Under the pieces are notes generated by a model that saw only the letters and a program-made list of their open reading frames with translations, was not told where the DNA came from and did no database searches. A stretch of 49,871 nt of DNA from Chloroflexota bacterium (lineage in GTDB: Bacteria; Chloroflexota; Limnocylindria; P2-11E), in NCBI GenBank assembly GCA_005882255.1, contig VBEZ01000178.1:1-49871 (forward strand), given 5' to 3'. Every line of letters begins with the position of its first letter. The stretch's first letter is position 1. This document shows, piece after piece, positions 1 through 49,871 of this stretch. Made by a program: the position numbers and the translations under genes.

Positions 1-2
1 CG

Positions 3-215
3 GCGAACGGCGACCGGGTCGCGCTGAAGAACGGGTGGTATCCCGGCGAAGAAGGTTGGCGTGTGAACAGCACCGGGATCGTCTGGCCGCGAGCGGGTGA
101 TGCCTACGCGATCGCGATCGTCACCGGCGGTCGAGTGAGTTGGCAAGAGGGCATCGAGACGATCGAAGGCATCGCCGCGCCGCTGAACGCCGTGATGCGG
201 TCGGGACGTTCATGA
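3..215 (+). CDS. Serine hydrolase / class A beta-lactamase-like protein, C-terminal fragment (5' truncated by window edge)
   Basis: Open frame from the window edge: ANGDRVALKNGWYPGEEGWRVNSTGIVWPRAGDAYAIAIVTGG...; the VALKNGW...GWRVNSTGIV pattern resembles beta-lactamase-like C-termini; its stop overlaps the next ATG (ATGA). Confidence 0.6.
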   Translation, partial: ANGDRVALKNGWYPGEEGWRVNSTGIVWPRAGDAYAIAIVTGGRVSWQEGIETIEGIAAPLNAVMRSGRS

Positions 216-832
216 CCGCGACGCTATCGAGCGGCGCGCGCTGTCGGTGCGGAAAACATCAGAATCAGCGCGTGGACGCGAGCAAGGTCGAGCGTACGAC
301 GCGCGCGCTTCCTCACGTCCTTCTCCTCGCGGTCGCTCTCGTCGTCGTCGCGGCCTGTGCGCCAACGGGCACGGCCGCGTCGGGCGTCGCGTCGTCCGTC
401 TCCCCGCCCGATCCGTCGAATGCCACATTCAAGATCGAACGCGACATGGTCGCGCTTGTGAACGGCCGCGCCGAGCGCGAGGTCGCGCCGGGATCGGCGA
501 CGAAGGTCACAACGACGCTCGCCGATCCGCGCGTGTCAGGGGACGTGGACGGCGACGGGCGACCCGATACGGTCGTCGTCCTCATCTACCAGCCGGGCGG
601 CAGCGGAACGTTCTTCTACGTCGCGGCGCTGCTGAACGGCACTGGTGGCGTCACAACGGCGCCGGCGGTCCTGCTCGGTGACCGCATCAAGATCACCGGG
701 GTGAAGTTAGACGGCCGCACGATCGTGGTCGACGCCCTCGATCGGACCGCCGGCCAGCCGCTCAGCGAGTCGCCGTCTGTCGCCTCGACGAAGCGTTTCG
801 TCGTCGACCGCGGAGCGCTCGTAACGCAGTAG
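212..832 (+). CDS. Hypothetical secreted lipoprotein
   Basis: ATG at 212 in the 140..832 ORF; hydrophobic segment ending VVVAACAP (lipobox-like); DVDGDGRPDTVVV segment. Confidence 0.6.
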   Translation: MTATLSSGARCRCGKHQNQRVDASKVERTTRALPHVLLLAVALVVVAACAPTGTAASGVASSVSPPDPSNATFKIERDMVALVNGRAEREVAPGSATKVTTTLADPRVSGDVDGDGRPDTVVVLIYQPGGSGTFFYVAALLNGTGGVTTAPAVLLGDRIKITGVKLDGRTIVVDALDRTAGQPLSESPSVASTKRFVVDRGALVTQ

Positions 833-858
833 CCTGAGCCGATGGGCAACAGCCCCGG

Positions 859-1557
859 ATGACCAAGGCCGATTCGGATCATCGGCGCGCCAGCAACGCC
901 GGGGTCGAAGGCAATGAGCGGCTGACGGCACTCACGAGTGCGCTTTTGCTTGCCTTCATCCTCATCGCTCTCGCAACGACGCCGAATCTCCACGCGCTGC
1001 TGTACGTACACGTCTTCGTGGGCATCTTGCTCATCGGGCCGCTTGCAGTGAAGCTCGGCAGCACCGGTTACCGGTTCGCCCGCTATTACACCGGTGCTCC
1101 GGCATACGTCGCGAAGGGTCCGCCCCATCCGGCCCTGCGGGTCGTCGCGCCGGCGCTGGTGCTGATCACGCTGGCATTACTCGCCACCGGGTGCGCGCTG
1201 CTGGTGACTGGCCCAGCAGATCCCGGCCCCTTTGAGGGACTGCACAACCTCAGCTTCGTGCTGTGGTTCCCGCTCGCCGCCGTGCACGCGTTCGGACACC
1301 TTCGCGAGCTCCCGCGGACCCTGGCGCAGGAGTGGCGCGCGCTCCGTGCGGCAGGGGGATCGGGGAGTGCCGCTCGGGTGGAGCTGAACGCCGGCGCGCT
1401 GCTGTTCGGAGCCATCGCCGGGGTAGTGGTGCTGCCTACCGGCGCCCCCTGGGCGGCACCGGGCGTCCTCACTCAGGCGCTGCCGGGTCCGGTCGTCGCC
1501 GCGATCCTGGCCACGGGATTGGTCGTGCTCGCATCACGACCTTGGAAGTGGAACTAG
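859..1557 (+). CDS. Polytopic membrane protein (DUF4405 / cytochrome b561-like)
   Basis: Several hydrophobic helices with spaced His residues (HALLYVHVFVG, LHNLSF, VHAFGHL). Confidence 0.55.
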   Translation: MTKADSDHRRASNAGVEGNERLTALTSALLLAFILIALATTPNLHALLYVHVFVGILLIGPLAVKLGSTGYRFARYYTGAPAYVAKGPPHPALRVVAPALVLITLALLATGCALLVTGPADPGPFEGLHNLSFVLWFPLAAVHAFGHLRELPRTLAQEWRALRAAGGSGSAARVELNAGALLFGAIAGVVVLPTGAPWAAPGVLTQALPGPVVAAILATGLVVLASRPWKWN

Positions 1558-1632
1558 CCCTCGACGAGTTCCAGTGTGGTGAAGACCGACCGCGCGCTCC
1601 TAGACTCCAGGCTAGAGAGAAGGGGGTTCGTA

Positions 1633-2058
1633 ATGTCAGCGACGACGACCATGCCCGCCGTGTCCATGGCGCAGAAAGCCGGTTGGGGGACGCGCGCGCT
1701 CGCGATCCTCATCGACGTGATCGGGGTCGGGATCATCGCGGGCGCCGTCTCGAGCATCCTCGGGGGTGGCCCGTCGAGCACGCAGTACCAGGGACTCTCG
1801 ACGCTCTTCCAAGCCGCGTACTTCACCTACTTCTGGTCGGCGGCCGGAAAGGGACAGACGCTCGGAAGCCGTGCGCTCAATATCCGCGTGGTGAAGACGG
1901 ATGGCTCGTACCTCGACTACGTCGGCGCGTTCCTTCGCTACGTCGGTTTCGTCATCTCGTGCGTCGTGTTCCTCATCGGCGTCATCTGGGCGGCTTTCGA
2001 TGCGCAGAAGCAGGGCTGGCACGACAAGATCGCCGGCACCTACGTGGTCAAGGCATAG
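1633..2058 (+). CDS. RDD family membrane protein
   Basis: GWGTRALAILIDVIG...GKGQTLGSRALNIRVVKTDG...FDAQKQGWHDKIAGTYVVK; SD-like agagagaaggggg before ATG 1633. Confidence 0.85.
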   Translation: MSATTTMPAVSMAQKAGWGTRALAILIDVIGVGIIAGAVSSILGGGPSSTQYQGLSTLFQAAYFTYFWSAAGKGQTLGSRALNIRVVKTDGSYLDYVGAFLRYVGFVISCVVFLIGVIWAAFDAQKQGWHDKIAGTYVVKA

Positions 2059-2121
2059 CGACAGAATTCGGCGCTTCTCCGAGCTTCCCCATCCCGCGGA
2101 GGCTCATGGCGGAGTCTTGAC

Positions 2122-3144
2122 GTGACAGGTTCCCGGCTCGCGCTCACGCGTGCGAAGATCCTCGCCTTCCGGCGGCACGTCGGCGCGCTCGACGAGCGGC
2201 TCCCACGCGGACGGCGCTCGCTCCGGCGTGCGGCGTGGGCGGGCCTGCAGGACAGCATGCCCCGCGCTGCGCTCCTCTCCATCCATGCGCGGGTGGAGGG
2301 GACAACGCCCGCGAGCTGGGAGGACACGTCGCTCGTTCATCTCTGGGGCCCGCGTTATCACACGTATCTCATCGCGGCGCGGGACGTCGCGGTCTTCACG
2401 CTCGGGAGGCTCCCGGACGAAGCCGGCGCGCTGCGTGTCGCGGAGGAACTCGCGGCACGCCTGCACCGCCACCTCGCTGGCGCCAGGACGCGGTACGGCG
2501 ATGCGGGTAGCGCGCTCGGCATGAACCCTAATCGGCTCAGGTACGCCGCAGCGACCGGCACGGTCCTCATCCGTTGGGACGGCGCGCGACAACCGATCGT
2601 GTGGACCGTGCCCCGACCCGAGGTCGATCCGCGCGATGCTCGTCTCGAGCTCGCGCGTCGATATCTGCACATCTTCGGTCCGACCACCGCCGAGGCGTTC
2701 GCCGAGTGGGCGGGGATGAGCCCGCGCCAAGGCGTCGCGGCCTTCGACGGGCTGCGCAGGTCGCTGACCGCGGTACGAACGCCGCTCGGCGATTCGTGGA
2801 TCCTCGCGACCGACGAGCAGGCGTTCCGCGCCGCGCCAGGACCCGCGGCCTCGGCGCGGCTTCTCCCGAGCGGCGACGCCTACTTCCTTCTCCAGGGACG
2901 CGATCGTGAGCTCCTGGTCCCCGATGCCTCTCGCCGCGGCGCGCTCTGGACGCCACGCGTCTGGCCCGGCGGCGTCCTCGTCGATGGCGAGATCGTCGGG
3001 ACATGGCGCCGCGGGCTGGGGACCGTGACCATCCAGACCTGGCACCGTCTCTCGCGCACGGCACGCAACGCGGTCGAGTCGGAAGCGGCATCCTTGCCGC
3101 TACCGGATGTCCAGGGGCGGGTGGTCGTCCGCTGGGACGACTGA
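2122..3144 (+). CDS. Winged helix DNA-binding domain-containing protein (HTH_42-like)
   Basis: Length and motifs (LWGPRYHTYLIAARDVAVFTLGRLP..., WAGMSPRQGVAAFDGL) fit the winged-helix HTH_42 family. Confidence 0.7.
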   Translation: MTGSRLALTRAKILAFRRHVGALDERLPRGRRSLRRAAWAGLQDSMPRAALLSIHARVEGTTPASWEDTSLVHLWGPRYHTYLIAARDVAVFTLGRLPDEAGALRVAEELAARLHRHLAGARTRYGDAGSALGMNPNRLRYAAATGTVLIRWDGARQPIVWTVPRPEVDPRDARLELARRYLHIFGPTTAEAFAEWAGMSPRQGVAAFDGLRRSLTAVRTPLGDSWILATDEQAFRAAPGPAASARLLPSGDAYFLLQGRDRELLVPDASRRGALWTPRVWPGGVLVDGEIVGTWRRGLGTVTIQTWHRLSRTARNAVESEAASLPLPDVQGRVVVRWDD

Positions 3145-3183
3145 CGCTTCGCAACAAGTGTTCGGCGACGAGGAGGTCCGTTC

Positions 3184-3852
3184 ATGAACGACCAGATCAG
3201 CCCGAAGGAGTTCCTGGCGTCCGAGGGCGCCGCGGAGTGGCGCGTGCTCGGCGACGGTGGGACCGCGTATTTTCCGACAGGGTCGTTCGCGGCAGGCGCC
3301 CGACTCGTGCAAGCGATCAGCGAGCTGCCAGGCGTCGAAGAGCAGAAGCCGGACATCGACGTGCGGCACGACGGCGTGACCGTGCGCATGGTCTCGTTCG
3401 TCGAGGGCTACGGCGGTATGACGCGAGGCCATGCTGACCTTGCCCGCCGGATCTCGGCCGCCGCCCGAGCCGTCGGTCTTTCCGCCGACCCCTCTAAGGT
3501 CCAGAGCCTGCTCGTCATCCCGGGCGCGACCGATAGGGCGAAGGTGATGCCGTTCTGGCGCGCCGTGCTGGGGTATGAGCCCCGCCGCGACAGCCCCGCC
3601 GAGGATCTCGTCGATCCGCGCGCGCGGACGGTGCCGTTCTGGTTCGAGCAAATGAAGGAGCCGCGCGCGGACGGCGGCGGCGCGATCCATGTCGCCGTCT
3701 GGGTCCCGTACGAGCAGGCGAAGGCGCGCATCGCTGCGGCGCTCGCCGCGGGCGGCCGGATGGTGCGCGATGAGTTCGCGCCCTCGTGGTGGACGCTGGC
3801 CGACGCGGCGGGCAACGAGGCCGACATCGCAACCGTGAAGGACCGCGACTGA
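3184..3852 (+). CDS. Pterin-4a-carbinolamine dehydratase-like domain fused to VOC/glyoxalase-like domain
   Basis: N-half: WRVLGDGGTAYFPTGSFAAGARLVQAISEL...PDIDVRHDGVTVRMVS. C-half: PFWRAVLGYEP...IHVAVWVPYEQAKARIAAALAAGG..WTLADAAGNEADIAT. Confidence 0.75.
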   Translation: MNDQISPKEFLASEGAAEWRVLGDGGTAYFPTGSFAAGARLVQAISELPGVEEQKPDIDVRHDGVTVRMVSFVEGYGGMTRGHADLARRISAAARAVGLSADPSKVQSLLVIPGATDRAKVMPFWRAVLGYEPRRDSPAEDLVDPRARTVPFWFEQMKEPRADGGGAIHVAVWVPYEQAKARIAAALAAGGRMVRDEFAPSWWTLADAAGNEADIATVKDRD

Positions 3853-3896
3853 GCGAGCGTGCTAGGCGGAGAGCGCTGGGCGCCGGCTCTTGCCGC

Positions 3897-4640
3897 TCAG
3901 CTCGGCCGTCGCGTCGGACGGCGCGATCTTCGTATCGGGCGATCCGTCCGCCGCGTGGACGACCGGGGTGAGCTCGCGCTCCGGACCTTTTCGAGCCCAT
4001 CGAGGATGAGGTCTAGGCCGAACTCGAATTCGCTCACGCCATCGCGCGCCGACTTCGTCAGGTGTTGATCGACGTGTTCGGCGAAATAGGGGTAGTCGGC
4101 GACCGGTAGCTTCTGGACGAACCTCTGCACGGCGCCGGGGTCCGCCTTCGCCAGCGCCGAATAGCCCGCCGCCCACAGCGTGGATCCCATGATGTGGCTG
4201 TCGAGGGCGTGGTAGGCGTGATGGGTCATGTTGGCCGAGAAGCCGGCTTCGCGCAGCCGTCCGAGCAGCGCCTCCATGTATCGCACGCGCGCGGTGCCGA
4301 CGCCGATGCCCGACATGATCAGGTTGGCCGCCCAGCGGTGCCGCGCGAGCGCGTCGTGGAATGAGATCGCGCTCCTGCGGACCGCCGCCCTCCAATCTTT
4401 CCCACCGGAGGGCAGCTCGATCTCGGCCACGACGATCTCAACGATGCCGTTCAGGATGTCGTCTTTGCTCGACACGTAGTGGTAAAGGGACATCGCCTCG
4501 ACGCCGAGCTCCTGCGCGAGCCTCCGCATGCTCAATGAGTCGATCCCGCCCTGATCGGCGATGGCCATCGCGGTGCGCAGCACGCGCTCCTTGCTCAGTG
4601 GGACACGTCGCTCCGCGACCCGGTCGGCGGGTCTCGCCAT
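3897..4640 (-). CDS. TetR/AcrR family transcriptional regulator
   Basis: LSKERVLRTAMAIADQGGIDSLSMRRLAQELGVEAMSLYHYVSSKDDILNGI HTH; SD aggaggc before ATG. Confidence 0.92.
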   Translation of the reverse strand: MARPADRVAERRVPLSKERVLRTAMAIADQGGIDSLSMRRLAQELGVEAMSLYHYVSSKDDILNGIVEIVVAEIELPSGGKDWRAAVRRSAISFHDALARHRWAANLIMSGIGVGTARVRYMEALLGRLREAGFSANMTHHAYHALDSHIMGSTLWAAGYSALAKADPGAVQRFVQKLPVADYPYFAEHVDQHLTKSARDGVSEFEFGLDLILDGLEKVRSASSPRSSTRRTDRPIRRSRRPTRRPS

Positions 4641-4687
4641 CAGGCCTCCTCGTCACGTGAACCCGAGCGCAGCAGCGGCATCGGGCC

Positions 4688-4723
4688 TTGACAACCTTAC
4701 GCCGTACGGTACCTTACAGCGTA
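4688..4723 (+). promoter_or_regulatory. Promoter with embedded putative TetR operator
   Basis: TTGACA (4688-4693), then 17-nt near-palindrome ACCTTACGCCGTACGGT (4694-4710) in the spacer, then a related half-conserved unit ACCTTACAGCGTATGGC (4711-4727); sits in the TetR/oxidoreductase divergon. Confidence 0.6.
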
Positions 4724-4786
4724 TGGCCGAGGAACGCAAATCGGGCGGACGGCACCACCCGGCGGACCGGGTCGGATAGGAGCGAA

Positions 4787-5809
4787 ATGAAAGACACGAT
4801 GGCCACCATGGCGCCTGCCCAGCGGACCACGATGAAGGCGATCGTCCGCGAGAAGTACGGCTCGCCGGATGTGCTGGAGCTGAGGAACACCGACCGGCCG
4901 GCGATCGACGATGACGGTGTGCTCGTGCGCGTCCGCGCCGCTTCGATCAATGCCTACGACTGGCACACGATGCGCGGCCTGCCGTTCCTCGCCCGGATGG
5001 GCGGAGGGCTCCGCAGACCGAAGAGCCGCGCGATGGGCGTCGATGTCGCGGGACAGGTCGAGGCTGTCGGCAAGAACGTGACGCGATTCCGGGTCGGGGA
5101 TGAGGTCTACGGCGCGCGCGCGGGCTCGCTCGCCGAATACGTGCGCGGCGGACCGCAGAGCTTCCTGGTGCCGAAGCCGGCCGGGCTCACGTTCGAGCAG
5201 GCCGCGGCCGTGCCCATGGCGGCCACGACCGCGCTGCAGGGTCTTCGCGACAAGGGGCAGCTCAAGCCCGGGCAGCGCGTCCTGATCAACGGAGCGACGG
5301 GAGGCGTCGGCACGTTCGCCGTGCAGATCGCGAAAGCATTCGGGGCGCACGTGACCGCGGTCTGCAGCACGAGGAACGTCGACATGGTCCGGGCGATCGG
5401 CGCGGACGAGATCATCGATTACACCCGGGAGGATTTCACACGGACCGGGCAGCGTTACGACCTGATCCTCGACGTCGCGGCGCACCGCTCGCTGTCAGAC
5501 TGCCGGCGTGTGCTCGCGCCCGAAGGGATCCTCGTGATCGTCGGCGCTCCCGGCGATGGTCGTCGGATGCTGCCGATCGTGGCTCGGCTTCTCGCCGCGA
5601 TGGTGATGTCGCGTTTCGGGACGCAGAAGCTGCTGCCGTTCCTCGCGAAGAACAGCAAAGAGGACCTGCTCCTCCTGAAGGACCTGATCGAATCCGGAAA
5701 GGTGCGGCCGGTCATCGACCGAACGTACCCGTTGAACGAGACCGCCGACGCGATGCGCTATCTGGAAGAGGGACACGCACGAGGCAAAGTCGTCATCACC
5801 GTGTCGTAA
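4787..5809 (+). CDS. NAD(P)-dependent zinc-independent alcohol dehydrogenase / quinone oxidoreductase family protein
   Basis: MDR family motifs (VDVAGQVEAVGKNVTRFRVGDEVYG, VLINGATGGVGTFAVQIAKAFGAHVTAVCST); SD ataggag before ATG 4787. Confidence 0.92.
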   Translation: MKDTMATMAPAQRTTMKAIVREKYGSPDVLELRNTDRPAIDDDGVLVRVRAASINAYDWHTMRGLPFLARMGGGLRRPKSRAMGVDVAGQVEAVGKNVTRFRVGDEVYGARAGSLAEYVRGGPQSFLVPKPAGLTFEQAAAVPMAATTALQGLRDKGQLKPGQRVLINGATGGVGTFAVQIAKAFGAHVTAVCSTRNVDMVRAIGADEIIDYTREDFTRTGQRYDLILDVAAHRSLSDCRRVLAPEGILVIVGAPGDGRRMLPIVARLLAAMVMSRFGTQKLLPFLAKNSKEDLLLLKDLIESGKVRPVIDRTYPLNETADAMRYLEEGHARGKVVITVS

Positions 5810-5851
5810 GGGTCGAGAGCCAGGCCTGTTCGTCCACTTCTCACCGGCTGC

Positions 5852-5911
5852 TTGACAGCCGGCGCCGGGTCGTTTATACAACCTATTAGTTATGGAACCT
5901 CTAGGTTATGG
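5852..5911 (+). promoter_or_regulatory. Consensus-like promoter plus 16-bp tandem operator-like repeat overlapping the ArsR start
   Basis: TTGACA 5852-5857, 17-nt spacer, TATACA 5875-5880; tandem units aacctattagttatgg (5880-5895) and aacctctaggttatgg (5896-5911); ATG 5892 lies inside the first unit. Confidence 0.75.
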
Positions 5912-6317
5912 ACGGATCTCGGCCGACCGGCTCGACGCCACGTTCGCCGCGCTGGCCGATCCGACACGGCGTGCGATCCTCGCCCGGCTCGCCTCGGGCC
6001 GGGCATCGGTGACGCAGCTGACCGAGCCGTTCGTGATCAGCCAGGCCGCAGTCTCGAAGCACCTCAAGGTGCTGGAGCGTGCAGGCTTGATCTCGCAGGG
6101 CCGCGACGCCCAGCGGCGGCCGCGCCGGCTCGAGGCCAAACCGCTCGCGGAAGCGACCAGTTGGCTCGAGCGCTATCGCGAATTCTGGGAGGGCAGCTTC
6201 CAGCATCTCGACGTCGTGCTCGACGAGCTAAAGGCCATCGAGCGCAAGCGCGGCCGCACGGCGGAACCCAAGAAGCGCGGAACAAGAAAGAGACAGAAAA
6301 GGGGAGACCACCGATGA
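5892..6317 (+). CDS. ArsR/SmtB family winged-helix transcriptional regulator
   Basis: FAALADPTRRAILARLASGRASVTQLTEPFVISQAAVSKHLKVLERAGLIS. Confidence 0.93.
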   Translation: MEPLGYGRISADRLDATFAALADPTRRAILARLASGRASVTQLTEPFVISQAAVSKHLKVLERAGLISQGRDAQRRPRRLEAKPLAEATSWLERYREFWEGSFQHLDVVLDELKAIERKRGRTAEPKKRGTRKRQKRGDHR

Positions 6318-6817
6318 AGGACACCGTTCAGAACACCGAGAGCTTCCAAGTCACCACGCCGTCAGATCGAGAGATCGCGATGACACGCGTCTTTGATGCT
6401 CCACGCCGACTCGTCTTCGATGCATGGACCAAACCCGAGCTCCTGAGGCGATGGTTGGGTGTGCGGGCCGGCTGGACGATGGTGGTCTGTGAGGTCGATC
6501 TGAAAGTCGGCGGCGCGTATCGCTACGTGTGGCGCGGTCCCGCGGGAGATATGGGCATGGGCGGGGTATTTCGCGAAGTCGTGCGGCCCGAGCGGATCGT
6601 GAGCACCGAGGTCTTCGATGATCCGTGGTACGCCGGCGAAGCGGTGGACACGCTGGTGATGGTCGAGACCGGCGGCAAGACCACGGTGACCACCACGGTG
6701 CGCTACGTGTCGCAGCAGGTCCGCGACGCCGTCCTCGCCTCCGGCATGAGCCGGGGAGTCGCCGAGAGTTACGACGTGCTTGCCGAAGTGCTGAGCTCCA
6801 TCGCGCGCGAGGCATGA
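6314..6817 (+). CDS. SRPBCC/AHSA1 (ATPase activator Aha1 homologue-like) protein
   Basis: SDREIAMTRVFDAPRRLVFDAWTKPELLRRWLG...GGAYRYVWRGP; ATGA overlap with ArsR gene. Confidence 0.92.
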   Translation: MKDTVQNTESFQVTTPSDREIAMTRVFDAPRRLVFDAWTKPELLRRWLGVRAGWTMVVCEVDLKVGGAYRYVWRGPAGDMGMGGVFREVVRPERIVSTEVFDDPWYAGEAVDTLVMVETGGKTTVTTTVRYVSQQVRDAVLASGMSRGVAESYDVLAEVLSSIAREA

Positions 6818-6858
6818 ACGCAGCTCCGCGAGAAGAGCCTGCGAAGGGAGGCTGACCC

Positions 6859-7248
6859 ATGGACTGGAAGCTGGAACTGGTGCCGATCCCCGTCGCGGAC
6901 GTGGAACGCGCGAAGGCCTTCTACAAGGACAAGGTCGGATTCCATCTGGATCACGACGTCCGGAACGGCGAGCTCCGCGTGGTGCAGCTCACGCCACACG
7001 GCTCGGCCTGTTCGATCGTCATCGGTAAGGGGATCATCGACACGCCGCCGGGTTCGGTGCAGCGGCTGCATCTGGTCGTCCCCGACATCCGCGCGGCGCG
7101 CGCCGAGCTGCTCGGGCGTGGCGTGGAGGTCACCGAGGTCCAAGACCTCGGTGGAGGGATCACGATGGCCTTCTTCGACGATCCGGACGGCAACAGCTGG
7201 GCGCTGCAGCACATCGCACCCGGAGCGGGCCGACCGCCTCAGAGCTGA
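6859..7248 (+). CDS. VOC family protein (glyoxalase-like)
   Basis: LELVPIPVADVERAKAFYKDKVGFHLDHDVRNG...GGGITMAFFDDPDGNSWALQ. Confidence 0.92.
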   Translation: MDWKLELVPIPVADVERAKAFYKDKVGFHLDHDVRNGELRVVQLTPHGSACSIVIGKGIIDTPPGSVQRLHLVVPDIRAARAELLGRGVEVTEVQDLGGGITMAFFDDPDGNSWALQHIAPGAGRPPQS

Positions 7249-7310
7249 AACGTCTGACCCGCGGCTCGGCACGGCAAGCGCGAGCGGCGCTCGGGGGCGG
7301 TGGGTGCCGG

Positions 7311-7348
7311 GGCTCGCGTCCCGAGCTATGTGAGCCGGAACGCGAGCC
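7311..7348. repeat. Strong inverted repeat (hairpin) downstream of the VOC gene; possible terminator without U-tract
   Basis: Perfect 9-bp arms GGCTCGCGT (7311-7319) / ACGCGAGCC (7340-7348), with further pairing inside. Confidence 0.6.
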
Positions 7349-7516
7349 GACGGCGGCTGGGGAGGGGTGTGGGTGGCACTTTTAATGGGTGCTTAGCGCC
7401 TCTTAATAGACGCGTCGAAGGACGATGCCGCGCCGTAATGGCGGGGTCATTACCAAATCGTCATCCGGCTCGGGACTTCTGCCCGTTGTGCCGGCTCGCG
7501 GAATGACGGCCGGGTC

Positions 7517-8128
7517 ATGCCGGATCTCCCGCTCCGGGCCAAAGTCCGGCTTGTGACGACCGATGTTCGGACCACGTCCCCGGTCACCTCGCTGGTGCTC
7601 GAGGAGTTCCGCCTGCGCTCCCCGGAGCTGGTCGTCGCCGCGGCGCGGATCGCCTCAGCCTTTTCCGGAATCGAGTCCACTTTGCCCCTGCTCACGAGCA
7701 TCGACGATCCGCGCGACGTCGCGGCGATCTGGGCGCTGCACGCCGGCGAGGGAACAGCGGCGGTGCTGGGCCAACGCACCAAGCTGGACCCTTTGGTCGA
7801 GGTCTGGCGTCCGCTCAAGCACTACAAGCCGCGGATCACCGAGTGGTCACACCGTCCGCCGACCTACTACCGTCTCGCCGTGACCGAATCCGGTATCAAC
7901 GACACCGAGGCGGTCGCGCGCGCCGCAACCCCGTCGAATTCGAGCGCTGGCTCGGGTAAGCGCCCGCTCGGTCTCCTCTGGATCGGCTCGCCGATCGGGA
8001 CGCATGCGGGCCTGCTCATCCTGGTCGGAGGCGCCGACGACGCGAGCGTCGCGCAGCGTGACCCAGGCCAGTGGCCGCTGCCGCTCAGCCGCTCCCTGGG
8101 CGTCCGGATCTACGAAGGCCTGCCGTAG
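7517..8128 (+). CDS. Hypothetical protein
   Basis: 204-codon ORF with an AT-enriched upstream region; no family recognised. Confidence 0.5.
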   Translation: MPDLPLRAKVRLVTTDVRTTSPVTSLVLEEFRLRSPELVVAAARIASAFSGIESTLPLLTSIDDPRDVAAIWALHAGEGTAAVLGQRTKLDPLVEVWRPLKHYKPRITEWSHRPPTYYRLAVTESGINDTEAVARAATPSNSSAGSGKRPLGLLWIGSPIGTHAGLLILVGGADDASVAQRDPGQWPLPLSRSLGVRIYEGLP

Positions 8129-8168
8129 AATCGGCGCCGTGGCGCCGGTAAACGCGGCTGCACCCACC

Positions 8169-8897
8169 ATGAGAGATCTTGAGCGCTCGGTCCGCGTGCT
8201 CCTAGTGCTCGACGACCGCGCGCTGGCGAACACCATCGACCTCACCCTCCGGCATGGCGGCTATATCCGCCGGTCAGAGGAGACGGTAGGAGCCGCGAGA
8301 GTCGCGATCGCCGAGTGGAAGCCGCATCTCCTCCTCCTCGACATCGACCTCGATGCCGGTGCGGCGATCCAACTCATCGATGACGCCCGCGCCGGAGGGC
8401 CGATGGGCATCATCGCGCTGACCCGGCGCAGCGACCTGCGCGGGAAGCTCGACGCGTTCGAGCGTGGCGCCGACGACTACATCGGCGTCCCGTTCGTTCC
8501 GGATGATCTGGTCGCGCGCGCACGCGCCGTGCTGCGCCGAACGCACGGCAAGGTCGGGGAGCTCGTGCCGCGCCTGCGCATCGGAGACCTCGAGATCGAT
8601 GTCCTGAACCGAAAGGTGCTCGCAGGCGAACATGAGCTTCATCTCACCTCGCTCGAGCAGGCCCTGCTCTACCTGCTCGCCGCGAATGCCGGCAGCGTGC
8701 TCACTCGCGAGCAGATCCTCGACGCACTGTGGGGGACCGACTTCGTGATCGAGAGCAACGTCGTGGACCGCCACGTGCGCGCGCTCCGCGCGAAGCTGCA
8801 GAACGACTGGCACAGACCGCGTTACATCGAGACCGTCCCTGGGAGTGGATATCGGTTCGTTCCCGGCGACGGTACGAAGGCGAACGGACCGGTCTAG
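8169..8897 (+). CDS. OmpR/PhoB-type response regulator (atypical receiver)
   Basis: REC domain (VRVLLVLDDRALAN...LLLLDIDL...GADDYIGVPFVPDDLVARARAVLRR) plus C-terminal winged helix (LTSLEQALLYLLAANAGSVLTREQILDALWG...VDRHVRALRAKL...YIETVPGSGYRFV). Confidence 0.9.
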   Translation: MRDLERSVRVLLVLDDRALANTIDLTLRHGGYIRRSEETVGAARVAIAEWKPHLLLLDIDLDAGAAIQLIDDARAGGPMGIIALTRRSDLRGKLDAFERGADDYIGVPFVPDDLVARARAVLRRTHGKVGELVPRLRIGDLEIDVLNRKVLAGEHELHLTSLEQALLYLLAANAGSVLTREQILDALWGTDFVIESNVVDRHVRALRAKLQNDWHRPRYIETVPGSGYRFVPGDGTKANGPV

Positions 8898-9007
8898 TCC
8901 TCGTCTCGTCGCGCCATGCGGCGCATCGAGTTACAAACCGCCCTGCGACCTGGTGGGCCCAGTCTCGGCGCGTGTCGATTTGGCGGTCCCGTTGTTCGAG
9001 CCAGCAG

Positions 9008-9280
9008 ATGATGGAGGAGGTCGGAAAGTTCACGGAGGAGACCAAACGGGCCGGCATCCTCCTCGCGACCGGCGGGCTCGCACCGCTGGGTACGCGCGTC
9101 CGCAGCTCCGGTGGAAAGCTGGCGGTGACCGACGGGCCGTTCACCGAGACGAAGGAGCTGACCGGCGGGTTCGCTCTCATCGAGGTGAAGTCGCGCGAAG
9201 AGGCGATCGAGTGGGCCAAGCGGTTCCGGAAGATCGTCGGCGACGGCGAGAGCGTCGTCCAGGAAGTCTTCGGGGGCTAG
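9008..9280 (+). CDS. YCII/DGPF-domain protein, apparently lacking its N-terminal strand
   Basis: MMEEVGKFTEETKRAGILLATGGLAPLGTRVRSSGGKLAVTDGPFTETKELTGGFALIEVKSREEAIEWAKRF; no usual YCII N-terminus in any frame upstream. Confidence 0.65.
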   Translation: MMEEVGKFTEETKRAGILLATGGLAPLGTRVRSSGGKLAVTDGPFTETKELTGGFALIEVKSREEAIEWAKRFRKIVGDGESVVQEVFGG

Positions 9281-9288
9281 ATGCCTCA

Positions 9289-10554
9289 GTGACGGCTACC
9301 GATGCGCACCACGCCATCGACGCGGTGTGGAGGATCGAGTCCCCGAGGCTCATCGCCGGACTCACGCGGATCGTTCGGGACGTCGGTCTCGCGGAGGACC
9401 TCGCGCAGGACGCTCTCGTGGCGGCGCTCGAACAGTGGCCTGAGTCAGGCGTCCCGGACAACCCCGGCGCCTGGCTCATGGCCACTGCGAAACATCGCGC
9501 GATCGATCGTCTGCGGCGGAACGAACGGCTCGAGCGTAAGCAGGAGGAGCTCGGTCGCGACCTCGTGCTGCAACAGGAGATGAGCGTGGGGAATCTCGAC
9601 GCCGCGACTCCAGACGACGTGGGTGACGACCTGCTGCGCCTCATGTTCATCGCGTGTCATCCGATCCTCGCGCCCGAGGCACGGGTCGGGCTCACGCTCC
9701 GTTTGCTCGCGAGCCTCACGACCGAGGAGATCGCGCGGGCCTTCCTCGTACCGGTGTCGACGATCGCGCAGCGCATCGTTCGGGCGAAGCGAACGCTCAC
9801 CGAGGCGCGCGTTCCATTCGAGGTGCCCGTTGGCGCCGAGCTCGACGCGCGCCTCGCGTCGGTGCTGCAGGTCATCTACCTCGTGTTCAACGAAGGCTAC
9901 TCGGCGACAGCGGGCGACGACCTCATACGCGCGGGGCTCTGCGAGGATGCGCTCCGTCTTGGACGGATCCTCGTCGGACTCGCGCCGCAGGAATCAGAGG
10001 TGCACGGCCTCGTCGCCTTGATGGAGATCCAGGCCTCCCGCTCGCGCGCGCGAGTCGGACCGTCGGGCGAGATCGTCCTGCTGCTCGATCAGGACCGCAC
10101 GCGTTGGGATCCGCTCCTCATCGCTCGCGGCCTCGCCGCGCTCGACCGCGCTGAGAAGCTCGGCGGAGCGCTCGGCCCATACGCGCTGCAAGCCGCGATC
10201 GCGGCCTGTCACGCGCGGGCGCGGACGCCGGCGGAGACCGACTGGGCGCGTATCGCCGCGCTTTACGACGCGCTCGCGCAGCTCACGCCGTCGCCCGTCG
10301 TCGAGCTCAACCGCGCGGTCGCCGTAGGAATGGCTTTCGGTCCGGCTGCGGGCCTCGAGCTCGTAGATGCGCTGACCGCGGAGCCATCACTCCGGAGCTA
10401 TCACTTCCTCCCGAGCGCGCGCGGCGACCTCCTGGCAAAGCTCGGGCGTCTCGAGGAAGCACGCGCGGAGTTCGAGCGCGCGGCATCGCTCACGCAGAAC
10501 GCGCGCGAGCGCGACCTGCTTCTGGGGCGCGCCGCCGCGTGCTCGCGGTCGTAG
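9289..10554 (+). CDS. RNA polymerase ECF sigma factor with C-terminal extension (ECF42-like, DUF6596-type)
   Basis: VWRIESPRLIAGLTRIVRDVGLAEDLAQDALVAALEQWP...KHRAIDRLRR (region 2), LTTEEIARAFLVPVSTIAQRIVRAKR (region 4), VIYLVFNEGYSA C-terminal extension; adjacent DGPF gene. Confidence 0.9.
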   Translation: MTATDAHHAIDAVWRIESPRLIAGLTRIVRDVGLAEDLAQDALVAALEQWPESGVPDNPGAWLMATAKHRAIDRLRRNERLERKQEELGRDLVLQQEMSVGNLDAATPDDVGDDLLRLMFIACHPILAPEARVGLTLRLLASLTTEEIARAFLVPVSTIAQRIVRAKRTLTEARVPFEVPVGAELDARLASVLQVIYLVFNEGYSATAGDDLIRAGLCEDALRLGRILVGLAPQESEVHGLVALMEIQASRSRARVGPSGEIVLLLDQDRTRWDPLLIARGLAALDRAEKLGGALGPYALQAAIAACHARARTPAETDWARIAALYDALAQLTPSPVVELNRAVAVGMAFGPAAGLELVDALTAEPSLRSYHFLPSARGDLLAKLGRLEEARAEFERAASLTQNARERDLLLGRAAACSRS

Positions 10555-10570
10555 GCAGCGCCGATTCAGA

Positions 10571-11488
10571 ATGAGCGCTGCGATGCGGATCCCGCGCTCT
10601 CGTTCGCCGCTGCTCCTGGCGTTCGCCTGTGGCGTCGTCCTGAGCGGCTGCGCGGTGACGAGCGGCGTACCGGCCGCAGCGAGCGCGCCGCCGGCGACGA
10701 CTGCACCGGCCATCACGGCGACCGCGGCCGCGCTCGCGATCCCGACCGCGACCCCGCGGGAGGAGCCGCCCGCGGTCGCCGCGGACCCGGTCGCGATCGC
10801 GGCGCAGGTCGCCACCGCCGAGCGTGCGGTGCGGGACCACGGTCTCACCGGCGCGACCCTCGCGTGGATGGGTCATCTCCAACAGCGGGCTTACCGCGCG
10901 GTCGCCGCGCGGCCCGAGTGGCATGACGCGTTCCTTGCGGCGGTGCCCGCCGATCTCCGCGGCGTAGCGACCGCGAACCTCGACGCGACCGCCGATCTGC
11001 GCGCGACCGTCGTGCCCGGTCCGGACCTGCCGAGCGCGTGGCGGATCGTCGCGCCCGCGCCGATGGAAGATCTTGCTCGCTACTACCGCGAGGCGGAGGC
11101 CGACTTCGGCGTTCCGTGGTCGTACCTTGCGGCGATCCATCTCGTCGAGACCCGCATGGGTCGGATCCGTGGCACTTCGGTCGCCGGGGCGCAGGGCCCG
11201 ATGCAGTTCATGCCCGGGACCTGGGCGGCGTACGGCGAAGGCGACGTGAACTCCGACCGCGACGCGATCCGAGCCGCGGCGCGCTACCTGCGCGCGAACG
11301 GTGCGCCCGCCAACATGGCGAACGCGCTCTTCCGCTACAACAATTCGCAGCGCTACGTCCGCGCGGTGACGGCCTATGCCGAGGTCATGCGTGCTGAGCC
11401 CGACGCGCTCCGCGGCTACTACAACTGGCAGGTCTACTACCTGACCACCAAGGGTGACATCCTGCTGCCGGTCGGGTACGGCAGCTGA
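10571..11488 (+). CDS. Lytic transglycosylase domain lipoprotein
   Basis: Lipobox VVLSGC; YYREAEADFGVPWSYLAAIHLVETRMGRIRGTSVAGAQGPMQFMPGTWAAYGEGDVNSDRDAIRAAARYL. Confidence 0.9.
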   Translation: MSAAMRIPRSRSPLLLAFACGVVLSGCAVTSGVPAAASAPPATTAPAITATAAALAIPTATPREEPPAVAADPVAIAAQVATAERAVRDHGLTGATLAWMGHLQQRAYRAVAARPEWHDAFLAAVPADLRGVATANLDATADLRATVVPGPDLPSAWRIVAPAPMEDLARYYREAEADFGVPWSYLAAIHLVETRMGRIRGTSVAGAQGPMQFMPGTWAAYGEGDVNSDRDAIRAAARYLRANGAPANMANALFRYNNSQRYVRAVTAYAEVMRAEPDALRGYYNWQVYYLTTKGDILLPVGYGS

Positions 11489-11502
11489 GGGAGGTCGGCG
11501 CG

Positions 11503-12249
11503 ATGTCGTTCGAGCGCAGCTTCGCCGGCACGGGCATCGGTGCCGAGCCCGGTCCGAACACGGGCCCGGCGGAGGCCGGCCAAGCCGATGTGGTGACGCC
11601 CGCGATGCGGCTCCAGATCCTGTCCACCGAGCACTGGAGCCTGCTCGCCTCACGCGCGCTCGCCTGGAACGAGTCGTTCAGCCGCGCCGGGATGTTCCTG
11701 ACGACACTCACGGGAGCGATCGTGGCGCTGGCGCTGGTCGCGCAGGCATCGGCGTTCGGCGAGGGGTTCACCCTCTTCGCTTTGGTCATCCTGCCGGTGG
11801 TGCTCTTCATCGGCGTGGCAACGTCGATACGCCTCGGAGCGTCGAATTACCACGAGGCGACCTGCGTGATCGGCATGAACCGCATCCGCGCGGCATACCT
11901 CGAGCTCGCGCCGGACCTCGAGCGGTTCTTCGTCATGAGCGCGCACGACGATCTGCGCGGAATGGGCATCACCATGGGCGTGCCGCCTGGTGGCGGCAGG
12001 CTCTTCTGGTTGGCGCAGATCATCGCCGGCACGCCCACGGTGGTCACGATCCTCAACTCGGTGCTCGCGGGAGTGATAGCGGCGGTCGTCACGCTCCGTT
12101 TCGGGGCCAACGCGTCGACGGTCCTCGGCATCGGTCTGCTTGGCTTTGTGGTGGCGGAAGCGCTGCAGATCCTGTACACGAGCAGGCGTGTCGCGAAGAT
12201 CTGGTCGGGACTGGCGCCACGCTTTCCCACACCCGCCGCGAAGCCTTGA
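11503..12249 (+). CDS. Hypothetical membrane protein
   Basis: Two hydrophobic hairpins (MFLTTLTGAIVALALVAQ / LFALVILPVVLFIGVATSI; TVVTILNSVLAGVIAAVVTL / LGIGLLGFVVAEAL). Confidence 0.6.
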   Translation: MSFERSFAGTGIGAEPGPNTGPAEAGQADVVTPAMRLQILSTEHWSLLASRALAWNESFSRAGMFLTTLTGAIVALALVAQASAFGEGFTLFALVILPVVLFIGVATSIRLGASNYHEATCVIGMNRIRAAYLELAPDLERFFVMSAHDDLRGMGITMGVPPGGGRLFWLAQIIAGTPTVVTILNSVLAGVIAAVVTLRFGANASTVLGIGLLGFVVAEALQILYTSRRVAKIWSGLAPRFPTPAAKP

Positions 12250-12328
12250 GCCATGTGCTGACTGGCCGTCCGCGCTCCCTCCGGTGCTAGGCTCGTCAGA
12301 CGACTTGCCGGCAGGGGGAGGAACGTTC

Positions 12329-13939
12329 ATGTCGTACCGACGCTCGTCCATTCTTTTCGTCATCGCACTGCTCGTCGCCGCGGCGTGCAGCCAGCCGCCG
12401 CCGAGCGCGGGCAGCCCAACACCGCAGGCGACCGGCGGGGCCGCGAGCACGCTGGTCTGGTACGCCGATACGAGCGACCTGATCTCGCTCGATCCGGCCG
12501 TCGCGTACGAATTCACCGGCGTCCTGCTCGCCCACAACGCGTACGAGACGCTCGTGAAGTTCGACGGCGCCGACCTCTCGACCATCAAGCCCGCCCTCGC
12601 GCAAAGCTGGGATATCAAGGATTCGGGGACGCAGTGGGACATCACGTTCAAGCTGCGCTCGGGTGCGAAGTTCGCGAGTGGCAACGCGATCACGGCGGAC
12701 GACGTCGTGTACTCGTTCCAGCGCGTACTCAAGCTCAACAAGTCGCCGGCGTTCCTGTTCACCGACATCGCTCAGATCAAGGACACGAGCATCAAGGCGA
12801 GCGACCCCTCGACGGTCGTCATCAGCCTTCCGAAGACCGCGAGCCCGCAGGGCTTCCTCGCCGTTCTCACGTTCACCATCGGTAGCGTCGTCGACTCGAA
12901 GGACGTGAAGACCAAAGAGACCGGCGGCGACTCGGGATCGGGCTATCTGCTCGACCACTCGTCCGGGAGCGGGGCCTTCGTGATCGACCACTGGACCAAG
13001 AACTCGGAGGTCCAGCTGAAAGCCAATCCGAACTACACCGGCAGTCCGAAGCCGGCGCTCGGCGGCGTGCTCGTGAAGCACGTGCCTGAGTCGACGAACC
13101 AGCAGTTCGCGCTCGAGAAGGGCGATGCGGATATCGCGCGAAATCTCGGTGCGCAGCAGATCACCGCCCTGCAGGGCAAGCCGGGTGTCGTGACCACGAC
13201 CGGGAACAGCCTGCAGCTTGTCTACGTCGGCATGAACGTGACCGTGAAGCCGCTCGATAACGTCAACGTGCGCGAGGCGCTCCGCACCGCGATCGATTAC
13301 GACGGCATCGTGAAGGATCTCTTCAAGGGCGGCGCGAAGAAGGTCCAGGGCATCGTCCCGGCCGGTCTCGCCGGCTACAACGAAACGACACCCTTCCAGG
13401 CCGATGTCAACAAGGCCAAGTCGCTGTTGCAGCAGGCCGGGCAGACCGCCATCACGCTCGAGCTTCTCGTGCCGACGGGTCCCGCGCCGGGCGGCGTTGC
13501 GTGGGCGGACCTCGCGGCCAAGCTCCAGTCGGACTGGAAGAACATCGGCGTCACCGTGAACATCAAACAGACGACGCAGGCCGACCTGCTCGGCACGTAC
13601 CGCGCGCAGAAGGGTCAGCTGGTCATGATCCTGTGGGGACCGGACTTCCCGGACCCTGATGCGAACGTCGGTCCGTTCACGGACTACGCCGCCAAGTCGA
13701 TCGCCTTCCGCAACGGTTGGGACGACAAGACGATCGCTGCCAAGGGCCGCGATGCCGCGCTCATCACCGACGCGGCCAAGCGCTCCACCGCATACAAGGA
13801 CATCACCGACTACGTGCTCCACAACGGGCCCTACGTCGTGCTGTACCAGCCGACCGAACCATTCGGCCTGCGCTCGAACGTGAAGGGGTTCGTCTGGAGC
13901 CCGATGGACTGGACGGATTTCGCGGCGATAAGCAAATAG
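12329..13939 (+). CDS. ABC transporter substrate-binding protein, family 5 (peptide/nickel-type)
   Basis: Lipoprotein signal LLVAAACSQ; DLISLDPAVAYEFTGVLLAHNAYETLVKFDG...LAQSWDIKDSGTQWDITFKLRSGAKFASGNAITADDVVYSFQR; SD gggggagg. Confidence 0.93.
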   Translation: MSYRRSSILFVIALLVAAACSQPPPSAGSPTPQATGGAASTLVWYADTSDLISLDPAVAYEFTGVLLAHNAYETLVKFDGADLSTIKPALAQSWDIKDSGTQWDITFKLRSGAKFASGNAITADDVVYSFQRVLKLNKSPAFLFTDIAQIKDTSIKASDPSTVVISLPKTASPQGFLAVLTFTIGSVVDSKDVKTKETGGDSGSGYLLDHSSGSGAFVIDHWTKNSEVQLKANPNYTGSPKPALGGVLVKHVPESTNQQFALEKGDADIARNLGAQQITALQGKPGVVTTTGNSLQLVYVGMNVTVKPLDNVNVREALRTAIDYDGIVKDLFKGGAKKVQGIVPAGLAGYNETTPFQADVNKAKSLLQQAGQTAITLELLVPTGPAPGGVAWADLAAKLQSDWKNIGVTVNIKQTTQADLLGTYRAQKGQLVMILWGPDFPDPDANVGPFTDYAAKSIAFRNGWDDKTIAAKGRDAALITDAAKRSTAYKDITDYVLHNGPYVVLYQPTEPFGLRSNVKGFVWSPMDWTDFAAISK

Positions 13940-13953
13940 GGCGCTAGCGCGCC

Positions 13954-14967
13954 ATGCGCTTTCTCGGCTTTCTCTTGCGGCGCGTGGTCGGGATCGCGGC
14001 CGTGATGATCGGTGTTTCGGTCATCACGTTCGCGATCTCGCATGTCATCCCCGCGGACCCGGTGGCCGCCGCGCTCGGCGATCACGCGACCGATGCGCAG
14101 ATCGCGCAATTCCGCGCCGAATACCGCCTCGACCGACCGCTCCCCGAGCAGTACATCAGCTACGCGACCGGCATCCTTCACGGCGATCTGGGTAAGAGCA
14201 TCCGCACGCGACGCTCCGTCGCCGACGACCTCGCCGACTCCTTCCCCGCGACGCTGGAGCTCTCATTCGCGGCCCTGCTCATCTCCATCGTGCTGGGCGT
14301 GCCAGCGGGCGTATGGTCCGCGGTCTCCCGCGGCCGGATCCCGGACTACGTCGTGCGCGTCCTCTCCCTCGCGGGCGGCTCGCTGCCGGTCTTCTGGCTC
14401 GGGCTCATCGTGATCGGGCTCTTCTACTACCAGCTCGGCTGGTTCCCCGGCGGCGGCCGCCTCGACACGTTCGTCTCGCCGCCGCCGACACGCACCGGCC
14501 TCTACGTTCTCGACAGCATCCTCGCCGGCGACGTCGAAGCGCTGCGCAGCAGCCTGGTCCATCTCGTGCTCCCCGCGCTCACGCTCGGGTACTTCTCGAC
14601 CGCGGTGATCGCGCGCATGACCCGATCGAGCATGCTCGACGTCCTCGGCCAGGATTACATGCGCACCGCGCGCGCCAAGGGCCTGCGCGAGCCGGTGATC
14701 GTGCTTCGCCACGCGCTCCGCAACGCGCTCATCCCCACCATCACGATCGTCGGACTCACGTTCGGCAGCCTGCTCTCCGGCGCGGTGCTCACCGAAACGA
14801 TCTTCAGCTGGCCCGGGCTCGGCCGCTACGCCACCGCATCGGCGGTGAGCCTCGACTTCCCGGCCGTCCTCGGCGTGACCCTGCTGGCGGCCGTCGTCTA
14901 TCCCGTCGCGAACCTCGTCGTCGACGTCGCCTATTACTGGCTCGATCCCAGGATCCAGCGTGGCTAA
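13954..14967 (+). CDS. ABC transporter permease (DppB-like)
   Basis: MRFLGFLLRRVVGIAAVMIGVSVITFAISHVIPADPV...ARMTRSSMLDVLGQDYMRTARAKGL. Confidence 0.93.
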   Translation: MRFLGFLLRRVVGIAAVMIGVSVITFAISHVIPADPVAAALGDHATDAQIAQFRAEYRLDRPLPEQYISYATGILHGDLGKSIRTRRSVADDLADSFPATLELSFAALLISIVLGVPAGVWSAVSRGRIPDYVVRVLSLAGGSLPVFWLGLIVIGLFYYQLGWFPGGGRLDTFVSPPPTRTGLYVLDSILAGDVEALRSSLVHLVLPALTLGYFSTAVIARMTRSSMLDVLGQDYMRTARAKGLREPVIVLRHALRNALIPTITIVGLTFGSLLSGAVLTETIFSWPGLGRYATASAVSLDFPAVLGVTLLAAVVYPVANLVVDVAYYWLDPRIQRG

Positions 14968-15713
14968 GCGCGCGCCGATCCTGCGTGAGCCGCTCAACGT
15001 CCTGGCGCTCGCCCTCATCACCGCGTTCGCGGTGTGCGCGGTCCTCGCACCGTTCCTCGCGCCGTACGACCCGCTCGCGCAGACGCTCAGCTCGCGTCTC
15101 GAGCCACCCTCGGCGGCGCACTGGCTCGGCACCGACTCCCTCGGGCGCGACATCGCCAGCCGCATCCTGTACGGCGCGCGCATCTCGCTCATCGTCGGCG
15201 TCGTCGTCGTGGCATTGGCGGGCGTCTTCGGAACGTTCGTCGGTCTCGTCGCGGGTTACGCCGGCGGGCTCGCGGACGAGGCGCTCATGCGCTTCACGGA
15301 GGTGTTTCTGGCGTTCCCGCCGCTCATCCTCGCGATGGCGATCGCGGGCGCACTCGGGCCGAGCCTCACGAACGCGATCATCGCGATCGCCGCCGTCACC
15401 TGGGCGGTCTACGCGCGCCTCGCGCGCGGGCAGCTGCTTTCGCTGCGACGCCGCGAGTACGTCGAGGCGGCGCGGAGCATCGGCGCCTCGCCGGGGAGGA
15501 TCCTCGTGCGCCACCTCCTGCCGAACGCGATCGCACCGCTGCTCGTCCAGGCAAGCTTCGACATGGGCGCGGCGATCATCGCCGCGGCCGGGCACGCAGC
15601 CGTGGCTGTCGCTCTTTCCGGGCCTCGCGATCCTCTTTGCGGTCGGAGCGTTCAACGTGCTCGGTGACGGCCTGCGCGACCTCTTCGACCCGCGGCTCCG
15701 TCGGGCGGGCTGA
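14960..15713 (+). pseudogene. ABC transporter permease (DppC-like), frameshifted with apparent internal loss near 15591-15600
   Basis: Frame 14960..15667 is DppC-like until ASFDMGAAIIAAAG; the conserved C-terminus TQPWLSLFPGLAILFAVGAFNVLGDGLRDLFDPRLRRAG continues in a different frame to 15713; the LSFLGL..PP.PSWG segment seen in the paralog at 27022..27909 is missing. Confidence 0.8.
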
Positions 15714-15812
15714 CCGGCTTCACGCGATCTGTGTCATCGCGATGACGCGGTGCGCCGCCGCCGGAGGTGTAGGCTGCCGACCTCGTGGCGGCGCCACGAA
15801 GGAGGAGCCTGG

Positions 15813-18611
15813 GTGGGCGCGAAGGCGATCTGGCGCGAGGATCTGGTCACCAGCCTGCTCTCGACGCTGCTGGTCATCGGACTCTTCCTCGATGGCTGGA
15901 ACCACATCAATCTGCAGAACGGTGCGCTGGGCGGCTTCTTCACGATCTGGCATGCGCTGCTCTACTTCGGTTTCAACGGCACCGCGCTTTGGGTCATCAC
16001 ACGCAACCCTCACCTCTACGACCGCGGCGCGCGACCCGCTCCGTACTTCCACAAGTTCCTCGGGATCCCGCTGCGCTATCCGCTCGCGATCGGTGGCCTC
16101 GCGATCGGTACCGTCGGACTGTTCGGCGACATCGCGTGGCACGCCGCCTTCGGCGCGGAGACCGGCGTCGCGCGGGTGATCGCGCCGTTCCACCTACTGC
16201 TCTTCGCGGGCGCTGCGGGTCTCGTCTCGGCACCGCTCCGATCGGCGTGGTACGCGCCGCAGTTCTACCCGAGCACGTTGTCGTTCCGCCGCATCCTGCC
16301 GCCGCTGCTCTCGCTGGCCCTCGTCACCTGCGTGGCGGCGTTCATGTTCCAGTGGCTGAACGCGTTCCTCGACTGGACGCCGTCCGTCACGATCGGTCGG
16401 ATCCCACCGGAGCTCGCGGGCGACGCGCGGGTACGAGGGACGACGGAATTCGCCGGCGCCGCACGGATCCTCGTGACCAACCTCATCCTGCTCGCGCCGC
16501 TCTTCCTCGTGATGCGGCGCTGGCGCCTGCCGTTCGGAGGCGCGACCTTCCTCTTCGTCCTCGTGAGCTTCGCCATGAGCGCGCTGACCAGCTTCGATCT
16601 CGGCGCGAGCGTCGTGGCCGCCCTCGTGGGCGGGCTCGTCGCGGACGCGCTGATCGACGCACTTCGACCCGACGCGGCTCGCACGACCGGTTACCGCGCC
16701 GTGGCCGCCGTCACGCCGCTCGTGCTGTGGACGAGCTATTTCTTGATCCTGATCTTCGTCTATCGAAGCCCCTGGCCGTTCGATCTCTGGCTCGGCACGA
16801 CGCTGCTCGCCGCGATCTCAGGCCTGCTGCTGAGCTACATCGCGATCCCTCCGGCGCTCCCGGAGTCGGTCTCCGAAGCTCAAATGCCGATGCGTGACCA
16901 CGCTCGCGCGCTGCGTGTCGGCGCGATGTCCGGGCAGGGAGCGATGGATCTTGGAGGAGGTGGCGACATGGCGACGCAAGAGCCTGTCCCAGAGAAGCGC
17001 ATCAGTCGACGGGGATTCCTCACGGGGCTCGGCATCGGACTCGGCGCCGCGGGAGCGGCCGGCGTCGCGACCGGTGTCAGCCTGGGCCGGACCGAGCTGC
17101 GGCTCTCCGCCACGACCCCGGGCAACTTCAGTCGGATGTTCCCGAATCTACCGCCCTTCTTCGAGGGTCTCCGGCCGGGGGGCGCGACCGATCAGCTCCG
17201 CGACGCCGTACGCGACATCGGCAAGCTTGGCGGTCTTCTGGATGCCAAGGACGCGATCTCCGCCGGCCCGATGGCCCTCATCGCGAACGCCGCGGTCAAC
17301 GGGAACGATCCGCCCACCAATCCCGATAACCCGACGCACACGGCCGGCGTGACCTTCTTCGGTCAATTCATGGATCTCGACATCACGTTCGACAGTCGAT
17401 CGACGCTCGGTGTGCCGACCGATCCGACCACGACGCTCAACGCCCGTGCCGCCGCCTTCGACCTCGACACCATCTACGGACAGGGTCCGTTCGTTACGCC
17501 CTCGTTCTACGACGTCGCCGACCCGGCGAAGCTGCGGATCGAGAACGGCGGCATCTTCGAGGATCTCCCACGCAATCCGGACATGACCGCGATCATTCCC
17601 GATCCGCGCACGGACCAGAACATGATGGTCTCGGGCCTCCACTGCGCGTTCATCCTGTTCCACAACAAGACCGTGGACTACGTGCGCTCACAGCTGGGAC
17701 TCATCGATCCGCCCGCGATCTTCGCGGAGGCGAAGCGCCTCGTGCTTTGGCACTACCACTGGATGATCCTGAATGAGTTCCTGCCGCTGTTCATCGGCCC
17801 GGCGATGCTGAACGACATCCTGACCAACGGTCGGCGTTTCTTCCGGCCCGACATGGGTCAGGCGACGATGCCGATCGAGTTCCAGGGCGCATGCTTCCGG
17901 GTCGGTCACACCATGATCCGCCCGTCGTACCGGGCGAACCTGAAGGGCATGGACGGCAAGCCATTCTTCGGGTTCATCTTCGATCCCGCGCTCGGTGACA
18001 TCACGCCGGCGCCTGGTCTGGATCCGGCTGACCTGCGGAGTGGCTTCCGCGCGCCGCGGCGATTCATCGGGTGGCAGACGTTCTTCGACTTCAAAGACGG
18101 CGAGGTCAAGCGCAACAAGCTGATCGACAACAAGATCTCGACACCGCTGTTCACCCTGCCGCTCGGGGCGATCGCGAGTCACAAGGCGCCGATCGCGCTC
18201 ATGCAGCGCAATCTGTTGCGTCACATCACGTGGTCGATGCCGTCGGGTCAATCGATCGCGCGCGAGATAGGGATCGATACGTTGAGCCCGGCCGATCTCG
18301 AAGAGCTCAAGGGGTACGACATGGATCTCGAGAAGAGCACGCCGCTCTTCTATTACATGCTCAAAGAGTCGGCGCTCGTGCCCAGCTCAGACATCGGCAA
18401 GAACACCGGCGGTTTCCACCTCGGGCCGGTCGGAGGCCGCATCGTGGGCGAGGTCGTCGTGGGTCTCCTGCAGAGCGATCCCGCCTCGTACGTCACGAAA
18501 CAGCCCTCGTGGATGCCGACGCTGCAGAACCCGGGCGCCGGTTTCCGCATGGTCGACTTCCTCACCTTCGCGGGCGTGGACCCAGCGACGCGGCGCACCC
18601 AGCATGCTTGA
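15813..18611 (+). CDS. Fusion: N-terminal polytopic membrane domain plus Tat-motif plus animal-type heme peroxidase domain
   Basis: GTG 15813 with SD ggaggag; about 390 aa with many TM helices; SRRGFLTG twin-arginine motif; peroxidase motifs TFFGQFMDLDITFD, DPRTDQNMMVSGLHCAFILFHNKTVDYV, CFRVGHTMIRPSY. Confidence 0.8.
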   Translation: MGAKAIWREDLVTSLLSTLLVIGLFLDGWNHINLQNGALGGFFTIWHALLYFGFNGTALWVITRNPHLYDRGARPAPYFHKFLGIPLRYPLAIGGLAIGTVGLFGDIAWHAAFGAETGVARVIAPFHLLLFAGAAGLVSAPLRSAWYAPQFYPSTLSFRRILPPLLSLALVTCVAAFMFQWLNAFLDWTPSVTIGRIPPELAGDARVRGTTEFAGAARILVTNLILLAPLFLVMRRWRLPFGGATFLFVLVSFAMSALTSFDLGASVVAALVGGLVADALIDALRPDAARTTGYRAVAAVTPLVLWTSYFLILIFVYRSPWPFDLWLGTTLLAAISGLLLSYIAIPPALPESVSEAQMPMRDHARALRVGAMSGQGAMDLGGGGDMATQEPVPEKRISRRGFLTGLGIGLGAAGAAGVATGVSLGRTELRLSATTPGNFSRMFPNLPPFFEGLRPGGATDQLRDAVRDIGKLGGLLDAKDAISAGPMALIANAAVNGNDPPTNPDNPTHTAGVTFFGQFMDLDITFDSRSTLGVPTDPTTTLNARAAAFDLDTIYGQGPFVTPSFYDVADPAKLRIENGGIFEDLPRNPDMTAIIPDPRTDQNMMVSGLHCAFILFHNKTVDYVRSQLGLIDPPAIFAEAKRLVLWHYHWMILNEFLPLFIGPAMLNDILTNGRRFFRPDMGQATMPIEFQGACFRVGHTMIRPSYRANLKGMDGKPFFGFIFDPALGDITPAPGLDPADLRSGFRAPRRFIGWQTFFDFKDGEVKRNKLIDNKISTPLFTLPLGAIASHKAPIALMQRNLLRHITWSMPSGQSIAREIGIDTLSPADLEELKGYDMDLEKSTPLFYYMLKESALVPSSDIGKNTGGFHLGPVGGRIVGEVVVGLLQSDPASYVTKQPSWMPTLQNPGAGFRMVDFLTFAGVDPATRRTQHA

Positions 18612-18645
18612 CCTTGGATTCGACAAAGCCTGAGAGTGCTCTGCC

Positions 18646-20553
18646 GTGAGGGATGAGGCGACGCGCTCGGACGAGCGCTCTCCGACCGTGCTCATCGCGG
18701 ACGATGACCGCGCCGTGCGCGCGCTGGTGCGGGTCACGCTCATGGCGCAGGGCTGGCGCGTGCTCGAAGCGACGACTCCGGACGAAACGCTCACCGTCGC
18801 GCGCCGCGAGCATCCGGAGATCGTCCTGCTGGATGTCATGTTCCAGGGGAGCGCGCGCGATGGATTCGTCGTCTGCCGCGAGCTTCGAAGCTCAGGGGGA
18901 ACGCGGGATACTCGCGTGGTCATGCTGACCGCGCGCGACGATGCGGAGAGCCGTGCGTTCGCGAGCGCCGTCGGCGCGACCGCCTACATCGTGAAGCCGT
19001 TCGGGCCGCTCGATCTCGTTCGGATGTTGCGGCTCGTTCTCGATCAGCCCACGTCCGATCCCGGTCTCGGGCTGTTCCTCGTCGACGCCGGTGTGATCCA
19101 ACCGGCGCAGCTCGAGCGCGCTCTCGCCGAGCAGCGTCTCCGTCAGGGCGAACGCGTACCGATCGGCGCGATCCTCACCGAGCTGGGCTTCGCTGATCGC
19201 GCCGATATCGACCGCGCGGTCGAGCGTCAGCGCCGCGCGCGCGACGTTCCTTCGCGCGCGGCGCCCGCGCAGAGACGGATCCGCCTCGTCATCGCCGACG
19301 ACAACCCGATGGTGCGCGAAGGGCTTCGCAGCGCCATCACGACGAGCGACGACCTCGTCACGGTCGGCGTCGCGGCGAACGGGACGGAAGCGCTGCGCCT
19401 CGTCCGCGATCTCGACCCGGATGTCATCGTGCTCGATCACCGCATGCCAGGTCAGCTCGGACTCGATGTGGCCGAACGGCTGCGCGCCGACTCCGACACC
19501 GCGGTCGTCATGTTCACCCTCGATGAGGGCATCCGCGAGCTGGCGCTGGCTTCCGGTGTGGCCGCGTTCGTGCCGAAGGACACGCCGCTTGCGACCCTGC
19601 TCGCTGAGATCCGCCGCGTCGCACGCCCAGCGGCCCCGGCTCCCGCGTCGGAGGAGAGATCCGCCCGCATCGTGGTGACCGCGCGCGGCGTCTCGCGCGG
19701 AGCGTTCGGCGCTCTGGCGCGACGCCGACGAGCGATCCTGACGCTGGCCATCCTGCTGGTCGCCTACGCCGCGGCATTCCTCCTCGCCGAGCCGACATTC
19801 GGCGCGGCCGCCGCGATCGTCTCGATCCTCCCGGTCGCGATCGCGGGCTCGCTTTTCGGGCCGGAGACCGGAGTCGTGGCCGCCCTGCTCGCGGTGGTCG
19901 CGAATCTCGCGCTGTGGGCCGGAACGGATCACGCGATCGGCGAGCCGATCATCCGCGTCGGCGGCAACGGCTTGGGAGCGCTCGCGCTGGTGGGCATCGG
20001 CGCCGGATTCGGAGCGATGCGAGTTCTGCGCGGTCGTTTCGATCCGCATGGCCGGCGACTCGGCGCGATCGCGGAGGTCGCGTTGGCGCTGGCCGCGGGT
20101 CCCACCCCCGACGTGCTGCGCCTTCTCGCCGAGGGCGCGCTGGAGATCGTGCCCGGCGATGCGGCGCTTCTCTACGCCGTCGTTCCGACCGGTGGTCTCG
20201 AGCTCGTCGCGGCGACCGGCGGCGCGCGAACGGTCGTCGGTCAGCGCGAGACGTCCGGCGAGCTCGTGCGCGCGCAGACACAGCGGCACGCCTCCATCTC
20301 CTGGAACGTTGCGAGCGGACCCATCGGACGCGCGGTGCCCGACGCGAAGGGCGCGATCATCGTGCCGATCCCAGGGATGGCCGAAGCCGTTGCCGGTGTG
20401 CTCGTCGTCGCGACCGCGCGACGCCGCGCGTACGGCGAAGCGCACGTGCAGGTGCTCTCCAGCTACGCGACCTTCATCGGCGCGGCCCTGAACGCTCCGA
20501 GTGTGGGGTCCGAGCGAGGCGCGCTGATCTCGCAGTCGGCGGGCACCCGCTAG
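18646..20553 (+). CDS. Multidomain signalling protein: REC - MshEN-like - REC - TM region - GAF-like
   Basis: TVLIADDDRAVRAL...VLLDVMF...YIVKPFGP; LGLFLVDAGVIQPAQLERALAEQRLRQGERVPIGAILTELGFADRADIDRAVERQ; RLVIADDNPMVREGL...VIVLDHRMPG...FVPKDTP; four hydrophobic helices; GAF-like C-terminus. Confidence 0.8.
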   Translation: MRDEATRSDERSPTVLIADDDRAVRALVRVTLMAQGWRVLEATTPDETLTVARREHPEIVLLDVMFQGSARDGFVVCRELRSSGGTRDTRVVMLTARDDAESRAFASAVGATAYIVKPFGPLDLVRMLRLVLDQPTSDPGLGLFLVDAGVIQPAQLERALAEQRLRQGERVPIGAILTELGFADRADIDRAVERQRRARDVPSRAAPAQRRIRLVIADDNPMVREGLRSAITTSDDLVTVGVAANGTEALRLVRDLDPDVIVLDHRMPGQLGLDVAERLRADSDTAVVMFTLDEGIRELALASGVAAFVPKDTPLATLLAEIRRVARPAAPAPASEERSARIVVTARGVSRGAFGALARRRRAILTLAILLVAYAAAFLLAEPTFGAAAAIVSILPVAIAGSLFGPETGVVAALLAVVANLALWAGTDHAIGEPIIRVGGNGLGALALVGIGAGFGAMRVLRGRFDPHGRRLGAIAEVALALAAGPTPDVLRLLAEGALEIVPGDAALLYAVVPTGGLELVAATGGARTVVGQRETSGELVRAQTQRHASISWNVASGPIGRAVPDAKGAIIVPIPGMAEAVAGVLVVATARRRAYGEAHVQVLSSYATFIGAALNAPSVGSERGALISQSAGTR

Positions 20554-20588
20554 ACGCGGGCGTCCAGCGCGGGAATATCCTCAATGGA

Positions 20589-21530
20589 GTGGCGACCGCA
20601 CCTGCGCTTCCCGGTGGATTCGAGCTACCGCTAGAGCCGCGTCTTCCGCGACTCGGGTCGGTCGACGCGGTCGCGCTCGAGGAGCGTGCGGACGTCTTGT
20701 CGAAGCGCTCGATCAAGCGCGAATCGAAGGTCTTCGCACTGGAGCTCGCGATCCGCATGATGGACCTCACGACGCTCGAGGGCGCGGACACGCCGGGCAA
20801 GGTCGCCGCGCTCAGCTCGAAGGGCATCCGCCCCGATCCCACCGACCCCGGCATCCCTTCGGTCGCCGCGATCTGCGTCTATCCCAACCTCGTTCCGTAC
20901 GCGCTGGAGCGCACTCGTGGGACTGCCGTGACCGTGGCCAGCGTCGCGACGGCGTTCCCGTCGGGCCAGTCGCCCCTCGAGGTGAAGCTCGAGGAGACGC
21001 GGTGGGTCGTTGAGGCGGGCGCGCAGGAAGTTGACATGGTGATCGACCGCGGCGCGTTCCTGTCCGGTCGCTACGCGCAGGTGTATGACGAGATCGTGCG
21101 CGTCAAAGAGATCTGCGCGGGCCGCGCGCGGCTCAAGGTGATCCTCGAGACGGGCGAGCTCGGCACCTACGACAACGTGCGGCGCGCATCGCTGCTCGCG
21201 ATCGCGGGTGGCGCGGACTTCATCAAGACCTCGACCGGCAAGGCCGCGACCAACGCGACGTTGCCGGTGGCGCTGTGCATGCTCGAAGTGATCCGCGATG
21301 TGCACGAGGAGACCGGTCGCGTCGTCGGCATGAAGGTCGCCGGAGGCATCCGCCAGTCCAAGCAGGCGGTGCAGTTCCTCGTCCAGGTGCACGAGACGCT
21401 CGGGCTCGCGTGGCTCACGCCCGATCGCTACCGCATCGGCGCGTCGACGCTCCTCAACGACGTGCTGATGCAGCTTCGCAAGGAGCGCACCGGCCACTAT
21501 CAGAACCCGGATTACTTCACCGTTGACTGA
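20589..21530 (+). CDS. deoC: Deoxyribose-phosphate aldolase
   Basis: GIPSVAAICVYPNLV, TVASVATAFPSGQS, EVDMVIDRGAFLSG, LKVILETGEL, GADFIKTSTGK (catalytic Lys). Confidence 0.93.
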   Translation: MATAPALPGGFELPLEPRLPRLGSVDAVALEERADVLSKRSIKRESKVFALELAIRMMDLTTLEGADTPGKVAALSSKGIRPDPTDPGIPSVAAICVYPNLVPYALERTRGTAVTVASVATAFPSGQSPLEVKLEETRWVVEAGAQEVDMVIDRGAFLSGRYAQVYDEIVRVKEICAGRARLKVILETGELGTYDNVRRASLLAIAGGADFIKTSTGKAATNATLPVALCMLEVIRDVHEETGRVVGMKVAGGIRQSKQAVQFLVQVHETLGLAWLTPDRYRIGASTLLNDVLMQLRKERTGHYQNPDYFTVD

Positions 21531-23019
21531 GCGCAAGCAAGACGTCGCGCGCCGCGCCGACAAGGCGCCGATGGCGACGGCATGGGACTACGCGCCGGCG
21601 CCCGAGGCGCGCGACATCGTCCGCATCCAGGAGCGCTACGGCCTGTTCATCGGTGGGAAGTTCGTCGAGCCCCTGTCAGGCGAGCGCTACACGACGATCG
21701 ACCCGGCGCGCGAGGAGCCGCTGTCAGAGGTCGCGCAGGCCAACAAGGCCGACGTCAATCGCGCGGTGAAGGCCGCGCGCGGCGCGTTCGAAGGGTCGTG
21801 GTCGAAGCTGCGCCCGAGCGAGCGCGCGAAGTATCTCTTCCGCATCGCGCGGATCCTCCAGGAGCGCTCGCGCGAGTTCGCGGTCCTCGAGTCGCTCAAC
21901 GGCGGCAAGCCGATCCGCGAATCGCGCGACGTCGACGTGCCGCTCGCGGCCGCGCACTTCTTCTACTACGCGGGCTGGGCGGACAAGCTCGAGTACGCCT
22001 TCCCGAACCGGAGGCCGCGGCCCATCGGCGTCGCGGGCCAGATCATCCCGTGGAACTTCCCGCTGCTGATGCTCGCGTGGAAGATCGCGCCCGCCCTCGC
22101 CGCCGGGAACACCGTCGTGCTCAAGCCCGCGGAGACGACGCCGCTCACCGCGCTGTTGTTCTGCGACGTGCTCCGCCAGGCGGAGCTGCCGCCGGGCGTC
22201 GTGAACATCGTGACCGGCGACGGCCGCACCGGCGCGGAGATCGTCGCGCACCCCGGCGTCGACAAGATCGCGTTCACCGGTTCGACCGAGGTGGGGAAGG
22301 CGATCCAGCGCACGCTCGCGGGCACCGGAAAGCGCCTCACGCTCGAGCTCGGCGGGAAGGCGGCCAACATCGTCTTCGACGACGCGCCACTCGACCAGGC
22401 CGTCGAAGGGATCATCAACGGCATCTATTTCAACCAGGGCCACGTGTGCTGCGCGGGTTCGCGGCTTTTCGTGCAGGAGTCGATCTACGAGGCGACCATC
22501 GCGAAGCTGAAGCGGCGCATGAGGACGCTGCGCGTTGGCGACCCGCTGGATAAGAACACCGATGTCGGCGCGATCAACTCGAAGCAGCAGCTCGAGAAGA
22601 TCGCGTCGCTCGTTCAGTCCGGTGTCGAGGAAGGCGCCGAGATCTACCAGCCGCCGTGCAAGCTGCCCGAGCGCGGTTACTGGTTCGTGCCGACGGTCTT
22701 CACCAACGTCGCGCAGTCGTACCGCATCGCGCAGGAGGAGATCTTCGGTCCGGTGCTCTCGGTGCTGACGTTCCGCACGCCCGACGAGGCGATCGAGAAG
22801 GCGAACAACACTCCCTACGGCCTGTCGGCCGGCGTGTGGACCGAAAAGGGCTCGCGCATCCTCGCGATGGCGCAGCGCCTTCGCGCCGGCGTCGTCTGGG
22901 CGAACACCTACAACCGCTTCGATCCCGCCTCGCCCTTCGGCGGATACAAGGAGTCCGGCTTCGGGCGCGAGGGCGGCCGACACGGGCTCGAGGCATACGT
23001 CGCGTTGGACGACGCATGA
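21523..23019 (+). CDS. Aldehyde dehydrogenase family protein
   Basis: LFIGGKFVEP, IIPWNFPLLMLAWKIAPALAAGNTVVLKPAE, FTGSTEVG, LELGGKAANIVFDD, FNQGHVCCAGSRLFV; overlaps deoC stop (TTG start). Confidence 0.93.
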   Translation: MTERKQDVARRADKAPMATAWDYAPAPEARDIVRIQERYGLFIGGKFVEPLSGERYTTIDPAREEPLSEVAQANKADVNRAVKAARGAFEGSWSKLRPSERAKYLFRIARILQERSREFAVLESLNGGKPIRESRDVDVPLAAAHFFYYAGWADKLEYAFPNRRPRPIGVAGQIIPWNFPLLMLAWKIAPALAAGNTVVLKPAETTPLTALLFCDVLRQAELPPGVVNIVTGDGRTGAEIVAHPGVDKIAFTGSTEVGKAIQRTLAGTGKRLTLELGGKAANIVFDDAPLDQAVEGIINGIYFNQGHVCCAGSRLFVQESIYEATIAKLKRRMRTLRVGDPLDKNTDVGAINSKQQLEKIASLVQSGVEEGAEIYQPPCKLPERGYWFVPTVFTNVAQSYRIAQEEIFGPVLSVLTFRTPDEAIEKANNTPYGLSAGVWTEKGSRILAMAQRLRAGVVWANTYNRFDPASPFGGYKESGFGREGGRHGLEAYVALDDA

Positions 23020-23810
23020 AACGGCTGCCGGTGCAGAAGACCTACAAGCTGTTCATCGGGGGCGCGTTCCCGCGCTCCGAATCAGGTCGCACGCTCGTCG
23101 CCGAGGGTGCGAACGTAGCGCGCGCGTCGCGCAAGGATCTCCGCGACGCGGTGCGCATCGCGCGCCAGGCCGGTGTCGGCTGGGCCAAAGCCACGGCCTA
23201 CAACCGCGGTCAGGTGCTCTACCGCATCGCCGAGATGATGGAGACGCGGCGCGCCGAGCTCGCGTCGGTCGCGTCGAGCAAGGCCGAGGTCGATCGCGCG
23301 ATCGACCGTGTCGTCTGGTACGCGGGCTGGGCCGACAAGATCGCGCAGGTCGTCGGCACCGCGAACCCCGTCGCGGGCCCGTACTTCAACTTCACGGTGC
23401 CCGAGCCCACCGGTGTGGTGGGAATCCTCGCTCCGGAGCCTCCGCTCCTCGGGCTAGTGTCGCGTCTCGCGCCGGTGATCGTCGGCGGCAACACCGCCGT
23501 CGTCATCGCGTCTGAAGCGCATCCGCTCGTCGCGATCGAGCTCGCCGAATGCCTCGCCACCGCCGACGTCCCGCCCGGTGTCGTGAACATCCTCACCGGC
23601 CTGCGCAAGGAGCTCGCGCCGTGGCTCGCGTCGCATATGGACGTATCCGCGCTGGACCTCACCGGCGGCGACGGCGACGCCGCCGAGCTCGAGCGCCTCG
23701 GGGCGGAGAACGTGAAGCGCGTGGTCCGCGGCAAAGCGGACGGGCAGAGCCCCTACGACATCACCGCCTTCCTCGAGCTCAAGACCGTCTGGCATCCGAT
23801 CGGGATGTGA
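23016..23810 (+). CDS. Shortened aldehyde dehydrogenase-like protein lacking the catalytic region
   Basis: ALDH N-terminal fold (LFIGGAFPRSESG...VPEPTGVVGILAPEPPLLGLVSRLAPVIVGGNTAVVIASE...PPGVVNILTG) then directly ALDH-like C-terminus ELKTVWHPIGM; no catalytic Cys segment. Confidence 0.85.
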   Translation: MKRLPVQKTYKLFIGGAFPRSESGRTLVAEGANVARASRKDLRDAVRIARQAGVGWAKATAYNRGQVLYRIAEMMETRRAELASVASSKAEVDRAIDRVVWYAGWADKIAQVVGTANPVAGPYFNFTVPEPTGVVGILAPEPPLLGLVSRLAPVIVGGNTAVVIASEAHPLVAIELAECLATADVPPGVVNILTGLRKELAPWLASHMDVSALDLTGGDGDAAELERLGAENVKRVVRGKADGQSPYDITAFLELKTVWHPIGM

Positions 23811-24468
23811 CTTCCTCTTCGATCACGTAGGCGCGCACGGGAAACGTCGCTCCGCCGACCCAGGCGATCGGCACGGCGTGCAAGCGTCCGCCATCGCGCG
23901 GTACCGCGCCGAGGTTCGTCAGGTGCTCGCACACCGGGATCCCCGCACCGAGGAGCTTCGTGTGCGCTGGCCGCGACAGGTCAGCGGTGTCGTCGATGTT
24001 GAGCGAGTCGATGCCGACGAACGAGGGTCTTGCCGTGACGAGCATCTCGGCGCTGTCCCCGCTCAGGAAGGGATGATCCGAGAAGTACGCCTCGGTGCCC
24101 CAATGGCGCGAGAAATCCGTACGCACCAGGACGGCCTGGCCCGTGAGCGTGATGCCGCGGAAGACGTCGGGCCCGATCGCGCGACCCGCGCGCGTCGCGT
24201 CGACGACCACCGCGGGCAGGTGCGCGAGGCGGTCGAGTGGGAGATCCGCGAGGTCGGCACCGGCCGGGTAGCGGTGGTGCGGCGAGTCGACGTACGTTCC
24301 GGTGTTGCCGCATAGATGCAACGAGGCGATGAGGAACTCCGCCTTGCCGCCGTAACGCTCGCGCGACGACTGGTAGTCGATGATCACGTCGACCGTCGGC
24401 TCGGGCAGGCCCGGGTAGGTCTTCATGCCCGCAACGACGCGATGGCTGACCTCGATGAAGCGGACCAC
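23779..24468 (-). CDS. Cyclase family protein (kynurenine formamidase-like)
   Basis: FIEVSHRVVAGMKTYPGLPEP...HLCGNTGTYVDSPHHRYPAGADLADLPLDRL...VVDATRAG. Confidence 0.9.
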   Translation of the reverse strand: MVRFIEVSHRVVAGMKTYPGLPEPTVDVIIDYQSSRERYGGKAEFLIASLHLCGNTGTYVDSPHHRYPAGADLADLPLDRLAHLPAVVVDATRAGRAIGPDVFRGITLTGQAVLVRTDFSRHWGTEAYFSDHPFLSGDSAEMLVTARPSFVGIDSLNIDDTADLSRPAHTKLLGAGIPVCEHLTNLGAVPRDGGRLHAVPIAWVGGATFPVRAYVIEEEVTSRSDARRS

Positions 24469-24509
24469 GGTGCTACTGTGCCACCTGGCACCACGCGGGG
24501 AGGGTAGAG

Positions 24510-26084
24510 ATGTTGCGTCTTTCGAACATCACCGGCGCGGCGATCCTCATCATGGCCACGGTCGTGTCGGCGTGTGCGCCGGCGACCACTGCGCCAAGTC
24601 CGTCGGCGAGCGCGAGCGGGCCCAAGAAGGGTGGCACGCTGATCCTCGCTCGCGCGGGCGAGGTCACGAACCTCGACCCCCACAAGGTGCCCGCCTTCAC
24701 ATCGGCCCGCGTGTTCGAGCTCGTCTACAGCTACCTCATGCGTCTCGACGAGAACCTCGCGGTGCAACCGGATCTCGCGGAGTCGATGCCCACGACGTCG
24801 TCCGACGGAAAGACCGTCACGGTCAAGATCCGCAGCGGCGTGAAGTTCCACAACGGCGACGCGCTGACCAGCGCGGACGTGAAGTACACCTTCGATCGGA
24901 TCATCGATCCCAAGAACGCCGCGGTCGCGCGGTCATTCTTCGGCGACGTCGACACGATCAGCGCACCCGACGCGACGACGGTCGTGTTCAACATGAAGAC
25001 GCCGAATGCGGCGCTCATCGCGTACATGGCGCATCCCAACACCGGCATCGTGTCGAAGAAGATCGGCGAGGCCAACGCGGACCTGTCCAAGAAGGAGACC
25101 GCGATCGGCAGCGGTCCGTTCAAGCTGGCCGAGTGGGTGCCGGACAACTACATGCGCTTTGAGGCCAACAAGGACTACTACGTCGCCGGCCAGCCGTACC
25201 TCGACGGCATCCGCATCAACGTCGTCCCGGATGAGACCGCCATCACCGCGGCACTCCGCACCAAGGCCGCCGACATGGCGATCGTGGTCGATGCGAAGGT
25301 CGCGCGCACGCTGCGGAGCGAGTCAGGCGTGACGCTCTCGGCGAAGCCGAGCCTCAGCTACAACCTCCTGTTCGTGAACACCAAGCGCCCGCCGTTCGAC
25401 AACCTCAAGGTGCGCCAGGCGATCGCCTACGCGATCGATCGCAAGGCGATCATCGACGCGGTCGCGTTCGGCGAAGGCGAGGTCACCGGCCCGATCGCGC
25501 CCGGCCTCGCGAATTACGCGCTGCCGACGTCGCAGTACCCGCTCTACACGCGCGACGTGGCGAAGGCGAAACAGCTCCTGACGGAGGCCAACGTCGGACC
25601 GGTCTCCTTCACGATGCTGACGCAGACGACGGAGCCGGCGTACGCGAAGGACATCGCCCAGCTGGTGCAGGCGCAGCTCGCCGAGATCGGCGTGACGATG
25701 AAGATCGAGACGCTCGAGTTCACCCAGTGGGTCGACCGCTGGCTGAAGGCGGACTTCGACATGGCGCCCGGTCTGAACGGCGGCGGTCCCGATCCGGACT
25801 TCTACGTGTTCCGCTACTTCACCGACGATGGCAACCTCAACTTCGTCACGAGCTACAAGAATCCGATCTCCAGCGACGCCATCAAGCAGGCGCGCGCGAC
25901 GACCGACGTCGCCAAGCGCAAGGATCTCTACACGACGGCCCAGAAGGAGCTGGTCAACGGCGTCCCGTTCATCTGGCTGTACGTCGGGCGCGACTACAAC
26001 GCGATGCTGCCGACCACGAAGGGCTTCATCCACCTACCGACCGGGTCGATCATCTATCTGCGACAGACCTGGCTGGACAAGTAA
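24510..26084 (+). CDS. ABC transporter substrate-binding protein, family 5
   Basis: Lipobox VVSACAP; GGTLILARAGEVTNLDPHKVPAFTSARVFELVYSYLMRLDENLAVQPDLAESM...VKFHNGDALTSADVKYTFDRI. Confidence 0.94.
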   Translation: MLRLSNITGAAILIMATVVSACAPATTAPSPSASASGPKKGGTLILARAGEVTNLDPHKVPAFTSARVFELVYSYLMRLDENLAVQPDLAESMPTTSSDGKTVTVKIRSGVKFHNGDALTSADVKYTFDRIIDPKNAAVARSFFGDVDTISAPDATTVVFNMKTPNAALIAYMAHPNTGIVSKKIGEANADLSKKETAIGSGPFKLAEWVPDNYMRFEANKDYYVAGQPYLDGIRINVVPDETAITAALRTKAADMAIVVDAKVARTLRSESGVTLSAKPSLSYNLLFVNTKRPPFDNLKVRQAIAYAIDRKAIIDAVAFGEGEVTGPIAPGLANYALPTSQYPLYTRDVAKAKQLLTEANVGPVSFTMLTQTTEPAYAKDIAQLVQAQLAEIGVTMKIETLEFTQWVDRWLKADFDMAPGLNGGGPDPDFYVFRYFTDDGNLNFVTSYKNPISSDAIKQARATTDVAKRKDLYTTAQKELVNGVPFIWLYVGRDYNAMLPTTKGFIHLPTGSIIYLRQTWLDK

Positions 26085-26102
26085 GGCCGATCCGGCTCGC
26101 CC

Positions 26103-27056
26103 TTGGGTCGCTATCTCGCGTGGCGGCTGGTCGGGGCGATCCCGACGCTGCTCGGCGTGACCGTGCTCACCTTCCTCTTCATCCGGCTCATCCCGGGAGA
26201 TGCCATCGCGGCGCGCCTCGGGACCTCGACCGCGCTCTCGCCTGAGCAGCTGGCGAGCCTCCGCGCGTACTTCGGACTCGATCAACCGCTCTACCAGCAG
26301 TACTGGACCTGGCTCACCTCGCTCCTCCGCGGGGACTTCGGCTACTCGATCAGGACGGGCCGCCCGGTCCTGGTCGAGATCACCGAGCGTTTGCCGGCGA
26401 CGCTGGAGCTCGCGGCGGCCGCGACGCTCATCGCGGTCGCGATCGGACTGCCGCTGGGGCTTCTCTCGGCCATGCGTCCGCGTTCTCGCGCGGACGTCGT
26501 CGCGCGCATCGGCGGGCTCATCGGACTTTCGCTCCCGAGCTTCTGGCTCGGCACGCTCATCATCGTGTTCTTCTCGCTGTATCTCCGGTGGTTACCGAAC
26601 ACCGGTGGCTACGTCGACTTCGTCCACGATCCTCTGGGAAACGTGGCGCTCATCGTGTTGCCGGCGGTGACGCTCGGCGTCGCGCTCGCGGCCGCGACCA
26701 TGCGCATGACGCGCTCGGCGATGCTCGACGTGCTCAGCGCCGACTACGTGCGGACGGCGTGGGCGAAGGGCCTGGCGGGCGCGGTCATCGTCCGGCGGCA
26801 CGTGCTGAAGAACGGTCTCATCGTCGTCGTGACGCTGCTCGGCATACAGGTGGGACAGCTCCTGGGCGGCACGGTCGTCGTCGAGGAGATCTTCTCCATC
26901 CCCGGCGTCGGCCGGATGCTTCTCGCCGCGATCGTCCAGCGCGATTACGCGCTCGTGCAAGGAGGCGTGCTCGTGATCGCGATCCTCTTCGTGCTGGTGA
27001 ACATCGTCGTGGATCTGCTGTATGGCTACCTGGATCCCCGAATCCGCCTCGCCTAG
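26103..27056 (+). CDS. ABC transporter permease (DppB-like)
   Basis: MGRYLAWRLVGAIPTLLGVTVLTFLFIRLIPGD...MRMTRSAMLDVLSADYVRTAWAKGL. Confidence 0.93.
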   Translation: MGRYLAWRLVGAIPTLLGVTVLTFLFIRLIPGDAIAARLGTSTALSPEQLASLRAYFGLDQPLYQQYWTWLTSLLRGDFGYSIRTGRPVLVEITERLPATLELAAAATLIAVAIGLPLGLLSAMRPRSRADVVARIGGLIGLSLPSFWLGTLIIVFFSLYLRWLPNTGGYVDFVHDPLGNVALIVLPAVTLGVALAAATMRMTRSAMLDVLSADYVRTAWAKGLAGAVIVRRHVLKNGLIVVVTLLGIQVGQLLGGTVVVEEIFSIPGVGRMLLAAIVQRDYALVQGGVLVIAILFVLVNIVVDLLYGYLDPRIRLA

Positions 27057-27909
27057 TCCCGCCGCCGCGGGACGATCATTCGGGTTCGGCGGCATCGGCG
27101 CGGCGATCGTGCGCGAGCCCGTCGCGCTGCTGGGTCTTGCGCTCGTCGCCCTCTACGTCGCGGTGGCGCTGGTCGTGGGCTTCCTTCCGCTGCGCGACCC
27201 GCTGCAGGTCTCGGCGCAGCGCCTGGTCGGTCCGACGCCGGAGTTCCCGTTCGGGACCGACGCGCTCGGCCGCGACGTCCTGAGCCGCGTCCTGTTCGGA
27301 GCGCGTCTCTCGATCCGTGTCGCGGTGCTGTCCGTGGCGATCGCGACGATCGTCGGCGGCGCGCTGGGACTGATATCGGGCTACCTCGGGGGTTGGGCGG
27401 ATCTCGTGATCGGTCGTGTGCTCGACGTGTTCTTCGCCTTTCCCGCCATCCTGCTCGCACTCGGCATCGTCGCCGCGCTCGGCCCGGATCCGAGCAACGT
27501 CATCATCGCCATCGCGGTCGTCTACACGCCGATCTTCGCGCGCGTCGTTCGCGGTCCGGTGCTGGCGCTGCGGGCGCGCGACTTCGTCGAGGCGGCGCGG
27601 GCGGTCGGCGCGACCTCGTCGCGCATCGTGGTCCGCCACGTCCTGCCGAACCTGATGTCGACGCTCGTCGTGCAGGTCAGCCTCGCCCTTTCGTGGGCGG
27701 TGCTGACCGAGGGCGCGCTGTCGTTCCTCGGCCTTTCGGCGCAGCCACCCGCGCCGTCGTGGGGCGTCATGCTGAGCGAGGGCCGGCAATACCTCGAGTT
27801 CGCCACACACCTCGCGGTGTTCCCGGGGCTCGCGATCATGGTCGCGGTGCTGGGATTCAATCTGCTCGGCGACGGCCTGCGCGACGCGATGGACCCGCAG
27901 CGGCGATGA
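27022..27909 (+). CDS. ABC transporter permease (DppC-like)
   Basis: FPFGTDALGRDVLSRVLFGARLSIRVAV...ALRARDFVEAARAVGATSSRIVVRHVLPN...LSFLGLSAQPPAPSWGVMLSEGRQYL. Confidence 0.93.
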   Translation: MATWIPESASPSPAAAGRSFGFGGIGAAIVREPVALLGLALVALYVAVALVVGFLPLRDPLQVSAQRLVGPTPEFPFGTDALGRDVLSRVLFGARLSIRVAVLSVAIATIVGGALGLISGYLGGWADLVIGRVLDVFFAFPAILLALGIVAALGPDPSNVIIAIAVVYTPIFARVVRGPVLALRARDFVEAARAVGATSSRIVVRHVLPNLMSTLVVQVSLALSWAVLTEGALSFLGLSAQPPAPSWGVMLSEGRQYLEFATHLAVFPGLAIMVAVLGFNLLGDGLRDAMDPQRR

Positions 27910-28373
27910 GGATCGCGCCTGCAGGTCGAACACATGTCGATGCGCTCGTCGCGTTGATGATCGCGTCGCCGTTGCTTCGCCGCTACGGCGTGACCGGCCG
28001 AGGCGCGCGTGTGACGCTGCTCGAGGGCCTCAGAGAACGCGATCTGCTCCTGGTCGCGCTCGAGCGCGGCGAGACTCTGGGATTCGCCTGGGTGATCACC
28101 ACGCGAGCGCTCGATCGCGCGGCATATCTCCGCCTCTTGCTCGTCGCGGAGGGAAAGCAGTCGCGCGGCGTCGGCGCGGCGCTGCTGCGAGACGCGGAGC
28201 GCAGAGCGCGCGCGTCGGGCTGCCGGCACCTCGTTCTTCTCGTGACGGCGGCGAATCGACGCGCGCGCGACTTCTACTCGCGCCACGGCTACCGGCTGGT
28301 CGGAAATTTGCCCGGATTCGTGCGCCCAGCGATCGGCGAAACGCTTTACGTGAAGAGTTGGCCGCGCCGCTAG
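27906..28373 (+). CDS. GNAT family N-acetyltransferase
   Basis: AYLRLLLVAEGKQSRGVGAALLRDAERRARASGCRHLVLLVTAANRRARDFYSRHGYRLVG; ATGA overlap with permease stop. Confidence 0.9.
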   Translation: MRIAPAGRTHVDALVALMIASPLLRRYGVTGRGARVTLLEGLRERDLLLVALERGETLGFAWVITTRALDRAAYLRLLLVAEGKQSRGVGAALLRDAERRARASGCRHLVLLVTAANRRARDFYSRHGYRLVGNLPGFVRPAIGETLYVKSWPRR

Positions 28374-28380
28374 AGCCGGC

Positions 28381-28713
28381 TCACGTTCCGGGTGCCTTGT
28401 AAGCGCCGCGCGCCGCTTTCGCCTTGGCGACGAGGGGCGCGAGCTGGTCCGCGGTGAATAGCTCGTGCGTCTCGAGGTGCGCGAAACCACCGGTGCTCGC
28501 GACCGCGAGGCTCACCGCGGCCGCGGACATCGAGTCAGGCATGTCCGTGACGATGAAGCCGTCGTACGGCCCGAACATCCAGTAATAGGACTCGAGCTTT
28601 CCATTGACTCCTTCCAAGAGCTTGCGGACCGCCGCGGCGCGGTCGCTCGGCCGCTCGATGTATGCGTTGATGGTCTCCCCTTTGAACGTGAAGAACGTCG
28701 CGAACTTCGGCAT
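28381..28713 (-). CDS. GYD domain-containing protein
   Basis: FATFFTFKGETINAYIERPSDRAAAVRKLLEGVNGKLESYYWMFGPYDGFIVTDMPD. Confidence 0.9.
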   Translation of the reverse strand: MPKFATFFTFKGETINAYIERPSDRAAAVRKLLEGVNGKLESYYWMFGPYDGFIVTDMPDSMSAAAVSLAVASTGGFAHLETHELFTADQLAPLVAKAKAARGAYKAPGT

Positions 28714-28762
28714 GAGAATCTCCCCAATTCTTGGCGGACATGCCGCCGTGCCGGCGATTCTC
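28714..28762 (-). promoter_or_regulatory. Structured 5' leader of the GYD gene
   Basis: Minus strand GAGAATC-gccggcac-GGCGG-catgt-CCGCC-aagaattgggga-GATTCTC-ATG: outer 7-bp arms directly abut the ATG, inner hairpin, SD-like gggga inside. Confidence 0.45.
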
Positions 28763-28835
28763 GCGCAATCTCCCGCCGCCGTCCCCGCGACCGCGGGCGT
28801 CAGGCCGGTGCCTATCGCTATCCTCGACGCGCCTC

Positions 28836-29348
28836 ATGTCCGAAGAGCTCGTCCTCTGGCACGACTTCAACGTGAGCCTGGTCACGGCCTCGGCCGGACT
28901 GCTCGGGCTTCTGTTCGTCGCGCTCTCGATCCACGTGCGCGTGCTCAGCACGCGCCAGAACGCCGAACTGCGAGCCGTCGCGCGAACCATCTTTCTCGGC
29001 TACGTTCTCGCGCTCGCGATCGGATTCCTCGCGCTGATGCCGCAGACGCTCTCGGCGTTCGGCCTCGAAGTGCTCGTCGTGGTCCTCGGGGCGACGCTGC
29101 CATTCGCCGCCGCGGCGCGCAGCGGGCTCCGCGCGACAGGCGTCGGGTACGACCGAAGGGTGACGGTCATCCAGTTCATCGCGGGATTCGTGTTGTTCGC
29201 GATCTCGATCGCCGCGTCGATCGGTGTTTTCGTCGGCGAGGCCGCGGCGCTCTTCTTCGTCGCGGGCATCGGTGTGCTGAGCCTGGTGTGGGGCGTCTTC
29301 AATACCTGGGAGCTCATCTTCCGTGTCCAGGGGCTGGACCAGCCCTGA
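28836..29348 (+). CDS. Hypothetical membrane protein
   Basis: Four hydrophobic helices (VTASAGLLGLLFVALSIHV ... LSLVWGVFNTWELIF). Confidence 0.65.
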   Translation: MSEELVLWHDFNVSLVTASAGLLGLLFVALSIHVRVLSTRQNAELRAVARTIFLGYVLALAIGFLALMPQTLSAFGLEVLVVVLGATLPFAAAARSGLRATGVGYDRRVTVIQFIAGFVLFAISIAASIGVFVGEAAALFFVAGIGVLSLVWGVFNTWELIFRVQGLDQP

Positions 29349-30965
29349 TCATCTCGCCGGCGTGGCGGCGGACACGCAGTCCTCGGTCGCCCCGGCCGCG
29401 GCGTTCGCGAGCTGCTGACGCGCGGAATCGAAGCGCTCGATCGGGAGCAGCAGGCTTTCGGTGATGCGCTCGCGTACTTCGCGCGTGACGCGGTGGCCGA
29501 TCCGCCGCGCCCAGCGCCGTCCGAGCCAGCCCGCGTGCAGGCGCAGCGCCTGTGCGAGCAAGAAGCCGATGAGCAGCGTCACGCTGAGCAGCACGACCGG
29601 CGTCGGCACCCGGCCGAGGTAGGGGACATCGACCGATCCGACGGGTGCCTCGTGAATGAGGAACAGCGCAGCGAACCAGAGAGCACAGAACAGGAGTAGC
29701 GCGGTCACCGCGTACTGCGCGAGACCGATGACCGACCAGAGCACACTCGTCGGCACGCGGAACGCCGCGCTCTCGGCCGCCAGAGACTGGTCGATCGCGC
29801 CGGCCAGCCGCTGCTCGAAGATCGCCGGCGTGCTCAAGGTCGCGAGCCCGCCGCGGACCGAGCCGGGCACCGTGGGCAGAGTCACCGCGATGAGCTCGCG
29901 GAGCGGCTCGACCGCTGGAGCCAACGAACCGCGCGACTGCCAGCGACGAAGAAACCCGGCGGGATCGGCGGACGCGCGCGCTCGACCGGTCAGTCGATAG
30001 ACCCAGCTGGTCAAGTGGCCGAAGGGACCGGCGCCCCGCGGTCGCGCGGCGAGCCGCGTCGCGGCGACGGCCTGGCGCTCGAGGCCGCGGATGTCAACGA
30101 GAGCGAGAACGCCGCGCCCGACGGCGTCCAACGCGCGTTCGCGCCGCGCCGGATCGATCAGGGGCACCGCGCCGCCGTCGGCCACGCCGGTTCGCGCGGC
30201 GAGATCCCGCACCGCTTCGTGCGCCTCGGCGGCGATGCGCGACGCGACGATCCGCTTCGCCTCGACACCCGAGTCGAGCCAGTGGCGGAACTCGCCGATA
30301 CCGGCCGCTCCATCGCGCGCGCGCGTGATCGCGACGCCGATAGTGGCAAGACCTTCGCGTCCGAGCTGCGTGCGCATGTCGTCGCTCACGCGCATCGCGT
30401 CCTCGGCGCTCAGCAGGTCACTGCGATTGAGCACCACCAGCTGGTGCCGTAGGCGCGGAGCGAACGTGCGCAGGTAGCCGCCGTGCATGATCTCGTCCTT
30501 GTATTTCTCGGGGTCGACGACCCAGGCCACGGCGTCGACGCGCGGAAGGAGCGTGTCGACGCGCTCGCGATGCTCTGGGGCGATGGAGTCGAAATCAGGC
30601 AGGTCGAGGACCGCGAGCTGGCCCAGGCTCTCGGCGCGATGCTCGCGCACCTGCGTCACGCCGAGCCAGCTCAGAAGACCCGCGAGCTCCTCGCGCTTGT
30701 TGGCCGGGATCCATGCGACGGGCTCGGCCGTGGTCGGGCGACGGGCGCTCGCCGGGCTCACCTCCTCGCCGGCGAGCGCGTTGAGGATCGTGCTCTTTCC
30801 GACGCCGGTCCCGCCCGCCATGGCGAGCACGTAGGCGTCGCTCGGGAATCCGAGACGCGTCCGTGCCGTGTCGCGCACGCTCGCCGCGGCGGTCGCCTCG
30901 ATCCCGAGCACTGCCGCGGCTTCGATCGCCTCATCGAGGTGCGCGAGACAGCGCTGGAGATCCAT
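29349..30965 (-). CDS. Dynamin-like / YfjP-type membrane GTPase
   Basis: P-loop GGTGVGKST; DLPDFDS; NRSD; two C-terminal TM segments. Confidence 0.85.
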   Translation of the reverse strand: MDLQRCLAHLDEAIEAAAVLGIEATAAASVRDTARTRLGFPSDAYVLAMAGGTGVGKSTILNALAGEEVSPASARRPTTAEPVAWIPANKREELAGLLSWLGVTQVREHRAESLGQLAVLDLPDFDSIAPEHRERVDTLLPRVDAVAWVVDPEKYKDEIMHGGYLRTFAPRLRHQLVVLNRSDLLSAEDAMRVSDDMRTQLGREGLATIGVAITRARDGAAGIGEFRHWLDSGVEAKRIVASRIAAEAHEAVRDLAARTGVADGGAVPLIDPARRERALDAVGRGVLALVDIRGLERQAVAATRLAARPRGAGPFGHLTSWVYRLTGRARASADPAGFLRRWQSRGSLAPAVEPLRELIAVTLPTVPGSVRGGLATLSTPAIFEQRLAGAIDQSLAAESAAFRVPTSVLWSVIGLAQYAVTALLLFCALWFAALFLIHEAPVGSVDVPYLGRVPTPVVLLSVTLLIGFLLAQALRLHAGWLGRRWARRIGHRVTREVRERITESLLLPIERFDSARQQLANAAAGATEDCVSAATPAR

Positions 30966-32674
30966 CAGCGCAGCTCCGAAACCGAGGCGCGAAGCTTGAC
31001 GGCAAGCTCGTGGAGCGCGGCTGGTCGCGGGGCGAGCGCGTCGAAGCGCTCGCGCTCCGCCGCGAAGAGCGACGCGAGGAGCGCTTCAAGCCGCGCTCGC
31101 GCCTGCTCGATGAGCTGCTCCATCGCGCGTTCGCCGAAGAGGGCCTCCAGCAGCTTCTGATTGAGGTAGGCGGTCCCTGCCGCGATGCCGAGCTCAGCGC
31201 CGGTGAGTCCCGCGGTGTGCGCGAACACGCCGAGCATCACCGCGACTCCGACCGCGTTCACCCCGAGCGCGGCGACCTGCGCGACGGCACGCTTGCGTCC
31301 GCCGCCCGCGCGGACATCGTCGATGGTCGCGCGCATCCACGTCGCGAGCCCTTCGCGGATGGCGGGAGCGAACCGGTCCGACGCCGACCACAGCGCCGCA
31401 TCGCGTTCGATCAGGGCCGCGGCCTCCGAGCGTTCCGACCATGTGGAGGCGGTCCGGCGCGCGGCTTCGGTCGCGTGGCGCAGCGCCAGCGCCTCGAGCG
31501 TGCTGGCGATCTCTTCCTCGACGATCGCGACCGGCGCTGTGGGCGTCCCGCGGAACGCGGTCAACAGCAATCCGCGCAGGCGCCCCAGGCCGGACGCGAT
31601 GAAGCGCGTCACCTGATCGGCGCCCACGAAGTCGTGCCAGCGTCGAAGCACCTCCTGGCGAAGGAGCACGCCGCCACGCAGATCGCGCGAGAGCTTGGCA
31701 AGCTCATCCGCGTACGCGGTCTCCGCGATGCGGCGAAGCGCCTCGGCGTCGATCGCCTCGTGCTCGAGATCGTCGGCGACGGCGTGCACGAGCGGCGCGA
31801 GTCCGCGGACCGCTCCGGCGAGCGCGTCCATCGCGACGCTTCGCCGCTCCTCGCTCTGAGTGGTGAGCTGCGCGATGCGGTCGAGCAGCGGACGCACGGT
31901 CTCTCGCGCGAGCCCGTTGACGTTCGGATCGACGTCGCCCTCGGTGACGGCGATCAGATCGAGCGTCTCGTCAGCTTCGTTCATACCGGCCTCCGACAGC
32001 AGGCGGCGTGCATCGGCCAGGACCACGTCGCGGTCGCGGGCATCGCCCGGCACGCGGTTGAGCATCACCACGAGCGGCAATCCGCGCTCCTGCGCGCGGC
32101 GCAGGACCTGCCAGGGCACGAGGTCCGCGTAGCGCGTCGCGGTGGTGACGAAGACGCAGAGATCGCTCACTTCGAGGAGGACGTCGGCGAGCTCGCGATT
32201 GTCGCGCTCGACCGAGTCGATGTCCGGCGCGTCGATGACGGCGACACCGCTCGATGACTCGGGGGCAGGCACGTGGATGATGCGATCACCGGCGATGAGC
32301 CGGAGCCGATCACCGGACAGGATGTGCTTCGCATCACTTTCGCTCGCGTACAGAACGGCTTCGCGCGTCGTCGGCCGGAGCACTCCGGCCTTACTGACCT
32401 CGGCGCCGGCGATGGTGTTGAGGAGCGACGACTTTCCCGCGCCGGTGGGTCCGAGCAGCAGCACGATCAGCGGGGCTTCGATGTCCGCCGCGCGCGGGCG
32501 CACGAATCCTTCGAGATGGTCACGAAGCTGACGCGCGCGCTCGCGCGCGGGTGAGCTCGTCGGCGCGAGTCCCAACCGCTGCTGCGCGAGATCGGCGAGC
32601 CGCTCGCTGCGTTCGATGAGGTCGGCCCCGACCGGGTCCACCTCACGCACTCTACGGGGAGCGGCCCGGTGCAC
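30965..32674 (-). CDS. Dynamin-like family GTPase (partner of 29349..30965)
   Basis: P-loop GPTGAGKSSLLNTIAGAEVSKAGVLRPTTREAV; DAPDIDS; C-terminal hydrophobic segment; abuts the next gene. Exact GTG start uncertain. Confidence 0.85.
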   Translation of the reverse strand: MHRAAPRRVREVDPVGADLIERSERLADLAQQRLGLAPTSSPARERARQLRDHLEGFVRPRAADIEAPLIVLLLGPTGAGKSSLLNTIAGAEVSKAGVLRPTTREAVLYASESDAKHILSGDRLRLIAGDRIIHVPAPESSSGVAVIDAPDIDSVERDNRELADVLLEVSDLCVFVTTATRYADLVPWQVLRRAQERGLPLVVMLNRVPGDARDRDVVLADARRLLSEAGMNEADETLDLIAVTEGDVDPNVNGLARETVRPLLDRIAQLTTQSEERRSVAMDALAGAVRGLAPLVHAVADDLEHEAIDAEALRRIAETAYADELAKLSRDLRGGVLLRQEVLRRWHDFVGADQVTRFIASGLGRLRGLLLTAFRGTPTAPVAIVEEEIASTLEALALRHATEAARRTASTWSERSEAAALIERDAALWSASDRFAPAIREGLATWMRATIDDVRAGGGRKRAVAQVAALGVNAVGVAVMLGVFAHTAGLTGAELGIAAGTAYLNQKLLEALFGERAMEQLIEQARARLEALLASLFAAERERFDALAPRPAALHELAVKLRASVSELR

Positions 32675-32737
32675 CGCGCGTTTCAGACCGGCATCCGTTG
32701 CAAGCGGCCCGCTGTGCTTCGTATTGGCGCGCCTCGA

Positions 32738-33967
32738 GTGTCGTTAGGCCAAGCGGTGGGTCGTTCGCTGTTCGCGCGTGTCGCCGGCACGCTGCTGATC
32801 GCCAGCACGCTCGTGCTGGGTCAAGGGGCACGACCCGCGAACGCGGCGTGTGTCGCGAGCACCGGCCCCGGCATTCCCGCGCCGACCGGTCTTCCGACGG
32901 GTATCTCCGGTTTCCACGCACGGTGGTACGGACAGAGCGGCTATCCGACGCTGTGTCCAGGCGGGCGATCGACCGCGACGGTCGCGTTCTACAACAGCGG
33001 CTCACTCGGATGGGTGAGCGGTCGGATGGGCGAGGTCGCCTATCTCGGAACGTGGGGTCCCGAGCCGGGCCAGGACGCGGTCAGTCCGCTCGGTGGCGAC
33101 GGCACCGCAGGATCGCTCGCGACGGGATGGCCTCGCTACAACCGCATCACGATGCAGCCCGCGCCGTACGTCGGCCCGGGCCAGGTCGCATGGTTCCAGT
33201 TCACGATCCAGGCGCCCGACGGGAGCCTCCCGACACAGAGCGGCGCCGTGTACAGCCCGCTCGGCTACAGCGACCTGAGCGTGCCCACGGCACGTGGCGC
33301 GTTCAGCGTGCACCTCATCAAGGAGCGACTCGCCGACGTGACGGTACGGACCCTCACCGCGAACAGCACCGACTGCGCGAGTGACTGTCCCGCGAAGCCG
33401 CTCGCTCAGTACGTCGCGGAGAACGGCGCGTATGCCGGCATGAACGGAACGTATCTCTGCCCGCCCGACTATCCCGCGTGCGCGGGCAAGGTGAACTCGT
33501 ATGACTACGCGGTCTACAACAGCAACCTGCGGCGCTGGATCAACCGTCCGGCGCTCATCGGGCAGAACAGCCTGCTCACCTTCAACGGCGCCGCGACAGC
33601 GGTGTATCGGCGCAGCTTCGTCTACGGACAGAACGCGTCGCTGATGAACGCCCCGATCACGGCAGGCATCACGATGTTCCCGCTCCTCGTGCAAGACGGA
33701 GCGGTCATCGATTCCGAGTTCGAGCAGACCGCCGTCCAGAAGACCCGCGGGACCAAGGGCGCGATCGGCGTCGACGGCACCTACATCTATCTCGCGATCG
33801 TGACGGGCGCCACGGTCACGGAGTCGGCCTATGTGCTGCAGGCGCTCGGCGCGCGCGACGCCCTCAACCTCGATGGCGGCGGCACCGCCGCGATGTTCAT
33901 CGGCGGCTCGTACACCGTCGGGCCCGGCCGGCTGCTCCCGAACGCGATCGTCCTGACAAAGCCCTAA
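32738..33967 (+). CDS. Secreted phosphodiester glycosidase family protein (NAGPA domain-like)
   Basis: Signal peptide VAGTLLIASTLVLGQGARPANA; ENGAYAGMNGTYLCP..., TKGAIGVDGTYIYLAIVTGATVTESAYVLQALGARDALNLDGGGTAAMFI. Confidence 0.8.
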   Translation: MSLGQAVGRSLFARVAGTLLIASTLVLGQGARPANAACVASTGPGIPAPTGLPTGISGFHARWYGQSGYPTLCPGGRSTATVAFYNSGSLGWVSGRMGEVAYLGTWGPEPGQDAVSPLGGDGTAGSLATGWPRYNRITMQPAPYVGPGQVAWFQFTIQAPDGSLPTQSGAVYSPLGYSDLSVPTARGAFSVHLIKERLADVTVRTLTANSTDCASDCPAKPLAQYVAENGAYAGMNGTYLCPPDYPACAGKVNSYDYAVYNSNLRRWINRPALIGQNSLLTFNGAATAVYRRSFVYGQNASLMNAPITAGITMFPLLVQDGAVIDSEFEQTAVQKTRGTKGAIGVDGTYIYLAIVTGATVTESAYVLQALGARDALNLDGGGTAAMFIGGSYTVGPGRLLPNAIVLTKP

Positions 33968-35544
33968 CGACGCTCGGTGGCGGGCTTCTTCGCGACGTCA
34001 TCGACGATGCCGACAGCGTTCGTGACCGCGCCGGCGGCGAGCAGCGCCGCGGCGACCAGCATCGCGAGATGGAACGCTTCGGTGGACGCCTCGCGCTCGG
34101 CCTGGATGAGACCCGCGGTCTCGGGAGGGAGCGAAGACGGAGCCCGGACGACGTTCAGGGGCGAGATCGTCCTCCGAACGTCGGCGTCGCTCACGTCCAG
34201 GCTCGGCACGCGATCGTGTAGGCCGGCATAGAAGCTTGCCGTGATCGCGACGAAGATGAGCGCGCTGGCGAGCTGCGGCCCGACGCGCGAGATCGCGTTG
34301 TTCACCGCGGACGCGACGCCGGCGTTATGGACCGGGACGCTCGTCATCAGCGCGGTCGTGAGCGGCGCGACCATGATCGACAGTCCGATGCCGTATACCA
34401 GGCTCGCGGGTAACAGGTCGATGAGGTAGCTCGTTGGCGGGACGTAGGTGCTCGGGTCACCGAAAGCGAAGCGCCAGGCTTCCGTCGTTGCGGGGATGCG
34501 CGCGTACCAGAGCACCGCCAGGAACATGAGAGCCGGCCCGATCGCCATGAAGCGGCGAGGGCCGAAATGCGCGGCAAGGGCTCCGAAACGCGAGCTGAGG
34601 AACATCAGGAACAGGCCGGACGGGAGCGAGGTGAGGCCGGCGGCCGCGGCGGTGTAGCCGATCGTGCTCTGCACGAACAGCGTCAAGAAGTATCCAATGA
34701 CATACAGCGCCCCGTAGATGAGGAACGTGGAGATGTTCGTCACGCTGAAATTCCGCGAGCGGAAGAGCGACGGCGGGATCAACGGGTCGCGTCGCATCGT
34801 CATCAGGAATGGGAGCGCCACCGTCGCGACCAATCCGATCGCCAGCGTCGCGAATCCGAACGGGTCGCGCCATTCACGCTGCTGGCTGTAGATCGTCCCG
34901 AACGAGAGACCGCCGACCGCGAGCGCGACAACGGCGGCGCCGAGCCAGTCGAAAGAACCGGTCGCGCTCTCGTCGCGGCTCTCGCGGATGTAGGTGACGG
35001 TCATCCACAACGCGACGAGACACAGCGGCACGTTCATGAGAAACGCCACGCGCCACGACAAGGTATCGACGAGCGCGCCGCCGATGACCGGACCGAGGAT
35101 GGTCGTCGCCGCCGACGCGCCGGCCCAGAGACCGAACGCGCGGCCCTGCGCCTCGCCGGTGAACGTCGCGGTGAGGAGCGCGAGCGAGCCCGGGACCAGC
35201 AGCGCGCCCGCCGCGCCCTGCAGGACGCGGAAGGCGATGAGGAGTTCCATCGACGGCGCGACGCCGCACAGCAGGCTGGTCACGAGGAATCCCGCGAGGC
35301 CGAAGGCGAACATGCGCCTGCGCCCGAAGAAATCGTTGAGCGCGCCCGCGAGCACGAGTAGCGCCGAGAGCGTAAGCAAGTAGGCGATGTAGACATACGA
35401 CTGACCCTCGAGCACGCCGAAGACAGATGAGGGCAGCTCACGACCGATGCGCGGCAATGCGACGTTTACCACGGTCGAGTCGAGGAAGACGATCCCCGAC
35501 GCGAGGATCGCGGCGAACAGCGTCCATCCCTCGGCGCGAGTCAC
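33964..35544 (-). CDS. MFS transporter, DHA2 (EmrB/QacA) drug-efflux type
   Basis: FAAILASGIVFLDSTVVNVALPRIGREL...AGALNDFFGRRRMFAFGL...LQGAAGALLVPGSLALLTATF; GTG 35544 overlaps upstream stop (GTGA). Confidence 0.93.
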   Translation of the reverse strand: MTRAEGWTLFAAILASGIVFLDSTVVNVALPRIGRELPSSVFGVLEGQSYVYIAYLLTLSALLVLAGALNDFFGRRRMFAFGLAGFLVTSLLCGVAPSMELLIAFRVLQGAAGALLVPGSLALLTATFTGEAQGRAFGLWAGASAATTILGPVIGGALVDTLSWRVAFLMNVPLCLVALWMTVTYIRESRDESATGSFDWLGAAVVALAVGGLSFGTIYSQQREWRDPFGFATLAIGLVATVALPFLMTMRRDPLIPPSLFRSRNFSVTNISTFLIYGALYVIGYFLTLFVQSTIGYTAAAAGLTSLPSGLFLMFLSSRFGALAAHFGPRRFMAIGPALMFLAVLWYARIPATTEAWRFAFGDPSTYVPPTSYLIDLLPASLVYGIGLSIMVAPLTTALMTSVPVHNAGVASAVNNAISRVGPQLASALIFVAITASFYAGLHDRVPSLDVSDADVRRTISPLNVVRAPSSLPPETAGLIQAEREASTEAFHLAMLVAAALLAAGAVTNAVGIVDDVAKKPATERR

Positions 35545-36140
35545 ACCAGCTCTCCGGCCTCGACCGCGACCGCCAGTCGATTCGCGAGCGGCGCGAGCGG
35601 GCAGGTCCACTTCGGGTCGTACACGCACGAGGGGTGGTACGCGAAGTTGAAGTCGAGGACGAGCGTGTCGCCGCTCGAGCCGAGGTCGGCCCCCTTCGCC
35701 GTATCGAGGAGATACCGGCCGCCTCCGTACGTCGTCTTGCCAGAGGTCGCGTCGCGGAACGGGAGGAACACGCCGCCGCTGTACTCGTCGAGCCACAGGA
35801 CCTCGAGCGTTCCGATGGGAAGGTCGACGGCGCCAAAGCGCGCGAAGCGGATCACGCCGCCGGTGCTCGTGTCGACGTCGTAGCTTTCACGCGGCAGCGG
35901 ACGCACCGCTGCGGTGAACGCAAACGCGGGGTCGTAGTCGCGATAAGGAAGGCCGCGGAACGCCTCGCGCTTCTCCGGCGGCAAGGCCGACTGCGGATGC
36001 GTTCGGAACAGCTCATCTCGGCGCTCGCGCCACAGCCGATGCGCCGCGCGCGGATCGCGGTCGCGCAGCGAGCGCACGTCCTGATACATCTGGTTCACGC
36101 GCCGGCGGTAATCGAGCAGGTCGAGGAGCGGGTCAGTCAC
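35541..36140 (-). CDS. DUF1684 domain-containing protein
   Basis: RRDELFRTHPQSALPPEKREAFRGLPYRDYDPAFAF...YGGGRYLLDTAKG...LVLDFNFAYHPSCVYDPKWTCPLAP. Confidence 0.9.
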   Translation of the reverse strand: MTDPLLDLLDYRRRVNQMYQDVRSLRDRDPRAAHRLWRERRDELFRTHPQSALPPEKREAFRGLPYRDYDPAFAFTAAVRPLPRESYDVDTSTGGVIRFARFGAVDLPIGTLEVLWLDEYSGGVFLPFRDATSGKTTYGGGRYLLDTAKGADLGSSGDTLVLDFNFAYHPSCVYDPKWTCPLAPLANRLAVAVEAGELV

Positions 36141-36143
36141 CGC

Positions 36144-38804
36144 TCATGCGGTCTTCGCGGGGCGCGCGGCGAGCGCGTAGGCGATGGCTTCATCGGTCTT
36201 CATCGCGAACCCGCGGTCGAATGCGCCGCGGCGGTCCGCCGGGATGTCCGCGGCCACCGTACGGCCCTCCGTTACGCCGAACAGCGACGGAAGTCCGACG
36301 CCGGTCCGCTGCGACAGCGCGGTCCATGCTCCCACGAGCGTCTCGTGACGTTCGAGGTCGCCGCGGACCTTCGCGAGCTCCGCGAAATTGCTGAGATGGA
36401 TGACGATCCCGCTCGAGTCGCTCGCGTCGACGAACATCTGGAGCGCCGCGCGCCAGTCGCGCTCGGCGTCATCGAGCTCCTTGAGATTGAACGCCGCGAG
36501 TCCGGTGCCGTAGAGGTCCCAGGCGATGTCGAAACGATTTCCGAGCGCCCGGTGCTCCGCCAGCGCCTCGTGCGCGAACCGCTTGGACTTGAGGTAATCC
36601 TCGTGCGTGTGGCCCGAGCCTTCGCCATACAGCGAGCCGAGGGCAAAAGCCGTCCGCCCGATACCGGCGCGGTCGCCGACCTTACGGAAGATCGCGAGCG
36701 CTTCTTCGAGAAGCACGAACGCCTTTGAATGTCCTTCGCCGCCCGCGAACGTGTAGGCGAAGGACAGGTTGTACGCGCTCTTCGCGCGCTCGGGCTCAGT
36801 GCCCACGGAGCCGGCGAGCTCATACGCCTCGCGGTAGTAGCGCTCGGTAGCACTGAGATCGCCCATCCAGTAGGCGAGTCCTCCGGCGGTCTCGAGGGCG
36901 GGCATCCGCGAGCGCGGATCGGAACCCGCGAGTGCGAGCACGCGCTCGGCCCAGACGAGTCCCTCGCGCAGATAGCCGCGGACCTGCCAGAACCGCCAGA
37001 GCGCGAACAGCAGGCGCGAGGCGGCGTCGGAGTTCCCTCGGACGATCGCGTGCTCGAGAGCGGCGCGCATGTTGTCGTGCTCGAGCTCGACGAGGTCGAG
37101 CCAGCGCCGCTGGTCGTTGCCTTGGAGCTCCGGCGCGGCACGCTCGGCCAGGGCGAGATAGGCCGCGAGGTGGCGATCGCGGATGGTGGCGTCCTCACCG
37201 CTCGTGCCGAGCTTCTCGTTGGCGAACTCCCGGACCGTGACCAGCATGCGGAACCGGGGTTCGCCCGCGGCGTCTTGCTGACGGATGAGGCTGCTGTCGA
37301 GCAGCTCCGAGGCGCGGTCCAGGACGCCGCCGCCGATCTCGCTCGCGGGTCCGCAGACCGGCTCGAGCTGCTCGAGCATCGCACCCGCGACGAACACGGC
37401 ACCGCGCGCGAAGAAGCGCCGCAGCCCCTCGTCGAGAAGGTCGTAGCTCCAGGCGATCGCGCCACGCAGCGTGCGCTGGCGGTCGGTGCGATCCGGTGAC
37501 GTGCTCGCGAGAAGGTCGAGGCCCTTCCGGAGACGGGGGAGCATCGCCTGCGGCGAGAGCAGCTTGATGCGCGCGGCGGCGAGCTCGATCGCGAGCGGCA
37601 AGCCATCGAGCCGGACGCAGATCTCCGCGACGGCCGCGGCGTTGTCCGGGGTGACCATGAAGTCCGGTTTCACCGCACGCGCCCGCTCGATGAACAGCTT
37701 CACCGCGTCCGACTGGGCGAGCACGTCGAGCGATGGGAGGCGCTCCGGATCGGGAAGGTCGAGCGGTGGGACCGGGAACTCCTGTTCGCCTGAGATGCGG
37801 AGCGGCGCGCGGCTGGAGGTGATGACCTTGAGGTCGGGCCCGCTCGCGAGAAGCGCCGAGACGGATGGCGCGGCCGGCAGGATCTGCTCGAAGTTGTCGA
37901 GGACCAGCAGCATCCGTTTTCCACGCACGTGTTCGAGAACACGCCCGAGCGGGTCTTCCTTCCCGCCGACGTGCACACCGAGCGCGTGCGCGATCGTCGA
38001 TGGGACGAGCTCCGGGTCGGAGATCGGGGCAAGCGGCACCCAGAACGCGCCGTCGGGGAAGCGGGCCGCCGCTTCGGCCGCGAGCTGCAGCGAGAGTCGC
38101 GTCTTCCCTGTCCCTCCTGGGCCGGTGAGCGTCAAAAGGCGGGTTCGATCGAGGAGGCGAAGTCCCTGGACGATGTCGCCGTCCCGCCCGATGAACGTCG
38201 TGACCTGTTGCGGCAGATTGTTCGGCGTGCGATCCAGGCTGCGGAGTGGCGGGAAGTCGTTCGGTAACCCGTCGATGACGAGCTGGTGGATGTGCTCCGC
38301 GAGCGCGAGGTCCTTGAGGCGATGCTCGCCGAGATCGCGCAGCGTCGTTCCATCGCCGAGGTCTGGCCCGGCGAGCGTTGCCGTCGCGCCCGACAGGAGG
38401 ACCTGTCCGCCGTGCGCGACATTGGCGATACGCGCCGCACGGTGCACATCGATCCCGACGTAGTCCGCGCCCGCCTCTTTGCTCGCCGGGACCCCGTCGC
38501 CGGTGTGCATGCCCATGCGGACGCGGACGACGACGTCGTGCGGGAAGCGCGTCGCGGCGAGCGCGCGCTGTGCCGCGGCCGCGGCGCGTACCGCCTTCGC
38601 GGCGCTGTCGAAGACGAGGAAGAGCGCGTCGCCTTCGATCCGCACCTCGGTGCCGCCGGCGAACGCGGCCCGCAGCGTCTTCGTATGCGTCGCGAGGACC
38701 TCGTGATATCGGTCCGTGCCGAGCGCGTTCAGCAGCTTCGTCGATCCCTCGATGTCCGTGAACAAGAAGGTCAGGGTGCCGCTCGGCAGACCGCGGTAGC
38801 TCAT
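36144..38804 (-). CDS. Class III adenylate/guanylate cyclase domain - NB-ARC/AAA-type ATPase - TPR-repeat protein
   Basis: GTLTFLFTDIEGSTKLLNAL...RIEGDALFLVFD...GIDVHRAARIANVAHGGQVLLS; LTGPGGTGKTRLSLQLA; LLVLDNFEQI; GLPLAIELAAARIKLLSPQAM; C-terminal helical repeats. Confidence 0.92.
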   Translation of the reverse strand: MSYRGLPSGTLTFLFTDIEGSTKLLNALGTDRYHEVLATHTKTLRAAFAGGTEVRIEGDALFLVFDSAAKAVRAAAAAQRALAATRFPHDVVVRVRMGMHTGDGVPASKEAGADYVGIDVHRAARIANVAHGGQVLLSGATATLAGPDLGDGTTLRDLGEHRLKDLALAEHIHQLVIDGLPNDFPPLRSLDRTPNNLPQQVTTFIGRDGDIVQGLRLLDRTRLLTLTGPGGTGKTRLSLQLAAEAAARFPDGAFWVPLAPISDPELVPSTIAHALGVHVGGKEDPLGRVLEHVRGKRMLLVLDNFEQILPAAPSVSALLASGPDLKVITSSRAPLRISGEQEFPVPPLDLPDPERLPSLDVLAQSDAVKLFIERARAVKPDFMVTPDNAAAVAEICVRLDGLPLAIELAAARIKLLSPQAMLPRLRKGLDLLASTSPDRTDRQRTLRGAIAWSYDLLDEGLRRFFARGAVFVAGAMLEQLEPVCGPASEIGGGVLDRASELLDSSLIRQQDAAGEPRFRMLVTVREFANEKLGTSGEDATIRDRHLAAYLALAERAAPELQGNDQRRWLDLVELEHDNMRAALEHAIVRGNSDAASRLLFALWRFWQVRGYLREGLVWAERVLALAGSDPRSRMPALETAGGLAYWMGDLSATERYYREAYELAGSVGTEPERAKSAYNLSFAYTFAGGEGHSKAFVLLEEALAIFRKVGDRAGIGRTAFALGSLYGEGSGHTHEDYLKSKRFAHEALAEHRALGNRFDIAWDLYGTGLAAFNLKELDDAERDWRAALQMFVDASDSSGIVIHLSNFAELAKVRGDLERHETLVGAWTALSQRTGVGLPSLFGVTEGRTVAADIPADRRGAFDRGFAMKTDEAIAYALAARPAKTA

Positions 38805-38833
38805 GGGCCGATTGTCCGCTCGCGCTCGCCGAG

Positions 38834-38862
38834 TTGCCAACCGACCGCGGCGGGCCTAGACA
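38834..38862 (+). promoter_or_regulatory. Putative promoter of the cNMP-binding gene (near-leaderless start)
   Basis: TTGCCA (38834-38839), 17-nt spacer, TAGACA (38857-38862), ATG at 38871. Confidence 0.5.
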
Positions 38863-38870
38863 TGTGCGAC

Positions 38871-39296
38871 ATGGCGACGACACGCGGCGAGCTCGGGGAC
38901 AAGCTGTCCAGCCTCTCGCTGTTCGCCGACCTCAGCGCGGCGGAGCTCGAGTCGATCGCCCACATCGTCGACGAGCGCCGCTTCGCGGATGGCGAGCGCA
39001 TCCTGCGGCAGGGCCTCACCGGATCGGGCTTTTACATCATCCTCGCCGGCGAAGGCATCATCCGCATCGACGGCAAGGACTACGGAAAGCTGGGCCGCGG
39101 AGACTTCTTCGGCGAGATCTCCGTGCTCCTTGGCGATCCACCGGTCGCCGACATCGTCGCGGCGCAGGGGCTGCACTGCGCGATCATCCCCGGCCCCGCG
39201 CTCGAGCCGTTCATGGTCGGGCATCCGCAGGTGATGTTCCGCATGTTGAAGAGCGAAGCGCGCAAGCTACGGATGGCCACGAGCTGGCGGACCTAG
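38871..39296 (+). CDS. Cyclic nucleotide-binding domain protein (no HTH)
   Basis: LSLFADLSAAELESIAHIVDERRFADGERILRQGLTGSGFYIILAGEGIIRIDGKDYGKLGRGDFFGEISVLLGDPPVADIVAAQGLHCAII. Confidence 0.88.
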   Translation: MATTRGELGDKLSSLSLFADLSAAELESIAHIVDERRFADGERILRQGLTGSGFYIILAGEGIIRIDGKDYGKLGRGDFFGEISVLLGDPPVADIVAAQGLHCAIIPGPALEPFMVGHPQVMFRMLKSEARKLRMATSWRT

Positions 39297-40780
39297 CCGA
39301 GCAGCCGTTCCCGCCCGGCGACTACCCGGTCGTGGTGGTCGGCAGCGGCCCGGGCGGTCTGCAGCTCTCCTATTCGCTTACGCACCTCCGCGTACCTCAC
39401 GCGGTCATCTCCGCCGATCCGGCGCCCGGCGGGATGTTCCGACGGTGGCCCTTCTTCCAGCGCCTCTTGTCGTGGACGAAACCGTTCGCGCCGTTCGAGC
39501 GCGGCACGCGCTTCTACGAGCGGTACGACTGGAACTCGCTGATCCCGGACGACGATCGGCACCGCGCGATCCAGCCGCGACTCATGGATGGAACGTCGTA
39601 CTTCCCTTCGCGTATCGAGATGGAGCAGAACATCGCGACGTTCGCGCGCGAGACCGGCATCCGCGTTCGCTACGGCTGCCGCTGGACGGGGACGACGCGC
39701 GACGGCGAGGGGTTCCGCTTGCGGACTACGGCGGGCGACTACCGCGCGCGCGTCGTCGTGTTCGCGTTCGGGCTGGCCGAGCCGTGGAAGCCGGAGATCC
39801 CAGGGATCGAGCACGTGCCGCACTACGCTGACACACGCGCGCCCGAGACCTATGCCGGAAAGCGCGTCTTCATCATCGGAAAGGAGGTCTCGGCCTTCGA
39901 GCTCGCGAATGGTTTCCTGCCCTGGGCGCGGCAGATCGTGCTCGCGTCGCCCCGCCCGACACAGCTCTCCGTCGTGACGAACTCGCTCGTCGGCGTGCGC
40001 GCGCGATACGTGCAGCCCTTCGAGGACCACATCCTCGGCGGCGGTGTCGTGATCATGAATGCCTCCATCGATGAGGTCTCGCGCAGCGGCGAACTGTTCC
40101 GCGTCAAGACGACGCGCAGCGACGGCGGCGGTTCGTTGATGTTCGAAGCCGACGACGTCATCGCGACCACCGGCTTCCAGCCGCCGCTCGGCGACCTGCC
40201 CGAGCTCGGCGTCGTGAGCTCGGGTCGTGAGAAGATCCCCTCGCAGACGCCGCTCTTCGAGAGCATCAGCGTGCGCCACGTCTATTTCGCCGGAACGGCG
40301 ACGCGGGGGGCGGCCGGGCTCAAGAAGAACGGGATCCCGAGCAGCTCGGGCGCCGTGCACGGCCATCGCTACAACGCGCGCATCCTCGCACGCCACATCG
40401 CGCGCACCTACTTCGGGATCGATCCTGCGCGGCCGACGCTGAAACGCGACGACGTGCTCGACTACCTTCTCTCCGAGCTGTCACGCGCCCCCGAGCTCTG
40501 GCATCAGAAGTCCTACCTCGCGCGCTCGCTCCTCATGGATGCGGCGCGCGGCATCGTCGACGACGGCATCGTGCCCCTGCAGCTGTTCGTCGACGGCGAA
40601 GGCCCCGATGGTGTCGCGGTCGCGGTCGAGGCGAATCCCAAGGCCGAGATCTATCCCGCGGTGTACGTGCGAAAGAACAACGTCGTCAGCGAACATCTGC
40701 TGCCGACGAACCCGCTGCTCGATTTCGAGACCGCCGAGCACCGCGCCCAACTGACCGCGGCGCTCGCGCCGATCCTCTAG
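39284..40780 (+). CDS. FAD/NAD(P)-binding oxidoreductase (FMO/TrxR-like); start uncertain (CTG, or -1 frame continuation of the upstream gene)
   Basis: PPGDYPVVVVGSGPGGLQLSYSLTHLRVPHAVISADPAPGGMFRRWPFFQRLLSWTKP...KRVFIIGKEVSAFELANGFL...VIATTGFQPP...VYFAGTATRGAAG. Confidence 0.82.
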   Translation: MADLAEQPFPPGDYPVVVVGSGPGGLQLSYSLTHLRVPHAVISADPAPGGMFRRWPFFQRLLSWTKPFAPFERGTRFYERYDWNSLIPDDDRHRAIQPRLMDGTSYFPSRIEMEQNIATFARETGIRVRYGCRWTGTTRDGEGFRLRTTAGDYRARVVVFAFGLAEPWKPEIPGIEHVPHYADTRAPETYAGKRVFIIGKEVSAFELANGFLPWARQIVLASPRPTQLSVVTNSLVGVRARYVQPFEDHILGGGVVIMNASIDEVSRSGELFRVKTTRSDGGGSLMFEADDVIATTGFQPPLGDLPELGVVSSGREKIPSQTPLFESISVRHVYFAGTATRGAAGLKKNGIPSSSGAVHGHRYNARILARHIARTYFGIDPARPTLKRDDVLDYLLSELSRAPELWHQKSYLARSLLMDAARGIVDDGIVPLQLFVDGEGPDGVAVAVEANPKAEIYPAVYVRKNNVVSEHLLPTNPLLDFETAEHRAQLTAALAPIL

Positions 40781-40789
40781 CTGACGCGC

Positions 40790-41380
40790 GTGGCCCCGCG
40801 CATCTACATCGTCGGTGGCCCCGGAAGCGGCAAGACGACCCTTGCGGAGTCCCTGGGTCGCCATTTCGAGCTACCGGTGCTGCGCCTCGACGAGCATCTC
40901 GATTGGCGGGGTCTGCCGGGCGGCGTGCGTCTCGAGCGCGACGCGGCGGGCCACCCCTCGGAGGCGATGCTTGCCGCGCGACGAGGTCTCATCGCCGAAC
41001 ACCTTGCGCGTGACGGTTGGATCGTCGAAGGCGCCGAACCCGTTTTCGTCGATCCCGTCGCTGAGGCCAGCGAGCTCATCGTGTGGTGCGATCCACCGTT
41101 CGCAGTGGCCGCGCTGCGCATCGTGCGGCGACACATCCGTGCCGATCTCACCGGGACGAATCAGTACCGCGGGTACGGGCGCCTTTACCGATTCCTACGG
41201 TCGGTGCGGCAGCGCTACGCCGAAGCGCCCGACGATGTCGGTGAGCAGTGGACGCGCGCCGCGGTGGCCGAGGCGGTCGGCCGTTACGGCGGAAAGGTGG
41301 TCCGCGTCACCGGCGGCTCGCCGGCGCGCAACCTCGCCGACGTGCTCGAGCGGTTGTCAGCGCAGCTTCAGCGCCGCTGA
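40790..41380 (+). CDS. P-loop kinase/adenylate kinase-like ATPase
   Basis: IYIVGGPGSGKTTLAESLGRHFELPVLRLDE...DGWIVEGAEPVFVDPVAEASELIVWCDPP. Confidence 0.8.
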   Translation: MAPRIYIVGGPGSGKTTLAESLGRHFELPVLRLDEHLDWRGLPGGVRLERDAAGHPSEAMLAARRGLIAEHLARDGWIVEGAEPVFVDPVAEASELIVWCDPPFAVAALRIVRRHIRADLTGTNQYRGYGRLYRFLRSVRQRYAEAPDDVGEQWTRAAVAEAVGRYGGKVVRVTGGSPARNLADVLERLSAQLQRR

Positions 41381-42727
41381 CGCGAATCGCCCGCCGAGCT
41401 CACGGGCGGTCGTGGGGAACGCGTTGACGGTCTGGGCGAGCGTGTCGATCGGCGTGCGCAGTTTCACCGCGAGCACGGCCTGGTGGATCGCCTCGCCGGC
41501 GCCGACTCCACCGATGAATGCGCCGACGACGATCTTGTTCGCGCGGTCCACGACGATGGTGACGTGCCCCAGGTCCGCCTCGACGATGTACCCCTTCGAC
41601 GTTCGCGTGAGGTCGATCGTCTCTTCGAACGCGTCGATCCCGCGCTTCAGCGCCTCGTCGAGGCGCAGGCCGACCGCCGCCGCTTCCGGATCGGTGTAGA
41701 CGACTCGGGGGATCGCGCTGAAGTCGGCGCGCACGTCATCGCCGAGCGCGATACGCACGGCCATCTCGCCCTCGTAATGGCCGAGGTGGGTGCTGAGCTC
41801 GTGACCGATCGCGTCGCCGATCGCGTACACGTTCTCGGTGACGCGCAGGTCGTCGCCGACCGTGAGCGTGTCGGCTCCCTCGTAGGCGACGCCGATCGTC
41901 TCGAGACCGATCTCCTTGAGCGCAGGCGCCGACGTCCGTCCGACCGACAGCTGGATCACCTCCGCGGTCACGCTCGATCCATCCGAGAGTTCGACGGCGT
42001 GCTCGCCGCCCGGCCCGGCCTTCGGGCGCACGCGCTGCGCGCGAACGCCGGTGCGCACATCGACACCCGAGCGGCGCAGCGTTTCGGCGAGCATGCGGGA
42101 GTTGCGCGGGTGATCCGTCGGATTGACCTCGTGCGGGGCAACGATCGTGGTGCGGACCTCGAAGCGCGCGAAGTACTGCGCGATCTCGACACCCGACGGC
42201 CCCGCACCCAGCACGACGATGCTCCGGGGCAGCGTGCGCGTCGACGTCGCCTCGACGTTCGTCCAGTACCCGGCCTGCGCGAGCCCTTCGATCGGTGGCA
42301 CCTTGCCGACCGAGCCGACCGCGACGATCACGTTCTTCGCGGCGAGCTCGTGGGTCGTGGTCTCGTGCGTGACGACGACCCGCGCGCGACCCGCCAGCTT
42401 CGCCGTCCCGCGGATCACGCTTGCGCCGGCGCGCTCGAGCGACCTCACATGTCCGCCGTCGTCGGGGTAGTCGCGGTGCTCGCGAACGATCATGTAGTCG
42501 CGGCGGTCCGAGGCCTTCGGCCACGGGTAGTCGCCGCCGTGCGCGCGCATCTCGGCGGCATGCAGCAGCGTTTTCGACGGCATGCAGGCCCAAAACGGGC
42601 ACGAGCCGCCGAACAGGTCGCGGTCGACGATCGCGACCGACGCGCCGCGGGCGCGCGCGTAATGCGCGGCCGCCTCGCCCGAAGCGCCGGCCCCGATGAT
42701 CACGAAATCGAACGGGCCCTCGGTCAC
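41357..42727 (-). CDS. Dihydrolipoyl dehydrogenase-like pyridine nucleotide-disulfide oxidoreductase with CPFWAC site
   Basis: FDFVIIGAGASGEAAAHYARARGASVAIVDRDLFGGSCPFWACMPSKTLLHAAE; VVLGAGPSGVEIAQYFARF; NVYAIGDAIG. Confidence 0.88.
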   Translation of the reverse strand: MTEGPFDFVIIGAGASGEAAAHYARARGASVAIVDRDLFGGSCPFWACMPSKTLLHAAEMRAHGGDYPWPKASDRRDYMIVREHRDYPDDGGHVRSLERAGASVIRGTAKLAGRARVVVTHETTTHELAAKNVIVAVGSVGKVPPIEGLAQAGYWTNVEATSTRTLPRSIVVLGAGPSGVEIAQYFARFEVRTTIVAPHEVNPTDHPRNSRMLAETLRRSGVDVRTGVRAQRVRPKAGPGGEHAVELSDGSSVTAEVIQLSVGRTSAPALKEIGLETIGVAYEGADTLTVGDDLRVTENVYAIGDAIGHELSTHLGHYEGEMAVRIALGDDVRADFSAIPRVVYTDPEAAAVGLRLDEALKRGIDAFEETIDLTRTSKGYIVEADLGHVTIVVDRANKIVVGAFIGGVGAGEAIHQAVLAVKLRTPIDTLAQTVNAFPTTARELGGRFASAALKLR

Positions 42728-43152
42728 CGCAGCGCTTTGTACCAGAGCGGGCCGCCGTCGCGGCTCACGAAGACATCGAGACGCTCACCGCTCCACGCGC
42801 AGCTCACGCTGTGGCCGAGCGGAGCGCCCTCGACGACCTCCCACGGGACCCAGCGCGTGCCGTCCCACCAGCGATGGTTGAGGCGTCCGTCGCGGTCGAA
42901 GGCGAAGACATCGATGCGGTCCGCGTCTCGGGCGGCGGCCGCGGGCTGGCCGGTGAACGTGCCGCCGAGCGACTCCCACTCGTGCCACCGCTTGCCGTCC
43001 CAATAGCGATCGCGAAGCTGGCCATCATCGTGGATGGCGAAGAGCTCGCACTCTCCGCCATCACCCCACGATGTGACGGCCGCGCCACGCTCGAGCGCGC
43101 CGCCGAGAGACGCCCAGTCGCCTATTTGATGAGACCCTGCTTCTTCAGCCAC
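42724..43152 (-). CDS. Small beta-propeller-repeat (PLL/fucose-lectin-like) protein
   Basis: About three repeats: ELFAIHDDGQLRDRYWDGKRWHEWESLGG / DVFAFDRDGRLNHRWWDGTRWVPWEVVEG / DVFVSRDGGPLWYKALR. Confidence 0.65.
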   Translation of the reverse strand: MAEEAGSHQIGDWASLGGALERGAAVTSWGDGGECELFAIHDDGQLRDRYWDGKRWHEWESLGGTFTGQPAAAARDADRIDVFAFDRDGRLNHRWWDGTRWVPWEVVEGAPLGHSVSCAWSGERLDVFVSRDGGPLWYKALR

Positions 43153-44060
43153 GCCTTGGCGACATCCTTTGGGTCCTGCTTGTCGACCTCGACGAGCTTG
43201 TTCATGCCAGTGAGCTCAGCGGTCGTGAGCTTCGGCGCGATGGAATTGATGGTCTTCTTGAAGTCGTCGCCGGCCTTGGTCAGGTAATCGTTGCGTACCA
43301 CCGGCGCGACGTTGTCCGACAGCTGGAGCTGCTTGTCGTCGTCGAGGAGCACGAAGCCACGCACGGCGATCGTCGCGTCGCTGGTGAAGAGCAGCCCGAC
43401 GTCGATCTGTCCGCCGACCAGCGCCTGGACCGTGAGCGGACCGCCGGTGTCGAGCGCCTTGAAGTCCTTGAAGGTGATGCCGTACTTGGTCTTCAGACCT
43501 TGCGCGCAAAACTCGCGGTTCGGGCACTCGGCCGGACCACCGAGCACGAGCTGGTTACCGACCGGCGCGAGATCGGAAAGCTTCGCAAGCTTGAGCTTGT
43601 CGGCGGTCGCCTTGGTCACGACGAAGCCGTTCTGGTCGACCGCGGGGGCGTAGTCGAGGACCGTGACGCCCTTGGACGTCAGAGCCTTCTGCAGGGTCGC
43701 GAGGGTCTGCTTCGGATCGGTCGACCCGGTCGCGGTCTTGTCGACGAACGCCAGGAGCGTCGCGAGGTAGTCCGCCTCCAGGTCGATCTGGCCGCTCTGG
43801 AGCGCGGGGAACACGATCTCGCGCGCGCCGAGGTTGAACTTGCGCGTGACGGTGTACCCGTTGGCCTCGAGGACCTGGCTGTACAGCTCGCCAAGGACGA
43901 GCTGCTCGCTGAAGTTCGTCGAGCCGATGGTGATCGCTGGTTTCGTTCCGCCGGTGCCGGCACCGCCGCAGGCGCTCGCGACAAGTGCCGCCACGATGAA
44001 GGGGATCGCGACGCGGATGGCTCGCTTCAACTGGGAAACTCCTTCCGGGCCGCAGCGCAT
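43122..44060 (-). CDS. opuCC: Glycine betaine/osmoprotectant ABC transporter substrate-binding lipoprotein
   Basis: Lipobox LVASACGG; ITIGSTNFSEQLVLGELYSQVLEANGYTVTRKFNLGAREIVFPALQSGQIDLEADYLATLL; gene order ATPase-permease-permease-SBP. Confidence 0.9.
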   Translation of the reverse strand: MRCGPEGVSQLKRAIRVAIPFIVAALVASACGGAGTGGTKPAITIGSTNFSEQLVLGELYSQVLEANGYTVTRKFNLGAREIVFPALQSGQIDLEADYLATLLAFVDKTATGSTDPKQTLATLQKALTSKGVTVLDYAPAVDQNGFVVTKATADKLKLAKLSDLAPVGNQLVLGGPAECPNREFCAQGLKTKYGITFKDFKALDTGGPLTVQALVGGQIDVGLLFTSDATIAVRGFVLLDDDKQLQLSDNVAPVVRNDYLTKAGDDFKKTINSIAPKLTTAELTGMNKLVEVDKQDPKDVAKAWLKKQGLIK

Positions 44061-44108
44061 GTCTCTCGGCCCTCGCTGGCAGTATCGCCCGCCGCGCGGG
44101 CTACCACC

Positions 44109-44810
44109 TCACAACGCTCCCTGTTGGACACGTATGCCCGGGGAGACCGCCGCGCGCTCGAATGTACCGAACGCGACTTCCACGGCGATGGCGAGAAGCG
44201 CGACCAGCAGCGCGCCGGCGAACAACCGGTCGTACTCCTGTAGCGCCAGGCCGTCCACGATGTAGCGGCCAAGACCGCCGAAGGCGACCAGGGCCCCGAG
44301 GGTCGCGGTGGCGACGACGTTGACGGCGGCGGTGCGGATCCCCGCGAGGATCAGCGGCAGCGCGAGCGGCAGCTCGATCCGGCGCAGGATCCCGGCCTCA
44401 CCGAGACCCATCCCACGGGCGGCCTCGGTGACGTCGCCGTCGACGCCGCGGACCGCGACGTACGCGTTGGTGAGGACCGGCGGGATCGCGAGCGGGATGA
44501 GCGCGAGGAACGTCGGCCAAAAGCCGAGCCCGTTCGCCGCACCGAGCAGCGTGCCCGCGATCGGGATCGCGAGGGCGATCGCGGCGAGCGACGGGATCGC
44601 GCGGCCGACGTTCGCGACGTTCACCGCGATGAAGCCGAAGCGGCCGGTGTGCCCGAGGTAGAGCCCGACCGGCAACGCGAGGAGCACGCCCACCAGCACG
44701 GCGAGGCCGGAGACCTCGAGATGCTCGAGGACCCGCGTCTGGACCGCGTCGCTTCCCTGGTAGTGCGCGGGATCGGCGAACCAACGGGCGACGTCGCCGA
44801 GAAGCGTCAT
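44109..44810 (-). CDS. opuCD: Osmoprotectant ABC transporter permease
   Basis: RVLEHLEVSGLAVLVGVLLALPVGLYLGHTGRFGFIAVNVANVGRAIPSLAAIALAIP...VTEAARGMGLGEAGILRRIELPLALPLILAGIRTA. Confidence 0.9.
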   Translation of the reverse strand: MTLLGDVARWFADPAHYQGSDAVQTRVLEHLEVSGLAVLVGVLLALPVGLYLGHTGRFGFIAVNVANVGRAIPSLAAIALAIPIAGTLLGAANGLGFWPTFLALIPLAIPPVLTNAYVAVRGVDGDVTEAARGMGLGEAGILRRIELPLALPLILAGIRTAAVNVVATATLGALVAFGGLGRYIVDGLALQEYDRLFAGALLVALLAIAVEVAFGTFERAAVSPGIRVQQGAL

Positions 44811-45460
44811 GCGGCACGCGCCCAGGGCGTGAGTCGGCGCTGGAGCAGCACGAGCAGCGCGTCGGCAAGGATGGCGAGCGCCACCGACAGCACCGCGCCG
44901 GCGATGAGCTCGGTCGTGAAGAAGCGCTGGATCCCGATGAGGATCAGAAACCCGAAGCCGCCCTGTCCGATCAGTGACGTGACGGTGACGAGGCCGATCG
45001 TGCTGATGGTCGCGAGCCGGACCCCGGCGATGATGACTGCCAGGGCAAGCGGCAGCTCGATGCGCCACAGCACCTCGCGTGGCGCGTAGCCCATCCCGAC
45101 CGCCGCCTCGCGCACGTCGGCAGGCACGCCGCGGATGCCGCGGACGATGTTGCGGACGAGGATGAGCAGCGTGTAGCTGACGAGGCCGATCTCAGCCGTG
45201 ACCACGGTGAGCCCCGTGTATGGGATGAGGAGCGCGAACAGCGCGAGGCTCGGGATCGTGTACATGGTCCCGGTCACGGCGGTGATCGGGCCTTCGGTGC
45301 GCGGCGCGCGGAGGATGAGCAGAGACAGCGCGAACGCGATGACGAAGCCGACGCCGACCGCGATCACGGTGAGCTCGACGTGCTCCCCCAAGCGGAACGC
45401 GAACTCGTCGAGGTGGCTCGCGATCCAGTCCCAGCGGATGAGCGGCTCGCCTTCGGTCAT
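44807..45460 (-). CDS. opuCB: Osmoprotectant ABC transporter permease
   Basis: LGEHVELTVIAVGVGFVIAFALSLLILRAP...TGTMYTIPSLALFALLIPYTGLTVVTAEIGLVSYTLLILVRNIVRGIRGVPADVREAAVGMGY. Confidence 0.9.
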   Translation of the reverse strand: MTEGEPLIRWDWIASHLDEFAFRLGEHVELTVIAVGVGFVIAFALSLLILRAPRTEGPITAVTGTMYTIPSLALFALLIPYTGLTVVTAEIGLVSYTLLILVRNIVRGIRGVPADVREAAVGMGYAPREVLWRIELPLALAVIIAGVRLATISTIGLVTVTSLIGQGGFGFLILIGIQRFFTTELIAGAVLSVALAILADALLVLLQRRLTPWARAA

Positions 45461-45476
45461 TCGTCGCGGCCTTCTA

Positions 45477-46451
45477 TCACGTGTCGTCTCGGATCATGCG
45501 CCCGATGGTCGACAGCGTTAGAACGCCGAGATAACGGTCTCGGTCCACGACTATTCCGACCTGAGCTTCGCTCGCGAGCATGCGTACGAGCGCGTCGCGA
45601 AGCGTGCTCGCCGGCGACAGGATCGGCGCGTTCGGCGATACGGCGGCCCGCGCAACGGTCGTGTCCAGGTCCACGCCGCCGACGGTGAGCAGCACCAGGC
45701 GCTTGAGTCCGCGATCGGAGCCCACGAACTCGGCGACGAAGGCGTTCACCGGATGTGCGAGGAGCTCGGCCGGCGGCGCGTATTGCACGAGCTTGCCGCC
45801 GCGCATCACCGCGACGCGATCCCCGAGCTTGATCGCCTCATCGATGTCGTGCGTGACGAAGAGCACGGTCGTGCCTTGGTCGCGCTGGATCCGAAGGAAT
45901 TCGTTCTGAAGCCGATCGCGGACGATCGGGTCGACCGCGCCGAACGGTTCATCCATGAGCATCACCGGCGGCTCCGCGGCGAGAGCTCGCGCGACGCCGA
46001 CGCGCTGGCGCTCGCCGCCGGAGAGCTGGGCCGGATAGCGAAGGGCGAACCGCGACGGCTCGAGACCGACGAGCGCGAGCAGCTGCTCGGTCCGCGCGGC
46101 GATGCGCTCCTTCGGCCACCCGAGCAGCCGCGGCACGGTGCCGACGTTCTCCGCGATGGTCTGATGCGGAAAGAGCCCGACCTGCTGGATCACGTAGCCG
46201 ATACGACGTCGCAGCGCGGTCGGCTCCTCGCGAAGCACGTCTCGCCCGTCGATCAGGATGGATCCGCCGGTCGGCTCGATGAGCCGGTTGACCATCTTCA
46301 GCGACGTCGTCTTGCCCGAGCCGCTGGGCCCGACGAGGACGCAGATCCTTCCGGCCGGGACCTTGAACGACAGCTGGTCGACGGCCAGCTGTCCGGCGTA
46401 GCGCTTGGAGACGTCGCGGAACTCCACCGTCGCGCCGCGCGTGCTCGCCAC
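45477..46451 (-). CDS. opuCA: Osmoprotectant ABC transporter ATP-binding protein with C-terminal CBS-like region
   Basis: VLVGPSGSGKTTSLKMVNRLIEPTGGSILIDGRDV...QLSGGERQRVGVARALAAEPPVMLMDEPFGAVDPIVR. GTG 46451 preferred over 46499, to leave room for the divergent gene. Confidence 0.92.
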   Translation of the reverse strand: MASTRGATVEFRDVSKRYAGQLAVDQLSFKVPAGRICVLVGPSGSGKTTSLKMVNRLIEPTGGSILIDGRDVLREEPTALRRRIGYVIQQVGLFPHQTIAENVGTVPRLLGWPKERIAARTEQLLALVGLEPSRFALRYPAQLSGGERQRVGVARALAAEPPVMLMDEPFGAVDPIVRDRLQNEFLRIQRDQGTTVLFVTHDIDEAIKLGDRVAVMRGGKLVQYAPPAELLAHPVNAFVAEFVGSDRGLKRLVLLTVGGVDLDTTVARAAVSPNAPILSPASTLRDALVRMLASEAQVGIVVDRDRYLGVLTLSTIGRMIRDDT

Positions 46452-46491
46452 CGTTGGAGGATATGAGCGCGCGAGGCGTATCGTCGGAAAG

Positions 46492-46764
46492 GTGACCAAC
46501 GAGACGCAGCTCTGCGCACACCTGCGAGCGGCGAAGGATCACGCGCCGAACACGCCGCGCGGATGCGAGGAGTGTCTGAAGACCGGCGACAGCTGGGTGC
46601 ACCTACGCCTGTGCCTGGCGTGCGGCCACGTCGGCTGCTGCGACGATTCGCCGAATCGGCACGCAACCAAGCACTACCGAGCGACGACGCATCCGGTCAT
46701 TCGCTCATTCGAGAAGGGGGAGCGCTGGCGTTACTGCTATCCCGACGACCTCTTCGTCGAGTGA
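46492..46764 (+). CDS. UBP-type zinc finger domain protein
   Basis: CAHLRAAKDHAPNTPRGCEECLKTGDSWVHLRLCLACGHVGCCDDSPNRHATKHYRATTHPVIRSFEKGERWRYCYPDD; full Cys/His set. Confidence 0.88.
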   Translation: MTNETQLCAHLRAAKDHAPNTPRGCEECLKTGDSWVHLRLCLACGHVGCCDDSPNRHATKHYRATTHPVIRSFEKGERWRYCYPDDLFVE

Positions 46765-46830
46765 CCTACTGCGGCGTGAGCGGCAGCGCGCACGCCATGC
46801 GGATCGGGCGGCGAAGGCCAGCGCGATGTC

Positions 46831-47433
46831 CTAACGCGCGCTCTTGATGCGGTCCTTGTAGTACTTCCGAACCTTATCCACCTTCGGGCGTGCAGTGAAC
46901 AGGATGTAAGGGTTCGTTGGATTCCGCGCGGCGTAGTCCTGGTGGTACGCCTCAGCCTCGTAGAAGCGGTCGAGCGGGACGACCTCGGTGACAATGGGCC
47001 GGTCGAAGACCTTGGCCGCATCAAGTTGCTTGATGTACGCCTCGGCAACACCTTTCTGTTCGTCATCGGCGTAAAAGATGACCGATCGGTACTGCCGCCC
47101 TACGTCGGGACCTTGTCGGTCGCGGGTCGTCGGGTCGTGTGCGATCGAGAAAAAGACCTTCAGGATCTGTCCAAAGCTCATCTTCGAGGGATCGAAGCGC
47201 ACCTCGACGGCCTCGGCGTGGTCGGTGCGACCGCCAGAAACGGTTTCGTAGTCCGCCGAGTTGGACGTACCCCCGGCGTAGCCGTTCGTCACGGACGTGA
47301 CTCCGTCCAATTGCCGGTAGACGGCCTCGACGCACCAAAAACAGCCGCCGGCGAGGACCGCCGTCTGCTCGTTCTTGCTCGACGCAGCGGCGTCACGTAG
47401 CGGGTCAGGGAATTGTTCGGGAGACACGTTCAC
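46831..47433 (-). CDS. msrA: Peptide-methionine (S)-S-oxide reductase
   Basis: AVLAGGCFWCVEAVYRQLDGVTSVTNGYAGG...VEVRFDPSKMSFGQILKVFFSIAHDPTTRDRQGPDVGRQYRSVIFY. Confidence 0.95.
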   Translation of the reverse strand: MNVSPEQFPDPLRDAAASSKNEQTAVLAGGCFWCVEAVYRQLDGVTSVTNGYAGGTSNSADYETVSGGRTDHAEAVEVRFDPSKMSFGQILKVFFSIAHDPTTRDRQGPDVGRQYRSVIFYADDEQKGVAEAYIKQLDAAKVFDRPIVTEVVPLDRFYEAEAYHQDYAARNPTNPYILFTARPKVDKVRKYYKDRIKSAR

Positions 47434-47485
47434 GCCTCTCAGGCTACCTGCTCGCGGTAAGGAGCGGCTCAGGCACGCCTTGAGG

Positions 47486-49057
47486 TCAGCCCAGCTGATA
47501 TGCGGACGGATCGACATGTGCCGCGATGAGCGTTGGAGAGTCGGGCGAGCGCGCGCGTAGCGCTTTTTGGCACTCGGCGACGGTCCGCACGTCGTGCCCC
47601 TTGATGCCGAAGCCTTTCGCGAGCGCCACGTAGTCGAGGCCGCCGAACGTGGTCCCGGTCACCGGATAGCCCTTCCGCTCCTGGTTCGCCTTGATCTGCG
47701 ACAGCGCGTCGTCGGCGAGCACGATGACGGTGACGCCGAGCTTCTCGCGCACCGCGGTCTCGAGCTCGGCCATCACCATCGCGAAGCCGCCGTCGCCGAG
47801 CACGCACGCCACCTCCCGGTCGCGGTGCAGCAGCTTCAGCCCGAGCGCGGCCGCGAGCCCATAGCCCATCGACGAAAGGCCGTTCGACATGAAGAACGTC
47901 TTCGGCTGGTACATCGCCAGGCACTGACCGGTGACGGCCTTGTTGTAGCCGACGTCGCAGGTCACGAGCGCGTCCTCCGGTAGCACGGCGCGCAGCTCCG
48001 TCAGTACCTGCTGCGACGTGAGCCGGTCGCGCTTCGGCGTCACGAACGCGCGGAACGACTCGCGGAAGACGCGCACCTCTTTTGGCGAGCGCTTCGGCGT
48101 GGGCTTGCCGGCGACCGAGCGAAGGACCTCGATCCCTTCGCGCACCGGGCCGACGATCTCCGCGGCGCTGTGGTAGTTGCGATCGTCGTTCGGCAGCGGA
48201 CCGAGGTGGATCACGCTCGCCGTGGCGGCCCAATCGCGGTCGAACTCGACCGGGTCGAATCCGATCATGAGGACGAGGTCGGAACCGTCGATGTACTCGT
48301 AGAGCCTGGCGGTGCCGAGCATCTCGATCGTCCCGAGAAAGAGTGCATGGTCCTCACGGAACACGCCCTTCGCCTTGGGGCTGACGATCACCGGGATGCC
48401 CCATTCCTCCGCCAGGTTCCGCAGCTCGCCCGCGGTGCCGCCGTCGTTCGCGTCCATCCCCGCAAGGATCACCGGCCGCCGGCACTCGTGGAGAAGCTGC
48501 GCGGCTCGACCGGCCGCGACGCGATCGACCGCCGCGCTGACATCGTTCCCGCGACGCGACAAGATGCGAGACGCTCCATCGTGTCCTCCTGCTGCAGCCT
48601 GACGCGGAACGTCGCTCGGTACCTCGATATAGACCGGACCGCGTCGCGGCTGCAGCGACTCGCGAAGCGCGCGATCGATGACCTCCGCGGCGTTCGACGC
48701 ACTGAGGCGCGCCTGCCATTTCGTGATCGGCGCGAAGAGCGCGCGCAGGTCGAGCTTCTGATGCGTCGCGATCTCGAGACGGTCGACGGGAAGCTGGCCG
48801 GTGAACGCGATGAGCGGCGCGCGGTCGAGGTAGGCCTGCGCGACTCCGGTCACGAGATTCGTCGCGCCGGGCCCCAGGGTCGCGATGCACGCACCGGGGA
48901 CACCGCTCGCGCTCGCCATCGCCTCGGCCATGAACCCGGCGGACGTCTCGTGCCGCGTGAGGACGAACTCGAGCCCGGCCTCGCGGAAGCCCTCGATGAG
49001 ATCGACGACCTCGCCGCCCGGATGGCCGGTGACGTAGCGCACGCCCGCGGCGCGCAA
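47486..49057 (-). CDS. Thiamine pyrophosphate-dependent enzyme (acetolactate synthase-like)
   Basis: VTGHPGGEVVDLIEGFREAGLEFVLTRHETSAGFMAEAMASASGVPGACIATLGPGATNLVTGVAQAYLDRAPLIAFTGQ; VLGDGGFAMVMAELETAVREKLGVTVIVLADDALSQIK. Exact start uncertain. Confidence 0.92.
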   Translation of the reverse strand: MRAAGVRYVTGHPGGEVVDLIEGFREAGLEFVLTRHETSAGFMAEAMASASGVPGACIATLGPGATNLVTGVAQAYLDRAPLIAFTGQLPVDRLEIATHQKLDLRALFAPITKWQARLSASNAAEVIDRALRESLQPRRGPVYIEVPSDVPRQAAAGGHDGASRILSRRGNDVSAAVDRVAAGRAAQLLHECRRPVILAGMDANDGGTAGELRNLAEEWGIPVIVSPKAKGVFREDHALFLGTIEMLGTARLYEYIDGSDLVLMIGFDPVEFDRDWAATASVIHLGPLPNDDRNYHSAAEIVGPVREGIEVLRSVAGKPTPKRSPKEVRVFRESFRAFVTPKRDRLTSQQVLTELRAVLPEDALVTCDVGYNKAVTGQCLAMYQPKTFFMSNGLSSMGYGLAAALGLKLLHRDREVACVLGDGGFAMVMAELETAVREKLGVTVIVLADDALSQIKANQERKGYPVTGTTFGGLDYVALAKGFGIKGHDVRTVAECQKALRARSPDSPTLIAAHVDPSAYQLG

Positions 49058-49092
49058 ACGCTCGCCGACCAGACGCGCGACCGTCGGCTCGG

Positions 49093-49554
49093 TCAGACCG
49101 AGACCCGGTCACGGAGGAACAGCCACGCTCCGATGACGACGAGGATGATCGGCCAGGCCTGCTGGATCGTCCGCCCGCCCTCGTCGCCGAAGGCACCGCC
49201 CGCGCCGGCGATGATCGTGAAGATCGCGCCCGGGATCAGCGGCCACCACCGCGCTCGCTGAGGCGAACGGCGCGCTGCTAGGTCGACACCGTAGATCGCA
49301 AGGAACCCCATGCCGAGGCCGAGCACCACCGCCTCGCGGGTGACGGCGAAGTCCTGGAGGATGATGCCGGCGCCGAGCCCGGTGAGGATGCCGGCCGCGA
49401 TGAGCAGCCCGTAGCGACGGGTCGCGGCGTACGCGGCGACGAAGACGAGTCCGATCACGAGGACGATCACGTCGGCGTCGAGGTGCAGCCACTGGATGGC
49501 GAACAGCGTCGCGCCGATCACGATCAGGATGACGCCCGGTAGCCAACCGCTCAT
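49093..49554 (-). CDS. Hypothetical membrane protein
   Basis: Repeated hydrophobic helices (LPGVILIVIGATLFAI..., VIVLVIGLVFVAAYAATRRYGLLIAAGILTGLGAGIIL); ATG 49554 preferred over TTG 49569. Confidence 0.65.
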   Translation of the reverse strand: MSGWLPGVILIVIGATLFAIQWLHLDADVIVLVIGLVFVAAYAATRRYGLLIAAGILTGLGAGIILQDFAVTREAVVLGLGMGFLAIYGVDLAARRSPQRARWWPLIPGAIFTIIAGAGGAFGDEGGRTIQQAWPIILVVIGAWLFLRDRVSV

Positions 49555-49670
49555 ATCACGCACGAGCAAAGCATCACCCGTCCGGGTGAAACCTCAAGGG
49601 GAGGGACCCCGCTCCCCTGTACGGGGGATGCCGGTCGGGGGATGCGGGCCTACGGTCCCGGCAGGAGAGC

Positions 49671-49871
49671 ATGGTCACCTGGGAGATGCCCGATGGCACC
49701 GAGTTCCGATACCTCGGTATCGGCGTATCCGACGCCGCCCTCCGGGAATTCGTGCTCCGCTTCATGTCCAGCGAGGCCATGTCCTGGGACGCCTCGACCT
49801 GGGACGACCGGCAGCTCGAGCTCGCCTTCCTGCGGCGTTTCGGCGAGACGATCAAGGTGCTGCGGGAGAAG
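49671..49871 (+). CDS. Hypothetical protein, N-terminal part (3' truncated by window edge)
   Basis: ATG 49671 with SD caggaga; MVTWEMPDGTEFRYLGIGVSDAALREFVLRFMSSEAMSWDASTWDDRQLELAFLRRFGETIKVLREK open to the edge. Confidence 0.5.
   Translation, partial: MVTWEMPDGTEFRYLGIGVSDAALREFVLRFMSSEAMSWDASTWDDRQLELAFLRRFGETIKVLREK

Follow-up and report, generated by a model that had tools for sequence, protein, structure and literature searches.

What does a protein do that joins two phosphoreceiver domains to a membrane region and a GAF domain, and carries no recognisable output? This question is raised by an open reading frame in the window, that is, the whole 49,871-nucleotide stretch of a Chloroflexota contig that was analysed. 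From the letters alone, an earlier note had read the gene as a receiver, an MshEN-like segment, a second receiver, a four-helix membrane region, and a GAF-like domain without an output domain, and this reading was borne out by Pfam, profile and fold searches, and hydropathy. The open reading frame starts with GTG, and the domains follow one another in the order given here.

18646..20553, + strand, whole gene REC-MshEN-REC-4TM-GAF, 635 aa (open reading frame and translation, orthologues, purifying selection)
18682..19047, + strand, REC1, residues 13-134, PhoB/OmpR-type (Pfam PF00072 and NCBIfam PhoB-type matches; columns nearly invariant in the family alignment)
18832..18834, + strand, D63, predicted phospho-acceptor of REC1 (position in the PF00072 fold and conservation)
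19057..19245, + strand, MshEN_N four-helix module, residues 138-200 (PilF/PilB/MshE profile matches, AlphaFold model, fold search)
19063..19134, + strand, motif I, residues 140-163, GLGLFLVDAGVIQPAQLERALAEQ (motif check against the PMC5013675 consensus)
19159..19230, + strand, motif II, residues 172-195, PIGAILTELGFADRADIDRAVERQ (motif check and comparison with P335 of PilF GSPII-C, PMC11731258)
19276..19635, + strand, REC2, residues 211-330, NarL-type (Pfam, NCBIfam, family alignment)
19435..19437, + strand, D264, predicted phospho-acceptor of REC2 (invariant across the family alignment)
19717..20040, + strand, four-TM module, residues ~358-465 (hydropathy in 13 homologues, invariant columns, relatives in GGDEF/EAL proteins and kinases)
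20107..20493, + strand, GAF domain, residues 488-616 (PF13185 in 12/13 family members; alpha/beta pattern in the model)

Pfam identified two Response_reg stretches in the 635-aa protein (1e-40), and both receivers have the acidic pair, phospho-acceptor Asp, Thr, and Lys of response regulators, namely D19, D20, D63, T95, and K117 in REC1, and D218, D219, D264, T291, and K311 in REC2. According to the NCBIfam scores, REC1 is closest to PhoB-type and REC2 to NarL-type receivers. No known output domain, enzymatic or DNA-binding, was found by Pfam in 13 family members including the 635-aa protein. The loss of a C-terminal kinase or cyclase through a frameshift or an assembly error was considered and rejected, since complete orthologues have the same end. 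Moreover, a convergent open reading frame in genome G010 terminates 2 bp from the stop of the gene, so that a lost C-terminus would have no room there. The whole-length homologues at 38-92% identity, together with purifying selection in every domain (dN/dS ~0.1-0.25), indicated that the gene is real. The full-length AlphaFold model had a pTM of 0.31, and consequently the inter-domain mechanism is not readable from it. A fold search with this model was dominated by receiver domains, with PleD as the top match, and was uninformative on MshEN or the membrane part.

A profile (A3) of the segment between the receivers from 11 family members was searched against the PDB sequences using hmmsearch. 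The first 13 matches were all GSPII/MshEN domains of PilF, PilB, and MshE, with a PilB match next in fourteenth place, and E-values were 1.8e-24 for PilF (6f8l), 7e-10 for PilB (5zfr), and 5e-9 for MshE (5htl). As a lone sequence, the segment matched PilF at 6.9e-5. AlphaFold modelled the 69-residue segment as four helices with a pLDDT of 85.7, and the best 12 PDB matches of this model in Foldseek were all MshEN/GspE-type N-terminal domains. The first of them was 5htl_B, MshE with c-di-GMP (TM 0.70, rmsd 1.5 Å, 36% identity), with E-values of at least 0.06 (0.063 for 5htl_B), which are modest values for a very short query. A predicted MshEN fold of residues 138-200 is well supported by these profile and structure searches, and the MshEN-like assignment of the earlier note was thus upheld in the structure-prediction check. 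A weak Pfam match of the segment to DUF4388 (3e-4 to 8e-3), covering one helical stretch, was disregarded, since both the profile and the fold searches point to MshEN.

PF05157, the Pfam model of MshEN, had no match in the 635-aa protein, nor at its locus in a genome-wide search. In the REC-MshEN paralogue L062, PF05157 aligns with residues 246-316, which appear to be the C-terminal subdomain, so that an N-terminal-only MshEN module would escape Pfam. L062 (8266-9918 on contig C186) is a second membrane-type REC-MshEN protein of the same genome, with a receiver, MshEN, one apparent TM segment, and a FecR domain, and the contig ends within its open reading frame. On contig C100 of the same genome, L063 (3834-5159) encodes GAF-GGDEF followed by a terminal PF05157 match, apparently the C-terminal subdomain alone.

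The membrane module comprises four hydrophobic segments (residues 363-381, 385-403, 408-426, and 443-461), which are present in most of the 13 homologues, and its TM3-TM4 loop contains a conserved W-x2-T-x-H-x2-GEP. Arg-rich flanks at both ends of the hydrophobic segments suggest that both protein termini are cytoplasmic. Searching with a profile of the module brought up sensors whose outputs are GGDEF, GGDEF-EAL, HisKA-HATPase, and HD; this profile already contained four of the distant sequences, and L131, L132, L134, L135, L136, and L138 were not in it. L132 and L136 exceed the DUF4118 cut-off, and the connection of the family to DUF4118 runs solely through these two relatives. No family member was over the cut-off for DUF4118 itself (PF13493, KdpD-type 4TM), the best value being 0.1 in the rows of the A2 alignment. 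Behind the membrane module, GAF_2 (PF13185) was found at E<=1e-3 in 12 of the 13 family members, with a best value of 1.5e-8; the match in the 635-aa protein (2.6e-6) scores 28.1 bits, 0.5 bit short of the 28.6-bit cut-off.

Full-length relatives were confined to the genera g1 and g2 among 28 genomes of the same taxonomic family, and there were no further full-length matches outside g1/g2 among 177 genomes of the class. In a scan of 400 phylum genomes that scored the best 8 candidates in each, strong matches covering both REC and MshEN were again limited to g1/g2. The relatives found in a contig search were REC-domain matches alone, except for L009, the G013 orthologue. The domains are known, the combination is new, and it is lineage-restricted. 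The complete architecture was found in 12 of the 16 genomes of g1 and g2 (two truncated by contig ends). MshEN is absent in G011 (REC-REC-4TM-GAF), REC1 and MshEN are absent in G014 (REC-4TM-GAF), and in G001 and G008 a stand-alone REC-MshEN alone was seen. MshEN is therefore not essential to the core, and the domain content of these reduced relatives shows a REC2-4TM-sensor core. A likely history is that a sensor module gained N-terminal receivers in place of a C-terminal output. Between the genera, identity is 60-70% in MshEN, 62-65% in the TM segment, 51-54% in REC2, and 41-49% in GAF. A parallel architecture, REC-4TM-PAS without an output domain, is encoded in G026 (L056, 6696-8330). In g2 there are also stand-alone REC-MshEN proteins of ~193-221 aa (L057, 5335-6000; L058, 7350-7931; L059, 8276-8935), which lie in conserved order beside homocitrate/isopropylmalate synthase-like and aconitase-type-subunit-like genes.

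The surroundings of the gene include one further feature.

15750..18611, + strand, TM-Tat-peroxidase fusion gene, upstream neighbour, outside the system (Pfam An_peroxidase)

The REC-MshEN-REC-4TM-GAF open reading frame does begin 34 bp past the end of the peroxidase open reading frame (18611), as had been stated, but a link between the two genes, for which co-occurrence across genomes had been proposed as a check, was not supported. The peroxidase adjoins the gene in the source genome and its nearest relative G013 alone. G015 has a 78-residue peroxidase remnant at the same site, 82% identical and with a stop, and G012 carries the two genes on separate contigs. In G001 the peroxidase is present, split into two open reading frames, and no REC-MshEN-REC protein was found there; in g2, the REC-MshEN-REC-4TM-GAF gene is flanked by other genes. 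Since neither synteny nor presence/absence favours it, the partnership was rejected. The fusion itself is hydrophobic in its N-terminal half and contains a Tat-like stretch, RRGFLTG, as well as an animal-haem-peroxidase domain at residues 557-728. The neighbourhoods of the orthologues differ between the genera: downstream in g1 are a deoC-like gene and an aldehyde dehydrogenase gene, and in g2 there is a divergent gene resembling error-prone DnaE, and others converge (all named by reading sequences). The long DnaE-like gene of g2 is conserved and divergent from the orthologue (L045, 4797-8117; L046, 8682-12056; L047, 4500-7898; L049, 4840-8310). No kinase or HPt gene was recognised beside the orthologues in the neighbourhoods compared.

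Our main reading, to which we assign a probability of about 0.5, is that the protein acts as a non-enzymatic inner-membrane signalling hub, consisting of a 4TM-GAF sensor module with N-terminal receivers and no C-terminal output. That it brings together phosphotransfer, c-di-GMP, and membrane location is still the best guess for its function. In the core form, REC2 would stand before 4TM-GAF, and the full form would add REC1-MshEN ahead of REC2, with the receivers placed in the cytoplasm. Histidine kinases would phosphorylate D63 and/or D264, and c-di-GMP would be bound in the MshEN_N bundle that separates REC1 from REC2. This joint state and the membrane and GAF input would change the dimer form and, with it, the binding of a partner, which could be a kinase, a diguanylate cyclase, or a further sensor that has this module. 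The hub reading is supported by the recurrence of output-less forms (G014, G011, and the REC-4TM-PAS protein of G026), by the intact Asp/Asp/Thr/Lys sets, by the homology and predicted fold of MshEN, and by the purifying selection on each domain. Since GGDEF/EAL or kinase outputs are attached to the 4TM relatives, the protein resembles a sensor module whose output has been replaced by N-terminal receivers. For the output-less REC-(PAS/GAF) regulators of archaea, action by protein contacts has been proposed (PMC5847659). Against this reading stand the lack of a recognised kinase beside the orthologues, the neighbourhood that is not conserved between g1 and g2, the loss of the motif-I Arg with the longer spacer, the dispensability of MshEN in G011/G014, and the low pTM of the full-length model.

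Whether c-di-GMP takes part depends on the MshEN_N module, which might instead be a structural or docking four-helix bundle without c-di-GMP binding, so that phosphotransfer and membrane/GAF input alone would be integrated; we consider this possible, if somewhat doubtful. The MshEN consensus consists of two 24-residue motifs, RLGxx(LVI)(LVI)xxG...LxxxLxxQ, with a 5-residue spacer (PMC5013675). Motif I departs from it solely in having Gly for Arg at its first position, motif II carries Pro1, Thr7, Ala12, Ile17, and Val21, and the spacer of the 635-aa protein has 8 residues instead of 5, which makes binding uncertain. Both motif-initial Arg are absent. Position 1 of motif I is Gly or Ala in all seven full-length forms checked, with spacers of 8-10 residues, and the module may thus have lost c-di-GMP binding; in addition, Gly10 of motif I is replaced by Q in G009, and the last Gln of motif II is lost in G004. 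PilF GSPII-A retains the fold and does not bind c-di-GMP (PMC12002112). However, PilF GSPII-B lacks both Arg and still binds at 6 nM, and the 324 nM site of the full-length protein has been attributed to GSPII-C, where position 1 of motif II is Pro (P335; PMC11731258). In the 635-aa protein, the closing Gln of each motif and the four Gly are retained, and the conservation of MshEN between the genera exceeds that of REC2 or GAF. With both Gln, all Gly, and a motif-II Pro as in PilF GSPII-C, c-di-GMP binding by MshEN_N is plausible from the motifs.

Two other explanations concern the receivers and the membrane part. The protein could be a phosphate sink or phosphorelay intermediate, whose receivers drain or pass phosphoryl groups while tethered to the membrane near kinases. 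Two intact receivers without an output domain would fit, and output-less receivers working in relays are known (PMC12471899), but this explanation leaves the conservation of the W-x2-T-x-H-x2-GEP loop, GAF, and MshEN unaccounted for and finds neither an HPt nor a kinase neighbour, so that we regard it as distinctly unlikely. It is very improbable that the 4TM region is itself an effector, transporter- or channel-like and gated by the receivers. The TM segment is indeed well conserved, and weak ECF S-component similarity was detected in 9/13 rows (best E 2e-4), with the row of the 635-aa protein far below the cut-off. The ECF similarity was set aside as fitting less well than the 4TM relatives, which are placed as sensors N-terminal to GGDEF, EAL, HisKA, and HD outputs, and no transport partner of its own was recognised in the neighbourhoods compared.

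Returning to the hub reading, 11 GGDEF and 5 EAL places were found in the genome, which is 81% complete, whereas PilZ had no match and the MshEN_N profile matched strongly at no locus but this one. Consequently, the protein could rank among the main c-di-GMP receptors of this organism. A bolder form of the reading, which is unlikely on the whole, would have a single membrane response regulator without enzymatic activity take in both c-di-GMP and the signals of two independent phosphorelays, with the receivers acting on 4TM-GAF, the sensor module serving as output, and the protein being the principal c-di-GMP receptor in a genome without a PilZ match.

The protein shares parts with several known systems. 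Like the archaeal output-less REC-(PAS/GAF)n proteins (PMC5847659), it combines a receiver with GAF and has no output enzyme or DNA-binding domain, but it differs in its two receivers of different type, the MshEN_N between them, and the 4TM module. Bd2402 of Bdellovibrio is a two-component response regulator with MshEN, for which tight c-di-GMP binding was reported (PMC5013675); compared by description alone, it differs from the present protein, in which another receiver, the 4TM module, and GAF are added and the MshEN_C subdomain is missing. The MshEN/GSPII domains of PilF, MshE, and PilB share the tandem 24-residue motifs, the four-helix bundle, and the Gly/Gln positions, with motif II resembling PilF GSPII-C, whereas here there is no ATPase and no MshEN_C, and the motif-I Arg and spacer length differ. 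Four TM segments with GAF or PAS behind them are also found in the DUF4118/MASE-like 4TM sensors of histidine kinases and GGDEF/EAL proteins, but here no kinase or GGDEF output is present, the receivers precede the TM segments, and the family falls short of the DUF4118 cut-off. PleD-type REC-REC-GGDEF proteins, which gave the top match in the full-model fold search, have tandem receivers, whereas here GGDEF is absent, MshEN lies between the receivers, and a membrane module is present. In the literature library searched, no paper turned up on response regulators described as transmembrane or as membrane-bound, -anchored, or -associated.

If c-di-GMP is bound between two working membrane receivers, two-component and c-di-GMP signalling would meet in this protein without an enzyme, in soil Chloroflexota, a group whose signalling has been little studied. 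Because an N-terminal-only MshEN can escape the Pfam model, counts of receptors of this kind may be too low. Neighbouring genomes contain REC-TM-GAF, REC-REC-TM-GAF, and REC-MshEN-REC-TM-GAF as a natural series, in which the contribution of each part can readily be compared.
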